A DNA stretch of 64,000 bases, from assembly GCA_933822405.4 (NCBI GenBank), contig CAKOGP040001112.1, positions 775,887 through 839,886 on the forward strand. Reading direction: 5' to 3'. The stretch comes from Cylindrotheca closterium (lineage: Eukaryota; Bacillariophyta; Bacillariophyceae; Bacillariales; Bacillariaceae). The translations under genes and the position numbers were made by a program. Each line of letters begins with the position of its first letter. Position 1 is the stretch's first letter. The notes beneath the pieces are model-generated. The model saw nothing but the letters and a program-made list of their open reading frames with translations. It searched no databases and was not told the DNA's origin. Shown here piece by piece: positions 1 through 64,000 of this stretch.

Positions 1-735
1 CTACTGGAGGAGCCACAAAGACTACCATCGGGTGGAACTTTGACGGCACGTCGGTTCTTGCAACTGGGCATGGGATTGGGTGGTTCCCCATCGGCATTTG
101 CCTCCTTGCACAACAAGCTTGCCAATGCCTTTGTGCAAGAAAATGATCAAATCGTTTTCACCAGAGCCTTTCTTAAGTCGTTTGATGCGGAACAACCCTT
201 TGGTGATTATCCCATTTACTATTTCATGCACGAAAGTATCTATGCGGACGGTCCCGAGAATTCGCCCACCAACTGGGCAGCCAACCGGGCCTACCAAAAT
301 AAGATTCAAACGCCATCCGACTTTGATTACAAATTGACAAGTGGCATGGATTCGGATGCAAAACCTGTGATATTCTTTGGAGAAATGGTCTTTCCCTGGA
401 TGTCGGAGGATTATGCGGAATGTGGCGATGTGGGGTGCCAACACTTGGTCAATTCATTGGCCACCAAGACGGATTGGCCGAACCTATACAATGGAGAACA
501 TATGCGCCAAGTTTTAGATGATGGTCGAAGTCGAGCGGCTTCTGCCAGCTATTTGGACGACATGTATGTCGACTGGGATTGTGCCAAAAAGGTCCTTTCT
601 CGAGGAGGGCCGTTGGAAAAGTGCAAGGCATATGTCACGAATGAGTATCAGCATTCCGGACTCCGAGATGATGGAGCCAAAATTTTTGCCAAGTTGCATG
701 GGATGGCCATGGGAAGTGTTCGAACTCCTAGTTAA
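1..735 (+). CDS. Proline iminopeptidase-like alpha/beta hydrolase (S33), 5' end missing
   Basis: The frame is open from the first base of the window and stops at TAA 733-735, so only the last 244 residues are present. The segment begins with a GGTLTARRFLQLG stretch and continues with HESIYADG and GEMVFPWM, which are typical of the cap and core of prolyl iminopeptidases. Near the end, YLDDMYVD and YQHSGLRDDG look like the loops carrying the catalytic Asp and His of the alpha/beta-hydrolase triad. The nucleophile Ser (GxSxG) would lie off the left edge. The family releases N-terminal proline or related residues from peptides in the cytosol; the exact substrate is inferred only from family membership. 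It converges on the next gene with about 70 bp between the stops. Confidence 0.82.
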   Translation, partial: LLEEPQRLPSGGTLTARRFLQLGMGLGGSPSAFASLHNKLANAFVQENDQIVFTRAFLKSFDAEQPFGDYPIYYFMHESIYADGPENSPTNWAANRAYQNKIQTPSDFDYKLTSGMDSDAKPVIFFGEMVFPWMSEDYAECGDVGCQHLVNSLATKTDWPNLYNGEHMRQVLDDGRSRAASASYLDDMYVDWDCAKKVLSRGGPLEKCKAYVTNEYQHSGLRDDGAKIFAKLHGMAMGSVRTPS

Positions 736-804
736 TGTCAGCTAGAACTAGATGCAATGTTACGAAGCACATTCTGTTATGCAATGAATTAATTAATTGA
801 TTGA

Positions 805-3800
805 TTAATGGGCTGGTCTGGCAACTTCTACTTCCAGCGAAAGTTCCTTTTGCAACTGAACCAAAACATCTTCAAAGCAGCGGATATCGCATGTACCAAT
901 CTTCTTCCCATCTATGGAAACGATCTTATCTCCAACTTTCAATCCATTCGAGTATCCAGTATCTGAAACCGATGCAACTACCAAATAGTGTGATTGATCC
1001 TTACCATCAACTCGAAGAGACATGTCCCATTTGCTGTCAGACAAAGGCCGTTTCAAGCGTACCATATGCCGCGGATCTGTCGCCTCGCACGACAAACGTG
1101 CGTTCATGACAACCTGAGGATCAAGCTCCTCTTCCGTCGACGATTCGCTTGCATCTGATGAATCGTCACTAATCTCGATTGTGTTTTCACTCGAATTGAT
1201 GACAGGGACTGTGAAGCCCATTCCTTCATTCGATGGTAAGCTTACGCGCTCTTGACCGCTTGCACTTGTAATAGGCTTGAAAAGATCATGCCGGAAATTA
1301 TTTGGATCTACATCCTGCTCTTCCGCAGGCTGCACTTCTTTGAATGCAGGCTTCAAATTCCTGTTTCGATGGAGTTTGCAAAGAAATGGCTTTTTGTTTT
1401 GAAAACTGCAACCAGATTCAATGGCGCACCCATAGTGGTATATCGAAGCACAGGAGACCTCACTGCATGTAATAGTAGCCCCGCCACGTTCACAACAAGT
1501 ACAGGTTTTCGCCATGTCAAACGCACGAAAGACATTTCGATACTCTTTTCCCATTCTGCTGTGTTCCGCCTCAGACGTATCGATAATTGTGGTGAGTTTA
1601 ATACAGTTTTCATGAGCGCAGATTCTGCGAGTGCCACATTGAAAGGCAAGCAAATCACTACTGCTGACAGCACTGTTGCCCTTTTGGCAAAAGGCGCAAA
1701 CAACCGGAGACGATGAATTCTTCCTCAAATAGAACTCAAGTGATATTCTGTCGCATTGGTCGGTTGACTCGGGTGGTGGGCGATGTAAATCGCAATAAAA
1801 TACTTTGCTGTCTCGATCGAAACGCCACCCAGTGTCTTCCGCGCATGCAAAGTGGAAAATTCGGAAACAATTTTCTCCTGTGCAACCAACGGTGGCCCCA
1901 TTCTTCTTGCAGATGTCGCAGTTTAAAGCTTTTCCGCGATTTACGGCCTTGATCACATGTTTCCACTTCGAGTCGACGACTTCGACCTCGGGGCAGTTTT
2001 CGGCACAGTTGTTGTGTACTAGGACTTGCCTTGAACCGCGCTTGAATGCAACTAGTCGGCCCTCCCGTATTGTGCCACCATCCTTGTGACACAGGCTACA
2101 TTTGAGTTCCGCCAAAGGATTTTTGTATCTGAAGAGCGGTTCTGGTATCAGTCGATCAATCTCCTTCTCAGAATCTGATTTGAATAGAATTGTCGAAATG
2201 ACTTCTGCTGCTGCTCTCTGACCAGAAAGCATCGCCCCGTGCGCCATGCTTGGATGTAACGCCGTTGTGTGCTCTCCAGCAAAGAATACTCTCATGGTCT
2301 CGTTTCCTTCTACCCAAAGCGAATCGCCATTTCCATTTATTGGCGATTGTAGACTCTGGAAATCTTGATCCGTTGCCCCCGGTGGCAAGAAAGTGTATGA
2401 TCCACGAGAGAACTTATCTTTTCCCCATCTAGTGATACGATGGAACTTTGGCTTCGGGAGCGTTTGGTTCGAAAACATGATTTGCAGGCTTTCCATGACT
2501 TCGGAGACCAAATCTTCATCTGAAAGGTGTTCGCACTTGACTGCTTCTTTTCCAGAAATAAGCGACATCAACATGGCTGGGGAGTCATCACCCTTGTCTC
2601 CAATAATCTTTCCAACATCAAAAAACATGTAATGATGGGGGTGTTTTCCAGTCACGTTCCCAAAAAGGCATTGGTCCCTGCTTTCAAAGAGACCCTTGGA
2701 CCTCCAAAAGGCAGAATCGAAACATAGGTAGACTTTGTTCAATAACCCGAAGCCAACGTTTGTAATCGCATCAATCTTTGAGAATGGAAGTGCAGGCTGA
2801 AAGGACAGTGTGGTAGCGCTACCATCCAATGACGGATACTGCGTCGCTTCCTTCAATACACCCAAAGGCGCAGCACATATCAAGAAGTCAAAATACTTGG
2901 TATCCGTGCCATCTTGCTTTGAAACACTACAAGTATCAGACATTTCCACAAGCTTGCGACTTGTGCCAAAGCTATCACCTCCATACTGGTGCGTGGCTGA
3001 CTTCCGCGCATATTCAACTTTTCCCACAGGATAATCCTTCACAAGTTCAAAATACTCCGATTGTGCTTGCAAAGTTTCCAGCATGTAGTCGACAGCAGCA
3101 CCATATCCTTGCTTGAGCATGACATGGTCCCCTTCAAATGCATGGCGCTCATCGCTATCCCAAAATTTCATCGACAGGTCTGCCAGGTTCGATCCGAGCG
3201 CATACTCGACGTTTTTCGTATTCCATAGCAACATCCTGTGTTCCGCACTTCCCAGTTTCGAAAATTCTCTCAGCTTGTGTTTTGAGATTGCTTTTCCAAT
3301 CTCATAGTCAACCGTTTGGTCAGTCGACTTTCGATGAAGTGGCACACCAGTAGGCTGCGGGACTTTCTCCGACTCGCTCTTTTCATCTTTTGGCTTTGCA
3401 AACACAGAAGCGTACCACTTGACTGCCTTTTGCTGTGAACCCGCGTCCGAAGGAGTCCAGCAATCCTCCGCCGCGTGGTCGAGTAAATCATCGAAGAGTT
3501 GCCCCATTCGCTCATCCATCTTTTCGTCAACCGTTTTGGCTTTTTCATCAATCATCACAACCTCTTCCGATGCGGTAACGAAATCAATATTTGCACGTCT
3601 ACACATTGCGGCCAAAGGGTTGTGATCGATTCCATGAATCCAAGAAGCCCCAAGCTGAAACAGTCAATTGCATTATGTTGGCACCATATGCATAATCGTG
3701 TCAAATAAAGCTTTTCACTTACCTCCATCGGTACGGTGGATCCATCTTTTGGTGACACGAATTTCTCCGTGAAAAGACGGCCACCAACCCTCGACCGCGC

Positions 3801-4781
3801 CTCCAAAAGCGTCACCTTTGCCTTGATTCCTTCGTTTTTCAGGAGAGTTAATAACTCAAGGCAGCAAGACAACCCTGCGATACCACCACCAATTACTCCA
3901 ATTTTGTAATACTCCCCCGACCTGGTTTGCATTGGAACTGACTGCAGCCGGGTTCCACCAGCAAGAAGAGCCGCTTCCGCCTCAGCGTTTGTTGTTGAGT
4001 TCTTGTCCCAGACAACATTTCCACTATTATCACGTTTCATGTTCAGCATACCGAGGACCCGATTATTTCCGGATTGGAGGTTGGACAATGGATAGAATGG
4101 AGGCAATTGGGTATCATTTAGAAAGGTACTCAACGACATGGATGCTCTCCACCCCTCATTCGATTCCGCCTTTTCTATTTGTGATGTCAGTGTTGCAGGT
4201 GGCACTTCATATTGATAGTAATCTGGTCCAACAAAATCTCCTCCACTTTCACAGGCATTCAGAATGCGTTCTCTCTTTGCAGAGTCTCCTTCACTTGCCT
4301 CATTCACATTCAGAAAAGTTGCTAGTAACTGCCTGTAATCTGATAGGCTAGATGATGTCGACCTCACATACTTGAATTTTTGGACAGATTGATTCTTCGC
4401 GGATGGCGGGAGCTCTGTCTTTTCCTCTACTTTTTGGCGCTTGTTTGGCTGCGAGTCATCTCCTTCCTCGGCTTGCTTTGCTTCTTCTTCTTTCTCCTTG
4501 TCCAGAATCAATTTCATCCTTCTATTGAGTTCCAACGAATCTGCTTGATCTTGAAACCATAGACTCGATGCCTCCTTGAGAGCAGACTGGTCGACCATGA
4601 CACCATAGTATCTCTTGTTGTTGGATGTGGTAGCGCTCACATAACATCCTTCTCCTGACTTTCCCGTGGGCCCATGATGAAGTGTAAAAGACTCCTCTAC
4701 TTTTACATTTTCAATCTCCTGGTGCTTCCGTAGCCCTCCACCACGTCGTCTTCCTCGTCTCTTTTTTTCAGCTGTACTCAT
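805..4781 (-). CDS. LSD1/polyamine-oxidase-like flavin amine oxidase with two extended PHD fingers and a C-terminal PDZ domain
   Basis: Two exons, 4781-3723 and 3654-805, are joined across a 68-bp intron (GTAAGTG to TTTCAG) and keep frame to give about 1302 residues. The first ~290 residues are charged and unrecognised. A dinucleotide-binding VIGGGIAGLSC (about 294-304) starts the FAD fold. The exon junction yields MELGASWIHGI, the usual amine-oxidase substrate segment. GFGLLNKVYLCF (about 659) carries the Lys conserved in LSD1/PAO enzymes, and GEHTTALHPSMAHGA (about 814) is the C-terminal FAD motif. Two Cys/His-rich extended PHD modules follow (about 871-978 and 1008-1114), then a PDZ-like domain (about 1231-1302). 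The chemistry would be FAD-dependent oxidation of a methyl-lysine or polyamine. The PHD modules favour a chromatin substrate, but that is inference. I saw no clear SWIRM or tower domain. Confidence 0.88.
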
Positions 4782-5020
4782 CTGGAGTAGCTAGTTCACA
4801 ACAGCATTGATGTTTGATCATAAAGTTTGTTGTGTTTTGTTTTGTTTTGTTACTGGTGCTGATGGTTCGACTACTTTGATTGGATCTTCCACCAAAATGT
4901 CCGTCCATCCGTCCGCCTGTCACAATAATCAACAACGAAATTGCCAACACCGTCATCATCAATACTTCATCCACCAACTCAAAACGTAGTCTCACTATAA
5001 CCGCTGACCAATTCAACAGC

Positions 5021-7172
5021 ATGGATTATTCGGCGCCTCCACCACCACCACCACCACCTCCTCCTCCTCCGCCGCCGCCGCCACCGCCGCCTCCGCCACC
5101 GCCAATGCAGCATCAGCAATTTCACATGCAAGCTCCACCACAAATGGCCGCTCCTCTCAACATTGTAAGTTTTCGTTTGCTTTATCAATAGAAATGATAT
5201 CATGTCAATGAATGTATATCTCACCAATTCGTTGACCTCGTCTTATTCCTTTGGTTTGAAGGCTGTTGATCCAGAAACAGAAGCTTCCATCCGGGATGCC
5301 TTAGTGACGTCCTCTCAACTGATAGAACAAGCTCGATCTCTCTCAACGGAGCGAGAAGCCAATCACTTGTTAGCGTCATCGTTATTATTGCATGCTGATG
5401 AATCGGAAGTTGACATTTCAAAATATCCAGGGGGAGTCCAAGATGCTTGGGTGGTTCTTTCAGAGGCATCCAAACAACAATCATTACAGAAAGAAGCCAT
5501 TGATTTACATGCTGCGACAGAGAAAGAACAAGAAAAATTGCCAATGGGAACGGGACAATTGGGCAAGGCCATTCAATACACGACAATTTCAGACTCGTTG
5601 CATAAAGTCGTAGCGTTAGATAAAGAATTGAAGCAACTGGAGAAGGACAAAAGCAGCATCCTGAAGAAAGCCATTTCCAAAGCCAAAACTTCGGTCCACG
5701 GCAGCATGGTCGCGCCAGTTTGGCTCAAACTCTTCGACGAACGCCTACAAGAAATAAGGTCATATCATGCTCGACATGATAGTGGGCGTACCAAGCGATC
5801 CCGACTTGGTAATCCAGCGGCGGATGGATACGATCTGGCATCTTCTGTTACGGAAACCATTCAACCCATCAAGGAGGGAACCATGTTTGGTGCCGAAGAA
5901 GTCATGGGGAAGTATCTGGATTTGACCAATGTATATGAAAGCACCGTGGTCCCAATCAAGCATGTGTTTGTAACTCCACCTGCCGATGCTACCGCCACCA
6001 CCACAGACAACAACAAGGCAGCAGCCGATTTTGGGTTTGTCGACTTTTTGTCGCTTTTGTCAGCGGGCATTAACATGAAGGTGTCCGAGGAGAAAAAGCT
6101 AAAGGACCGGCGAAAATACGTCAAGTTTCTGGTTGCGATGCAAACTTACCTGGAAGATTTCCTGAAACGAACGCAGCCTCTTTTGGATCCCAAGGACGTC
6201 ACTGGACCTGCAATAAAACAGTTTGAAGAAGACTGGCGACAGACGGGAGGATGCGATGGCTGGGAGGCCAAACCGGTAGAAAGAACAATGGTGGATTCGG
6301 GTGAAGCAAGCACCGATGCTGCTAGTGGTATTGACTTGTCACCGTACTCTTCTGCTGCCGAGCTGGAAAAGGGTGTCGATGGGGATGCACTCAAAGCCGA
6401 GCTTTCTCGATTGGGATTGAAATGTGGAGGAACCCCAGCTGATCGTGCGAAACGTCTCTTTACTACCAAGGATACGCCCATGGATAAATTACCCAAGAAA
6501 TTCTTTGCCAAGAAAGCTAAGGGAGGTGCTACAGGAGATGGAGTTTCAGCTTCTACAACCAAGAATGAAAGTCGAGTAGATGTTGCAAGAAAGGAAGCCG
6601 TTGTGATTGCTCTTTTCAATCAACTGAAACCAACGCTAGAAGCTACATTGAAGCGACAAGAACGGAGAGAAACACAGACCAACAGAGAGCGAGAAAAGGA
6701 AATGGACGAAGATTTGCATGGTTCCGAAATCAAGGGACCAAAACAAAAGAAAGAAGGAGACGATGATGATGATAGCGACGATGAAGATGCACCAATTTAC
6801 AATCCAAAGGGTGTACCGTTGGGATGGGATGGAAAGCCAATTCCTTACTGGTTATTCAAACTACATGGTCTCAATCATTTCTACTCTTGTGAGATTTGTG
6901 GTAACGAAACCTATCGTGGACGTAGGAACTTTGAGATGCATTTTGCTGAAGCGAAGCATGCGTTCGGAATGAAGTGTCTAGAAATTCCAAACACCAAGCA
7001 CTTTCATGGTGTCACCAAGATTGAAGATGCGAAAAATCTATGGGAAAAACTAAAACACCAGTTGCAAAATCAAGAGTTTGATGGCTCCCAAGAAGAAGAG
7101 TATGAGGATTCCCATGGAAATGTGCTATCACGAGCGACGTACGAAGACTTGGCTCGACAAGGAATGCTCTAA
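5021..7172 (+). CDS. SF3A3: Splicing factor 3a subunit 3 (SF3a60/Prp9)
   Basis: Exon 1 runs 5021-5164 and exon 2 5262-7172. The 97-bp intron (GTAAGT to TTTGAAG) preserves frame, giving 684 residues. The start MDYSAPPP is followed by about 25 prolines, an unusual N-terminal extension. The body carries the SF3a60 N-terminal helices, a SAP-like segment (LKAELSRLGLKCGG) and an acidic tract. The C-terminal C2H2 finger, YSCEICGNETYRG followed by NFEMHFAEAKH (about 588-615), and the downstream KHFHGVTKIEDA are diagnostic. The protein would belong to the U2 snRNP SF3a complex, acting in branch-site recognition in the nucleus. It lies divergent from the amine oxidase gene with a 239-bp spacer. Confidence 0.93.
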
Positions 7173-7202
7173 AATTGTAGTTTACAACTTTCTCTACTTG
7201 CT

Positions 7203-8261
7203 CTATTCTGTGTTGTGTGTATAAATTGTTTCTGAAAATCGAGTCTTGGCCAAGTTCCTAATAATAGCTTTTAAATCCAATAAATCAGAATGATCTTGTT
7301 GATATGAAACTTGTCTGGCAGCACCCACCATATGAGTCATAATGGCGTGTAGTCCAGGAGTATAATGTGAAACTACCAAATACAGCAGTCCAACGTTCTT
7401 GGTAATCCAAGGTTCGTAGTGCCACCACCAAAATCGTGATGACATGGCCCTCACCATGAGCTGTGCGACTCGGTCAGGATCCATTAAGGAAACATCGTGT
7501 GGCTGATGCACATCATAATTAAGATTGTGCCACATGTTTGTCTTGGTCCCTCCGATAATGGCGACCTGGACTTTCAGCCACCCAAACTCTTCGGTACTCA
7601 AGGTTTGAAAGTAGTTCTTCAAGGCAGCCTTGCTGGCTGCATATGACGAACATAGTGACTGTGGACCCTTGGCCATGACCGACGCCGATACGACGATATG
7701 TCCATGACCCCGTTCCTTCCATTTGTTTTGTCGCATCAACTCCATTGCGAGTTCCACTGGTGCCTCATAGTTGACCCGAGTAAGGCGCCTGGTTTCGTCC
7801 ATGGAAGTGTCAAGTGCCGGTTTCGCTTGATATATTCCACTATTGAGCATCAGAATGTCGATCTCACCATCACTGGCCATCATTATGGCGTTACCGACAG
7901 CTGTGGTTGTTTGATTGGAATCCATTGCGTCATACGGAACAATGACCAGCTGTGTTGAGGACGTTGGATATTTCTGTTGGCATTTGTGGATAACATTTTC
8001 AAGCTTGGCAACGTTTCGAGAGGAAATAATCACTTCTTTGGCCTGCGCTTCTACTAGAGTACAAACTAAGCTTGCGCCAATGCCGCTCGATCCCCCTGTC
8101 AACCATATCCGCTTTTGTTCGAGATAACTGCGTTGCGTGTTTGTGTTCACTGGAAAGATTAGATTGTGGAAAAAGAGGCTCGGGTTTGCATCCAATTGAA
8201 TCCAACCGACTGAGAAGATTACAGGAAATAGAAGGAATACGAGCTTTGAAAAAGATCTCAT
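7203..8261 (-). CDS. Short-chain dehydrogenase/reductase, membrane-anchored, DHRS7-like
   Basis: This is a single exon of 352 residues starting at an ATG. Residues about 5-22 are a hydrophobic signal anchor. The Rossmann motif TGGSSGIGAS (about 55) binds the cofactor, LNSGIYQ corresponds to the NAG motif, and the active-site YAASKAAL supplies Tyr and Lys about 10 residues after a Ser-rich VVSASV strand. Length and N-terminal anchor resemble the DHRS7 group of ER-associated SDRs. The substrate (a retinoid, steroid or another carbonyl) cannot be told from sequence. The stop is about 30 bp from the end of SF3A3, so the two genes converge. Confidence 0.88.
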   Translation of the reverse strand: MRSFSKLVFLLFPVIFSVGWIQLDANPSLFFHNLIFPVNTNTQRSYLEQKRIWLTGGSSGIGASLVCTLVEAQAKEVIISSRNVAKLENVIHKCQQKYPTSSTQLVIVPYDAMDSNQTTTAVGNAIMMASDGEIDILMLNSGIYQAKPALDTSMDETRRLTRVNYEAPVELAMELMRQNKWKERGHGHIVVSASVMAKGPQSLCSSYAASKAALKNYFQTLSTEEFGWLKVQVAIIGGTKTNMWHNLNYDVHQPHDVSLMDPDRVAQLMVRAMSSRFWWWHYEPWITKNVGLLYLVVSHYTPGLHAIMTHMVGAARQVSYQQDHSDLLDLKAIIRNLAKTRFSETIYTHNTE

Positions 8262-8326
8262 CGGATCAATAATGGTATTCTCTTCTTGACAAGCAAAACA
8301 TCTTTTGAATTTGGGAAATGATGACT

Positions 8327-8369
8327 GACTCGTTCGATTATAAGTTGGAAAAATTGACTCGTTCGATTA
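8327..8369 (+). promoter_or_regulatory. Duplicated GACTCGTTCGATTA element upstream of a gene
   Basis: Two copies of GACTCGTTCGATTA lie at 8327-8340 and 8356-8369, about 90-130 bp before the ATG of the following gene and just beyond the start of the divergent SDR. Its reverse complement occurs upstream of other genes in the window (14923-14937 and 51019-51032). Position and recurrence suggest a promoter element; no factor is known to me. Confidence 0.35.
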
Positions 8370-8459
8370 GAAGATGACGTGTCGTGTCACTCAAAGTATC
8401 CAGAATTCGATGAGAACGTAAAATGACACATCAGTCAGAACTTTGTGAAGTGGTATCTA

Positions 8460-9419
8460 ATGGTGGCGATGAAAGGAGCCATTAAGGCCACGACAACCCT
8501 CTTCCTTCTCTCGAGTCTCTCGTCTTCATCAGCGTTTCAGAATTATGATTCTGTGATCTCGCCAGCCCCGAAGGAAAGCACTTCTTTCTGGCAAGTGGAA
8601 ATCAATGAGTTCTTTAAGAAAGCAGTGCCAGCTCCTTTCCGACAATCCATATCTATCTTTTACGAAAAAGATGATGAATTGGATCCTGAAGATTTCATCA
8701 CAATAATCACAGCAGCACCAAGTTCGCCTGGCTTTCCTCGGCCATTGTGGGCGGTGCTTATGGCCAGCATTCCCACGGGTCTTTTCTGGTATGCTTACTA
8801 CAAATTTGCTGTCGAGGAGGAGCTACTCCAAACAGAAATCAAGCAGGGGAAAGAACCACGAGGACTTGGTGGTTACGGGACACTAGGTGAGTTGACTTTT
8901 TTACTTCTTTGAATTTTTTGATCTGTATGTTTGTCTCTCATCTATCATGATCTTTTAAAAAAATCTACCTATGCTTCAACAGGGCCTTTTACATATGGAC
9001 TACTCTTGGGACCCATTGCTGAAATCTTAGATACACCTGGTGGAATGCAGTGGTCTCTTCTCTCGGGTGTATATTTGTTTTGCTCGCAAGTTTTGCTCTA
9101 TGAACGTGTCAATGATCTCTATCACGAAGAAGGTCGTGAAAGGCCACTTCAGGCATGGTGGAGTCTGCCATTGTTTTTTCCATTCAACATTATTGTTGGA
9201 TTGCGCCAAGTTCATTTCTTATCGCAATATCTTTCTCGGCAAAGGGGTCTCAAACTTGCAAAAGATCCCGTCTGCGATTTGTTTCCATTCATTGAGGTTG
9301 AATCTCTTACTTGGCAACAGTTCATGGTTAGCCCAAAACTGTGGTGCTCTTGGTTTCGGGATATTGATAACCTTGACCCAAATTTCCTGCTCCCAAAGGA
9401 TTGGCAACCAGTAGATTGA
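8460..9419 (+). CDS. Unrecognised membrane protein with likely plastid presequence
   Basis: Exon 1 runs 8460-8886 and exon 2 8983-9419. The 96-bp intron (GTGAGT to CAACAG) keeps frame, giving 287 residues. A second in-frame ATG at 8469 is an alternative start. The first ~30 residues form a signal peptide ending SSSSAFQNY, which resembles the ASAF cleavage motif of stramenopile bipartite plastid presequences. Hydrophobic segments follow at about PLWAVLMASIPTGLFWYAYY, GPFTYGLLLGPIAEIL, SLLSGVYLFCSQVLL and WSLPLFFPFNIIVGL, suggesting four membrane spans. I do not recognise the family. A plastid envelope or thylakoid membrane location is an inference from the presequence. Confidence 0.75.
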
Positions 9420-9510
9420 ATTCACGATGACTCAAGCTACAGCTTATTGAAGAACTAGATAGAAAGAATAATGTGTACTAGAGGCTGTAGCAAGTGTACA
9501 ACTATATGCC

Positions 9511-12500
9511 TTACACCATGCGCGAAAAATGCCGCAGAAGACATAGCGTGTTCTTCATTTTGTTTTGTAGGGCTTCTGAAGAAGAATGTTGCTCTTTTCT
9601 CAACAGAGTGATGTATTTCACTGCTTCTTCTCGTTGTTGTAGTAAATAATCTGATTCTCCTTCTTTGGAGTCGTCCGGGAAGTCGTCAATTCCAGCAAGT
9701 GTGTTGGAATGCAAATGGAGGAAACGATGCAAATATGCGTTGACTGCTTCGAATCGTTCCCTTGACTTGCAAGCCTCAAGAAGCCATCTACACGCAAGAA
9801 CCAGCAAAGGTAGCCCGCCTTCAAGATCGTGCATCCCACTGCAGAGTGAATTGAACGAAACGTCAATCGAGGAAGGACCAAGCGTAGCAATGTGGTCCGT
9901 CACTGCTTGGAATTGTTTTCCACCGATTGGCTTTTGGCTGGCACATCTATCCAAGAGTTCGGCAAGCTGAGATCGATAGTGAGTCACTTTGCGCTTCTTT
10001 GCAACCGTTGTATCAGCAGTCTCTATCTCTCGTTCTCTCTTGGCGTCACTCTCCGTGGGTGGCAAGCCATTGTCATCACCAAAACCTTTGTCGTTTTCAT
10101 CATCTGACCATGCAGCGTTCCATTCGTCATCGTCACCTTTAACTGGTTCCTCAGTCTTCGTGGTTTCAGGGTTTAGCGTAGCTTCGCCATCGACAGCCAC
10201 TCGCGGTCTCCATTGAAGGAAGAAAGGAGCCGTTGGTGGCTTCTTGGGAGCTTCCTTGGGTTTGTTGCGAGCCTTCACCAGCTCTAGGTGGAAGAGGTTC
10301 TTCCAATGGGCTGGCGGAAGACCACTCATTGTGATCAGACCCTTCTCTTTCGCGGTAGCAAGGCCCTTGTCTTCTTCGTCTTCTTCTTCTACTTGCTCTT
10401 CGGATGATGCATTTGCGGAAGATTGCATTCTTGCGAGCGCATTCTTGTGATCATCTTCAGAGTTTTCAACTTCCGCCAGTGGAGCAGGGTCGTCCATTTG
10501 GGCAGGAGCTTTCATAGCAGCAGCTCCATCGGCGTGTACTGCCTGATAGTAGCTTCGATCACTCCACATGCTGATTCCAAGCTTGCCATAATGTGTTGTG
10601 GCAAGGAATTCTCCAGTTGGACTAATGGTAAGCGAAGTTGGAGCAGTATTGAATCCAAGCCAATCAACGCAGGAATTGGTTGGCACATCCCAAACCCGGA
10701 CTGTCCTATCTAAAGACGAGGTGTAGAGCGATCTTCCATCAGGGCTGAATCCTAGATCAGTGATTGGAGCAGTGTGGGAGTCCATACGAGCGCCGAAACC
10801 GAAGCGTCGAACTACTGAAAGGGTCGAACAATCGAAGAGCAAGGCCGAGTAGTCTTCCAATGCAATAGCTGCAAGATCAGAGTCTCGAACATGACACAAC
10901 TTGGTTGCGGCTGCAGGCAAGGCATAGGGACTCTTCTTGTGTGGTGCATGCGTCTTGAAGTTCCAAAGAACCAATTTGGCATCTTCACCAACAGATATGA
11001 CAGTCTTGTTCACTGCATCCACAGCGATTCCAGTTACAGCAAATCCAGAGTGTGATGCAACCTTAAGCTTCGCTTGACGGCGATTCTCAATCGCGGCTTG
11101 TTGAACGCGATCTTTTTCTTCCTTATCAATGTTGGATGCACGGTTGCTCAGTTTCATCTTCTTTTCCAAAGCTTGGAAGGTTCGTCGGATGTCTCCAGCC
11201 TCCTTTCTAATTCCCTTTTCCTTCTTGAGGCTAGCGGCCGCTGGGTAGGTTCCACGAGGGTTTCCACTCTGCACATTGTACTTGTATATTACTCCACTTT
11301 TGGTGCCTACAAGCGCATAGTTTCCGCAACTCGAAAGTGTCACAGAAGTTGCATGCTCCGATACCGGAGGAGGCACTTTCATGGAACTCACATTCCACCC
11401 ATCTTGCCTCAGAATTGGACCAGACTGAGCGCCACGTTTGGAACTCCACACATAAGCAAAGGCATGATCCTTGTGAATCGTAACCAAATCTCCCCAGTCA
11501 CGACTTCTTGTTTCACAAGATGCCAGTGAAGTTACTGGTGGTAAAAGTAGTTCCGTCTTATTCTCGAGCCCAAGTTTCTTGGCCCGCTTTTCCAATCCCT
11601 TTCCTTGGCTGTATTCCTTGTCCAAAACCGAGCGCACCGTCGAAAAGATGCGAAGCGTTTGGTCAGCTCCTCCTGTGGACAAGATCTGGCAAGCCGATGC
11701 ATCGGTTCCATCGGATGTATTCACCAAGACGCCACCGCCCGCCCCAGCACCGGGATGCAAATATCGAATGTACTCGGGAGCAGCCGTATGACCATTTCGC
11801 TGACGCAAAATGCGCCCCGAATGATCCGGACTATCAAAGAGATGCATCACAATCTTGTTGGAATTCGTGCCGGTCGAAATGAGTAGTGGTTCCTTTGGCA
11901 TGTATTGGAGCTTATGAACGCCACCTGGACCATGGGCCTTTACAATCTCAGACAAGAGCGTTCGTCCAAGTGAGTTCCCATCCCTGTCTTTGGATGGGGT
12001 CAAATCCCAAATGGAAATAGTACCATCCGACCGACCCACTGCCATGGGAGCAATGCCGTACTGTAAGGCTGAACCATCGGTTCGAAAACCAATACTGGTA
12101 ATTCTGGGAGCATTGCCATTTTTGGATTTGTGACGAAGCGTAAACAGAAGCTTGTCGTATTTTGTGTTGATCAAATGAACCATTCCTTTGGAGGTTCCAA
12201 CCGCGATCGTATCAATGGCAGGTGATTGTTGCAAGGAGGTAACATCGGCTGTGACATCTTCTTTGGCCAGACACTTGAATTTGTGAATCATCTTGCCACT
12301 TTTGACATTTACTAGCACCAGCGCCTCCTTAGATGTCTTATAATCGGACCCACCAATGACGATTTTGTTCACATAGGTCGGCGGATGGATGGCAACCCGT
12401 GGACAAAAGGAATCAAAGCTTTCCAGACGAATGCGTTTGTGCACCATCAATCCACTTCGGGAAGCTACCAACAAGACGATTTGACCTCGTGCCGACGGAT

Positions 12501-13236
12501 CACTTTCACTTTTGTCTTCCTCACTGTCACTATCGGAACTATCACTATCACTATCATCGTTGTCGTTTCCTACCACAGGAACTCCATCATCTGGAAGAGG
12601 CTTGCCCATTGACAAAATGGCAGCAAGTAACACAGCATTTTCCTTCTTGCCTTCCTTTTCTCCCGCCATGGATTGTTTGATTTTTCCTAGATGCAGTAAA
12701 TCTACTATCGTCCAATGTTTGGAATCACAGATCGCTTTGGTACTGACCGGTTGAGTTCTTTGATACATAGTTACATGCCTTGGTGCTGACTTGGGGCCAT
12801 GCGCCACAATAGAAATACTGAGCGAGTTATCAGAAATCAAATGGGCGATCGTCTGCGGCCCCTTGTCTCCTGGTCCAGCTGGTACAGCGTGACTGACCAA
12901 GACAGGATGCAATCGGTCGCACTGGAGCATGTGAAATCGTTCTCCAATGGCGACACAGGCCATGGCATTCGACGAGTTTTGATTGGGAAGAACATAAAAA
13001 GGACCATGTGACACAATGCCGAGTGTTCGGTACGGCGAAAACAATCGCGAAACCCCCTGTGTTCCTTCTTCCACACTGGAACCCGCCGGCATGGAATCCT
13101 CGCTGTCACTCTCGTCACTGGACGAAGATATGGGTGTTGGGATTTTCTCTTCTTCCTTGTCCGATTCCGTCTTGTCGGCGGCCTTCTTTTTCATGGAGCC
13201 GGTAGACTTCCTCCTCCCTTTTCTATTTTTGACCAT
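9511..13236 (-). CDS. UTP21: UTP21/WDR36, WD40 protein of the small-subunit processome
   Basis: A single exon of 1241 residues. The ATG at 13236 (MVKNRKGRRKS) is preferred over the longer non-ATG frame. After a charged, Ser-rich start, SRLFSPYRTLGIVSHGPF matches the opening of the first Utp21 propeller. Two WD40 propellers follow, with clear repeats such as SVGEDAKLVLWNF and TSSLDRTVRVWDV. The C-terminal Utp21 domain is marked by LPPAHWKNLFHLELVKARNK. The family acts in the U3 snoRNP/SSU processome in early 18S pre-rRNA cleavage in the nucleolus. It is longer than the yeast protein because of acidic insertions. Its start faces the syntaxin gene across 376 bp. Confidence 0.93.
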   Translation of the reverse strand: MVKNRKGRRKSTGSMKKKAADKTESDKEEEKIPTPISSSSDESDSEDSMPAGSSVEEGTQGVSRLFSPYRTLGIVSHGPFYVLPNQNSSNAMACVAIGERFHMLQCDRLHPVLVSHAVPAGPGDKGPQTIAHLISDNSLSISIVAHGPKSAPRHVTMYQRTQPVSTKAICDSKHWTIVDLLHLGKIKQSMAGEKEGKKENAVLLAAILSMGKPLPDDGVPVVGNDNDDSDSDSSDSDSEEDKSESDPSARGQIVLLVASRSGLMVHKRIRLESFDSFCPRVAIHPPTYVNKIVIGGSDYKTSKEALVLVNVKSGKMIHKFKCLAKEDVTADVTSLQQSPAIDTIAVGTSKGMVHLINTKYDKLLFTLRHKSKNGNAPRITSIGFRTDGSALQYGIAPMAVGRSDGTISIWDLTPSKDRDGNSLGRTLLSEIVKAHGPGGVHKLQYMPKEPLLISTGTNSNKIVMHLFDSPDHSGRILRQRNGHTAAPEYIRYLHPGAGAGGGVLVNTSDGTDASACQILSTGGADQTLRIFSTVRSVLDKEYSQGKGLEKRAKKLGLENKTELLLPPVTSLASCETRSRDWGDLVTIHKDHAFAYVWSSKRGAQSGPILRQDGWNVSSMKVPPPVSEHATSVTLSSCGNYALVGTKSGVIYKYNVQSGNPRGTYPAAASLKKEKGIRKEAGDIRRTFQALEKKMKLSNRASNIDKEEKDRVQQAAIENRRQAKLKVASHSGFAVTGIAVDAVNKTVISVGEDAKLVLWNFKTHAPHKKSPYALPAAATKLCHVRDSDLAAIALEDYSALLFDCSTLSVVRRFGFGARMDSHTAPITDLGFSPDGRSLYTSSLDRTVRVWDVPTNSCVDWLGFNTAPTSLTISPTGEFLATTHYGKLGISMWSDRSYYQAVHADGAAAMKAPAQMDDPAPLAEVENSEDDHKNALARMQSSANASSEEQVEEEDEEDKGLATAKEKGLITMSGLPPAHWKNLFHLELVKARNKPKEAPKKPPTAPFFLQWRPRVAVDGEATLNPETTKTEEPVKGDDDEWNAAWSDDENDKGFGDDNGLPPTESDAKREREIETADTTVAKKRKVTHYRSQLAELLDRCASQKPIGGKQFQAVTDHIATLGPSSIDVSFNSLCSGMHDLEGGLPLLVLACRWLLEACKSRERFEAVNAYLHRFLHLHSNTLAGIDDFPDDSKEGESDYLLQQREEAVKYITLLRKEQHSSSEALQNKMKNTLCLLRHFSRMV

Positions 13237-13612
13237 GGTGTCAGTGTGCGTTGTTTCACTTCTTTTAACAGGCACTGGACTGCACAAGTACAGGATGCAA
13301 CTTTCTTGTATCGTTGTTTTTGGAAACCATCACTTATCGTTTCAGATCAGTGGCTTTGACTCCACGCAGTGAACGCGCGTATTTTAGGGGAAATAGTTGA
13401 ATGGTACCAAAATTGGGGATGACTGAATGTTTACACCGTACCTGTAGTACTAAAACTCTCGTTCAAACTGGCTTCCCCGCAATGCCAACTTTCCCGTTGC
13501 CTGTGTTTTAGTTTAGTGACTACGAGTAGCAACAACAGCATTTCTTGGTGATACTGTAGGTCAACAAGACGAGGCTCCAACACTTTTTTGAATACGAAAC
13601 AGCAGACACAAC
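13237..13612. other. Shared upstream region of UTP21 and the syntaxin gene
   Basis: This 376-bp spacer lies between two divergent starts and probably carries both promoters. I see no TATA box placed convincingly for either gene and no RNA gene. A CTCGTTCAAAC sequence at about 13452 is only weakly like the TCGTTCGA element noted elsewhere. Confidence 0.4.
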
Positions 13613-14855
13613 ATGGCAGAAAACAGAACCACGGAATTCCTGAACTTGGCTCGCAGCTTACCAGAGGCCAGCATGCCACCAAAACCCCCGGCATCGGCCT
13701 CCTCCTTGGCTTCCAATGCCTCTGGTCGATATGCCCAAAGTGAATCCGCTGTCAATCAATTGAGAGACTTTCACTCAACAGCTGGTGTAATTTCTCGTGA
13801 TATTGCTGGAACCTCTGCCATGCTGGGCGAACTTACCAAACTAGTCCGGCAAAAGTCCTTGTTTCACGATGACACCTCCAAAATCAATGATCTCGTAGTA
13901 CGAATCAAATCCTCGATTGAAAACTTGAATGGACGACTGGATGATGCAGGACATCAAATTGCACAGCAAAAGAGAACTTTCGGAAAGAATTCTCAAGTTG
14001 GACAACAAACGACAAATTTGGTAGCACAACTGAAGGAAGAATTCGGACAAGCGGCAGGCGGTTTTAAGGCAATTTTGCAGCAACGAACCGATGTCATGAA
14101 GGAGACGGACGATAGAAAACGTCAAATTTATGGTGCAGATGAGGATGTTCCAGTTCTCAACCTAGAAAACAAGCCGCCAGTCTATGGTGAATCCAGCACT
14201 AGCATGGGAGCCATGGGATTCCCAACTCTTGACTTGACTAGTGGAATGTCCACTGGAGAGCCAACCTCAAGCGGATCACAATTGCCCCGTCCTCGTAAGT
14301 GCATTATGTTTACTCGTATGATGACAGTCGTGATGTTCCGTTGCTAATTTCTTTATTTTGGTTTCTGCTCGTTTTCTCATTGCAGATGGAACACACGGGT
14401 ACGGCGATGGAGGTATGAGACTCCGCAAGACTCAAAGCGACATGGCAGCGTCGCCGTATGGTGGAACCCCGGGCTACTATGGTCGGCAAGACTCTACACC
14501 ACTTACGCCCTATGATATTCAACGCATGGAGCAAGAATCAGGGCAAGATCAAATGATGCAACTCATTCCAGACCAAGATTATCTCCAAGAACGTGCGAAT
14601 GCCATGGAAACAGTAGAGTCCAATATTGTGGAACTTGGAACTATTTTTAACAAACTTGCAGTCATGGTCAACGAGCACAAGGAAATGGTTCAACGAGTGG
14701 AAGACAATGTGGACGATGCAAATGCTACCATCAACTTTAGTCTCAACACCTTGACTGATACATTGACAAACCTGCAGAGCAACAGGGCACTCATGTTGAA
14801 AATCTTTTCGGTGATTGTGATCTTTATCATCACCTTTATCATTTTCGTTGCATAA
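13613..14855 (+). CDS. Syntaxin-5/Sed5-like Qa-SNARE with His at the expected zero layer
   Basis: Exon 1 is 13613-14294 and exon 2 14386-14855, joined across a 91-bp intron (GTAAGT to TTGCAG), giving 383 residues. The start TEFLNLARSLP resembles the Sed5/STX5 N-peptide region that binds Sly1, and the following helices fit the Habc bundle. The SNARE helix begins at METVESNIVELGTIFNKLA and leads into SNRALMLKIF and one C-terminal membrane span. By this alignment the family would mediate ER-Golgi and intra-Golgi fusion. In the segment MVNEHKEMVQRVEDNV a His codon (CAC) stands where STX5/Sed5 have the zero-layer Gln. Confidence 0.9.
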
Positions 14856-15018
14856 GTATTCAATTTTAAACACACTACTTTGGCTATTTTAATACCTACT
14901 GTTCACAGCATCCCACATTTTTCAATCGAACGAGTCGTTTTTTGTGATGTTTCTCACATACCTACGACTCGCACAACCAAAACGATCTTCGCGAATATAC
15001 CGGTACAATAACACCAAC

Positions 15019-16287
15019 ATGAGATTGTCAACTATCGCGACAAGAATCAGTTTCATCCTGCCTACTTCCACTGTTCTCTCTTGGATCCCACAAAGGACAT
15101 CTCCGAAAATAAATCGACTTCAGTCTTGCAGATCGCAACGACTTTCTGTATTGCACTCGACGCCACCACCAGCAACATCAACCTCGGCTTCCGCCGATGA
15201 TTCTTCAATATCCATGGGGACACTGGCTTCGGACTTTCGGATAGCAATATCTTCTTCCGTTGACACGCTATCATGGTCACTCTATCCTTTAAATGGCATG
15301 CCCGCCAAGGATGCACTTTCGACACCACCATTAGGAGATGCCGCCGCTTCGTGGACCATTACATGTCAACCGACAGAAAGCAAATCACTGGGGGTGGAAG
15401 TATCAAACAGCGATGCGACGGTTAGCTTGGAAAAAGATTTAATTACAGTTCTTCAGATTGTACTTTTTCAATCTTTCCTGAAGGAGCATCCAGCAAGTAA
15501 CGAAGAATGGCACGTTGGAATTGATGAGAATCACAGTTTGAAGGTTTCGGATATCTTGGCTGGAGACGGTGTTGAGACACTATTTTCATCGCTGAAAGAT
15601 AATACCTCTTCTGTAGAATGGGTCGACATGGTCACTGGGTCTGGGAAGGTGCTGGGACGAGTACCACGTCCTCTAGTGCACAAATACAATCTACTTCATC
15701 GAGGGATTGGTATGTTTGTTACCAAAGATAAAGCGATGGTCGAGGACTCGCAATACGCATTTCCTCCCTTGTACACGCACCAACGAACGGCAACAAAACG
15801 CATCTTCCCATCCCTATACGATATGTTTGTAGGAGGAGTGTCTCTAGCCGGCGAGTCGTCAGATTTGACAGCCCGTCGGGAAGTAGCCGAGGAGTTGGGT
15901 CTTTCTCTAGCCCTCGAATGTCCAGAAGCACTTTCTGATCCGATTTTGGATTGCCTCGTCTGTACACACTTAAATCGGTGCTTTGTCACACTTTATAGTT
16001 ACACGATGAACACGGAGAAGGAGACTGTGTCCTGGCAAGAAGAGGAGGTAGCATGGGGTGATTTTGTTGCATACCCAATTATTGCAGCGGCGGCGGACCT
16101 TTCCATTAAGCGACTAGAAAAACAAAAGTCCTGGCCAGGAATATACCCTGCTATCCAATCTGATCTGAATGGCGTTGCGCCCAAAGATATTTCCTACGAG
16201 AATGGAGATTGGAATCAATGGGATTTCGTGCCTGACGGTCTGCTTGTTTGGGAGGCATGGTTACTTCAGTTACAAAATAAGATATAG
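15019..16287 (+). CDS. Nudix hydrolase domain protein with N-terminal presequence
   Basis: The frame encodes 422 residues from the ATG at 15019, where MRLSTIATRISFILP opens a plausible targeting peptide. An in-frame ATG at 14947 would add 24 residues. The Nudix box is complete: GVSLAGESSDLTARREVAEE followed by LGL fits the G-x5-E-x7-REUxEExGU pattern, with the Glu residues that bind the catalytic metal. The upstream HRGIGMFVTKD and the layout resemble the Nudix fold of isopentenyl-diphosphate isomerase-like and thiamine-related Nudix proteins, but the substrate cannot be assigned. The gene is single-exon and convergent with the next minus-strand ORF 25 bp away. Confidence 0.85.
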   Translation: MRLSTIATRISFILPTSTVLSWIPQRTSPKINRLQSCRSQRLSVLHSTPPPATSTSASADDSSISMGTLASDFRIAISSSVDTLSWSLYPLNGMPAKDALSTPPLGDAAASWTITCQPTESKSLGVEVSNSDATVSLEKDLITVLQIVLFQSFLKEHPASNEEWHVGIDENHSLKVSDILAGDGVETLFSSLKDNTSSVEWVDMVTGSGKVLGRVPRPLVHKYNLLHRGIGMFVTKDKAMVEDSQYAFPPLYTHQRTATKRIFPSLYDMFVGGVSLAGESSDLTARREVAEELGLSLALECPEALSDPILDCLVCTHLNRCFVTLYSYTMNTEKETVSWQEEEVAWGDFVAYPIIAAAADLSIKRLEKQKSWPGIYPAIQSDLNGVAPKDISYENGDWNQWDFVPDGLLVWEAWLLQLQNKI

Positions 16288-16312
16288 TCAATTGCCCTTT
16301 ATTCTTTCTAGC

Positions 16313-16651
16313 TTATCTCAAAAAGAGAAACGAAAGAGCTAATGGAATAGCCATGAGACAGTCATTCAATTTGAGATTCTTTTGTACCCATAGGATTGCC
16401 GCCTCAATCACAGACGTTGCCAACAAGAGACCCACAGCTTTATTTGATTGGGATTTGTCAAGATATTCAACGAGAGCTAGTAGCATGACTAGTCTTTTGA
16501 CTGGAACAAAACTTGAACCACTTGACGTTTGACACAGTCCGACAGTAATCACCGCTGGCGCCAAGGCAGGATATCTGTCGCAGCGATATACAGCCGCCAA
16601 ATACAACTGCAGACGTAACATTATTTTGAGGCTGGAGGCATTTCGCTCCAC
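16313..16651 (-). CDS. Small hydrophobic ORF, possibly the 3' part of the adjacent broken gene
   Basis: The frame encodes at most 112 residues with hydrophobic stretches (LALVEYLDKSQ preceded by VKRLVML, then AVGLLLATSVIEAAILWV and CLMAIPLALSFLFLR). It overlaps the end of the ORF at 16621-17055 by 31 bp in another frame. Nothing identifies a family. Its stop lies 25 bp from the convergent Nudix gene, where a real 3' end would be expected. It may therefore be the C-terminal half of that neighbour after an intron, a frameshift or a sequence error. I could not find a canonical GT-AG pair that joins the two. Confidence 0.35.
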   Translation of the reverse strand: MERNASSLKIMLRLQLYLAAVYRCDRYPALAPAVITVGLCQTSSGSSFVPVKRLVMLLALVEYLDKSQSNKAVGLLLATSVIEAAILWVQKNLKLNDCLMAIPLALSFLFLR

Positions 16652-17055
16652 TTCCTCTGTCTTAGCTTCGTCGTGCTCCTTTCAGATTCTCCACTAGCCA
16701 TGTGTGGTTTGCTCATTCCCTCTGTACCATTGCTTGCAATATGTCCACGGCAAGGTATTTTCATGGTGGTTGGCAACGCAAAGCCTTTTTTGGATCTTTC
16801 AGCAGAGCATTTTTCTCGAGAGGAAGCGGCCAATAACCACGAATGATTGCTCTCGCCATATTCTGAATTAGCTGGCTCTTTTGACACTGAAGGAGTTGGG
16901 CATCTAAACTTGTTGAAATTTGGAATCAAACTATCCTTGGGATACGGAGTCGGAAATGCCGCGTTGGAAAGACAAAGTAGCGTTGCCACAAGAGAAAGGC
17001 AAAATGCACACCGGAAACCAAAACGGAACGATGTGAAAATCATAATTGCTATCAT
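16621..17055 (-). CDS. Short secretory or plastid-type protein, unrecognised
   Basis: This 144-residue frame starts with a strong signal peptide (about residues 2-31) ending CLSNAAFPTPYP, close to the ASAFAP plastid cleavage motif of diatoms. The remainder is hydrophilic and Ser/Lys-rich with no recognised domain. The stop at 16621-16623 may not be the true end, because a hydrophobic frame starts in the overlap and runs to 16313. If the two belong together the product would be a presequence, a hydrophilic stretch and two or three membrane spans. The combined model is inference. Confidence 0.45.
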   Translation of the reverse strand: MIAIMIFTSFRFGFRCAFCLSLVATLLCLSNAAFPTPYPKDSLIPNFNKFRCPTPSVSKEPANSEYGESNHSWLLAASSREKCSAERSKKGFALPTTMKIPCRGHIASNGTEGMSKPHMASGESERSTTKLRQRKWSEMPPASK

Positions 17056-17334
17056 ACCACTAAAGATTTTTGACTCTTTGTTTCTGACTTTCCTTTAGTT
17101 TGCTTCTGTTTTGGCTTCGTCGTTTCGACTTTTATACTGCATCACGAAGAAAAGTATCTTCCACGATGATTTTATTTTGAGCGAGTTTTGCCACGATAAA
17201 AAGGTGGGACCCAAAGTAATTGCGGCATACTCGTACTGTACCAAAAATGTCCAGTCAACGATTGTCCGTTTTCAACCGTCATTCATGGTGCGCCATTTTT
17301 TCATGGACCAACAACATAAACCAACCTTGTCAAT

Positions 17335-19125
17335 ATGGATTATGGCTCTCTACTGGAGCACGCCTTGCAAAGTCAGCAACAGAACAATGAGAATGCTAAA
17401 GAGGCCAACACAATAATCCTCGACATATATTCAATAGAATCAAGGAATGACAGCAGAGAGAATTTGCTACTTTTGGCAGAGCTGGCAACACGATCCAACC
17501 AGTTTCTACAATCGCAAGACTACCTCTGGCATTTTGGTGGAGACGGTCCAGTCTTTGGAGTTCACGTTGGCACTGATGGAATTGTACATCTACGCGCTTA
17601 CTGCAACTACGGCCCTTGTGTTCAGGACGAATGGATGGCAGTCGATATCATGTTCCGACTATCAGAACTCTTGGATCACGATGTCGCAATTTCTTGTTGG
17701 GACATTGATGATGGCCAAGTCATCTTGATTCAGACCGCTGATGTTTTACCGGATTGGCTGGACGAAGATCCAACAGACAACCATAGAAACGCTTGTTTCA
17801 TACGGAATGGTCGGCTTCAGATCATTCAAAACCCGCATCTATCACTAAAGGATGCCTTGCAGCATCTACACGAACAGCCAAAAGCGCAACCCAGCTCACA
17901 CCCAATGATTCATAACTCTATACTCCATTGGCTCGAAATCAATCGGCAACATGTTCACGTCCAGAAATGTGCATTTGTGATTCCACGAAAAATTGCAACA
18001 TTGATTCGCGAGCGACCAGACCTGGTCCATTTTGCCATGCAAACCTTTTGCAAACACATTGAAGACAAACCACCATCGATACAACATCATGAAGACTGGG
18101 TATGGACAACCCACCGAATTTCACGAACGAATTATGCAATGGCCCGAACTATGGTCTCCCAAGAATGGAAGTCACCTGAATTGATGCCATCCTTGCCCGT
18201 AGAAGCAAAGCGCTACAAGCGCCAGTGCAACATGGAAGCCACTCCACACTTGAAGCATGCACTAGAACTTGGGGTTCGCTTGGTAGTAGGATTTGAGCTG
18301 CTTTTGCAGTCTAGTGTGGATCCAACCGCAAGAGAAGTCAAACTTGCTCATTGGACTCGGATCGCTCAAGAAGGAAATGGCTCGGATTCGTCCTCTTGGA
18401 TTCTCGAAAGCTACCAACGTGGTCCACAGCACTCCAATTACGATCTATCACACATCCTCAAATGCCCGGTATTTCCAGAAGATAAGGACTTTCCAACCTT
18501 GAATTCTCATCCAGATGTATCCATCAAACAACAAATTCTCAATGCTCAAAAGAAAGTGGATCCAGACGAAGACTTCCCAAAGCCCCTTTCGGATATGGTC
18601 GACACTGAATCTTGGCTCGTTCTGGAAAGTGGTAGCGAGGGCGTCATTGATAGTGATTTTGAAGGAATGATATCCAAGTTTCGAGAGTTCATGGTTCAAT
18701 CCTCTGGCCCAGAAGGAGTTGATTCTTCCAACGCAGCAAAGACAAGTAGTACTACAGAGATCCGGCCTCGCGTGTTCATGAATATACTTCTCAGTGTCTT
18801 GAAGGGAGAAGGTTTGTCCTTTCCTTCCGTCGATCCATACTTTTACCAAGAAGATTACGATTTGATGGATCAAGAAGAAGAAGAAGAAGGAGAGGCTACT
18901 GGTGAAATGAAGGATCTTATGGACGCAATGGACGCAGAACTAAAAGGGAAGTCGAACTCGCGGGCATTGGATCCAATTTCAGGCTTGGACATAGAGGGGG
19001 TTCAAGATGGTGATGATGACGAGCTAACCGAAAAGGCACACGTACTGAATAATCTATTGCAATCATTAGACGCAAGTGATGGAAAGGCCGGGCCTGTGAG
19101 CAACATGATACAAGAGATGAGTTGA
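17335..19125 (+). CDS. ECD: Ecdysoneless/SGT1-type protein (ECD family)
   Basis: A single exon of 596 residues. The N-terminal block YLWHFGGDGPVFGVHV, LRAYCNYGPCVQDEW and DIDDGQVILIQTADVLPDWL (about residues 60-145) is the family signature. The C-terminal part is acidic with EEEEEGE and DDDELTE tracts, as in other ECD proteins. Members act in the nucleus and cytoplasm and are linked to pre-mRNA splicing, through contacts with the Prp8/R2TP machinery, and to cell-cycle control. Its role here is inferred from the family. The upstream ~270 bp to the previous minus-strand start holds no other gene I can see. Confidence 0.92.
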   Translation: MDYGSLLEHALQSQQQNNENAKEANTIILDIYSIESRNDSRENLLLLAELATRSNQFLQSQDYLWHFGGDGPVFGVHVGTDGIVHLRAYCNYGPCVQDEWMAVDIMFRLSELLDHDVAISCWDIDDGQVILIQTADVLPDWLDEDPTDNHRNACFIRNGRLQIIQNPHLSLKDALQHLHEQPKAQPSSHPMIHNSILHWLEINRQHVHVQKCAFVIPRKIATLIRERPDLVHFAMQTFCKHIEDKPPSIQHHEDWVWTTHRISRTNYAMARTMVSQEWKSPELMPSLPVEAKRYKRQCNMEATPHLKHALELGVRLVVGFELLLQSSVDPTAREVKLAHWTRIAQEGNGSDSSSWILESYQRGPQHSNYDLSHILKCPVFPEDKDFPTLNSHPDVSIKQQILNAQKKVDPDEDFPKPLSDMVDTESWLVLESGSEGVIDSDFEGMISKFREFMVQSSGPEGVDSSNAAKTSSTTEIRPRVFMNILLSVLKGEGLSFPSVDPYFYQEDYDLMDQEEEEEGEATGEMKDLMDAMDAELKGKSNSRALDPISGLDIEGVQDGDDDELTEKAHVLNNLLQSLDASDGKAGPVSNMIQEMS

Positions 19126-19323
19126 TGTTTATCTACTATAATCTTAGCAGAATATTGTACACTAATGGAACCTTTCCATATGTAATATAGAATAGTGCTC
19201 ATGTGCATTCAGGTCTAAGTTCGAATAAAGGATATCATCGCGTTTTTCCCACGCATCAATCTATGGAGATATATCTCCAAAACTTGCATCTATGCAGGTG
19301 GTCGTCATTGAGGTATTTGCACT

Positions 19324-20253
19324 TTAGTTGGTTTCCTCTAGGTCCGGTAAGTCATCCAAATCACCATCGTCGTCATCATCGCCATCGTCTTCACCTCCCA
19401 TGTCGCCCATTCCAGGCCTTTGTTCAAGTGCGCAAAACCAAGAGTGTGAGCTCGAATTGGACCCTGAAAAGGTGCCAGAGACTCCAAGAACTTACATTCC
19501 CCCTCCCATGGCTCCCATGTCACCCATTTGCTTCATCAAAGCCTCCATGTCCATACCACCGGGCATTCCCGGCCTATTGACAGAATCAAAAACATTTGTG
19601 GTCAGCAAATCTCCCAACCGACATGTCGATAAAATAGTTCCAAAAAAGTAAAACTCACATGCCACCACCGCCCATACCAGGCATACCGCCCATCCCACCC
19701 ATCATATCACCCATGCCTGGCATGCCGCCCATTCCTGGCATACCGCCCATTCCTGGTGGCATGCCACCCATTCCCATTCCACCTTCCAAGTTGGACGTGT
19801 CAAAGCCTCCAGCTTCTTCCTCTTCGTCTTCATCAACATAACGATCCCAGTCAATCTTTACTTGATTCTTCTCCAATGCCTTATCCTTCAGCAAACGAGG
19901 CCAGAATTCTTCCTCTTCCTTGTCTTTCTTGAGAATCTGCATTTGAATGGATCGCGGCAATACCTTGTAGGTGGAACCTTCGGCGTCGACTGGCTTGAAA
20001 AACTCAATGCCGACCTTGTATTCCTTACCTTGACTCTTTCCATCAAACTTTAGCTCGGTGTCCGTCAAAACAATTGTCTCGTCCTTGACGTCTGAGATGA
20101 TTATTTAAAAAGCGGTTAGGACGAGAAAAAAAAGGACGCGATTGGAACTTCCATCCAGTATTTTTGCTAAAAGGACTCACCTGGCAACGCAATTGTCAAG
20201 TACAGAGAGTCACTTCGTTGAGCGTATTTGATAGGGGCAGTATTGATACTCAT
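19324..20253 (-). CDS. HSP90 co-chaperone p23/Sba1-like, CS domain
   Basis: There are four exons: 20253-20181, 20091-19659, 19573-19496 and 19417-19324. All three introns (89, 85 and 78 bp) have GT-AG ends, and all junction phases agree, giving 225 residues. Exon 1 gives MSINTAPIKYAQRSDSLYLT, the first strands of a CS domain; exon 2 supplies VKDETIVLTDTELKFDG and VDWDRY-like KIDWDRYVDEDE. A Met/Gly/Pro-rich GMGGMPGMGG tract follows, then GGMDMEALMKQMGDMG and a DDLPDLEETN end, all characteristic of p23 proteins. The product binds the closed ATP-state HSP90 dimer and slows its ATPase in the cytosol. The long GMGGMP repeat resembles plant p23 variants. Confidence 0.93.
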
Positions 20254-20530
20254 TTTCTAGTGTTGGTTCGGAATCTAAGCGGGTTTGATTGTGCAAATCT
20301 TTGCTTTCGCTTTGGTGGGTCGATGTGGATCGATTGAGATCTCTAAATGCTGCTATCCACAGACAGACGTTCACGACTTGCGAGAGACTACATTAGTCCA
20401 AATAATGAAGTCGCATTAGTCTTTTTTGAACTTGGTAATACAAAACTACTAGGCCATTTTCAATTTCTATTGTAAGTTCTACTTTATATTATAAGTACTT
20501 CAGCGAGATCTGCTGGCTCGAGTATTGGAG

Positions 20531-21951
20531 TTAGACTCGCCAAATTTGTTCTTTGCTCCCATCCACCACCGTCAAATACCCCCGACCCATGTCTTTCTTC
20601 TTGGACTTCACCTTTTCCTTGACAATACGGAAAGAGCCTTCATTATTTACATACATGGAAGAACCACCTCGAAATGCTGCAGTGTCTTCCGTGACCATGT
20701 AATCCATGTTTGAATTGAAGTTCCATTTTTGAGGAAAGCGAAGAATTGTAATGTTGTCATCCCCATCTCCATCAATAGATCAAGCCCAACTTCATAGATG
20801 AGCCTCTGATCACAAGAATCTTGGACCATTAGTATAGGAGGTGCATCACAATCACGTGGCATAATGTCAATGTAGATAAGCGCATGATAGCATCTGTTTG
20901 CTGGGTTCTTTGATCGCTTGCTCAAATCCATATAGGTAGTCCGAGAGTTTCCCACAATACCTTGTATTTCTCCGATCTGCAAGAGCTTCGAACATCTCAA
21001 TTGCGAAGGCAATCGCTTGGCCATAATTCACATATATTTGCAGCATACTATAGCATTTTGCCTCGTTTGTCGGATTCATCATGAGCTGTTCAGCGTGTTG
21101 GCACTCGCCAGCACCAAAATCCGTCACTAATCCGGTGAGGGTCTCCTCGAGATGCAATCCTCCCTTGTCTACTAGAGTGAGGTTTGCGATCTTTCTTCCC
21201 GATATTTCGTCTCGAGTGTACCTCGAAACATTAAGCATAAAGGTGATATTGTCTTTGCTGTTGTCCCCCGTTTTTCGTGCACCAGAAGTAGTACATCAAT
21301 GCTGAGCAAGCAGAAAATGTGCAGAGATACGAATCTGGATCCTGAACAGAAAGAAAAAAGCTTCCATTGTGGATTTGCGCGAAATATTGTTATTGCGCTT
21401 GCAGCCTTCTATGCTTTTCGTCCTTGGACAAAGTTGGAATAGCTGGTCTCCAGAAATTGATTTTTCTCGGCGTCACAGTGAAGGCGGCGATCCCTTCCAC
21501 GATGGACGAAGCTCATCATTCGTCTAATCTCCGACGACTCGGGTCTCAATACTCTGACGATCATCTTTGCTGCCTGATGTCTTGGATGAAAGAGGTTGTC
21601 TATCTTCTTTGCGATCATGAAAAGCATGAGGGCTTTCTGATCATTGCTGAGGTGATTGAACGTCTTGTTTCCGAACTGTGGAGAATCGGATAATTTGAGC
21701 AAGTGATTACACTTTTCCACTGTTACATCATCAAAGTTTAAATCATATGTAGCTTTTGGAGCAGTCGTTTTGAGATCATCGAAGATTGGTATAGACCGTT
21801 TGTCTTTGTGGCTAGCTGTTGGAGTTGAACAACCTGAACAAGAATCGTAGGAAGAAGAGACCGTCAGTTCTGATGCCGTCGCTGAAATATCATCTTCAAT
21901 TTCCAGTTCCATGTTCTTAATAATCTTAGTATTGGATGCTATTACTTCCAT
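20531..21951 (-). pseudogene. Decayed member of an unrecognised gene family (minus copy)
   Basis: The start MEVIASNTKI at 21951 leads into a frame that runs to 21409. Similarity to the plus copy then continues in other frames: YLCTFSACSALMYYFWC (about 21310-21260), MLNVSRYTRDEISG (21238 down), YHALIYIDIMPRDC to MVQDSCDQR (about 20890-20800), and a last block ending in KEQIWRV at the stop 20531-20533. At least three frame changes are needed and I found no GT-AG introns at those points, so I call it a pseudogene. The homologous blocks occur in the same order in the plus copy at 23671-25104. I recognise no domain. Confidence 0.6.
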
Positions 21952-22383
21952 GGTGGTTCTGTAGTGAGAGTGTGAAATGGTTGTGGTGTGTGTGTGAAAC
22001 AAATGGGTTGTTGGGTCGGTGTTTCGTTTTTTTCCTCGCACACGATTTTGATGTGACTTGTGAAGTGTGACACATTTGCGATATTCCAACGTACGAGTAG
22101 ACCGCAGGCACACTGTTCGATTTCTTTGACTACATTGTGTTACAGACGGACAAAGGCCGAACGGCCTTCGACCGTCAAAAGTTGTTGTCGATGCGCCGAG
22201 GCAATGATGCCCAGTTTATCGACTGAGATTGAATTCACCCACTTGTGTCGTGGTAATTCAATTTTTCTCTTGGTACCCAGCCTTTGTCTGCAAGCGAACG
22301 AAAAACTCCAGCTCCTTACACGCCGCCCTCATTCATTGCGATCGGCCAGCGTGACGTGCAGCTAACAACTTCCAACATCCCTC

Positions 22384-22390
22384 CTATAAG
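22384..22390 (+). promoter_or_regulatory. Possible TATA element upstream of the orphan ORF
   Basis: TATAAGA lies in the sequence CCTATAAGAGC about 105 bp before the ATG at 22490. It is a reasonable core-promoter candidate for the orphan ORF, seen only as a motif. Confidence 0.3.
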
Positions 22391-22489
22391 AGCTGATCGG
22401 ATTGTCTTGATCTTCTATTCGCCTTCCACCGCTCCGAGGCATTGTTGAAACAACGAAAACGCGTTCTGTGCACCTGTCATCCTTCGAAA

Positions 22490-23380
22490 ATGACATCCTT
22501 CCCCAAGTTGCTTGGTCCTGAAAGTCCCCAGATGGGAACTCAGTTTCTCTCTTCTGTCAGCATCTGCTTTTCAGATGATTCAATTCATCAAGCGATCCAT
22601 GACAAGAAGAGACCCAAGAAATCGGAAATTCAAGCGTCCTTTGGGTTTGCCGTTCCTACTGGTAAGCCCTATTCGGTCTATGGTCGGGGTCGCAAGGAAT
22701 CAGTGACAGCAGAGACCATTTCTGCTGATGCTATCCGTTTTAATGCACCTCAGATGCTCTCTACAGACAAGTTGCGGCTCTTGAACTCGTCTCGCGTCGG
22801 AGCAGTCCTTGGAGTATTTTTTACTCCGAATTCTCCTCCGGTTATTGGATTTGGCGCTAGTCCTGTTAGTACTACTTTCAATGGGCAAGATGCTGTCCAT
22901 CGCGGGGCCCCAAAGTGGTCTGATTGCTTTGATCCCACTTTGATCCAGCAATACTGGCAGGGAGATATGAGTGTCCCTACTCATAGTCTGGTGGTTTCCC
23001 TCAGTGGGCGAACAAGGTTGAAAATGCCAGCGTCGCAGCAGGATTTTGTTCAAGCAACAAAGCCTGCAATGCTGGTTGGGGACTTTTCCAAGATCCTTCT
23101 GATTCCTGATGGATGCGGTGCCCCGGTGGGCCTTTATTGGCCAACTTCTATTTCTTTCGAGGACTTCAAAAATTCTTTGAGTGGACATGGTACTCCCTAT
23201 GGGAGTTTCTTGGATTTATTGCGGCGTCAGTCTTCTATTTTTGAAGTGAGATTGGTCGAACGAATCGAGTCTATTACTCGATCAGTTCGACCCGCTTCAC
23301 ACCACAACCCACCAGCTACACACCAAGACAAAATACTACAAACACACACACGGAGGACGGCAGTAGGCTATCTTAGATAG
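22490..23380 (+). CDS. Orphan ORF between two inverted decayed paralogues
   Basis: From the ATG at 22490 (MTSFPKLLGPES) the frame gives 296 residues; an in-frame ATG is not needed further upstream. The protein is soluble and neutral, with recognisable secondary-structure-like strands (VGAVLGVFFTPNSPPVIGFG, KILLIPDGCGAPVGLYWP). It has no membrane segment, no zinc finger and no enzyme motif I know. The C-terminal ~35 residues are low-complexity (SHHNPPATHQ). A truncated gag-like protein of an LTR element is one possibility, since a promoter-like region precedes it, but no protease or RT follows. It could equally be a lineage-specific gene. It sits between the inverted pair without overlapping either. 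Confidence 0.4.
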   Translation: MTSFPKLLGPESPQMGTQFLSSVSICFSDDSIHQAIHDKKRPKKSEIQASFGFAVPTGKPYSVYGRGRKESVTAETISADAIRFNAPQMLSTDKLRLLNSSRVGAVLGVFFTPNSPPVIGFGASPVSTTFNGQDAVHRGAPKWSDCFDPTLIQQYWQGDMSVPTHSLVVSLSGRTRLKMPASQQDFVQATKPAMLVGDFSKILLIPDGCGAPVGLYWPTSISFEDFKNSLSGHGTPYGSFLDLLRRQSSIFEVRLVERIESITRSVRPASHHNPPATHQDKILQTHTRRTAVGYLR

Positions 23381-23670
23381 TTGTAATTATGCTCATTTCC
23401 TTTTCGAAGTTCAAAATCGAAACGCCCAAAACGAAAATAATAACCACGGCAACACCTCGTTTCGAACGGAACAGTCTTCCTTTCATTTGCACAGATTCAA
23501 ATTTAATTCACCATATTCTTGTCACGCAAGAAATCAATACAAACCCCAATAAGTCCTATTCACAACCAAGCCGAAATCAAAATTGGATCAGAGACTCGAC
23601 AAAAAACCGTCACAAGAGCGAAAAACCTCATCACAATCACAAACAATCCTACAAATTCGCCACAGACTAT

Positions 23671-25104
23671 GATGGGCGAAACTAGTATCAACGGCATCAA
23701 CGACGTCACCGACATCAGTTGCTGCAAGATGGAGTCGATCACTGAAAATGATCTTTCAGTGTCAGCATCGGTGACACACTCCTCTTCGACCAATTCCGAT
23801 GACGATTCGGATTCCATTCCAACCACGCCGCCCGCCAACTAACAACCATGCTGAAGATCTTCACGACAACAAAGAGGGTCTATGGAAACAAGAAGCCACC
23901 AAGCAAGCACTATATAACGAAGCATGTGAACGCTGTCTCAAACTCTCCGGGTTCACGCAGTCCTTTGACGAGCTCACAAAAGAGCAGCGATCTGTCTGGA
24001 TTTTGATAATCTTGAGGAAGATACGTGGGCCTAAGTAGAACTGAGAAAGAGGCAGTAACAATAGTTGCTAAGGCTTTGGACACTACATCAAATGGACTCA
24101 AATGGATTTGAGCTTCATCCGTACAGGAGGGGGAAAGAATTGTATGACGACTTCGTGAATGCGAAAGCGTCATTCGGAATTCATCGCAAAGCAAAGCAGA
24201 AGCTCAATATTTGCTGTCGCCAAGAGAACAATGCCTTTCATCTACTGTCAGGATCCTGCTTCCTTTACCTATTTGTTTTGTACCAGTGCATCACTTTTGT
24301 ACTTGACTTCGTGCAACTCGCGAGAGATGACCGATGAGGAGTCTTCTCTCGCCACGGTGAATCTTTCTAAGTATATTCGCGATGAAATACTGAGGTCCGG
24401 GATTGCAAAACTAGTTTTTGGAGAAGAGCATAGAATGAAGGAAGCCTGTCTCAAGAACACGCTTCGTGCAATGATGAAGAGCTTTGATGCTGATGGCAGT
24501 GATGACGTCAACGAGTTTGAAACTTGGGGAGATAATGAGTTGCTCAACTACAATGCGCTCTGTCCTTATTTGGTGTGTGGTCGATCGATTGCCTCTACGA
24601 TTGCGGCTTTCCTGGCTCTTGAACACACCAACAGGCACTGATACTATACGAGGGACAACCCAAATCGCCTCCGAGCCGAAGGAACACCTCGATCGCTCCA
24701 TGCCATTCTCCTTCTTGCGATCACGCCACGTAGTGGTAGTACGCCCCCCATCTTCCTGGTTCAAGATTTTTCCAATGAGAGGTCATTCTTCGAAGTCAGT
24801 CTTGATCTCTTGATGGCCATGGACATTGGCAGCCTGCAGTTCCGCCGTCCCTCCTAATTAGCGCTTTAAAAAGGACATGAGCTACGAAGTGGATGCAAAG
24901 AACCTAGCACAATATTGTGGCTCTCAACATTGCACCTCGATGAAAGAGGTAATATCTGTATTAGCGATAGCAAGGTAGAGAGAACAGACCGATCCAACCA
25001 ATATCATGGCAACAGTCGATATTTGGATCTTGTGGATCCGAAAGAATTTCATATCAAGAACATGGTACAGTACAGAGATTGGAGCTTTGGGAGGTTTTTG
25101 CATT
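23671..25104 (+). pseudogene. Decayed member of the same unrecognised family (plus copy)
   Basis: Homology to the minus copy is spread over several frames. A Ser/Asp-rich start (MMGETSING) is followed by a one-base shift near 23835 into NNHAEDLHDNKEGLWKQEA. The longest intact piece, 24159-24641, carries FIYCQDPASFTYLFCTSASL and NLSKYIRDEILRSGIAK. IFLVQDFSNERSFFEVSLDL lies near 24760-24820, and the last block is LHLDERGNICIS to RYLDLVDPKEF (24915-25104). Stops separate these pieces and no GT-AG introns fit. The minus copy shows the same blocks in the same order, which supports common descent. Function unknown. Confidence 0.6.
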
Positions 25105-25370
25105 AACTCGAGTGGAACAATTTCAAGCACAGGTGCTCATAGACTAATAGTTCATTTTTAATTCCATTTCTATCGTATTTTTAAACATCAAACTAGACCA
25201 TGTACAACATTGAACATGGATCGCCAATGAGTAGATGGTCGAGAGACACTAAATCAGTGCATGGCGGGACTCACGAATGACCCGCTTCCGATGGAGATGA
25301 GAACAACACAAAAGCGTTGCCACAAAACAGAAACCAGCACCCCCTTTACACGAGGGAAGCTTGCACCCAA

Positions 25371-27329
25371 ATGATGGCAGCTATTCTACCTGCCGTCACG
25401 GAATCTGACAACAGCCAAATAGATGGTGACAATGCCTTACAATACCTGAATGAGAACCAAGTGCGTGGAGAACTCCATTGTTCTTCGATGTTTAACGATG
25501 ATCAAGTCATTGAATTGGAAAACATTGTAAGAAGAAATCACTCGGCAATTCACTTGACATCTCTAAAACTCGCCAACAATGGTCTTACGGAAAATTCTAC
25601 GACAGCGCTAGCCAATATACTCACACATCAAGTCGAAACCTTGCGAGATTTGGATCTGACGCAGAATCCCCTCAAACATTCTGGATTGACGCCCTTGGTG
25701 GATCAACTGATTGCAGGCCGACCAGTCTCACAATTACACACACTCAATTTGACAAAAACCATGCTTGGAAACCAGGGAGCATCGGCCCTAGCTTCACTCT
25801 TAAGGTTCAATACCAGCTTGCGACATTTGAATTTGAGCAGTAACAAATTGGGCAACAAGGGAATCAAGACCCTCGCTCCTGCTTTGCAAAATAATTCTCA
25901 TTTGGAGACGCTCAATGTGTCCAACAATAACATCTCCTCAGTGGGAGGAAATTTCCTGGCCAAAGAAATTCAAGCGGCCAAAGCACCAGGAGTATCGAAC
26001 ATTATATCGAACTTGAGACACTTGGACATCTCGTTCAACAAGATTAAAGACAGTGGAATTCAAGCCTTTGCAACGCTTTTGCGTACAGAGAACACCTTTG
26101 AAAGCTTTTGCGCCGAAAGCACCAGTTTGGGACCCGACGGTGCCTTTCACCTAGCACCTGTTTTGGAGTTCAATCATGGTCTTCGTGTCCTAAAATTGGG
26201 TGGCAACCAAATTGGTTCCGAAGGAGTAGAAGTTCTAATGGAGAGTCTCCACAATAGTCAATCATCTAATTTGGAAGAATTGGATTTGGCATACAATGCT
26301 GTTGGAAGGGAAGGGGCCGAAAGCATTGCCCATGAGTTGGCCGAAAATTCCAATCTTAAGGTATTGAACCTAAACGGCAATACGATTGGTAGTGCAGGAT
26401 GTGCACTGTTGGCTCAAGGATTGCAATACAGTCTATCACTGCGACATTTGGTTTTGACTAATAACAATATTGACAACCAAGGTGCTTTTGAAATGGCGGT
26501 CGCCCTTGGAAAGCCATCTTGCAAAATTGAGACAAAAAATGTGTTGTTGGATGATAATCCAATCACAGACGCTGGTATCACAGCTTTGGAGCGGGTACAA
26601 AAATTGAAAAATAATCAAAAGTACTGGCTTGGAAAGCTCTTGCAAGGGCTGGAGAAGGGGGTCATCTTTAGCGTGGACTTGCAGTACAAGGATATTGGGG
26701 ACACGGAGGTTTTGCTGTTGCTGGAAGTGTTGGCCGATCACAATCCATTGATCCGCACATTCTTTTTGAATGGCAAGAACCTCACATCGAAGAGTTTGAT
26801 TCCACTGTTTCAATTTGCATTGACTTGGAAGGCCAGAATACTGAGACTCTTTCTGAAACAGTGTTCGTTTGGACCAGATGTATCAGCGGCATTCCGACAG
26901 TCTCTTGTGGAAAACTCCACCTTGGAAGTCTGCTCTCTTATCGACTGCTCTATAGACTCCAACGGAATTTCTGAAATCGCTGAGGGATTGAAATACAACA
27001 AAACATTAAGACGATTGAATCTGGATCGCAATTGCATTCGAGATGATGGATTGGCGACAATGCTAAGCATCCTCCCCCATCCATCACTTACAGCATTGTG
27101 CGTATCAAAGAATGGTATTACAGACCAGAGCATGTCCAACCCTGCTTTAGCGCATTTGACAGAGCTCAACTTGAATGGGAATTTAATCACAAGCGTGGGT
27201 GGTGCACAACTCTCCGCAGCTCTAGTTTCCAGCAGAATGGAGCGCTTGGGTCTCTGGAACAACAAGCTTGGAGAGGACCAAAGGAATGCCATCAAAGCGT
27301 TTCTACCCAACACCCATTGCGAGTTTTGA
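25371..27329 (+). CDS. Leucine-rich repeat protein, ribonuclease-inhibitor (NLRC/RNI) type
   Basis: The first ATG in the frame is at 25371, giving 652 residues. From about residue 60 to the end the protein is a run of ~28-residue LRRs of the RNI class, for example LRHLNLSSNKLGNKGIKTLA, LRVLKLGGNQIGSEGVEVLM and LRRLNLDRNCIRDDGLATML. A less regular stretch lies in the middle (about residues 410-500). There is no NACHT, kinase, signal peptide or membrane segment. Such proteins act as binding scaffolds; the partner is unknown. Large RNI-type LRR families are common in diatoms, and the decayed LRR fragments at 57.1-58.0 kb may belong to a related family. Confidence 0.85.
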   Translation: MMAAILPAVTESDNSQIDGDNALQYLNENQVRGELHCSSMFNDDQVIELENIVRRNHSAIHLTSLKLANNGLTENSTTALANILTHQVETLRDLDLTQNPLKHSGLTPLVDQLIAGRPVSQLHTLNLTKTMLGNQGASALASLLRFNTSLRHLNLSSNKLGNKGIKTLAPALQNNSHLETLNVSNNNISSVGGNFLAKEIQAAKAPGVSNIISNLRHLDISFNKIKDSGIQAFATLLRTENTFESFCAESTSLGPDGAFHLAPVLEFNHGLRVLKLGGNQIGSEGVEVLMESLHNSQSSNLEELDLAYNAVGREGAESIAHELAENSNLKVLNLNGNTIGSAGCALLAQGLQYSLSLRHLVLTNNNIDNQGAFEMAVALGKPSCKIETKNVLLDDNPITDAGITALERVQKLKNNQKYWLGKLLQGLEKGVIFSVDLQYKDIGDTEVLLLLEVLADHNPLIRTFFLNGKNLTSKSLIPLFQFALTWKARILRLFLKQCSFGPDVSAAFRQSLVENSTLEVCSLIDCSIDSNGISEIAEGLKYNKTLRRLNLDRNCIRDDGLATMLSILPHPSLTALCVSKNGITDQSMSNPALAHLTELNLNGNLITSVGGAQLSAALVSSRMERLGLWNNKLGEDQRNAIKAFLPNTHCEF

Positions 27330-27416
27330 GTTTATGGTACAGCCTCGATGAATGGTTTAGCGCTATAGTTCCTCGAATGCACTCTACTAACTGAAATACT
27401 AATCCTACTCTACTGC

Positions 27417-28647
27417 TTACGATGATGATGATTCTTTCTCCGCCGCTCGTTTGCGGGCATCCTCTTCGGCCAACCTAGCTTCCTTTTCAACACAGTAATC
27501 ATGGTATTGTTGTTCCCAATTCTCTTCATCCTTTTTATCCGATTTGGGTTGAGAAGCTGCAGCAGCAACTTCGTTTTCTTTTTCCTTCGCACCCTTTTCT
27601 TCAAGGTATGCTGCATACTCGACTTCCCAAGAGCTGTCTATACCCTTTGATTTTGGTTTCGTAATCTCCATGACTTGGCTCACTCCTGGATAAGGTGGCA
27701 TCTGAAAATCCATGCAAACAGGGTTGAGAAATGCACGCTTCCTAATGTCCTCAAGCTCAATATCATGGCGGCCTTACCTGCACTCCGTACTTCTCGGCCA
27801 AAACAGGCGGGAGAAATCTACCACCAACAAAGTGCCTTCCTGGGAAACTTCTTGCTGATTCTTTGGGAGCTGTGAGACTGATCAATACTGAGGGTACAAA
27901 TCCCGTCTTAGCAACATCCCCTTCATCCACGTTCCATCCTGACGGAACATCGACCGAAATGATAGGAAATTCAGGTTTCTTCTTTTGCACCTCTTGCATC
28001 TTTTCCAAGGCAGTCTTGAATGGCTCACGAGGAGCGCCCTTGAAACTGAACCCAAAGATAGAGTCGACAATGGCATCGTATTCATTTGTGTGTGGAAACT
28101 CATCGATAAATGTGACGCCAACGTCCTCACATTGTTTGACCAAATTGACGAAATGCTCCTTCTTGGATTGTTTGGGATACATGATAACGCACTCGTACCC
28201 AAAGAAAACTAAGTGTCTGGCTGCCACCAACCCATCGCCGCCGTTATTTCCTGGCCCACAGATCAAAAGAATTCTTGGTTTACTTTCAGAGGAAGGAGGC
28301 AAAACTTGGTAGACAGCTTCGGCTACTGCCAAGCCAGCCAGTTCCATCAACTGCTCCAATGAGAAACCCGGTTGGGACATGAGTTCCACATCCAAATCAT
28401 ACGCATTATCAGCATTCAAGTATCCAGTTTCTATCTCAGTCGTGTAAGACATCTTTCCTGCCGTGCAACTTGTTGTTGAGGTAGTTTGTCCAAGAGCGGA
28501 TGAAAGAGTGACAAGCCCAGAAGTTGCCAATATTGCCTTCCTCGAAGGTGTGCTTCGGCCCAAGAAGGCAGTGACTGGTCTACGTAAAGAAAGCAAGGTT
28601 AAACCAGATTTTACCAAGGAAACCATTGTTTGCGATTCATCGTTCAT
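27417..28647 (-). CDS. NAXE: NAD(P)H-hydrate epimerase (YjeF_N domain) with coiled C-terminal extension
   Basis: Exon 1 is 28647-27778 and exon 2 27701-27417, with a 76-bp intron (GTAAGG to TTTCAG) and 384 residues. The first ~65 residues are an organelle-type presequence. The epimerase domain starts at YLNADNAYDLDVELM. It carries the nucleotide-binding ICGPGNNGGDGLVAARH (about 130-146), a DSIFGFSFKGAPREPF loop and SVDVPSGWNVDEG (about 229-241). The exon junction gives KYGVQMPPYPGVSQV, the usual end of the fold. The enzyme interconverts R and S forms of damaged NAD(P)HX so that the dehydratase can repair them. Beyond the fold, about 80 residues rich in Glu, Lys and Ala (ENWEQQYHDYC and similar) are an unusual tail. 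Confidence 0.92.
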
Positions 28648-28804
28648 TATGTTGGTCGACCTGATGATTGACTGAAGCAGTCAGACTAGTCGTACATGCC
28701 ATCAAAAACCACAAAACCTCTCACATCCACAACTTCGCACATTTTACACTTCCTTCTACTACTGTAAGCGAGGAGATCAAGCCCTCTTTGAAAAGATTTC
28801 TCTG

Positions 28805-29989
28805 ATGCTATCAATGTTGTGCATGTGGTGGTTGACAATAACTTGGACTATCGCATTGATTTATCCCATTTTGACAACAGGATTTCAGCCTATCTCGTCG
28901 TCTCAGTACACGATAAGATGGAACTCACAAGTTGCTTGTCGGGGCAAAGCACGAGATGACGTGGATAGCATCGTATCCAGTCTCGGACTTGCTCAAGTTG
29001 AAAAGGGAAAAAAGAAGAAACAGTCACAAACTAAAACCAAAAAGAAGCCTTCAAGCACGTTATTAAGCGAAGAATCGAAATCAATGGTCGGAAGTAAGGT
29101 TGGGTTGAGAACGCAATTGGACTATTCGCGCAATGGACATGCGGTTCTGAGAGATCACATTGATCCGAAACTGTTAAAAGACGTACGGACGGCAGTTATG
29201 GGCCATGCCCAAATGGAGGAGATAAAATCTTGGCGTCAAAAGGTTCAGGTGGCACTCGATTCCCCAGAGATCGCTGCATCGTGCAAGACGATTGAAGATT
29301 GTCAGGAACAACTGGAATCCTTAGGCATTGTCGATATTCCATTCTTGCAATACTTCAACACATGGAGAACCCTTCCAGTTGTAAAAGAGCTCGCCTATGC
29401 TTTAGCAGAATCTGCCTCAATACTGCTCGATGTTCCAAAAGTTCGTCTCTACCAAGATTCCATCTTTTGGAAGCGATCTGTGGATGGGCCAACACCGTGG
29501 CACGTCGATTCCAAGATGGCTCCCTTCGACACCAGTCATTTTGTCACCTTTTGGATACCTCTGACTCCTGTTCCTTCGTCAGGCACAGGGTTGATGTTTT
29601 GTTCAAAGAGCCATGCTGACTTTGCATTGCCCTATTGGAATCCTGTTTCCGTATCCGGTAAAGAGTCTAGCGAATGGGATCGATTGGAACATCGGTATCC
29701 TGAAAAGATTATCGACTATATGCCAATGAAAGTTGGAGACCTTACCGTCCATTCGGGGTGGACCTTACACTGTGCTGGGGCGAGCGATCAAACTTCGGAT
29801 CGAATTGCTTTGGCCATTTCGTTTGTGGACGCAAATGCCGAAATTCGACCAGACGCATTGGACACTACTGGCAAAGGTGATAACGAGGATCTCAACGGCT
29901 ACCTCGAATGGGCTACGTCTGTGAAACCTAGATCGAAATTCGAGCACCCTATGGTACCAATCGTATGGCCACGATCATGGTCAGTCTGA
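28805..29989 (+). CDS. Phytanoyl-CoA dioxygenase (PhyH) family oxygenase
   Basis: A single exon of 394 residues. The first ~30 residues are a hydrophobic signal peptide or anchor (WWLTITWTIALIYPIL), followed by a Lys-rich linker. The dioxygenase domain begins at about LDYSRNGHAVLRDHI. The iron site is visible as the HxD pair in TPWHVDSKMAPFDT and the distal His in GDLTVHSGWTLHCAGAS, with the Arg of SDRIALAISFVD placed to bind 2-oxoglutarate. Family members hydroxylate lipids or small molecules using Fe(II) and 2-oxoglutarate. The substrate is unknown. The start is divergent from NAXE, 157 bp away. Confidence 0.88.
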   Translation: MLSMLCMWWLTITWTIALIYPILTTGFQPISSSQYTIRWNSQVACRGKARDDVDSIVSSLGLAQVEKGKKKKQSQTKTKKKPSSTLLSEESKSMVGSKVGLRTQLDYSRNGHAVLRDHIDPKLLKDVRTAVMGHAQMEEIKSWRQKVQVALDSPEIAASCKTIEDCQEQLESLGIVDIPFLQYFNTWRTLPVVKELAYALAESASILLDVPKVRLYQDSIFWKRSVDGPTPWHVDSKMAPFDTSHFVTFWIPLTPVPSSGTGLMFCSKSHADFALPYWNPVSVSGKESSEWDRLEHRYPEKIIDYMPMKVGDLTVHSGWTLHCAGASDQTSDRIALAISFVDANAEIRPDALDTTGKGDNEDLNGYLEWATSVKPRSKFEHPMVPIVWPRSWSV

Positions 29990-30257
29990 TCCCTTTTTCT
30001 TCTCACCAACATAAATAGATATAGAGCTTTGTCTATAATGATATCTCAAAGAAGCGCTAACGAAGCCCATAGGTAGGTAGTGTGCAGCTTTTTTTAGAGG
30101 AGGGGAATGGGAAACTTCAATCCAAAATCATGTGGTCTGTCCGCTGCTGCTACCCATAATCCTTCTTTTGACATCTTCCCCACCCCAAACAAAATCAACC
30201 CGCGTTGTGTCAGTAATTGTACCATACTCCACTTGTATCAATTGCAACTACATAGAA

Positions 30258-31007
30258 ATGCTCCGATCCGCCGCCTCCCTTACCTTGCGTCATTCGCGTA
30301 AGGCTGTTAATACCTCGCTTCTTCAAGATTTATCGAGAAACAATTACTTGTTGTCGTCCCAATCCCACCTGCGCGTTCGATCCTCCGACTTTTTGCGAAC
30401 CTTGAGCAGTCAAACCAAGAAGGAAGAACCACCGAAGAAGAAAGGGGGAGAAGAGGATGATGAAACAAAGGAGATTGTTTTGACGCCAGGTGAAACTGTG
30501 GTCGCAGTCTCACGTCTTGGACTATGGGCTGGAATCTTTGCCTTTGCATGTGCTTGCGCCTTTTACATTGGACGTGAGCTGATTCCTACAAAGATGAGCC
30601 CCAACAGTGTTTTCAATGGGGCTACTTCAATCATCCGAGATAATGCTCAAGTGAAACGTGTTTATGGAGATAAGTTGAAGTTCTATGGCAAGGATCATGG
30701 TGGTCACCGAGAAGGACGACGCAACTTTATCGAACACACGCAATATCCAAGCCCAGATGACGGATCCAACCGTACCAGGGTCCGCTTCAACCTGGAGGGT
30801 GAATTCAACTCCGCGTTTTGCTTCGCTGAAGTATCAAGTGGAATGTCTTCTGGCGAATTCGTCTACATCTTGGTTCAAGACAAGAGATCGGGAAGAGTGA
30901 TCACAGTCGTTGACAACCGTGCCGCTTTGACTGCCAAGCAATTGTCTGGTGGAAATGCCGAAAGTTCACAGGCATTGCAACAACTACTTGGAGGTGGCAA
31001 GAGTTAA
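30258..31007 (+). CDS. TIM21: TIM21-like subunit of the mitochondrial TIM23 translocase
   Basis: The ATG at 30258 opens MLRSAASLTLRHSRKAV, a basic amphipathic mitochondrial presequence; the frame further upstream is UTR-like. The product is 249 residues. A membrane span at about residues 88-106 (GLWAGIFAFACACAFYIG) is followed by the intermembrane-space domain. That domain has SPNSVFNGATSIIRDNAQV, YGDKLKFYGKDHGG and GEFVYILVQDKRSGRVITV, in the order seen in Tim21. The protein links the TOM complex to TIM23 and respiratory complexes at the inner membrane. Confidence 0.9.
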   Translation: MLRSAASLTLRHSRKAVNTSLLQDLSRNNYLLSSQSHLRVRSSDFLRTLSSQTKKEEPPKKKGGEEDDETKEIVLTPGETVVAVSRLGLWAGIFAFACACAFYIGRELIPTKMSPNSVFNGATSIIRDNAQVKRVYGDKLKFYGKDHGGHREGRRNFIEHTQYPSPDDGSNRTRVRFNLEGEFNSAFCFAEVSSGMSSGEFVYILVQDKRSGRVITVVDNRAALTAKQLSGGNAESSQALQQLLGGGKS

Positions 31008-31399
31008 ACTTTGTCTATTAAAGGAGAAGAAAGTGGCAGGGTTATGCTATGACGATAAATACTCACATCTATATTGCATTATTTCTCAAGTTTTAAAGTT
31101 TTAAAAAGATAGGAAGTCGTCGCTGGTGATGTACTGTCTTGCTCTTGGCTATCACTCGACTTGGATTTCCATAATATCGTGCCTAGAAATAATGTAGGTG
31201 TCTCTTGAAACTCCAACTTGGCAGTATGTACTGTAGAAGTTTTATTTCTGACTCCTTCGACTGTCGACGTCGTCTGTATATTGTACGGGTGTTCTCTCTA
31301 AAGATACAAAACTCGCAACCAGAATTTCTGATTGACTTTCTGCGACGCAATAGGCTTCTTTGTCATTTGGTTTAGAAAAGAAAAGAGAAAGAATAACAG
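31008..31399. other. Intergenic spacer between TIM21 and a secretory protein gene
   Basis: 392 bp. It is AT-rich in its first third, probably the 3' region of TIM21. I see no RNA gene, repeat or clear promoter motif. Confidence 0.4.
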
Positions 31400-32662
31400 A
31401 TGGCTCAACCTTCAATCACCATGAGACTAACGACTCTATGCTTCATCACCATCCTTTATGTGGATCTGACAGCAGTGTCAGCGTACACCCCACATTTCCG
31501 TCCTCATCATCTTAGGAGTCAGGATATGACAGGAATTTGGAAGTTGACACATCAATCATCATTGTTGCCGAATGTCAAGTCAGATGACAACACTAGCGAA
31601 GAAGAAATACTGCTAAGTCTAAACGAAGATGGTACATTTGATCGATACGAAACTAGTTCGGAACTTCAGGATCAGGATCTTCACATGACATTGGGCCGAG
31701 GGGGTTCGTGGGAGTACCGTGACAACAAGCTGTTTTTGGCTCCCCAGCGCCCTGAGGACGCAGATCCCTCCAAGGTCCATGACACTCTATTAGCTGGAGA
31801 ATTGAATATCAAAGTTAGTGATTCGCTAGTTTTGGAAGACAAAGTAGAATTAGAAGAAGGCAATGCTGATGGAGAAGTCAAGAAGGAGGACAACAACAAT
31901 GCTGAGATTGATGTCCACTTGTCCATTGCCCAAGGCAATATTTCCGTTGGGAAGTTCATGTATCCTAGAAAGCACAAAGCTTTCTTTGATGACCCCATGC
32001 TTTTCAAAAAGTCTTCCGTCGGTAGTTTCTCAGCTTCACAGGTGCTAGGGAATCTGAATGCCAGGCTGAAGAGCGAGCGAGAGGAAAAGAAGCCTGTGGC
32101 CAAGTACCACAAGAAGGACTTTCACGGTCGCAAGTTTTACTTGACAGCTAATCCTCATCCTGTGGATCCAGCCTATGCAGAGCAGGACAAGCGTTATGAT
32201 GAAACCAAGGTTCTTCATCATATGCAATTTCACACTATCGATTTCCACAAAAATAACACCTTCTCCGTCATTGGTACCGAAAAGATACTTAGAGGTCGTT
32301 TTGGACTAGCTGGAGAGAAGCGAGATCGACTATGGTTCCAAGTATCCTTGTTTGGTACTGGCCGTTCCGCTCCTGGATCCGTCTACAGCGAAGGACGTCT
32401 GCTGACTCATGAAGACAGGAGGGGCTATGTTGGTAAGGTTGAAGAGTTTCAAAAGAACAATTCCACTCGCTACTTCATCACTGAAGGGCTATACTATTAT
32501 GGAACTGATTTGCAAAGGGCATTGAGACCCGATTCTGGAGGTGTCTTCAGTTTGCAAGAGATTGACGACGAGGCGAAGGAGGAAGAGGAGGACTATGGAG
32601 AGACGGATTCGGAGGACTGTGCTGATGAAAATGCATGGGATGAAGAGGATGCTTTCCAGTAG
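31400..32662 (+). CDS. Unrecognised secretory/plastid-type protein with acidic tail
   Basis: A single exon of 420 residues. Residues about 8-29 form a signal peptide (LTTLCFITILYVDLTAVSA) followed by YTPHF, which could be a Tyr variant of the ASAF plastid motif. Two segments resemble small beta domains: DMTGIWKLTHQSS with LSLNEDGTFDRYE, and FHKNNTFSVIGTEKILRGRF with RDRLWFQVSLFG. The second half of the first domain also has WEYRDNKLFLAP. This pattern of a strand-rich fold with GTFDRY and GRF/GxW turns recalls lipocalin-like or plastid FIBRILLIN-like barrels, but the resemblance is too weak for a call. The last 40 residues are strongly acidic. Confidence 0.72.
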   Translation: MAQPSITMRLTTLCFITILYVDLTAVSAYTPHFRPHHLRSQDMTGIWKLTHQSSLLPNVKSDDNTSEEEILLSLNEDGTFDRYETSSELQDQDLHMTLGRGGSWEYRDNKLFLAPQRPEDADPSKVHDTLLAGELNIKVSDSLVLEDKVELEEGNADGEVKKEDNNNAEIDVHLSIAQGNISVGKFMYPRKHKAFFDDPMLFKKSSVGSFSASQVLGNLNARLKSEREEKKPVAKYHKKDFHGRKFYLTANPHPVDPAYAEQDKRYDETKVLHHMQFHTIDFHKNNTFSVIGTEKILRGRFGLAGEKRDRLWFQVSLFGTGRSAPGSVYSEGRLLTHEDRRGYVGKVEEFQKNNSTRYFITEGLYYYGTDLQRALRPDSGGVFSLQEIDDEAKEEEEDYGETDSEDCADENAWDEEDAFQ

Positions 32663-32970
32663 TTCAGTTGTCTGGTGTATTATCATTGTGCTTTATTTGT
32701 ACCATTTTTTGGAAGAGTTCGAGGAGAGATGAGGTGAAGGATATGCTACAGTCGCGAACAGAAGTAGTTTTAAAATTTTAAACTGAAGAATAAAAGTCGA
32801 AGTAGTCTTTTCACTTGTGTTGCAGCATGCATACGACACGAACGAACTTGAAACTGAAACAATCATTTGAAAAGGCCATTCCTCAAACAGAGTTTGTCTC
32901 ATTAATACTGGACAACAAACAGAGTTCCTTTGCGTCTATCTCATTGCTAGTTTAAAAAAGTAGAGGCAAA

Positions 32971-35277
32971 ATGGATGAAGCTCCCATGGACGTGGATCCC
33001 GTTGATGATGGACCAAGGCACATGACAGCTCCCCTTCCAATGACACCAACACCTGCTACCGCACCAGCCGACAACATGTCCAAAGAGGAGGAAGCTAGAC
33101 ATTCCATTGAAATGTTAAGAGGAGATGATGTTTCCGCGCGTGTGGCAGCAGCAAGTCGCTTGGAATCTATTGCGTCGGTATTGGGAGAAGAACGAACCCG
33201 TCAGGTAGGTGATTTTCATTGTTGGTTGATGTACCTCTTTAATATTGATCTGTGTCGTTCACCTTTGTGACTTTACTTACTGCATAGGAGCTACTGCCGT
33301 TTATAACGGATGGTGCCGACGACGAAGATGAAGTGTTATTGGCTATAGCTGGTTCACTCGGAAAGCTGGTGAGACATGTTGGCGGCAACGACCATGCACA
33401 CAATCTGTTGCCCCCACTAGAGTTGCTATTGTCAGTCGGTAGGTACATTTTGTGGGTGGATGGAACAAAAAACTGAGCGTGACTCCATTTTCTAATAGAC
33501 TTGATGCGTGGCATGTTGTAATTATTTGTAGAGGAAGCAAGTGTTCGAGAAGCAGCTTTTGCAAGCATGAAAACCGTTTCGGAAAGTCTTCCTGAAAATA
33601 CATTCCGAGATCAATATGAAAAGGTCCTTTCGCGGCTGGCGAAGAGCGAATGGTTCACAGCACGAATGTCTTCTGCAGGTCTGATTTGCTCTGCATACCC
33701 TAGGTTTACATCGGAACAACAAAAAGTGCATCTCTCCTTGTTCACGGGTCTATGTCAGGATGATACACCAATGGCGAGACGAGTGGCTGCACAAAACCTT
33801 GGGGAGATGATTCGAAACGTTGTGGAGTCGAATGGTAGAGAAACACTAGCGTTGGATGGGATAATCACAACATCACTGATCCCGCTCTACGAAGAACTTG
33901 CATCGAATGATCAACCGGTAAGTTAGTCACACTCTATGTGGTGCCACGCCACACTGCACCTCTGATCATTCCTGTCCATAGGATTCCGTTCGTTTACAAA
34001 CGACGCACAATTGCGTAATATTTGGGCATGCCATGGGAACACTAGCAAAGACGGGCCCATTGCAAGCGAACGAAACGGCGTTGATTCAAAGATTAGTCCC
34101 CTTGATCATGGCAACGATAGACGATCGATCGTGGCGCGTACGATGGACTGCAGCTTCCAAGTTTGCTGAAGTAATTGGGGGTTTTGATGCACTTCCCAGC
34201 GTTATGGATTCATTGATTCCTGCCTATGAAAAACTGCTGCAAGATCCCGAAGCTGAAGTTCGAACCGCTGCCACTTTTAATCTGGCGGCTGTTGCCAAGA
34301 ACTGCACGACGCCTGTCCCCGTCCCACCCATTGGTCGTATGCCCACCGAAGAAGAAATGGTGAATTACCAAGGAGAACGAGTCAGTGCTGCTGAGCGATT
34401 GGTAAAACGAGTAACATCCTTGACGGAAGATGACAGTGAACATGTACGAGCGGCGTTGGCCATGGTGGCCACCGAGTTGGCACCCATATTGGGCAAGGAC
34501 GCGACTATTATTCATTTGGTCCCGCCCATCTTGCTCCTTTTGCGAGATGCCGCATCGGAAGTCCGATTAAACCTGATATCGTCCCTGGGTGCCTTGAATG
34601 AAGTGATTGGTGTTGATCTATTGTCACAGTCGCTACTTCCAGCGATTTTGGATCTGGCACAAGACGGAAAATGGAGGTAAGTCTGAATCTGAGTGGAATC
34701 ATGAATGAAATATTTATTTTTGAAACTGGAAAGAAGCTCATCTTTGGTCTATCTTGTCGCTTTTAGAATCCGTTTAGCCATTCTTCAGCACATGCCCCTC
34801 TTGGCAAAGCAGCTAGGAAGAGATTTCTTTACCGAAAAGTTGTCATCCATTTGTGTCGGTTGGTTGGGAGATGACATTGCCAGTATCCGTGCGGCAGCCG
34901 CCAACAACTTGGCCGAACTCACAAAACTCTTTGGGACCGATTGGGCCTGTGAATACTTGATTCCATCGGTCGATGACATTCGACTCCATCCCTCCTATCT
35001 TCGACGACTCACGGCTGTCCAAGCCTGTTCCAAAATGGCCATGGAGATGGACCCTGGCATGGCTTCCATTGAAATTCTCCCCATTATTTTGGAAATGGCC
35101 ACGGATACCGTACCCAATATTCGCTTCAACGTTGCCAAAGAGCTGGGTAAACTATCCAAAGTCTTTGATCAGAACATTTTTGATCAGCAAATCTATCCCA
35201 TACTCACCCTGTTGATGGATGATCCGGATCGAGACGTTCAGTTTTTTGCCAAGAAGGCTTCCAAACGAACGGAATAA
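32971..35277 (+). CDS. PPP2R1A: PP2A 65-kDa regulatory (scaffold) subunit A
   Basis: There are five exons: 32971-33204, 33288-33438, 33532-33917, 33982-34676 and 34767-35277. The four GT-AG introns (83, 93, 64 and 90 bp) all keep frame, giving 658 residues. A ~45-residue Pro/Thr-rich start precedes about 15 HEAT repeats. Diagnostic stretches include [34 protein letters not shown] and [18 protein letters not shown], which closely follow animal and plant PR65. The protein is the horseshoe scaffold on which the PP2A catalytic C subunit and variable B subunits assemble, in cytosol and nucleus. It has more introns than most genes in this window. Confidence 0.94.
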
Positions 35278-35668
35278 AGCACTACTGTAGAATCTCCAGG
35301 AAGGAAAGCGAACAGTAGACTATACTGCTGCTTGACAGCTGGGTTCTCTCAATGACATGTACCAGTAGATTCTGACAGGCTCTGAAACTTCAACTGTTTG
35401 ACGCCCCACTTTCTTCAGTTATATATTCAATTCGAGCCAGTCAGTCGTGGGACCCGACCTCAAATCTTCCGCTCTGCGTCGTACTTTTTCTACAGACTTC
35501 CACACGACTTCTTTGATTCGTTGATTGCTTCGAGAAGAAGGGGAAGAAGTGTATCAGAAAATCCGAAAAACTATCATTTGCACGTGCAAAAATCATTGCA
35601 AATACGAACTTTGGTTTCACCACCGTACACAGAACAATTGGCCACCATACACAATACATACAGCGAGT
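35278..35668. other. Intergenic spacer before the kinase gene
   Basis: 391 bp holding the 3' region of PP2A-A and the probable promoter of the kinase. The kinase frame is open upstream to 35525, but the first convincing start is ATG 35669. No RNA gene or repeat was seen. Confidence 0.4.
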
Positions 35669-38160
35669 ATGGACCACATAGACGACAGGTTAACGATAGA
35701 TGAGACACCGGAACCTTGTCCTTCAGAAGCTTTTGATGAAGACGGAAATGTGACTCGAGTGGACAATCTTGTTTTCATTGATGGGGTGCTGGGACAGGGA
35801 GCCTTTGGAACGGTTCGATTGGCACGCCGCAAGTTGAATGAATCCTCCACCGTTCTCCCTAGTCCTAAGGCACCTCCTCCGAAGACAACACCTCCTGCCA
35901 ATTCCATCTTGAACAATTCCTTTTTTGCACCTCCGACCTCAGCTGGGACGCCTTCCAATAATAGTACAAAACAAACTTCCGCAGAACCATCAAAAGGCTT
36001 CGAATCAATAAAGCCACCAAAGTCACCAACACGCAATTCTCGAAGACATCAACGCACCAAGAGTCGGTCAGTCCCCTCTGGTGGTGAATTGTTTGGCGGT
36101 GATTTGTTTGGTGGACTTGACAAAATGTTGCAAATTACACCCAGCAACGGCAGCTCGATGAGCATTGGCCGGTCATTTACCCAATCGGGGAAAAAGACAC
36201 CGTCGGTCGTGGGAAATCTGGGGCTGTTCATTCGCCAAAAGGCATCCTTTGACAATGATGAGGAAGCCGAAGAGCTGGTAGCGGTCAAAATATTTTCCAA
36301 ATCCATCCTCAAGCGGCGTCGTACCATGGAACGTGACAAATCAACTCGAAAAATGAAAGTCAAAACGGCACTGCAGCAAGTGGAGCGGGAGATTGCCTTG
36401 ATGAAGAAGTTGTCCCATCCCAACATTGTAACACTCTTGGATGTTATCGATTCGCCCGGTAATGACATGTTGTACATGGTGTTGGAATACATGCCGTTGG
36501 GAGAAATTTTGACATATCAGAATGACGGTACCTTTCGACGAAAGGAACCGAAAGCGGGTTGTACCAAGAAACAGATTACAGGCCTTGTCGATGGTCATTT
36601 TGATGAAGAACACGCCGCACTCTACTTTGTGGATATACTTCATGGATTGGCCTACTTGCATCAACATCACATTTGTCACAGAGACTTGAAACCAGAAAAC
36701 ATCTTACTGGATTCCCGGGGAATTGCCAAACTCGGAGACTTTGGAGTCTCGCACATTTTTGAAAAGGAATCCGAAGCCATTTCCAATCGGCGTCTAGATG
36801 CGAGTTCACATTCTCATGAAAGCAGCGCCGAATTCGTACTTCACCAATTGGAATCGCATCCCCCCAACAAGCTTACAAGAATGGATACGGATCATGCCTT
36901 GGAAATGTCTGGTCTATCGGATTTTGGAATGCTGACCAAGACGGAAGGGACCTATTGCTTTTGGAGTCCAGAAATGTGCGAGGGGTCCAAGAAATTCTCA
37001 GGTTATGCGGCCGACATGTGGGCTGCGGGTGTTTGTTTATACATTTTTGTCACGGGGAAGTTGCCGTTCTATTCCGAAGTTCCAACCGATTTGTTTGAAG
37101 CCATTAGCGGATGCCGAGTTAATTTCAAAGCTTTGCATCTAAGCGCGGACTTGAAGGATTTGCTCTGCAAGTGCATGGAACAGGATCCTCAAAAACGAGC
37201 GGGAGTTGGTGACTGCTTGACGCATCCCTTTCTGAAAAAGGCTCGAGAACAACGAATTCGTCAATTCTCCAGAGAATTTGAAATGTCTCGTCAACGCAAG
37301 ATTGTGCTAAATGAAGAAGATATTCGAATGGTAAGGATTGTATTGCATTGTGCTGGATGCTCTCCGCATTTATGGCTATCATTTTCTCAATTTCATCTCT
37401 CCTTTCCCAGGCATTCCGAGTGGTGACAAACCTTCCGTCAGCTTTCATGAAGTCAGCCAGTAAGACCATCCAAAACCGTGCCAAAAAGCTGCAAGAAGCA
37501 TTCTCACAAGGAGCGAGCAGTGGTGACTCCAGTCATGTACGGAAGCATCGATTGTTTAATAAGCAGTCTTCTGTGGACTCTTCCCTCTTTTCTGCAGAAT
37601 CTGGAGAAGACCATTCCAATCATGCATTTGGAAGTAGCTTCAAGTCAAAGATGAGCTTTGGTGATGATAGTCTCAGAATACGGAAACTCTTTCACAAACA
37701 AACCTCTTCCAATGGATCGACATCCTCTGGGAATGGTGCAAACAAAACGAAAACGACTCGCGACGACGAGTCCTTGACGGACAGTCCCACCGTACGCCAA
37801 AAAAATGCAAAAGGATCCCCTCCATCCCCCAAGGGTGGTCCAAAAGAAGCACTTCAAGGAGAAGTCCGAGTTAGGCATGATGTTCGTCGCATGCCTTCGG
37901 GGATTTCTTCGGCAGCCTCGATTGACAGTTTTGATAGTCTGCCTCCCATATTAAGCGAAGACGACGAGTTGAATGTATCTGAACACTCCCAGATCAAAGT
38001 CAAAGATGGGGTGTTGCGATCGCAATCGGAAGAATTGTCAAATTTGGCAAGAAGTGAAAGTGGGATTAGTACCATCACCAAGTCAAAGAAGACGAGTAAA
38101 CGACGCAAAATGAAGGATGGCAAAGACGCCACCTGCAACAGTTCCTGTATTATTCAATAA
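35669..38160 (+). CDS. CaMKK/SnAK-like Ser/Thr kinase with large insertions and C-terminal CaaX box
   Basis: Exon 1 is 35669-37330 and exon 2 37411-38160, with an 80-bp intron (GTAAGG to TCCCAG) and 803 residues. The Gly loop LGQGAFGTVRLARR lies at about 41-54. About 150 Ser/Pro-rich residues then separate it from the ATP-binding Lys in LVAVKIFSKSILKRRR (about 203), which, with the following EREIALMKKLSHPNIV, resembles CaMKK and plant SnAK kinases. Catalytic HRDLKPENILL is at about 336 and DFGVSHIFE at about 357. A 65-residue insertion precedes TEGTYCFWSPEMC (about 430), where SPE replaces APE. The C-terminal ~250 residues are Ser-rich and disordered and end CNSSCIIQ, a CaaX-type prenylation signal. 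CaMKK-type kinases phosphorylate the activation loop of AMPK/SnRK1 or CaMK; the target here is inferred. Confidence 0.88.
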
Positions 38161-38378
38161 ACAACTACCCACGTGTATTTTTAAAATGGTGAATATTCAC
38201 TACATCGTATATCATAATTGTACAGAGTTATATATTTTCCTGACGACAGGTAACCCAATTCTTCACGCAAAAACATTCGTGGACAAAGACATTCATTTAC
38301 AAATATAGACCCACATATATAGTTTCTCAAAGTTCCCAATGCCGTGCATTGGCTGCTGTTGTTTTCCCTCGATCCCCT

Positions 38379-40456
38379 TTATGATTGCGTCAACCAATTA
38401 TCAGCAACGCTTTCTTGATTCAAGGGAGGTGGACCATCGCTGCCCTTGACCAAATCTGCCGGGTCGGCATTGACCAGGTCGTAAATTTCCGTGGTCGTCA
38501 ATCGATTGTCAGTCGTCATGACATTTGGTCGTGGAATATTGGAACCACCTTCAATGGGGCTGTCAAACATAGGCTCATTTTCCAAATCTATGCCAAGGGC
38601 TTCCATCGTCGTGGTACGGGTCGACAAAGGCTCTGGCTTGGCCATGAGCTCATTAATATCCAAAGTGGTCAAACGGTTGGAATCCTTTAAAGATTCAGGC
38701 TTGGGGGCCACTGGAGGTTCTGACCGTTTGGGACTGAGTTGCGATTGCTCCAAGTTATCACTCAACTTCTTGACTTCATGATCCGAATTGAATTGGCCAT
38801 TGTAGTATTCGGGCATGTATTGTGCCTTGAGACGATTCGATGCCATACTATTATCGCGGTTGAGAGCCGCTCTCTTGACCTGGTGCTTGGTTTCTGAACT
38901 CTCTGCTTGATGTGAGGTGTCACGCTTGACCATTTGTGGCTTGGGCATGTACCCGGCATTGTTTCTCATTGGACTAATGTCACCGGCACCTGGAACTGGA
39001 ACGGGTTGGCTGTACGCCATTGGCTTATTTTGTTGGTCCACCCAGCCTGGTCTGGGATTTCCCTCTGCTCCGCCCGACCACGTGCGTGCAATATCCATAT
39101 TTACATTGTAGGTTGGCTTGGGACTTGGAGTACTATTGGCTGGAGACAATTGACGTGGAGGTGATCGGTACTGTCCAGTAGCCCAGTATTGTTGTGGTGG
39201 CCCAGGACGAGGCTCGAAGGCTCTTTGGTCAGCCGGAAGAGCTACTGAAGCACCAATTAGAGGGTTGAAAGCAAGAGAATGTTCCCGTCCACCCCAGCTC
39301 CCCGACCGCTGGTGTCCTGGCATGGCAGGAGGCGGAGTTTGATTGTAGGTCCAGCTTCCGGAACGTTGATGGGTGAGTCCATGGACCGCAGGGGGTGGCG
39401 GAGGAGGTGGATAAGGGAATGAGCCCCAACTTTCAATTCTGCCCGTGGAATACTCTCGGAGTTGATTACTACCAACACGTCCGTAATAGTCTGGTGGCGG
39501 CGGTGGTCCACCATGGTGGGGTGGGGCAATTCCCAAACTGCCACTACTGCTGTGGCGACCAGCAGGTGGATACGCTCCAGGAGCTGCTGGAGCCGCCATT
39601 GGCGAAGCAGCTGATCCAAAGGATGGTGTTCGCTTGCCACTGTCCGCCAAGAATGGATCTCTCCAAGAAAACCCCTCGACCGAAACAGCTTCTCCATCCT
39701 GGAGATATTCTCGGCCAAGACTGTGATCTCGGGCAAGAACTGGCTTTTCTGCCTTGCTCGATTCGGTCTTTGTTCCGGCTGCAAAACGTGTCACTTTGGC
39801 ATCGGCAGCCTTCTACATTTTTTTTAAGGATTGTGAAATCATCAGTCATCCAGCATATGGATAAAATGGAATTTAAAAGCCAAACTTGCAATTGCACTTA
39901 CAGGACTCTTTTCGTCTTCGCCCTTTTCATCTTCTTGTTGCTTGCGAATCAAAGGTGCCTTTTCTCGCAATGCTTGACTGGTCTTTTCTCTAGCCTTTTT
40001 GTCGCCGACATCATTCCAAAGGCCGGTCTTTTCGTCTAATTTCAAAAATCGACCAGGTGGCACTTGACCTCTCCAGATACGGATAATCTCCAAAGCGACC
40101 AGTGGCTTGTCGAGACGCTTGCTATTGACATATTCCAATTTGCGGTCTTCTACCATTTTACGATATTGCTTGTTTCCCGAGTGATGGTTTGTACCTCCAC
40201 CTCGGCCGTACATGACATCGTTCTCATGAGGATCTTTAATTCCTTTTAGCGGCCAGTTGGCATATTTCTTCTTTAATTCTTCTTTCTTCTTGCGATCCTC
40301 TTCTGCCGTTTTTGCATCTTCCTCCTTTTTGACTTCCGTCATGGGCTCATCGCCTTTCACGGAAGCTTCGGATTCTTTTTTGGGTTCTGATGCTGTCACT
40401 CCTTCTGTCTTTACTTCCGTTGTCTCGGATTCTTTAGTGCTTTTATCATCGCTCAT
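38379..40456 (-). CDS. DUF6824-type domain protein with Pro/Gly-rich tail
   Basis: Exon 1 is 40456-39902 and exon 2 39812-38379, with an 89-bp intron (GTAAGTG to ATGTAG), giving 662 residues. An acidic/Lys-rich start leads to the domain at about 75-170. Its marks are NDVMYGRGGGTNHHSGNKQY, followed by YVNSKRLDKPLVALEIIRIW and GLWNDVGDKKAREKTSQALR. This GRGGGTN...GNK signature is widespread in diatom proteins annotated only as a domain of unknown function and is sometimes linked to DNA binding. The second half is Pro/Gly/Ser-rich with repeated HQRSGSW motifs, consistent with a disordered regulator. Nuclear function is inference. Confidence 0.83.
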
Positions 40457-41103
40457 ATTTCTATGCTGTGTAGTTTGTAGTTTGTCTATCTATCGAATGG
40501 TTATACGCTGTATGTGGCAACTGAGGCGCTTCTATTCAACAGTTCTCTTCAATTTCAATATGCGACTATTGGTTTGTCTTCGTTGTCTTGGGGTTTCTAT
40601 TTTTTCCGTTCTCTCAGAAATGTGAGTCGTCAAGTCTGCCTTACACATAGTCTTGGGACGTACGCCACTGTAGAAATGTACTGACAAACTCGGGATCATC
40701 AAACAAAAGTGACCTTGCTTTTCAAAACCGCCGAACCTCCGGGTTCATCCTCCGGGTTTAAGTCGTGGAAGTCACTCTGTAGTGATGTCGCAAGACAATA
40801 TTTGCTATTCCTTTTTTGTCACAGCGATATACAGTGAGACAATATTGCAAATTAGACCATGAAAACTACAGAACGTCGTGGATCAGCAGGATGTCAACGC
40901 GTGTGGCAGAACGATAACGGATGGAAGCAAGACGGAGGAAAGACAGGCCCAACCGATCTCTAATGAAAGGATGACGATTCGCCACGATTGATTGATTGAT
41001 TGATTCATTCGACAGTTTTGACCGCTTTAGTCCGAGCGTCGTACGTGTACGTCGAAACATTTTGCTCAACAACCAAAAATCAAAAAACGTAAATTTCTTC
41101 ACC
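40457..41103. other. 647-bp spacer between divergent genes
   Basis: The spacer carries the promoters of the DUF6824 gene (left) and the CobW gene (right). Visible items are a repeated CCTCCGGGTT at about 40735-40760 and a run of five GATT units at about 40986-41005 ending in GATTCATTCGAC (41002-41013), a relative of the TCGTTCGA element, about 100 bp before the CobW start. No RNA gene was recognised. Confidence 0.4.
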
Positions 41104-42901
41104 ATGTCACCACTAAATCGCTGGCTGGTGGCTTTCACAGTTTCCCAGCTATGCTCTCCGATTCAATCCTTTATCACTCCAGTGATTTTGAACAACAATA
41201 ACATCGCAACATGCCCTTCCATAACTTCCTACAGAGAAAGATCCATGGCTTTGCAAATGGTCTGTAGTAGCAAGAGTGCTGGCAAAGAAGAAGAAAAAGA
41301 TGTCAAGACGTCAGAAAAGGTTCCCATCACCTTGTTAAGCGGATTCTTGGGCGCTGGAAAGACAACGACCTTGCAGCATTTGTTGGAGAATGTCGAAGGC
41401 ACCAGAATTGGAGTGATTGTCAACGATGTCGCAAGCATTAACATTGACGCCAAACTGATAACGGGGAAAAAGGAGGGTGTCGTCGAACTCCAGAATGGAT
41501 GCGCCTGTTGCTCGTTATCCAATGAATTATTGGCAAGTGTGGATCAATTATTGGGAAATGCCCATAAATTTGATGCCTTGGTAGTGGAAATGAGTGGAGT
41601 AGCCGATCCGATTTCCATTCAAACCAACTGGAAGAATGCGAAGGTTGAGGGGAATCCAGTAGTGGAAAAGGCAGAAATTGCGCAAGTAGTGACTCTGGTG
41701 GATTCAACAACCTTTGGTACAGATTGGATGGTACGTCAAGAGTAAATGTGAAGCAAATGATTTGGGTGATAACGCTCGTTGTTCAGCAGCGACCTAACAA
41801 CACTTCGATCCACTTTCTTTCTAGACATGGGATACAGCTGGCGATCGTGAGAAATGGTCGAGTCAATCCAGTAGTGATTGTGGTCAGACTAAAAAGGTTC
41901 CTGAACTCTTGGCGGAGCAAATTGAAGCTGCCAATGTCATTGTGCTCAACAAGAAGGACTTGGCGGGACCTGAACAGTTGGAGGTTGCCTCGTCATTAGC
42001 ACGATCGTTGAATGCCAAGGCCAAAATAATAACAGCCGAGTATGGAAAAGTAAAACCATCGGATATATTGCAAGAGCTGGCGGTTCCAAAAGAATCTGGT
42101 TGTTGTAGTAGCGGAACTAGTGATAAAGAGTCCAAGTTTGAAGAGAAGGCCAGTTGCTCTTCCAAGGCAAAGAAGGAAGCCATTGACAGTTTCAAGGCAG
42201 CTACAAAGGAACCAAATTGTTGCGAAAAGGCTGCGGCTGAAGGATCCAGTTGTCGTGACCACGACCACTCCAAGGATGCCGCACCCGCCAACAATGACGG
42301 TGCTTGTCTCATGTCTAGTGACAATAACAAGATTGGTGTCACTAGCTTTGTATACAAGGCGGATCGGCCATTTCAAACTGTGAAGCTGCTCAGTTTGTTG
42401 GAGCAATGGCCAGTCCCTATCAAGGACGATTTGGATTTGTCTCTACTCAAAGAAGCGCAGGAGAGAGACTACGAGGTACAAAGCAAAGATCAAGAAGATT
42501 CTCCTTTTTTGGGAGTACTACGAAGTAAGGGATTCTGTTGGTTTGCTCCAACCCGGTGGAGTGGGCCAAAGGAAGATGTTTGGAGACATGACGCTGCTAT
42601 GTATTGGAGTCATGCTGGAAAGCAGTTTGGAATCACCAGAGCAGGACAGTGGTGGGGAACAGTTGGTAGAGAGGAGATGAAGGAACGGCTGGCTGGAGAT
42701 CCCGAGGAATGCAACCGGATCCTGGAAGAAGATTTCGTGACCGAAGAGTTTGCTGATCGTCGACAAGAGATTGTGTTCATTGGCATTGGAATGGATGAAG
42801 AAGAGATTAGAAGGTCACTCGACGACTGTCTGATGAAGGATAAGGGTATGAAGCGATATCGAGAATACCTATCTTACACACAAGATGGAGTCCTTCTCTA
42901 G
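41104..42901 (+). CDS. CobW/COG0523 (ZNG1-like) metallochaperone GTPase
   Basis: Exon 1 is 41104-41730 and exon 2 41825-42901, with a 94-bp intron (GTACGT to TTCTAG), giving 567 residues. After a ~60-residue presequence come Walker A GFLGAGKTT, the metal motif GCACCSL (a CxCC box), SGVADP and the guanine-specificity motif NKKDLAG. The C-terminal CobW_C domain contains GFCWFAPTRWSGP and WSHAGKQFGITRAGQWWG. Between the two domains is an insertion (about 305-400) rich in Cys and His, including SGCCSSG, NCCEKA and SCRDHDHSKD, probably an extra metal site. The family delivers zinc or another metal to client enzymes using GTP hydrolysis. The presequence suggests an organelle, perhaps the plastid. 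Confidence 0.92.
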
Positions 42902-42953
42902 TTGTCTTTGTTAGAAAATAAAATCTTAGAATCCGTTTTGCTTTTTTGTCATC

Positions 42954-43628
42954 TCATTTTTGGTTAGCATAGTACTCCTTGATGGGTGCAAGAGATTTAA
43001 ATCTTTCGACGAAAGCTTTGCACTCGGGATAGTCATCAAGACTTCTCAGGTTCTCAGAAAGTTGCTTTCTGTTGGGAATGTAGTCATCGAAGCGTGCGAA
43101 CCAAACAAAGTCGGCTATAGTAGGCGTCTCGGTACCAGCGACCCAGCCTGTGCTGCTTGCCTTGAGCAGCCTTTCCAGGTTGCCCAAATGACGAGGAAGT
43201 ATTTCTTTCGAGATGGTATCAAAAGCCTTTTGCTTGGTAGCGTCGTCCATCTCGATTCCAAAACGGGTGGTGTAGGACGCAACGGTGGCGCCCATGAAGG
43301 CATCGTTTTCTTGGTCAAAGATGGCGTCCACCTTCGCAGCCTCCAATGGATCCTCTGGACAGAGTTTTGTGAGCTTGGCGAGGTATCGCATGATGGCTCC
43401 CGATTGGATTAGTTGGTGCTTTCCATCGACTTCAAGCATTGGAACTTGTCCAAACGCAAGTTTTCCATTTTCCTTGAGGTCCACAAACTCTTGACTCGAG
43501 GCAAAGCGATAGTCCTCAAGTTCTAGGCCGGTGTAGGCACATAATAAACGAATAGGTTCACCCTTTCCCTTCATGTTGAAGTAATATAGTTTGAGCTTCG
43601 GGGCAGGATCCATTTTGCGTTTTGACAT
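42954..43628 (-). CDS. Glutathione S-transferase, sigma-like
   Basis: A single exon of 224 residues. The N-terminal thioredoxin fold shows LKLYYFNMKGKGEPIRLLCA, with a Tyr positioned to activate glutathione, then FGQVPMLEVDGKHQLIQSGA with the cis-Pro and the glutathione-binding Gln-Ser. The helical C-terminal domain has GWVAGTETPTIADFVWF, the usual N-capping Asp motif. Length and motifs fit soluble cytosolic GSTs of the sigma/alpha/mu-like group. The enzyme would conjugate glutathione to electrophiles or isomerise prostaglandin-like compounds; substrate unknown. Its stop is 52 bp from the end of the convergent CobW gene. Confidence 0.92.
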   Translation of the reverse strand: MSKRKMDPAPKLKLYYFNMKGKGEPIRLLCAYTGLELEDYRFASSQEFVDLKENGKLAFGQVPMLEVDGKHQLIQSGAIMRYLAKLTKLCPEDPLEAAKVDAIFDQENDAFMGATVASYTTRFGIEMDDATKQKAFDTISKEILPRHLGNLERLLKASSTGWVAGTETPTIADFVWFARFDDYIPNRKQLSENLRSLDDYPECKAFVERFKSLAPIKEYYANQK

Positions 43629-44059
43629 GTGGGAAAGTTACAATGCAGCCTGACCTTATTGATGTGAAATGATGCAATTCAAGCCATTTCAAAGTGAAAG
43701 GGTCGGATCGATCATTGGATGTGAATGATGAGGTTCAGACTGTTCGACTGGATTGACCCATTGATCATACACGGGAAAGTTGATTTCGGCGGGCTGAACC
43801 CCGCCAAAATGTGATGATGTTCCTCAGATACAAAATGGTATTGTACTAGAGTGGTATTGTACTGACGGTGTATACCGGTAGTGGTAACTATCTTATTATG
43901 CAGCGTTTTTATAAGGCACACTGTACCGCAATCTGATTAAGATTGAATTTCCATGAATGAAACGTCTTCCTTCCTTTTCGCCAATATGCTGATGATGACT
44001 ACTAGAGACAACGCAGTCTGGAGCGTCTCTGATCTTCAAGTGTATAAAGTATTGCACCA
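43629..44059. other. Intergenic spacer between GST start and EF-hand gene end
   Basis: 431 bp. Upstream of the GST start lies CTGTTCGACTGGATTG (about 43740-43755), and a short hairpin GGCGGG-CTGAA-CCCGCC-like sequence occurs near 43787-43805. Neither can be given a function. No RNA gene was seen. Confidence 0.35.
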
Positions 44060-46329
44060 TTATTCAAGAGAAGGGAGGCTACGAGGGACAAACAAATAAT
44101 CGCGACTCTCAAAGAGCTCCGCAAATTCGTGCTCTCCAACCGTCCCATCGTTCTGCTCGTCAAGCTCATTCACTAGATCGCCGATTTCATTCACCGTGAA
44201 ACCAACATTGAAGGCCTCAAGCATTCGTTGAAATTCTTCAAGAGTGATTTGGCCACTGTTGTCTCTGTCAAATTGATGATACATTTGATGAGCTAGTTCG
44301 TGAATCCCATGGTGATCCATCGAGGTTGACACATGTTGGGAATAGAATGCAAGGAACTCTTCCCTGACGATCACACCATCCCCATTTTCGTCGAGCACCT
44401 GTAAGATTTCATTTGTGATTTTATCTGAAACTGGCAGGCCCAATTTTCCCAAGATCTTTGACAGCTCGCTACTATCGATCTTTCCATCGCTAGAGGGGTC
44501 CAAGGCGTCAAATGCTTTTGCGACCTCCTGGAGTTCCGATGAGTTGGCTTTGCCATTGGGATTATGGTGCCCGTGGCTAGTCCCTGCCGCCCCATCGAAT
44601 CCTTGCTCGATGGCTCTCTGAAGTTTGAAGATGACTGCCATGGCGCGTATGATCCGGTCGATCTTCTCGTCTCGGATTACCTGAGAAACGACTTGAGGCC
44701 TTCTGTGAACCCCAAAGTTGCTTACGATTGTCATGTTTGCAGCTATATCTTGGTTCTTCGAAATCAAATAGTAAAGTGGTAACAGCGACAAAATCAAATA
44801 TGCCGTCCATTCTGCCGAGGAGCACTGTGTGTACATGATCTTGAAAAAGCTTACAATCAACAGAGAGACATAGGCCGAGGTGAAAACCAGCTGAATCTGG
44901 AAAACGACACTATAGAGCTTTGGTCCGCTGCGACCGAACCAGTAAAGGGCATCTTGTCGGGTAACTTTTCCACGAAGACCCCGAATACCCAAAAACTTCA
45001 CGAACAGCGACTGCCCATTATTGTATTCGTCCAAACTGAAGTGGGCCCAAGCAGGCAATGGAAGAGACAAAAGCGATGCGTTTTCACTTTCGCTTGCTAT
45101 TCCATTGGAGGAGGATGGGGATGCAAGGCCTTGCAACACACCTTGAATATGATAGTCAAAAATGTTGCGAACAATGAACACTGTCCAGCCTGCACCAACC
45201 CAAAACCAGGCAAATATCTAGCAAGGGAGAAACGAAGTGAGCTAACACTGACATTGATGAATTGACCGACGCCCATATGGGCGGTAATGGCACTTACCGC
45301 AAATTGATTGTCAACAATCACAATGATGATATAAAATACGAGAGTCAACAGAGCAAAGAAGAACCAGGTGATGTGGTTCAAATGGACTGCATGTGCCAAG
45401 TCATGACCAAGACAAGCGCTGAAGTACTGCCCCATACCGAAGTCCTCGTGAACACGATTGTTTGGCTTTGGTTCAAAGGGTGGTTCCGGGGATCGTTGAA
45501 GCAAGAACTCGGTTCGAAGCCCTCGAAATAATCTCAATTCTTTTCGAAATCCCTCGGTCTTACTTGCAGTAAAAGGGAAAAGGGTTTTGAGAAAATAAAT
45601 GAACCACCCTGCCTGGGTTACATCTGTGTCCTTGCTATCCCACCCTTCAAGTCTTTTCATGTATTCCGGATCTCTGCATGCCATGTCGAAGATAAACCAC
45701 TTGTCTTCAGTTCTTTGAGCACCGGCCACTAGAGCCAACACACTGGTGACAAAGAAAACCATGATGAAGAATAGCATGAAGTGAACAAATTCGAAGATTT
45801 CGAGCAAGGCTTCATCCTCTTCAAATAAATGGATCGATATCTCTTCGAAGAAGCCGAGCTTCGTAACGCAAAAGGTGAAGACGGATAGAAACCCGAGCAC
45901 TGTCATTTCTCCAAAAAGAGACGCTATAATTGGCCGCATGTTGTGATCAGCGGCCTCCTCAATATACTCCTTGATGGTCTCAAAGGCGATCGTGAGGATC
46001 ACCAAGAGCAACACAATCAAAGCTATTGTCGCATCCATGGTCGTCTGAAAGTACATGATAGTTGTGAGTCACAAATAGACCTCGTGATATCAAAAGGCAA
46101 GCTAATGTTGACTTACCGGGTCGATTACTTCTTCTCCCTCTTCGCTTCCTTCTCCTTGATGTAGACCTTCGCTTGGCTCCTCTGCGAGCCATCGTCTCTG
46201 TGAACCATTAGTCAATCCGCCGTCGAAAGACTGGGTTAATGTGGCGAGAAGGTACCCACAAACCCCTCCCAGAACCACAGCCTTCCATGCTACAAGCGAG
46301 TTCGATTTCGATCCCCTGTTAGACATCAT
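44060..46329 (-). CDS. Multi-pass membrane protein with four EF-hands
   Basis: Exons 46329-46117, 46044-45298 and 45217-44060 are joined over two introns (72 and 80 bp, GTAAGT donors), giving 705 residues. A signal or anchor segment is at about 12-32, and further spans lie in TIALIVLLLVILTIAF, FGEMTVLGFLSVFTFCV, FMLFFIMVFFVTSVLALVA, WFFFALLTLVFYIIIVIV, FAWFWVGAGWTVFIV, FTSAYVSLLIVSFF and AYLILSLLPLYYLI. The C-terminal part has four EF-hand loops: DPSSDGKIDSSE, DENGDGVIVREE, DRDNSGQITLEE and DEQNDGTVGEHE, all with good calcium ligands. It is probably a calcium-regulated membrane protein. I cannot name the transport or channel family. The loops lack the S4-type Arg pattern of voltage-gated channels. 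Confidence 0.83.
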
Positions 46330-46614
46330 TGCATTGTGACAACTAGCTACTGTAGTTTCAAGTTGATACGACGCGCAGAATCTTGCTCCAAAAAGATATG
46401 TGCTATCCGGGATCGGAAGCCGGGATTAGAGTACGATTCAATGATTGATTCATTCGACTGCGACAAAAGTTTGTGAAAGGTGAACAGGAAATATCTACTA
46501 TAGAATAGTCCCCAATTCTAATAGTATATTCCTCATGATTCGTAACAAAAAACAGGCAAATGGGAAAAAGAATGAAATTCTAGTAGCCTCCTAGCGACCA
46601 TCCATCTCCTCTGT

Positions 46615-48645
46615 CTATCGTCTCCGTCCTCCACTCTTTTTGTTTCTCGATCTAGGTGTTGAAGTACTGGCAGACGGAGTGGATGAAAACCCACCAAATG
46701 CTGGTGGTGCTCCTGCTGCAGGTGCTGGAGCACCAAATGCTCCTCCAAATGTTGGTGCTGGGGCTGCACCAAAGCCCCCAGGAGCTGGTGTTCCGAAGCC
46801 CCCAGGAGCAGGGGCGGGTGTGCTTCCAAAGAGACCTCCTCCTCCTGGTGCTGGAGCTGGTGCTCCAAAGCCCCCAGGAGCAGGTGCTGGGTTACTTCCA
46901 AACAAGCCTCCTCCGGGCGTTGGAGCGGGAGTACTGCCAAAGAGACCTCCTGTTGATGGAGCGGGGGCTCCAAAGCCCCCTGGAGCAGGTGCTGGGTTGC
47001 TTCCAAACAAACCTCCTCCAGGTGTTGGTGCGGGAGCACCAAACAAACCACCAGAAGGTGCTGGTGTACTGCCAAACAAACCACTAGAAGGTGCAGGAGC
47101 ACCAAATAATCCCCCGGAAGAAGGTGCAGGAGCCCCAAACATCCCAGTGCCTGATGATGGCGTACTACCAAACATACCTCCCGATGCTGGACCTGGACCA
47201 GGAGCTGCCTTTTGCGGCAATGCTTTGACCATTTGCCGTCGCATTTCATGGTCCAGTTCTTGTTGCCGTTGCTTTTCCTTTTGGTCCGCTTCCACCAAAA
47301 CATTCTCCTTGGTTTCTTGTCTCTGATAGGAAAATCGCAATTGATCCACCTTTTGGTGGATTGGTGCCAAGGCAGCAGCCAATTTCCAAATCGACTGCTC
47401 TTGCAATTTGATAATAGCCACAACATCAACGTCTTGATTTTGTGTAGTAGTCGCTTCTTGAAGTGCCTTGTGAGTGGTAGTCATTTCTTGCTGCAATAGA
47501 GCAATTCGTTTTTCTAGTTGATCCAATGTTTGCCACAAGTACGGTGATGGCATGCGTTCGACTCGATCCACGTGGGCGGCCTCCCGATCCAACAGATCTT
47601 TGAGTTTGCCTTGCAATTCGGCATCTTGCGAGCTCGATGCGGATTTGGGTTTGGACAAGGTGACCCCTCGTCGCATGGCGACTGCTTCGGTGGGCCATTT
47701 GGCAAACATTATGCTTTGTGTAGTGGCACTTTGGAAGAGTGTTTGTGTGTGTTCCACTCGTTGCCGTATATGAACCAACTGATGTTGCAAATTTTGCACT
47801 TGGCCTCGCAATTTGCGGACATTTGACGCTAGAGGCAAGGAATCCTGTCCAGCTGCAGCATCAGCTTGTGACGTTGAAGATTGTGAGGTATTTGGTCGCA
47901 ATAGTTTGGGTGCCATGGTAGACACTTGCAGAATGGTGCGTTTGTGTTGCATCATAGCTTGATATAGTGTATCAATTGCCCTTTTCTGATCGGGATTCAG
48001 GTTGGCATAGGGAAGGTGCCCTGCCAAGGCAGCCTGAGGTGCGGCAGGTGCCCCATATCCTCCTGGTTGTCCAAATCCACCGGGCGCAGGTGCAGGGTTG
48101 TTTCCAAACAGAGAATTACCAGGTGCCGGTGCTGGGTTGTTTCCAAATAGTGAATTACCGGGCGCAGGTGCAGGGTTGTTTCCAAACAGAGAATTACCAG
48201 GTGCCGGTGCTGGGTTGTTTCCAAATAGTGAATTACCGGGCGCAGGTGCAGGGTTGTTTCCAAATAGTGAATTACCGGGCGCAGGTGCAGGGTTGTTTCC
48301 AAATAGTGAATTACCGGACGCAGGTGCAGGGTTGTTTCCAAATAGTGAATTACCGGGCGCAGATGCTGGGTTGTTTCCAAACAGAGAATTACCAGGTGCC
48401 GGTGCTGGGTTGTTTCCAAATAAACTTCCACCTCCTCCTGGTGCTGGTGTTCCAAAGCCCCCCGGAGCTGGTGCTGGGTTACTTCCAAACAAACCAGGTG
48501 CAGGTGTACCACCACCACCAAAAGAAAAGCCACCAGGGGCTGGTCCTGGAGTTCCAGGTGCCGGAGTAGAGCCACCGCCAAATGAAAAGCCACCACCACT
48601 TGGTGCAGGAGCCGGTGTTGAGGACCCACCGAAACTGAATGCCAT
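46615..48645 (-). CDS. FG-repeat nucleoporin, Nup58/p45-like
   Basis: The ATG at 48645 (MAFSFGGSS) gives 676 residues. Residues 1-205 are FG/LFG repeats, including a run of near-identical 13-residue units NSLFGNNPAPAPG. Residues about 210-455 are alpha-helical with DQKRAIDTLYQAMMQHK, SPYLWQTLDQLEKRIALLQQ and IIKLQEQSIWKLAAALAPIH, matching the Nup58 coiled-coil region that pairs with Nup54 and Nup62. A second GLFG-rich domain with the SSGGLFGAPAPS pattern follows to residue ~665, ending in a basic tail. The product would line the central channel of the nuclear pore. Long antisense frames here are by-products of the repeats. Confidence 0.88.
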   Translation of the reverse strand: MAFSFGGSSTPAPAPSGGGFSFGGGSTPAPGTPGPAPGGFSFGGGGTPAPGLFGSNPAPAPGGFGTPAPGGGGSLFGNNPAPAPGNSLFGNNPASAPGNSLFGNNPAPASGNSLFGNNPAPAPGNSLFGNNPAPAPGNSLFGNNPAPAPGNSLFGNNPAPAPGNSLFGNNPAPAPGNSLFGNNPAPAPGGFGQPGGYGAPAAPQAALAGHLPYANLNPDQKRAIDTLYQAMMQHKRTILQVSTMAPKLLRPNTSQSSTSQADAAAGQDSLPLASNVRKLRGQVQNLQHQLVHIRQRVEHTQTLFQSATTQSIMFAKWPTEAVAMRRGVTLSKPKSASSSQDAELQGKLKDLLDREAAHVDRVERMPSPYLWQTLDQLEKRIALLQQEMTTTHKALQEATTTQNQDVDVVAIIKLQEQSIWKLAAALAPIHQKVDQLRFSYQRQETKENVLVEADQKEKQRQQELDHEMRRQMVKALPQKAAPGPGPASGGMFGSTPSSGTGMFGAPAPSSGGLFGAPAPSSGLFGSTPAPSGGLFGAPAPTPGGGLFGSNPAPAPGGFGAPAPSTGGLFGSTPAPTPGGGLFGSNPAPAPGGFGAPAPAPGGGGLFGSTPAPAPGGFGTPAPGGFGAAPAPTFGGAFGAPAPAAGAPPAFGGFSSTPSASTSTPRSRNKKSGGRRR
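48094..48412 (-). repeat. 39-bp tandem repeat array inside the Nup58-like gene
   Basis: About eight near-identical 39-bp units encode NSLFGNNPAPAPG on the minus strand. Units differ at only a few bases and fall into two alternating subtypes (AACAGAGAATTACC versus AATAGTGAATTACC on the plus strand), which indicates recent unequal exchange or slippage. The copy number may be wrong in the assembly. Confidence 0.85.
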
Positions 48646-48985
48646 TTTCAATTGGTTGTTTCAAGGGTTAGTTTATAGCAGCTGTGTTGATTCTATTGTT
48701 TGTCGCGTGTTGGCAATAGTGGAATTGTAGCGAGAGTGGGGATGGATAGTCTTTGTAAGGGAGGTTGTCAGCTGTTGCCGTTGCATGTTGACCATCATCA
48801 TTGCATCGGCGGCCGTTTGAATCCTTCGAACACCGGTCGGCGTATGGACACCGAGTGGAATTTCAAATTCAAAACTGAAACGATGCAAACAACAAAAATG
48901 ACAAAACACCAAACAATCGAAATCAGGGCTATAATCTCCATGCTCCAAAAATTGAATAATCACTCTAGAATGGTCATATAACACG
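48646..48985. other. Shared upstream region of the Nup58-like and glycosyltransferase genes
   Basis: 340 bp between divergent starts. It presumably holds both promoters. I see no TATA box, RNA gene or repeat. Confidence 0.35.
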
Positions 48986-50320
48986 ATGAGGATATCGAAA
49001 GTAGGAGGACGAGCTTCTCCGATTTCTCTGAGGGTGAGAAAGGCCTTGAGATACGTGTCCATCACGACGCTGCTTTTCGCTTTAACCGTTCTAAATTCGG
49101 TTCAGATGATGCCCTTGTACTACGATCAAGAGGCTGTGAGGCTGCAAGACGTCATGAGACAGAAGTTTGAGAATGAATCACATATAGACGCGTCGTCCAC
49201 AAGACAAGAACAGAGTAATTCTCAGCATTTCGTCTCGACATCAAAACCTAGTGTCGTCACCCTTCTCCGTTTGGACTGGACCAACCAAGTACCTCAATCC
49301 CCACTGGCCAGACGAATACAACAACATCAAATGGACTGCTCTCTTCCACTAGGAAATTTCAAATTCCGTAATCGTTTTGGTCTGGGAAGCGATTTGCACG
49401 TTTGGAGTCAAGCCATGTGCAATGCGATGCATTTCGGGGTACGGATACGGACCGTTTGGGATTGGCTTTGGATGGATCAACAGTCTTGTCAATCAATTAT
49501 AATAGAAGAGAACAAGAAAACTAAGCGGACTCTTGGGTCTCCATTGCAATGCTACTTTCCACGTGCCGAACTGCAGTGTCCAAGCGATTCAGAAATAGTA
49601 CTAGAACATCCAATCTTTGATTCGGCCTTGTTCAATATCAGTGGAGGGCGACGACAGGGTACTGTCAATTGGGATTGTTCATCCATCCTGTCGTCGGAAA
49701 GTGGGGATGGCAACGAAATGCAAAGAAGATTTCAGTTTCAAGAGGCTGGCATGGAATTTCTGTTTGGTCAAATATCACAGCATGTAGTGGAAGAAGCAAA
49801 TCGACAACATTTTCTTGTCTTTGGTAGTGGCAATACATCCCAAACTACTACTCCCAATGATTTGATTACGGTCCATATTCGATGGGGCGACAAGAAGCGC
49901 GAAATGAAATTGCTCCAAATTCAACAGTACTTGAACGCTATTGATCAACTGGTGCAAGGGCGACCCCGACCCGTGGTCAATGTCTTTCTAGCTACAGAAG
50001 ACCCCGAGGCCGTCCAACAGTTTCAGCAACAGGCACCAACAGACTGGAAGATATATATCGATCAATTTTATACCGAATTGCTACCCCATCGCAATGGCAA
50101 CGAATACAATGGAGTTCCCAAGGCTGCTACTGCCTTGGAGGGACGAATGGGGACCATTGCACTGGGCTCCTTGTTGGTGGCTCTGGAAGCGAACGAATTT
50201 GTGATTACGACCGAAAGCAATTGGAGTAGATTGTTGAACGAATTGCGCAAAAGCATTGTCGACCCAACTTGCCATGGATGCACCAAGGTGATGGATCTGA
50301 AACCAATCCAATCAATTTGA
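48986..50320 (+). CDS. Type II membrane glycosyltransferase, alpha-fucosyltransferase-like (GT23/FUT8-related)
   Basis: A single exon of 444 residues. Residues about 22-42 form a signal anchor (YVSITTLLFALTVLNSV), giving the type II topology of Golgi enzymes. The C-terminal half carries NDLITVHIRWGDKKREM, similar to the HxRRxD donor-binding segment of alpha-1,6-, alpha-1,2- and O-fucosyltransferases. It also has VNVFLATEDPEAVQQF, the next strand-loop, and ALEGRMGTIALGSLLVALEA with ITTESNWSRLL, corresponding to the third GDP-fucose motif. The reaction is likely transfer of fucose from GDP-fucose to a glycan; linkage and acceptor are unknown. It converges on the next gene, 28 bp between stops. 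Confidence 0.72.
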   Translation: MRISKVGGRASPISLRVRKALRYVSITTLLFALTVLNSVQMMPLYYDQEAVRLQDVMRQKFENESHIDASSTRQEQSNSQHFVSTSKPSVVTLLRLDWTNQVPQSPLARRIQQHQMDCSLPLGNFKFRNRFGLGSDLHVWSQAMCNAMHFGVRIRTVWDWLWMDQQSCQSIIIEENKKTKRTLGSPLQCYFPRAELQCPSDSEIVLEHPIFDSALFNISGGRRQGTVNWDCSSILSSESGDGNEMQRRFQFQEAGMEFLFGQISQHVVEEANRQHFLVFGSGNTSQTTTPNDLITVHIRWGDKKREMKLLQIQQYLNAIDQLVQGRPRPVVNVFLATEDPEAVQQFQQQAPTDWKIYIDQFYTELLPHRNGNEYNGVPKAATALEGRMGTIALGSLLVALEANEFVITTESNWSRLLNELRKSIVDPTCHGCTKVMDLKPIQSI

Positions 50321-50347
50321 ATAAAGTTATAGCTGCTGCATTTAGTA

Positions 50348-50932
50348 TCAGTCTCCTTCTTTATCCTCTCCCAACAATTTCTTTTGTGCTTGTACCATTC
50401 GATGGTAATCGTCCAACTTTTGCAAGTTCCGTGTTGGGAACCATCCATAGACATCGGTCGACAGTGGCTCGTCAGGATTGGCGGGCAATCGGCACAAGTT
50501 GTATTGTCGTTGAGGTCCGACTCCTTCGGCCAAGACTTCGACCACATCAGCCAGTTGAACGCCAACTAAACAATGATTCCCCTTGCTTACTCTACGGACG
50601 ACACAAAAACAGATTACTGGAAGATCTTCGTCCCGTTGTCGTTCCATTGGATTGGCGAGGAATTCTTCTCTCAATTTGTTGTTTTCACCGATTTGCCGAT
50701 TGCCAAAGATAGAGTCGGAAGCACCCCAGGCTAGGAACATGGTAGGAATGGTCAATACTGAAATCAAAAGAGGCCAATTGCGTTTTTCTGGTGGTTGTGG
50801 AGAAGAAGATTGCAATCGAAGAGCACAGCCACGCCGAAGTGATGGCTTTCGCCTGGTAGCCATCATTGAGAAATGCTTTTGAGCAACTTGGAAAGCATGG
50901 CGATTTCTGGATATCGTAAGACGAAGAACCAT
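50348..50932 (-). CDS. Small single-pass membrane protein, unrecognised
   Basis: The ATG at 50932 gives 194 residues; ATGs at residues 23 and 24 (MMATRRKPSL) are alternative starts and give a basic presequence-like end. One membrane span lies at about 52-70 (WPLLISVLTIPTMFLAWG). The part after it has alternating strands (DLPVICFCVVRRVSKG, LVGVQLADVVEVLAEGVG, TDVYGWFPTRNLQ) that look like an SH3-like small barrel. I cannot name the family. Upstream (51019-51032) is a GATCGAACGAGTCG copy of the recurrent promoter-like motif. Confidence 0.68.
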   Translation of the reverse strand: MVLRLTISRNRHAFQVAQKHFSMMATRRKPSLRRGCALRLQSSSPQPPEKRNWPLLISVLTIPTMFLAWGASDSIFGNRQIGENNKLREEFLANPMERQRDEDLPVICFCVVRRVSKGNHCLVGVQLADVVEVLAEGVGPQRQYNLCRLPANPDEPLSTDVYGWFPTRNLQKLDDYHRMVQAQKKLLGEDKEGD

Positions 50933-51123
50933 AGTAGATAATATTGAACTGATTTCCCTTTGAGTGGTATACCGGTATTGATAGTGATGGAAGGATGCGG
51001 AAACGGGTTGTGTTCATTGATCGAACGAGTCGTACACGACAAAAAAAAGGTGGTACACTCTTGGGTGGACGTACCAGGTACCAGGAGAGCTCTGGCAAAA
51101 GCCCTGCGACGCAATCGAAGCTT

Positions 51124-51128
51124 GAAGC
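51124..51128. repeat. Target-site duplication, left copy (GAAGC)
   Basis: GAAGC directly precedes the left LTR and is repeated directly after the right LTR at 57116-57120. The perfect 5-bp match fixes the element ends. Confidence 0.85.
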
Positions 51129-51482
51129 CGTTGAGGCAACGCCAGAAATGCCGATCGACAGCACCTATGAAGTGACTGTCCCGTCTAACTAATAGAACAG
51201 ATAGATCCGCACCGCAGGTGTGCTGTAAATCACTTTAGTCTTTTAGAATTTTCAGAAAACAATGAGGATTGCAAAACACTTTGCAATTGCATTGTATTCT
51301 GAACATTCGCTTTCTACTTGTTCTAAAGATTCTCGTTGTCGTAAGCTAATACGTCCACGAGTACCAGTCATACTCCGACCAATACATTCCAACCAATATG
51401 CCGTGGGACATGTAATTGTAATAAACGTGATTGGCGTTCGTGACTGGTGAGTCACTAATGGCAAATCAGCTTTGCTCCAACG
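51129..51482 (-). repeat. Left LTR (3' LTR of the element)
   Basis: 354 bp, identical by eye to 56762-57115 with a constant offset of 5633. The ends are CGTTG...CAACG, a 5-bp perfect inverted repeat rather than the common TG...CA. Inside are the primer-complementary segment and an 18-bp palindrome at 51269-51286. Confidence 0.93.
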
Positions 51483-51502
51483 CACTCCTGTGTCCAAGTG
51501 CA

Positions 51503-54500
51503 TTAGGAGTATTGGTCGGAAGGGTTCATAATGAGGTTTCTGAATGTGCGGAACAGTGTTCCCTGCGTAGGCTTGGTGAAGAAGTCTCCCAGCATTTTGG
51601 CTGTCGGGCAGTGAAGTACTCTCATGAATCCACTCTTGATCTTGTCAGTAATAGAAAAGTATCGCACGTCGAGGGCTCTTGTCTTCCTGCCGCAAGATGA
51701 TCTTCCATTCTTCTCCAGCAGCATGGCGCTCTGATTGTCCTGGTGGATGATGTTGTCGACTACTTCGTATCCTTGTGAAATGATGAAGTATCTGGACCAC
51801 ATGATCATAGGTAGTGCATCGTGTACTCCAACCAACTCTGCTACAGTCGAACTGTCGGTATTGATCTTTTGCTTGGTTGAGATAGCGATGATGGCGCCCT
51901 TACCCATGGTCAATACAGCACCAGTGTGGCTCTTCATGTCCTTGTGAACTGCGAAGGACGCGTCCACCCACCATTGCATGACAAACTTGTCGTCCAACTC
52001 AATTGTCAGGGGCATGTACTTGGTAGCTCTCAAATATTTGATGGATCGGCCCAATTTTGCATAATCGTCTTCGTCTGGCTTGGAGACTCTGGTTGTCAAA
52101 AATGCAACTGCAGTCATTAAGTCCCCTCTGACTCTCTTGCATAGGTATAAAAGTTTTGCCGTAATGTGGTGGAATAGTTCGGCCCTCTTGCTGTCCAACA
52201 ATACCGGCTCATTCTTGACTTGGAATAGATGATTGGCGGCCGGTGATGTAGCCAGTCCTTTCATATCCTCTGGGGTTTCTTCGAGTAACCTGTCGACGTA
52301 ATCATCCATGGAAAACTTTACCTTTCCTTTTTCGCTGAAATCGATCGTGACCCCAAGGTATTCGTGCACGTCACCTCTCTGGATTGTGAGGGGTGCCTCC
52401 TTTCCGTACCTTTCACTCAGTCTAGATGCAATATCCTCAAGGACTTCTTGCTCCATGTGGGAAACCTTCAAGTCGTCGACATGCCAGATGATGGTGCATT
52501 GCTTTCCATTGATCATCTTGTTGACAACGCAGCTGTCATACGGGTTGGCCTCGTACCCCAATTCGTCCACCAGGAACCCAGAAAGGTTCTTCCACCAGCA
52601 CAACGCTCCTTGCAAGGTCCCGTAGAGGTTCTTGTTCAGCTGTGCATAGATGACCGGCTTCTTTCCTTCATATGCAACGTATTTAGTGTAAAGGGCTGGG
52701 TCAACTTTTGTTAGTAGTTCGGCTATCTCCCCTTCGAACTTGACGTGGATAATCTCGTCTGTATCAGCCTGCATGAATGCTCCAGGAATGTCGATTGTCA
52801 TGACCTTGCGGCCTTCTTTGGCATCAATTGCGCACGTGATCATGAAGGACTCGGTGCGTACAGTCGGCGCGGATGTCTCTTCCTTTGTTTTGTAGAGACG
52901 TTGGCGGCGCCCGTCGGCGCATCCGCGGGCCTTGACCTTTCCACATCTCTTTTCCTTCAGGAACATTAGGTATCTCAAGGCGTTCCTCCTTTGTTCTGGT
53001 GTCAGTTGGCTCCTGTACTTGGGCGATAGCACATTCCTGTAGTGTATCTGATGCATCTCCGCCACGATGGCCTCTGCTCCTGATTCTCCAAACACTTTCA
53101 ATCCTTTCTTTGCTGACATTTGTTCTGTTAGAAAAGCCACTTCATGATGGAACAAGGTTACCATCTCTGTGTATTCCGGTACAGGTTCGTCCCTGTGTGG
53201 AACCTGGATGAGGACCTGGTGATCTCCATGAGTTGTTGGGTATTTTCTGGGACGAAGGTTCCTTCCATGTCCTCTTTCACCATACGCTCTATCCATGTCA
53301 TCATTGATTTGTTGTTGATTCTGATTTTGGGTCAAGTTCTGAAGTTCTTGTACTTCCTGTTGCACCTCTTGTTGGATCTCTTCGATCAATTCATCCAGTT
53401 GTGTGTCCGCGGCAGCTTGTTCTCGGGCGTCATCATCTTCCGAACTGTAGTCACTGTCATCACTGGTTGTGGAACCGCCATCTTGGGGGTCCATTTGTGT
53501 GCTTATGCTGTCCACTCCTGTATTTCTGGCGTCCACTCCTGTGTTTCCCCTGCCCACTCCTGTATTTCTGGCGTCCACTCCTGTGTTTTCATCAGGGAAC
53601 TGTGGTTGGTGTTGTTGCAGCTGATGTTCATTCACTCCTGCGGGCAGGATGCCGGCGTTGTCGGGAGGCTGGTCGTTATCGGGATCATCAGAGTCAGAAT
53701 CATTGCTGTGAGTAGTATCATTTTCATCAGCGTCATCTACGGAATTGTTGTCGTCGTAGGCGCTGGCATCATCGTCCACAGGTGTTTGTGGAGGTGGCAG
53801 GGTGACATCGCTAGCATCACTGTCATAGCTAATGTCATCGTCATCTGTGTGAGTGTGGGTGGCGGACGCATCGGAAGAGCTGTACAAGGAGTCGTGATCG
53901 TCGTCCACTTCGTCATCGTCGTCAATAAGCTCCCTTCCGTGTCGGTCTGCAAATGTCAGTGTAGTGGGCATGCCCTGTTGTAGTCCACGGTTGCTGACGG
54001 CCTCGATGACATCAGTAGGCATGGGTAGTGGTGTCCAATGTTGCCTTGTGATGCGCTTGCCGGTTGCAACGCTCATGAAATAGTGTGAGCCTTGTGCTGC
54101 ACCAGTGGGCCCAAGGCATATTGCGCCCAGCGTGCGTGCACGCATATCATTGGAATGTTCCTCATGAGTTTGGACATATGCGCCGAATTCGGTGCGGACA
54201 TGGAGTTTCATGTTTACATTTCTTCCGGTTACAATGTATTTAGGCGAAAGCGTGTCAGAAACCCCATCCAATGCTGGGAAAGCATTGAGCCAGAACACTG
54301 CATTTCGAATCATGTGTTCTAGAATCAGTTTGGGAATTCGTCGAAATGGCAGCATGTTATATGTGCTGCGCACCCTGTCCTTGATAGTGCGGATAAAACG
54401 CTCTACTTCCGGCACATGCTCATCTGCACCACAGCAGTCGACCTGGATGTTGGGGAATTGTTGTTTCAGAGGCTCAAACTCTGGGTCCCCAAGAATGCAT

Positions 54501-56746
54501 GTGACTTTGAAGTTGCGTCGGGAGTACAGTTCAAATACTTTGCGCATACTGTCGGTGATGGTCTTGATGCGTCGGTTGGTGAGGCGCTCCACAGTACCGA
54601 ACTTCAGGTGCCTGGAAATGCTGACCAGGAACGGGACTTTGTTTACAAATAATATGTCAATTGCCAATGTGACCTCTGAATAGAGTTGCTGGATGTGGTC
54701 TGGAATTGGTCCCACCTCGGTCCTTACGTGGCTGTCATTGCGGGAAGTGGTTTTTCCTTTCAGCGATCCGAGATTAGGTCCATAAATGTTGTGGGCCACT
54801 CTGATGTCTTCCGCTGTCACAGGACAGTCACGGAGCAGATTTTTGTTCACGATATCAGTGAATCGTCGATCTCCTGGTCGGCCGATGATGTTTTGAATGT
54901 GTCGAGCCTGCGCCGCTCGCATTACAGCCGCTTTGGTGTGCTTGGCTTTCTGCTCTTTCACAGTTTCCAGGAACGTCCATGACGTCTTGCAGTAGTCATC
55001 GAGGTCGATGTGATACAATCCCTTGTCGGTTGGGAGGAATTCGACCTTCTTGGTACCGCCAAAGTCCACCACGAATCGATCTGCCCCCCTGTTGTCATAC
55101 ACAACGTGGTAGTGCTTGTTGACATCATGGAATGATAGGATGTTGGCGATCCCATCGGGGTTGAACCATACTGGATCCGGATAATCCCCAAAATATCCCT
55201 TCATGTTCAATTGTACCACCCCTGCATTGCATCGGACCTTCAGTCCATGTTGGACCTTGTGAATGTTTTGTAGTAGTGATCGATTGCAAAAGATGTTTGC
55301 TGTAGACCCAGTGTCCAGAACGATCCATGTTACCGGTAGGCCTGATTGCGGGTGGCGCTTGGGAATGAGTTTCACATACGACTTGTTGTTGGAATGGAGG
55401 AAGAGGTGCTCAGTGGTGGAAACGTCTTCATCGACTGCTATGGAGTCAGTATTGACTGGGTTGGTTGAATCGCTAGGTTCCTCAGTGGTCAAATACTCGT
55501 CAACTTCATCGTTATTGTTATTGTTGGATGTGTCAGTGATGTGAGTTTCGTGTTGTTCGTGGTTTCTATTTGGACGTCGCTCAAAATCTCGCCCGCGACC
55601 ACCGCGCCCGCTGCTTCCGCGCCCGCCGTTCCGACCGCCGCCGCTTCTTCCGTTGGGACCGCCGCCGCGACCGCCCGTCCCGCTCTCAGTGGATGGCTGG
55701 CCGTCGGCAAGGAATGACGCACCGATTTCCGAGCTGCGGATGCTTGAATGATACGAGGCAACAAGTGGCTTGCTGTTGTTGAGCAATTCGATAGCTCCTG
55801 ACATGGTGGTGGGAAACGTGTCGCTTCCGCTGAACAGTCTTGCATTGTTGGCCTGGGCAATAAGGCCCCCATACCGCTTTCTGTCTGCTCCGAGGAGAAA
55901 AGCCATCGCCATCTCCTTCTCCACAATCTTCTCTTCTACCGCTCTCAGTTCAGCCAGTGTTGGGTCCGATTTGCCGGTCTCTTGAATGAGCCTGGATAGG
56001 GAGGCTCCCATGGGGCAGTCGCAGAATCTGGCCGTATTGGAAAGCTGCATGAAGACTTGAAGGTACTCTGCATTGGTTTGGTTTTCCTTCTGCTTGCAGG
56101 TGTAGGCCTTTCTTTGAGCTTCGACACCCATCATAGTTGGATCAACGTTGGTGGATCCGCCCGTGGCCGCTACGATCTGGAAGACCTTGAGCATGTCCAT
56201 TGAGCTGTTGTTCGCGATGACCGTGCCCCACTTTGGATGGCTCTCAGCAGCGCTCAGGAATGCTGCGGAGCAGTGGCGTTTCAACATTGCGCAAAGAGCT
56301 GCTTCATTTGCCTTGCGCACAGACTTCTCCGCCTCATACTTTTTGTCCTTCTTCAAGTAATCATGTTCTTCCTGTTTGTTGTCCCAATCCGGAAGGTTTG
56401 GTGCAACCAAAGGAGGCAGAGAGAATGGGTCTTTGGCGGTTGAAGTTGATTCTCCCACCATCAGGTAATCGGAAGCATCCTTTCGGTTTGACACGAAGTA
56501 AGCAATGTGGGCCTTCACGACTTGGAGGAATGGGGGCACTCTTGGATCCACGTTTGGGAGCTCATAGTAATATCCCTTGAGCTCTGGTTCCACAGTTGAA
56601 GGGGGCTTGGATTGAGATGCAGCTCCAAACTTGGTGTTGTTCTTTTGCTTGCCTCGCCGATTCCTGTTTCTTGGCCGGATTTGGTCAGACCCGCTGTGGG
56701 CAGGGTCTGGGGGCGACTCGCCTTGGCCGTCGCTTTCAGTTGGCAT
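51503..56746 (-). CDS. Copia-type gag-pol polyprotein (intact)
   Basis: The ATG at 56746 (MPTESDGQGE) gives 1747 residues; the longer frame into the LTR is not needed. Gag occupies about 1-470 and has a Gly/Arg-rich tract (about 352-392) where a CCHC zinc knuckle would be expected. The protease motif VLDTGSTANIF is at about 478. The integrase core has Asp in LAIDILFV (about 695), Asp in CILGDPEF (about 752) and Glu in PEVERFIRTIKDR. A long acidic linker with repeated NTGVDARNTGV units follows. RT carries MTIDIPGAFMQAD (about 1315) and WHVDDLKVSH (about 1418), with His replacing the Tyr of YVDD. RNase H has WWVDASFAVHKD (about 1590), and GDFFTKPTQGT follows near the end. Gag and pol are in one frame with no shift. 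Confidence 0.95.
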   Translation of the reverse strand: MPTESDGQGESPPDPAHSGSDQIRPRNRNRRGKQKNNTKFGAASQSKPPSTVEPELKGYYYELPNVDPRVPPFLQVVKAHIAYFVSNRKDASDYLMVGESTSTAKDPFSLPPLVAPNLPDWDNKQEEHDYLKKDKKYEAEKSVRKANEAALCAMLKRHCSAAFLSAAESHPKWGTVIANNSSMDMLKVFQIVAATGGSTNVDPTMMGVEAQRKAYTCKQKENQTNAEYLQVFMQLSNTARFCDCPMGASLSRLIQETGKSDPTLAELRAVEEKIVEKEMAMAFLLGADRKRYGGLIAQANNARLFSGSDTFPTTMSGAIELLNNSKPLVASYHSSIRSSEIGASFLADGQPSTESGTGGRGGGPNGRSGGGRNGGRGSSGRGGRGRDFERRPNRNHEQHETHITDTSNNNNNDEVDEYLTTEEPSDSTNPVNTDSIAVDEDVSTTEHLFLHSNNKSYVKLIPKRHPQSGLPVTWIVLDTGSTANIFCNRSLLQNIHKVQHGLKVRCNAGVVQLNMKGYFGDYPDPVWFNPDGIANILSFHDVNKHYHVVYDNRGADRFVVDFGGTKKVEFLPTDKGLYHIDLDDYCKTSWTFLETVKEQKAKHTKAAVMRAAQARHIQNIIGRPGDRRFTDIVNKNLLRDCPVTAEDIRVAHNIYGPNLGSLKGKTTSRNDSHVRTEVGPIPDHIQQLYSEVTLAIDILFVNKVPFLVSISRHLKFGTVERLTNRRIKTITDSMRKVFELYSRRNFKVTCILGDPEFEPLKQQFPNIQVDCCGADEHVPEVERFIRTIKDRVRSTYNMLPFRRIPKLILEHMIRNAVFWLNAFPALDGVSDTLSPKYIVTGRNVNMKLHVRTEFGAYVQTHEEHSNDMRARTLGAICLGPTGAAQGSHYFMSVATGKRITRQHWTPLPMPTDVIEAVSNRGLQQGMPTTLTFADRHGRELIDDDDEVDDDHDSLYSSSDASATHTHTDDDDISYDSDASDVTLPPPQTPVDDDASAYDDNNSVDDADENDTTHSNDSDSDDPDNDQPPDNAGILPAGVNEHQLQQHQPQFPDENTGVDARNTGVGRGNTGVDARNTGVDSISTQMDPQDGGSTTSDDSDYSSEDDDAREQAAADTQLDELIEEIQQEVQQEVQELQNLTQNQNQQQINDDMDRAYGERGHGRNLRPRKYPTTHGDHQVLIQVPHRDEPVPEYTEMVTLFHHEVAFLTEQMSAKKGLKVFGESGAEAIVAEMHQIHYRNVLSPKYRSQLTPEQRRNALRYLMFLKEKRCGKVKARGCADGRRQRLYKTKEETSAPTVRTESFMITCAIDAKEGRKVMTIDIPGAFMQADTDEIIHVKFEGEIAELLTKVDPALYTKYVAYEGKKPVIYAQLNKNLYGTLQGALCWWKNLSGFLVDELGYEANPYDSCVVNKMINGKQCTIIWHVDDLKVSHMEQEVLEDIASRLSERYGKEAPLTIQRGDVHEYLGVTIDFSEKGKVKFSMDDYVDRLLEETPEDMKGLATSPAANHLFQVKNEPVLLDSKRAELFHHITAKLLYLCKRVRGDLMTAVAFLTTRVSKPDEDDYAKLGRSIKYLRATKYMPLTIELDDKFVMQWWVDASFAVHKDMKSHTGAVLTMGKGAIIAISTKQKINTDSSTVAELVGVHDALPMIMWSRYFIISQGYEVVDNIIHQDNQSAMLLEKNGRSSCGRKTRALDVRYFSITDKIKSGFMRVLHCPTAKMLGDFFTKPTQGTLFRTFRNLIMNPSDQYS

Positions 56747-56747
56747 T

Positions 56748-56761
56748 TTGTTTTCTGAAAA
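56748..56761 (-). other. Primer-binding region, self-complementary to the LTR
   Basis: On the element's sense strand the 14 nt TTTTCAGAAAACAA begin at the first base after the 5' LTR and end 2 nt before the gag start codon. They are the exact reverse complement of the segment at 56882-56895 inside the LTR. No obvious match to a tRNA 3' end (such as TGG at the LTR edge) is present. This suggests priming by the transcript's own 5' end. Confidence 0.6.
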
Positions 56762-57115
56762 CGTTGAGGCAACGCCAGAAATGCCGATCGACAGCACCTA
56801 TGAAGTGACTGTCCCGTCTAACTAATAGAACAGATAGATCCGCACCGCAGGTGTGCTGTAAATCACTTTAGTCTTTTAGAATTTTCAGAAAACAATGAGG
56901 ATTGCAAAACACTTTGCAATTGCATTGTATTCTGAACATTCGCTTTCTACTTGTTCTAAAGATTCTCGTTGTCGTAAGCTAATACGTCCACGAGTACCAG
57001 TCATACTCCGACCAATACATTCCAACCAATATGCCGTGGGACATGTAATTGTAATAAACGTGATTGGCGTTCGTGACTGGTGAGTCACTAATGGCAAATC
57101 AGCTTTGCTCCAACG
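56762..57115 (-). repeat. Right LTR (5' LTR of the element)
   Basis: 354 bp, identical by eye to the left LTR. On the sense strand an initiator-like CTCATTG at about position 218-224 precedes the 14-nt segment complementary to the primer-binding region. An 18-bp palindrome TTGCAAAACACTTTGCAA (56902-56919) lies just upstream of it. No TATA box is evident. Confidence 0.93.
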
Positions 57116-57120
57116 GAAGC
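57116..57120. repeat. Target-site duplication, right copy (GAAGC)
   Basis: GAAGC directly follows the right LTR and matches 51124-51128. Confidence 0.85.
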
Positions 57121-58017
57121 GACTAAAATGGGCCACATACTGTATATGCATTGGGTTACGATGATCAGGAGATTCTCACTCCTGCTGTCTTGGAGACGCA
57201 GCAAGTTGAATCGCTTGAGATCTATGGAGATGAAGAAGACGATCGTTACGGGCACATTCCATTTGATATCTTCAGAGGTGCCCTCTGTAGAGAAGATTAC
57301 CCACTCGAACGTATTCACCTGATCCAAGCTGTGCCATCAAATAGTCCTGTTACAATGAATGGTAATGAATAGAACACCACGATGATAAACTCGTCAATGA
57401 AGAGCTTCATTTTATACGGTGCCGAAGTTGATTTCCTTCCGTATCATGGAGACTGCCAGCCTGTTTCAATCGATTGATATATTGTGTTTACCAAATTGCG
57501 TGGTATCGGATTTTTCTACTTTGGATCCGGTGTTGCTTGGAAGCAATGCAACTCTAAAGAGTCTGATATATTTATTACGAACTGCAGCATTGGAGGGGCG
57601 GATGCCATTGACTTTTTTCGCAAGTTGCACCACGTGGAGTTGGGAAATTATCCATCCATCCGTAACAATGACTTATATGGAAGAGTGTGGCTGTCGACGC
57701 GATCCGCCGAAACAAGAGTCTGGAGTGCATCGGCGTCGGTGATTTTGACGAAAACTTCTTCGAGAGGACAAAAATTGCATTGAGTTTAAATCGTGGTGGA
57801 CGCCGAGCTCTCGAAGTAGAATCATCTTCGTCGACGCTGCCTGCCAATTTATGGTCAAAGGTACCGGTACTCCAAAGGGCGACGAAAATATTCCACTGTA
57901 ACTATTCTTGTAGGGGCATGGATGTTGACCGTACTAGCGACCATGGACCTGAATCATCCACAAGGGCAGACGTTGTGTTTTGGTTGTTGCGAGAAAAGAG
58001 GTTCGGGGAGTGTTTGT
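57121..58017 (+). pseudogene. Decayed LRR-family gene interrupted by the retrotransposon
   Basis: Short coding-like pieces occur in different plus frames: VESLEIYGDEEDDRYGHIPF (about 57205-57265), FITNCSIGGADAIDFFRKLH to VELGNYP (about 57570-57655), and AIRRNKSLECIGVGDFDENF followed by STLPANLWSKV and RADVVFWLLREK (57687-58017). The alternation of short LRR-like strands, RNKSLE and a late LPxxLW...LLRE block resembles the ends of diatom RNI-type LRR proteins. Stops and frame changes separate the pieces. The left flank of the element reads ALAKALRRNRSLK, so the insertion lies in the same locus. Whether the gene was already dead before insertion cannot be decided. Confidence 0.5.
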
Positions 58018-58230
58018 AAATTAGTTGAAAAGAACTATCATCGTTTCCTTGATGAACATGGAGCAAGATTTTCTATGATGAGATAGACTTGAAATATATA
58101 TAAACCGGGGCTAGATTCCTGATATTTCAATCCTCTTATGCGTAGTAGTACTCTTGGATGCCTCATTAGTACTAGCCAGTCAGCATCCTATCCTTTTCAT
58201 GTCATCATGTTCATCTAGTCATCAATCGGA

Positions 58231-59217
58231 TTACTTTTTCGCTTTTACCAAAAATGTCCACGCCTTGCAGAGACCCCCATCCAACAATATCGTATTATTG
58301 GCAGGTTCTCCCTTTCCACTAATGACCTTGATGATTTCATTGCCCAGCATGCCCCCCAGAACCGAACAGACGGCTGGCAATTGAGCGACACCGGCTTTGG
58401 CCAACTGTTGCAAGTCTTCTTTGGAAAGGTGCTCGTCATCCAACTCCACTTGTTGTCCCTTCAAAAAGTCTTGCATGATGGTAATGTCCTCTTCTTGCGA
58501 GGGAAACATTCCAGTTTTGGCTTGGTATTCCAGTAAACAACGATACAAGACATATACTTTGGGAGGTTTCTTGTGGAATCGATTGACGGTCAGGTGCAAG
58601 GGTACTTTGACATATTCCTCCAACGGCAAATATTCTTTTAGGGGCTGTGGTTCCAAGAGTTTCTTGCCCTGTTCGGGTCGGAAGTGATAGTCTTGACCCA
58701 ATTCCGTCAAGACGGCCCCATTGAATCCAAAACAATCCGCCAAGTAAAATTGTTTCTTCAACTTGGACGCCACTTGCGCGAGACGAGTGGCTTGGGCTAG
58801 TGGTATTTGCGACGCCACAATGACGGTATAGTCTTTCAGATCGTCGGCTCCGAGATTGGAAACACTCTTTTCCAAAATGGGACATTCTCCCAACAACATG
58901 TTCAAATCTTCCACCATGGGTTTAACAGCATGCGCCACGCTGCTGTATTTGACCTTTTTGCTGGTCTTTGGGGGAGAAAAGAAATGAGGAGCATCGGCCA
59001 TGGCTTCTACGGGCCGAGTATCGCAGAGAGTGGCGGCAATTCCAGCCAGGACCAAATTCTTGATGACTTCCGCCGAAGTTCCAGTGATGTTTACATATAA
59101 AACCTTGGAGCTCTTCATTTTGGCTTGGGATTCAGCACCCCACAAGCGAATTTGACGATCGTAGATATCAGATTCCTTGAGCGCTTTGGTGGGAGCGGCG
59201 GTGTTGTTGGTGGTCAT
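58231..59217 (-). CDS. SAE1: SUMO-activating enzyme subunit 1 (AOS1/SAE1)
   Basis: A single exon of 328 residues. It opens with DIYDRQIRLWGAESQAKMKS, the E1-type adenylation-domain start, followed by KVLYVNITGTSAEVIKNLVLAG. Downstream are DYTVIVASQIPLAQATRLA and the C-terminal PAVCSVLGGMLGNEIIKVIS. There is no catalytic Cys domain, as expected for the AOS1 half, which pairs with UBA2. The heterodimer activates SUMO by adenylation and thioester transfer in the nucleus. Length is close to animal and yeast SAE1/AOS1. NEDD8 E1 subunit APPBP1 is much longer, so this call is preferred. Confidence 0.9.
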   Translation of the reverse strand: MTTNNTAAPTKALKESDIYDRQIRLWGAESQAKMKSSKVLYVNITGTSAEVIKNLVLAGIAATLCDTRPVEAMADAPHFFSPPKTSKKVKYSSVAHAVKPMVEDLNMLLGECPILEKSVSNLGADDLKDYTVIVASQIPLAQATRLAQVASKLKKQFYLADCFGFNGAVLTELGQDYHFRPEQGKKLLEPQPLKEYLPLEEYVKVPLHLTVNRFHKKPPKVYVLYRCLLEYQAKTGMFPSQEEDITIMQDFLKGQQVELDDEHLSKEDLQQLAKAGVAQLPAVCSVLGGMLGNEIIKVISGKGEPANNTILLDGGLCKAWTFLVKAKK

Positions 59218-59706
59218 TGTTGTGATGGTATTTGTTTCAATTCAATTGAGATTACGAGAAGGAAATGCGAATGACTCGGGTGATATGCAGTAGAGAATGG
59301 AGATTGCTGGATGACAATTGCTGGATGATGTCGATCCGAACTAGGTACAGTATGCTTGTGAAGTCTACCTACTTTTTGTCTGAGTTCAGTTGGCTTATTG
59401 TTGTGGTATTGAATGAGTCCATCGGGTCGTTTCATGTGTTTGGCGCGCTAACTAATAACCCTTGCGTATCAAAGGCACCAGGTACTACTGGTATTAGCAG
59501 ACGGAACCTGCTAGACCTTTTTCTTTTTCTAGCTAGAAGCAAGTAGGACTGGTGGATTTTATATCGAATAGGTAGTATGAAATGACTGACTCTAGCAACT
59601 TGGACGAAAAGTATTATTTCTCTTGTTGTACAATTTTAAAAGCTATTACATTATGAATACAAGTGCAAATGGGCTCAATTGAGCGCCCACAGCGTAGCAG
59701 TTTTTC
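59218..59706. other. 489-bp spacer upstream of AOS1
   Basis: The spacer is probably the AOS1 promoter followed by the 3' region of the next minus-strand gene. Only chance short ORFs are present. No RNA gene or repeat seen. Confidence 0.35.
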
Positions 59707-60711
59707 TTAAAATGATATATCACGCATGTCTCTTCTTTCGTTTTGTCCAGATTCTCCAAAAGATTTTCGTCGCCTCTTTCTATATTGAGACACTGTATCC
59801 AAAAGTTTTCGAACATCAGTTTCCAAGGTTTCCGATACTCGCAAGAGAAAACCACTTGGAGGACTATCGGCTGGTGGTAAAACTTTGCGATCAATGTTCT
59901 CGTTGGTGCTACAACTTCGTTCCAGAATCTTGAGGGATATTTTCGATTTCAAATCCTTCTCGGTCAACAAGCCGTCGTAGTCTCCTCGGCAAGCGCTATC
60001 GTTCATGACAACTTGTTGATATTTGTCCCAAATTTGTTCGTAGGTCATTCCATGGGCCTGGAAACGCCCGTAGCGCTTGAATTGTCGGATCCCATCGTAG
60101 ACAGTGGCGGCAAGACGAGCTGGTACCGTACTTCGTTCGCGAGCATATAGCTTGGCTGCAACCCTCGCCTTGTAGGCGAGTGGTGCTAATTCCTCGGGTT
60201 GTGCGCCGCTCTTGACCAGTTCCATGAGCACACGGGGCATTAGAAAACGATACAATCGTCGTGCCGAACCAGGGTCCAAATCGCCCCACAATCGATTTCT
60301 GTTTCCGCCAAAAACCTTGCGAAGGCTCTTGAGACTGGTATATCGGCTCTCCCACTCGCTTTTGCGGTCGTCATACTGGGTTGGTTGAATATCTACTGCT
60401 GCTGCTGCTGCTGATGATGATGATGATGGTGGTCTCAGTTTGTTGTCTTTCGCATCGTTTCTCAACACCAACCCCTTTCCAAGACGACGATCAAGACTTG
60501 CATGTTCTTCTTCGGAAAACTGCAATGCTGGGTGTGGGATAGTAGTAATATAAGAAGCAGAATCAGAGCTGGACTGAAACGACCTACCCGCGGAAGAAGT
60601 AGCAATCAAAAGAGAGAAAATCAATACACTGAGCGACCATGCCAGTGAATGCTTTGCCCGACTTATTTGGTGGAATGCTGACAATGAATTTTGGAATTGA
60701 ATTATCATCAT
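59707..60711 (-). CDS. Unrecognised secreted or anchored protein with poly-Ser/Ala tract
   Basis: A single exon of 334 residues. Residues about 23-41 form a hydrophobic signal segment (AWSLSVLIFSLLIATSSAG), with an upstream basic part. Residues about 95-108 are a Ser then Ala run encoded by a trinucleotide microsatellite. The centre (about 115-260) is helical and basic with SLRKVFGGNRNRLWGDLDPG, ARRLYRFLMPRVLMELVKSG and YKARVAAKLYARERSTVPAR; its regular helices and NRLWGDL suggest a real folded domain. I know no family. The tail is Arg/Lys-rich. Lineage-specific function, possibly plastid or secretory, is inference. Confidence 0.68.
   Translation of the reverse strand: MMIIQFQNSLSAFHQISRAKHSLAWSLSVLIFSLLIATSSAGRSFQSSSDSASYITTIPHPALQFSEEEHASLDRRLGKGLVLRNDAKDNKLRPPSSSSSAAAAAVDIQPTQYDDRKSEWESRYTSLKSLRKVFGGNRNRLWGDLDPGSARRLYRFLMPRVLMELVKSGAQPEELAPLAYKARVAAKLYARERSTVPARLAATVYDGIRQFKRYGRFQAHGMTYEQIWDKYQQVVMNDSACRGDYDGLLTEKDLKSKISLKILERSCSTNENIDRKVLPPADSPPSGFLLRVSETLETDVRKLLDTVSQYRKRRRKSFGESGQNERRDMRDISF
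60391..60432. repeat. Trinucleotide microsatellite (CTG)n-(ATG)n
   Basis: Runs of CTG then ATG/GAT triplets on the plus strand encode the Ala and Ser tracts of the minus-strand protein. Length is likely polymorphic. Confidence 0.8.
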
Positions 60712-60978
60712 GAAGGTTGAACTGAATGTAATATTGCAGTACTGTACGTTTCAGGGAATATAAAGCAATTGAGAAATTTGCAATAAGCTTGAGAGCCGCG
60801 ACTGAATCAATCTGTAAGCTCTTTTGACAGCTGCTGAAGGGCTGAGAGTGTATTAGTGGCTTCTTGTCGACAAAATCATAGCTTTTATTTGTTCAGAATG
60901 TTTTTCTTCTTTTTTTCCGAATTTTGACGTGGCCGTTTCCATTGTTGCTGCCGACCAATCAGAATTCAATGCTCGAAT

Positions 60979-61438
60979 CAATCCACGAAACACCCACCCA
61001 AAGTTTGGTAGAATTTTATAAAAAATAGCACCATACTGTAGAGATCCAAAATCACCAATTTTTTGATGTACTGGCAATTTTAAAAAAAGCCAATAATACA
61101 GATAGATTCGCTTTTGTTGTTGTGTTTCAATTGATATATAAATATATGTTCAAAGTAAGAATAGGACCACCACCTACCGTTGAAGCACTGAAAATTGAGT
61201 TACTTGGAGGAATGAGGAAGTGACGATAAAAGTCCACGAAAAACCCACCCAAAGTTCTGCAGATTTCTAAAACCTCCAATTGTTAGATATACTGGCAATT
61301 TAAAGTCAATAACACAGATGGGCTCGCTTTTTTGTTGTGTTTATATTGATATGCTCAAAGTAAGAATGCGACTTATCGTTGGAGCATTACAGTACCGGTA
61401 CTGTCACCCATCGTTTCAAACGAAAAATTGAGTTAATC
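60979..61438. repeat. Two diverged copies of a ~210-230 bp tandem repeat
   Basis: Unit 1 (about 60979-61206) and unit 2 (about 61231-61438) share, in the same order, CCACGAAACACCCACCCAAAG or a close variant, TACTGGCAATTT, CGCTTTT(G)TTGTTGTGTTT, TTCAAAGTAAGAAT or CTCAAAGTAAGAAT, and GAAAATTGAGTTA. Several small indels separate them. The copies fill the region upstream of the next plus-strand gene; no coding content is seen. Confidence 0.65.
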
Positions 61439-61479
61439 AGTCGAAGTGGTCGAAATTTGACACCATGCAACCGATGCCG

Positions 61480-61743
61480 ATGCATGCCTATGCCCACAAC
61501 CTCAAGTGCACCACCTAGGAAAATGATGATGCAATCCGTCATATCGTTTCTCTTCCCTCCCAAACCAGGAGAGTCCAAGGATCTTCCTATTGAAATCACC
61601 GCCTTGNNNNNNNNNNATGCATGCCTATGCCCACAACCTCAAGTGCACCACCTAGGAAAATGATGATGCAATCCGTCATATCGTTTCTCTTCCCTCCCAA
61701 ACCAGGAGAGTCCAAGGATCTTCCTATTGAAATCACCGCCTTG
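61480..61743. other. Exact 127-bp duplication around a 10-N gap (probable assembly artefact)
   Basis: 61480-61606 and 61617-61743 are identical and flank N at 61607-61616. Contig ends that overlap but were joined with a fixed gap would give exactly this picture. The duplicated stretch includes the start codon of the next gene, so the true locus probably has one copy and no gap. Confidence 0.85.
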
Positions 61744-63489
61744 CCTGGTCTGATTACCTTTCTAGATGTCGCCTTGTTTCGCGCCAACGAAGGCCAACTG
61801 ACCGCTACAACTTGCAGCAGTCATGCCTTGTTGGCGTGTTGGTTGGACATTAAACATCAGTCTCAATTATTGCTGCAAGTACTGCAACAGGAAAAGAAGG
61901 ATCCCAATGCCAAGTTAGAATGCGAATCATTTTGTCGTCAGTGTCTCGAGACGGCCATGGACGCCATAGAACGCTTGAGTACAGACCGACTGGCACAGGC
62001 CGCCAATTTGAGCGATCCTTTTGAAAGCATTTCCGAGACGGCAGGAGGACATTATCATCACAATCATCATAACTTTCTCAGTGGGATTGGAATTCAAGGA
62101 GTATCCTCCGGAATATTGGAGTCCAAGGAGGACATTGGACGGCGGCTCCCCTCTCAAAAACGAATCGATTGTTGGGAATCCCCACGATTGCATTGTCCCG
62201 ATTATGTGTGGGCGGAAGACTCATATCAAGCCTGTCAACGATGGTTGCGCAATTTGTACAAACATCCGTTTTATTTGAAAGATAGAGATGCCTTGAATCC
62301 ACTCGCTACACCCAATCTGCAGAACCAGGGAACTCCCAACTCGAACAACAAAAACAGCAACGAACAACCCTTGCACCCACCCAGTGAACGGCAGGCATCC
62401 ATTTTGATTCAACTCATCCAGGACGACCTGCCATTGCGTCTGCTACAATTTCGCCAGGCTATGAACGCCGAAGAAGTGGTCACCAAGCGTCTTCATTTGG
62501 TAAAGTGCGAGTATCGGGGGCCCTTTCGGCACTTTTTGGAGGCTCACCTTTCTTTATTAGAAGCTCCATCGATGGACGTGGTGGATTACTTTTTGGATGG
62601 GGACGACATATCCTACGACTCGGAAGTACAAGAAGGGCAATTGCAGGACTTGCTGGAGACGCCCGAGTTGGTGGAAATGCTGACTCTGGAACGGGATTGC
62701 GAGCAATTCGAATTGGATTTGGGAAAGGCTCTCTTTCCATTTTCCGAGCTGGCACGAACCTTGGATCACAAAAAGGCAAGAATCAAAGCTGTACCAGGAG
62801 TCGTTGAAGAAGATGAAGTGGCCGAGTTGCAAGAAACCGTCCGGAGGCTCAAGTGTATACTCTGTCGCAAAAGTGGACCCGAGACATCTACTGGAATTCG
62901 ACCAATCTTGGTGGACTTGCAATCGGTGCGTCGCGATGACGAAGCGCTCAAGTCCTTTGATGACAGCAGGAGTATCAAAGAGAATGTTGCAGACTTTTTG
63001 TCACAGTTGGAATGCCTGTCCACCTTACTCAAGACTCGAAATGCTTTTCGAACCAGAAGAGGGAACCACGTTATTGAATTCTCGGCTTCTGTAGTCAACG
63101 GTTGTACCGAGGAGTTTGATCCCGAGCTTGTGGAGTGTCAGCTACTGGATTGGTTCGACATGGTTGAAAGACAACAGGAGTTGGGTCAGGAGCAACAGCA
63201 TATTGTCAGCAATATTCGAGAAGTTGAGACAAAGATTGGCCTTGCCGATGCTAGTGACGAATCACTCGATGCGGCCAAGGACAACCTTGAATACATGGTG
63301 GACGATCGACAACAACGACTGGAGATATTACAAGACTTGGTGGAAGATCTTTGCTTACGGGAAATGAATCTACACATACTGATTAATGATCCAGATCCAG
63401 AGGAAACTCTCATCCTGAAGGAGACTTCGGCTCTGGGCTTTTTGGGAGTCCCACTGCAATTGGCTGGTGAAGCACTTCCTGTCGGATAG
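61621..63489 (+). CDS. Unrecognised ~620-residue cytosolic-type protein
   Basis: From the ATG at 61621 (MPMPTTSSAPP) the frame gives 622 residues. The same ATG also exists at 61484 in the duplicated sequence before the N gap, so collapsing the duplication does not change the protein. It is mostly alpha-helical and acidic with no signal peptide or membrane span. Conserved-looking parts are LPGLITFLDVALFRANEG, CPDYVWAEDSYQACQRWLRN and a C-terminal coiled coil (about 500-595, including EQQHIVSNIREVETKIGLAD). A His-rich stretch (HYHHNHHNF) is at about 140-148. The pattern is that of a scaffold protein, but I recognise no family. Confidence 0.72.
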   Translation: MPMPTTSSAPPRKMMMQSVISFLFPPKPGESKDLPIEITALPGLITFLDVALFRANEGQLTATTCSSHALLACWLDIKHQSQLLLQVLQQEKKDPNAKLECESFCRQCLETAMDAIERLSTDRLAQAANLSDPFESISETAGGHYHHNHHNFLSGIGIQGVSSGILESKEDIGRRLPSQKRIDCWESPRLHCPDYVWAEDSYQACQRWLRNLYKHPFYLKDRDALNPLATPNLQNQGTPNSNNKNSNEQPLHPPSERQASILIQLIQDDLPLRLLQFRQAMNAEEVVTKRLHLVKCEYRGPFRHFLEAHLSLLEAPSMDVVDYFLDGDDISYDSEVQEGQLQDLLETPELVEMLTLERDCEQFELDLGKALFPFSELARTLDHKKARIKAVPGVVEEDEVAELQETVRRLKCILCRKSGPETSTGIRPILVDLQSVRRDDEALKSFDDSRSIKENVADFLSQLECLSTLLKTRNAFRTRRGNHVIEFSASVVNGCTEEFDPELVECQLLDWFDMVERQQELGQEQQHIVSNIREVETKIGLADASDESLDAAKDNLEYMVDDRQQRLEILQDLVEDLCLREMNLHILINDPDPEETLILKETSALGFLGVPLQLAGEALPVG

Positions 63490-63675
63490 GAGTTGTTGGC
63501 AGGCCAAGTAGATTTGCATCATCAAAGCCACAAACAAATCAAGGTTGGGTTTTGGCTGACAGGGGGGGGTCAAGTTTGACATCTGTGAAAGCCATGCCGC
63601 TGATCACCTTGAATTCTCGACCAGCATGTCAATAGATAGATCCCAATTGCCCAATGAATGAGTGAATGACTTTGT

Positions 63676-64000
63676 TCATGGAAAGAAAAAGGGTCCAAGA
63701 ACCCACCCTCCCAAAAATGTAGTCGCCGCAACGCTAACTAAGTTGACTTGCTCATTGGTAAGAATATTGCTTCCAGAAACTACTTTTGTAGCCGATTTCA
63801 CGTCATCATTCGATTGATAGGCAAGTTTTGAATCCGGGTCGTACAGAGATTGTTGAATGGTAGCACCCAATAGGGAATCCAACAAGGAACCTAGCAACCC
63901 ACAGCAAGTTGAAAATGCAAGCATGGGCACCACATGTAGTGGTGAAATGCCCGAAATGAAATCAAAGGCAATTGTAAAAAGACCCATCAACAAGCCACCA
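63676..64000 (-). CDS. TMEM19/DUF92 family membrane protein, C-terminal part only
   Basis: The frame is open to the right edge, so the N-terminal part is missing; the stop is at 63676. The visible ~107 residues begin GGLMGLFTIAFDFISG. They contain FSTCCGLLGSLLDSLLGATI and SKLAYQSNDDVKSATK, then ILTNEQVNLVSVAATTFLGG, which is the C-terminal signature of the TMEM19/DUF92 family with its GSLxDSxLGA helix and NxxVNLxS motif. Related plant and cyanobacterial proteins have been linked to phytyl-phosphate kinase activity (VTE6), so a prenol kinase role in tocopherol recycling is possible. That is inference from the family. Confidence 0.82.
   Translation of the reverse strand, partial: GGLLMGLFTIAFDFISGISPLHVVPMLAFSTCCGLLGSLLDSLLGATIQQSLYDPDSKLAYQSNDDVKSATKVVSGSNILTNEQVNLVSVAATTFLGGWVLGPFFFP

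What the first reader, a model, noticed from the sequence alone, without database searches (positions are those of the whole stretch)
56748..56895. Copia-type element with an apparent Tf1-like self-priming site
Seen: the 14 nt directly after the 5' LTR (sense TTTTCAGAAAACAA, 56761-56748) are the perfect reverse complement of an internal LTR segment (56895-56882). The match ends exactly at the LTR edge. Just before the LTR segment is CTCATTG, close to the stramenopile initiator YCAYTYY, so the transcript's own 5' end could pair with the primer site. Known: Tf1/sushi elements of the Ty3/gypsy class prime reverse transcription with their own RNA 5' end, while copia elements normally use a tRNA or half-tRNA. 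Inference: this copia element self-primes. A 14-nt match at a fixed position in a 354-bp LTR is expected by chance only about once in a million for even base composition.
Basis: partly seen in the sequence, partly recalled or inferred. Interest (0 to 1): 0.85.

Follow-up and report, generated by a model that had tools for sequence, protein, structure and literature searches.

The report
Self-priming copia retrotransposons in a diatom
A jumping gene in a diatom, and its distant relatives, appear to start copying themselves with the front end of their own RNA instead of borrowing a cell tRNA, a trick best known from an unrelated yeast element.

Summary
The 14 nt after the 5' LTR (56761-56748) are the exact reverse complement of LTR bases 56895-56882, just downstream of an initiator-like CTCATTG. 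A sister family (RT 86% identical) has a different 14-nt site whose LTR partner changed at the same two positions. Five further families of the same genome (RT 43-47% identical) and two elements on contigs filed under bacterial MAGs have other primer sites, each complementary to its own LTR next to a YCAYT motif: 9 of 9 testable families, 12-17 nt (cross-family maximum 8, shuffled-LTR maximum 8-12). One site was predicted from LTR copies alone and found 82 times (control 0); a second prediction gave 4 hits against 1 control, a third none. No primer matches more than 8 nt of 21 distinct host tRNAs, an incomplete set. Best explanation: Tf1-like self-priming; transcript starts and priming itself are untested. 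Self-priming was already predicted for plant TAR copia elements (PMC6317226, passages), so this is a new variant of a known kind: a diatom-type copia group, here backed by covariation.

The parts
56762..57115 (-). 5' LTR, 354 bp, CGTTGG...CAACG
   Evidence: identical to the 3' LTR (0 of 354 differences)
56892..56898 (-). Initiator-like TCATTGT; putative transcript start A at 56896
   Evidence: Sequence; a YCAYT motif at the matching place in the other families. No transcript data
56882..56895 (-). Putative self-primer TTGTTTTCTGAAAA (+2 to +15 of the putative RNA)
   Evidence: Exact reverse complement of the PBS
56748..56761 (-). Primer-binding site TTTTCAGAAAACAA, directly after the 5' LTR
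   Evidence: unchanged in 4 of 4 family-A copies that include the site (window, C79, C144, C155)
56925..56936 (-). PBS-like copy in U3 (TTCAGAATACAA), 29 nt upstream of the putative start; role unknown
   Evidence: 11 of 12 positions match; shuffle p 0.01; seen in some families only
51503..56746 (-). Intact gag-pol frame from the ATG at 56746, which follows the PBS after 1 nt (the listed ORF starts at GTG 56797)
   Evidence: 1764 aa without a stop; Pfam RVT_2, E 3.3e-19. The start codon is my reading
51483..51495 (-). Polypurine-tract-like GGACACAGGAGTG before the 3' LTR
   Evidence: a GGAG(T/C)G core precedes the 3' LTR in many related loci
51129..51482 (-). 3' LTR, 354 bp
57116..57120 (-). 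Target-site duplication GCTTC (5' side)
51124..51128 (-). Target-site duplication GCTTC (3' side)

Best explanation
This is a recently inserted, intact diatom-type Ty1/copia element that primes minus-strand DNA synthesis with its own RNA. Shown: the PBS at the LTR edge is complementary to an LTR segment just downstream of an initiator-like motif, and this holds with covarying sequence across nine families. Inferred: the transcript starts at about 56896; its first ~15 nt fold back over a ~120-nt R-U5 domain and pair with the PBS; the element's RNase H cuts the RNA after about +15, freeing a 3' end next to U5, from which reverse transcriptase extends. Plus-strand DNA would later copy the retained primer and so rewrite the PBS from the transcript's own 5' end, which would keep the two sites matched without any host tRNA.
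For: Exact 14-nt match at the LTR edge. Sister family B: two positions changed on both sides, no mismatch, in 3 of 3 copies with the site. Nine of nine testable families match at 12-17 nt; cross-family maximum 8; shuffled LTRs (1000 per family) maximum 8-12; in the 8 families with enough internal sequence, starts further in give at most 9 nt once past the site. 125 of 126 primer-PBS positions pair, the pair type varies at all 14 positions, and 0 of 100,000 reassignments of sites to families reach this. Blind prediction of the F3 site: 82 hits, control 0. F4 prediction: 4 hits of one spacing, control 1. The predicted RNA fold closes with the primer-PBS helix in 9 of 9 (mean pair probability 0.94-0.99). 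No tRNA match above 8 nt. A 26%-identical copia element (L117) has no match of 10 nt or more in its 899-nt LTR-to-gag region.
Against: No transcript start is known. In C151 the match runs 4 nt upstream of the assigned start; the +1 base is unpaired in A, B, C35, F2 and M106 and was not seen in F3. Two of the F3 copies (L064, L066) read TTACTT, not TCACTT, at the motif. The F1 prediction found nothing, though no 5' LTR of that family was found either. Some copies have mismatches (5 of 14 in C155b, 2 of 6 in F2). For the two MAG contigs the LTR edge was set by the match itself, and for C155b by adding 2 nt to the LTR-pair alignment. Folding z-scores are modest for F2 and C151 (-1.7, -2.2). The tRNA set is incomplete. 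Cutting of an RNA-RNA duplex by this RNase H is assumed from Tf1. The outgroup's LTR ends were not verified, and it is a single case.
Confidence: 0.88

Rival explanations
1. The helix is a structural element of the RNA (packaging, dimerisation, circularisation or translation control) and priming uses something else.
For: The predicted helix closes the whole R-U5 domain, and the gag ATG lies 1 nt (A) or 2 nt (B) after the PBS, so it could affect translation.
Against: One side of the helix starts at the LTR edge, where a primer's 3' end must lie, in 7 of 7 families whose LTR end was set from LTR copies rather than from the match (C155b with the 2-nt adjustment). No tRNA-type site is visible in any of the nine. 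A purely structural helix would tolerate mismatches and shifts.
Confidence: 0.08
2. Half-tRNA priming: an internal tRNA fragment pairs with the PBS, as recalled for Drosophila copia; the family-A primer can be drawn as a CUG anticodon loop.
For: TTTTCTGAAAA can be drawn as an anticodon arm (my reading). Some copia elements use half-tRNAs (plant Osser, Bryco, Gymco-II, Bianca; PMC6317226, passages).
Against: Best tRNA match 7 nt for family A and 8 nt for any family. Nine families would need different tRNA pieces, each also present by chance in that family's own LTR at the same relative place.
Confidence: 0.03
3. Chance complementarity in an AT-rich LTR.
For: Several primers are AT-rich (C155b, F3); among 1000 shuffled F3 LTRs the longest match was 12 nt.
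Against: Nine of nine families, at the LTR edge, next to the same motif, covarying, plus a blind prediction with 82 hits against 0.
Confidence: 0.01

Closest known systems
Tf1/sushi elements (Tf1 of Schizosaccharomyces pombe, Ty3/gypsy class)
   Same: PBS at the LTR edge complementary to the 5' end of the element's own RNA; no tRNA site. For Tf1 the first 11 bases pair and RNase H cuts between 11 and 12 (PMC7175516, passage); Tj1 is proposed to work the same way (PMC4600332, passages).
   Different: Here the reverse transcriptase is of copia type (RVT_2). The match is 12-17 nt and often begins at +2. No biochemical proof.
Plant TAR lineage of Ty1/copia (Houba, Osr-1)
   Same: Copia elements predicted to self-prime from LTR-PBS complementarity of at least 10 bp (PMC6317226, passages).
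   Different: Land plants; in the passages I read there is no covariation test and no link to an initiator motif. Its relation to the diatom group was not tested here.
CoDi elements of diatoms (CoDi1-7; Maumus et al. 2009, PMC2806351)
   Same: Diatom Ty1/copia elements; TG/CA ends are missing in 3 of 26 families there (passage), as in families A and B here. The best protein match is named Cylindrotheca closterium.
   Different: 'Primer binding' and 'tRNA' do not occur in that paper's main text, so priming is not described under these words. The present element was not placed in a CoDi group.
Fungal GalEa copia elements with a Conserved Hairpin Site
   Same: Copia elements without a tRNA PBS (PMC5445492, passages).
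   Different: They carry a palindrome at the PBS position, and their authors found no complementary LTR segment.

Membership tests
Ty1/copia LTR retrotransposon | Copia-type reverse transcriptase | tested here: met
   Pfam RVT_2, E 3.3e-19
Ty1/copia LTR retrotransposon | Integrase before reverse transcriptase in pol | tested here: inconclusive
   No integrase Pfam hit at E up to 0.1; conserved residues lie in that part of the frame, unnamed by Pfam
Ty1/copia LTR retrotransposon | LTR pair with a 5-bp target duplication | tested here: met
   Identical 354-bp LTRs, GCTTC on both sides
Tf1/sushi group (membership) | Ty3/gypsy-type pol of the Tf1/sushi clade | tested here: not met
   Copia-type RVT_2 is the only Pfam reverse transcriptase above its cut-off. 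It may work like Tf1 but is not a Tf1/sushi member
Self-priming LTR elements (mechanism) | PBS at the LTR edge complementary to a segment inside the LTR | tested here: met
   9 of 9 testable families, 12-17 nt
Self-priming LTR elements (mechanism) | That LTR segment is the 5' end of the transcript | not testable with these tools
   Only an initiator-like motif at the right place (motif in oomycetes); no transcript data
Self-priming LTR elements (mechanism) | RNase H cut of the RNA duplex and use of the freed end as primer | not testable with these tools
   Needs biochemistry
tRNA- or half-tRNA-primed copia | PBS complementary to a tRNA 3' end or internal part | tested here: not met
   At most 8 nt to 21 distinct tRNAs, from 30 of 63 hits; no PBS begins with TGG (C35 has TGG from its sixth base). 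Incomplete set
CoDi groups of diatoms | Clusters with CoDi1-7 reverse transcriptases | not tested
   No named CoDi reference was fetched. Diatom origin rests (hits named Cylindrotheca closterium and Nitzschia inconspicua; contig length 435804 equals that of contig C235)

The most novel reading that the evidence does not exclude
Self-priming is the ancestral and general way of starting reverse transcription in a whole deep lineage of diatom copia elements, evolved apart from Tf1/sushi. Because the PBS is rewritten each cycle from the transcript's own 5' end, these elements are free of host tRNAs, their primer sites drift freely between families, and genome sequence alone shows where their transcripts begin.
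Probability: 0.6. Interest if true: 0.75.

Novelty: new variant of a known kind. Interest (0 to 1): 0.62.

Why it matters
Priming usually ties LTR elements to host tRNAs. A diverse group of copia elements that primes itself would show that this tie was cut in the copia class in diatoms as well as in Tf1/sushi and, by prediction, plant TAR. The rule found (PBS = reverse complement of about +1/+2 to +15 after a YCAYT motif) predicts transcript starts from sequence, suggests why tRNA-based PBS searches would miss these elements, and gives a simple annotation test for diatom and marine metagenome retroelements.

Tried and rejected
Half-tRNA-Gln idea for family A: best tRNA match 7 nt. Relatives in IMG/VR: three scans, none confirmed. 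Phage collection: none. Plasmid collection: three distant copia-like records (22-25% identity); the two fetched showed no LTR pair. Outgroup element G001:C73: no LTR pair found. Five of the eight 5' slices (L077-L081) and two of the five (L072, L073) held no matching LTR, so those elements could not be tested. F1 prediction: 0 hits. F4 hits could not be read (letters withheld), so F4 is not among the nine. L107 and L109 show no readable primer site. The PBS-like copy in U3 is not general: within 29 nt of the start with shuffle p below 0.05 in A, B and M106, weaker in C35 and C151 (p 0.06, 0.08), not near the start in the other four.

Full report
What is there. The minus strand of 51124-57120 holds an intact Ty1/copia element: identical 354-bp LTRs (57115-56762 and 51482-51129, 0 differences), a GCTTC target duplication, one open gag-pol frame (1764 aa as listed; I read its start at the ATG at 56746) and a copia-type reverse transcriptase. 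A second copy on contig C79 is identical over the 401-base LTR-plus-primer-site query and over the RT region. The host is probably the diatom Cylindrotheca closterium: the best protein match carries that name and its longest contig has 435,804 bases, the length of contig C235 of the window's assembly.

The observation. The 14 nt after the LTR are the exact reverse complement of LTR bases 221-234, just downstream of CCTCA. In 1000 shuffled LTRs the longest match anchored at the edge was 10 nt. Four of four family-A copies that include the site (window, C79, C144, C155) keep both partners unchanged, although the C144 and C155 copies differ elsewhere (97% and 96% identity).

The comparison that decides it. 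Family B (RT 86% identical; LTRs 244 of 380 aligned columns identical) has TTTTCGGAAGACAA after its LTR and TTGTCTTCCGAAAA in its LTR: positions 6 and 10 changed on both sides, no mismatch, in 3 of 3 copies with the site. More distant families (RT 43-47%) have other sites that again match their own LTR: C35 14 nt, C151 17 nt, C155b 15 nt at the edge (16 with the last LTR base), F2 12 nt (13 with the last LTR base). In C155b, 9 of 14 copies keep the 16-nt match; the other five read 15, 15 (shifted), 14, 12 and 10 nt. In F2, 4 of 6 copies with a primer site keep 13 nt, one keeps 10 and one has no 10-nt match; a seventh slice (L099) has other sequence after the LTR.

Blind predictions. For F3 I had LTR copies, none of which showed the site. 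The motif CTCACTTTTGTG predicted the primer, and the pattern 'LTR end, up to 12 free bases, predicted site' hit the genome 82 times, with 0 for the reversed pattern; 76 of the 82 read TTCTAACA followed directly by TTCAATCACAAAAG. The hits are not all independent (C206, C369 and C85 hold tandem arrays). Six of them (C206 four times, C532, C189) directly follow an LTR copy listed. For F4 the same approach gave 4 hits, all of one spacing, against 1 control hit; the letters were withheld, so F4 is not counted. For F1 it gave none; only two full-length LTR matches of that family were listed, each just downstream of an RT, so no 5' LTR is known.

Other hosts. A scan of genome contigs found four copia contigs filed under bacterial MAGs. 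Two are testable: L106 (63% identity) with 12 nt at the edge (13 with the last LTR base) and L108 (42%) with 16 nt, both at a CTCACT or CTCATT motif. In these two the LTR edge was set by the match itself. L107 and L109 do not show the site. A distant copia element (L117, 25% identity, its partner loci 26-27%) has no match of 10 nt or more in its 899-nt LTR-to-gag region; its LTR ends were not verified.

Statistics. Over nine families 125 of 126 primer-site positions pair (one of them G-U), and the pair type varies at all 14 positions; 0 of 100,000 reassignments of sites to families reach this. Wrong-family combinations average 7.1 of 14 pairs, at most 12, except A with B, which reaches 14 through G-U pairs. 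Exact cross-family matches reach at most 8 nt, shuffled LTRs (1000 per family) at most 8-12. The LTR edge was set from LTR copies, not from the match, in seven families; for C155b the pair alignment stopped 2 nt short and I placed the edge at the next CA.

RNA. Folded from the putative start to 60 nt past the LTR (14 nt for F3), nine of nine close with the primer-site helix; mean pair probability 0.94-0.99, z from -1.7 to -6.2. The exact match runs from +1 or +2 to +13..+16 in seven families. In C151 it extends 4 nt upstream of the assigned start; in M106 exact pairing begins at +4 (+2 with a G-U pair). A YCAYT motif is present in all nine families, though F3 copies L064 and L066 read TTACT. 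It resembles the oomycete initiator YCAYTYY, which maps just upstream of the start, as expected if transcription begins at the A; [quoted passage not shown]

tRNA test. 30 of 63 tRNA hits were held (21 distinct sequences). The best match to any primer was 8 nt, and 7 nt anchored at the edge. No site begins with TGG; C35 has TGG from its sixth base.

Mechanism. The simplest reading is Tf1-like self-priming. Shown: complementarity, position, covariation. Inferred: transcript start, cleavage near +15, extension into U5. If the RNA primer stays on the cDNA, as the title of a Tf1 paper in a reference list states (the paper is not held), plus-strand DNA would copy it and rewrite the site. That would explain why sites differ so much between families yet match so well within each. 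This last step is my inference.

Prior work. Tf1 self-priming is established: first 11 bases of the RNA, cut between 11 and 12 (PMC7175516, passage). Self-priming was already predicted for plant TAR copia elements, including Houba and Osr-1, from matches of at least 10 bp (PMC6317226, passages). Fungal GalEa copia elements lack a primer site and carry a palindrome without an LTR partner (PMC5445492, passages). In the CoDi paper the words 'tRNA' and 'primer binding' do not occur in the main text (PMC2806351). I saw no report of self-priming in diatom or other stramenopile LTR elements in the search listings (20 of 87 listed; 20 of 690; 10 of 30; 16 of 16; 0; 2 of 2), and in the passages read. 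The library holds open-licence PubMed Central papers only, so this does not show that none exists.

Verdict. The result is broader than claimed, a feature of a group of elements, and less unprecedented than claimed, given the plant TAR prediction.

Noticed in passing
G000 contigs C60, C326, C206, C369, C338, C195: LTRs of several families lie in regular tandem arrays (spacings 750, 750, 1347, 2062, 1535 and 440/549 bases); in C206 four of five listed LTR copies are directly followed by the primer site. They look like LTR-derived satellites.
   Followed up: no
window 56925-56936; LTRs in L070, L074, L106: A third, PBS-like copy lies 18-29 nt upstream of the putative transcript start in families A, B, C35 and M106, making an inverted repeat around the start. 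It might mask the 3' R copy of the primer or belong to the promoter.
   Followed up: partly
L106, L107, L108, L109: Copia contigs of diatom type are filed under bacterial MAGs. L106 and L108 have overlapping ends and one LTR, as a one-LTR circle or a collapsed assembly would give.
   Followed up: partly
L120 (NZ_CP115454.1), NZ_CP115302.1, L121 (NC_015657.1): Three actinomycete 'plasmid' records encode a copia-like reverse transcriptase (22-25% identity to the query). Contamination by plant elements is possible.
   Followed up: no
L108, about 3815-4700: Nearly 900 bases, apparently with coding sequence, lie between the end of pol and the next LTR: a possible extra 3' gene.
   Followed up: no
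window 51483-51495 and 3' flanks of L047-L068: The bases before the 3' LTR (GGAG(T/C)G core) are much alike across families whose LTRs differ: a conserved and not purely purine polypurine tract.
   Followed up: partly
window 57115 and 56762: LTR ends are CG...CG in family A and in most B copies instead of TG...CA. Loss of TG/CA is recorded for CoDi3.2, 4.2 and 4.3 (PMC2806351, passage).
   Followed up: partly
window 48040-48507: A 39-base tandem repeat (nine overlapping copies of 156 nt in register) inside a minus-strand frame (46615-48651) rich in LFG motifs, like an FG nucleoporin (label recalled).
   Followed up: no
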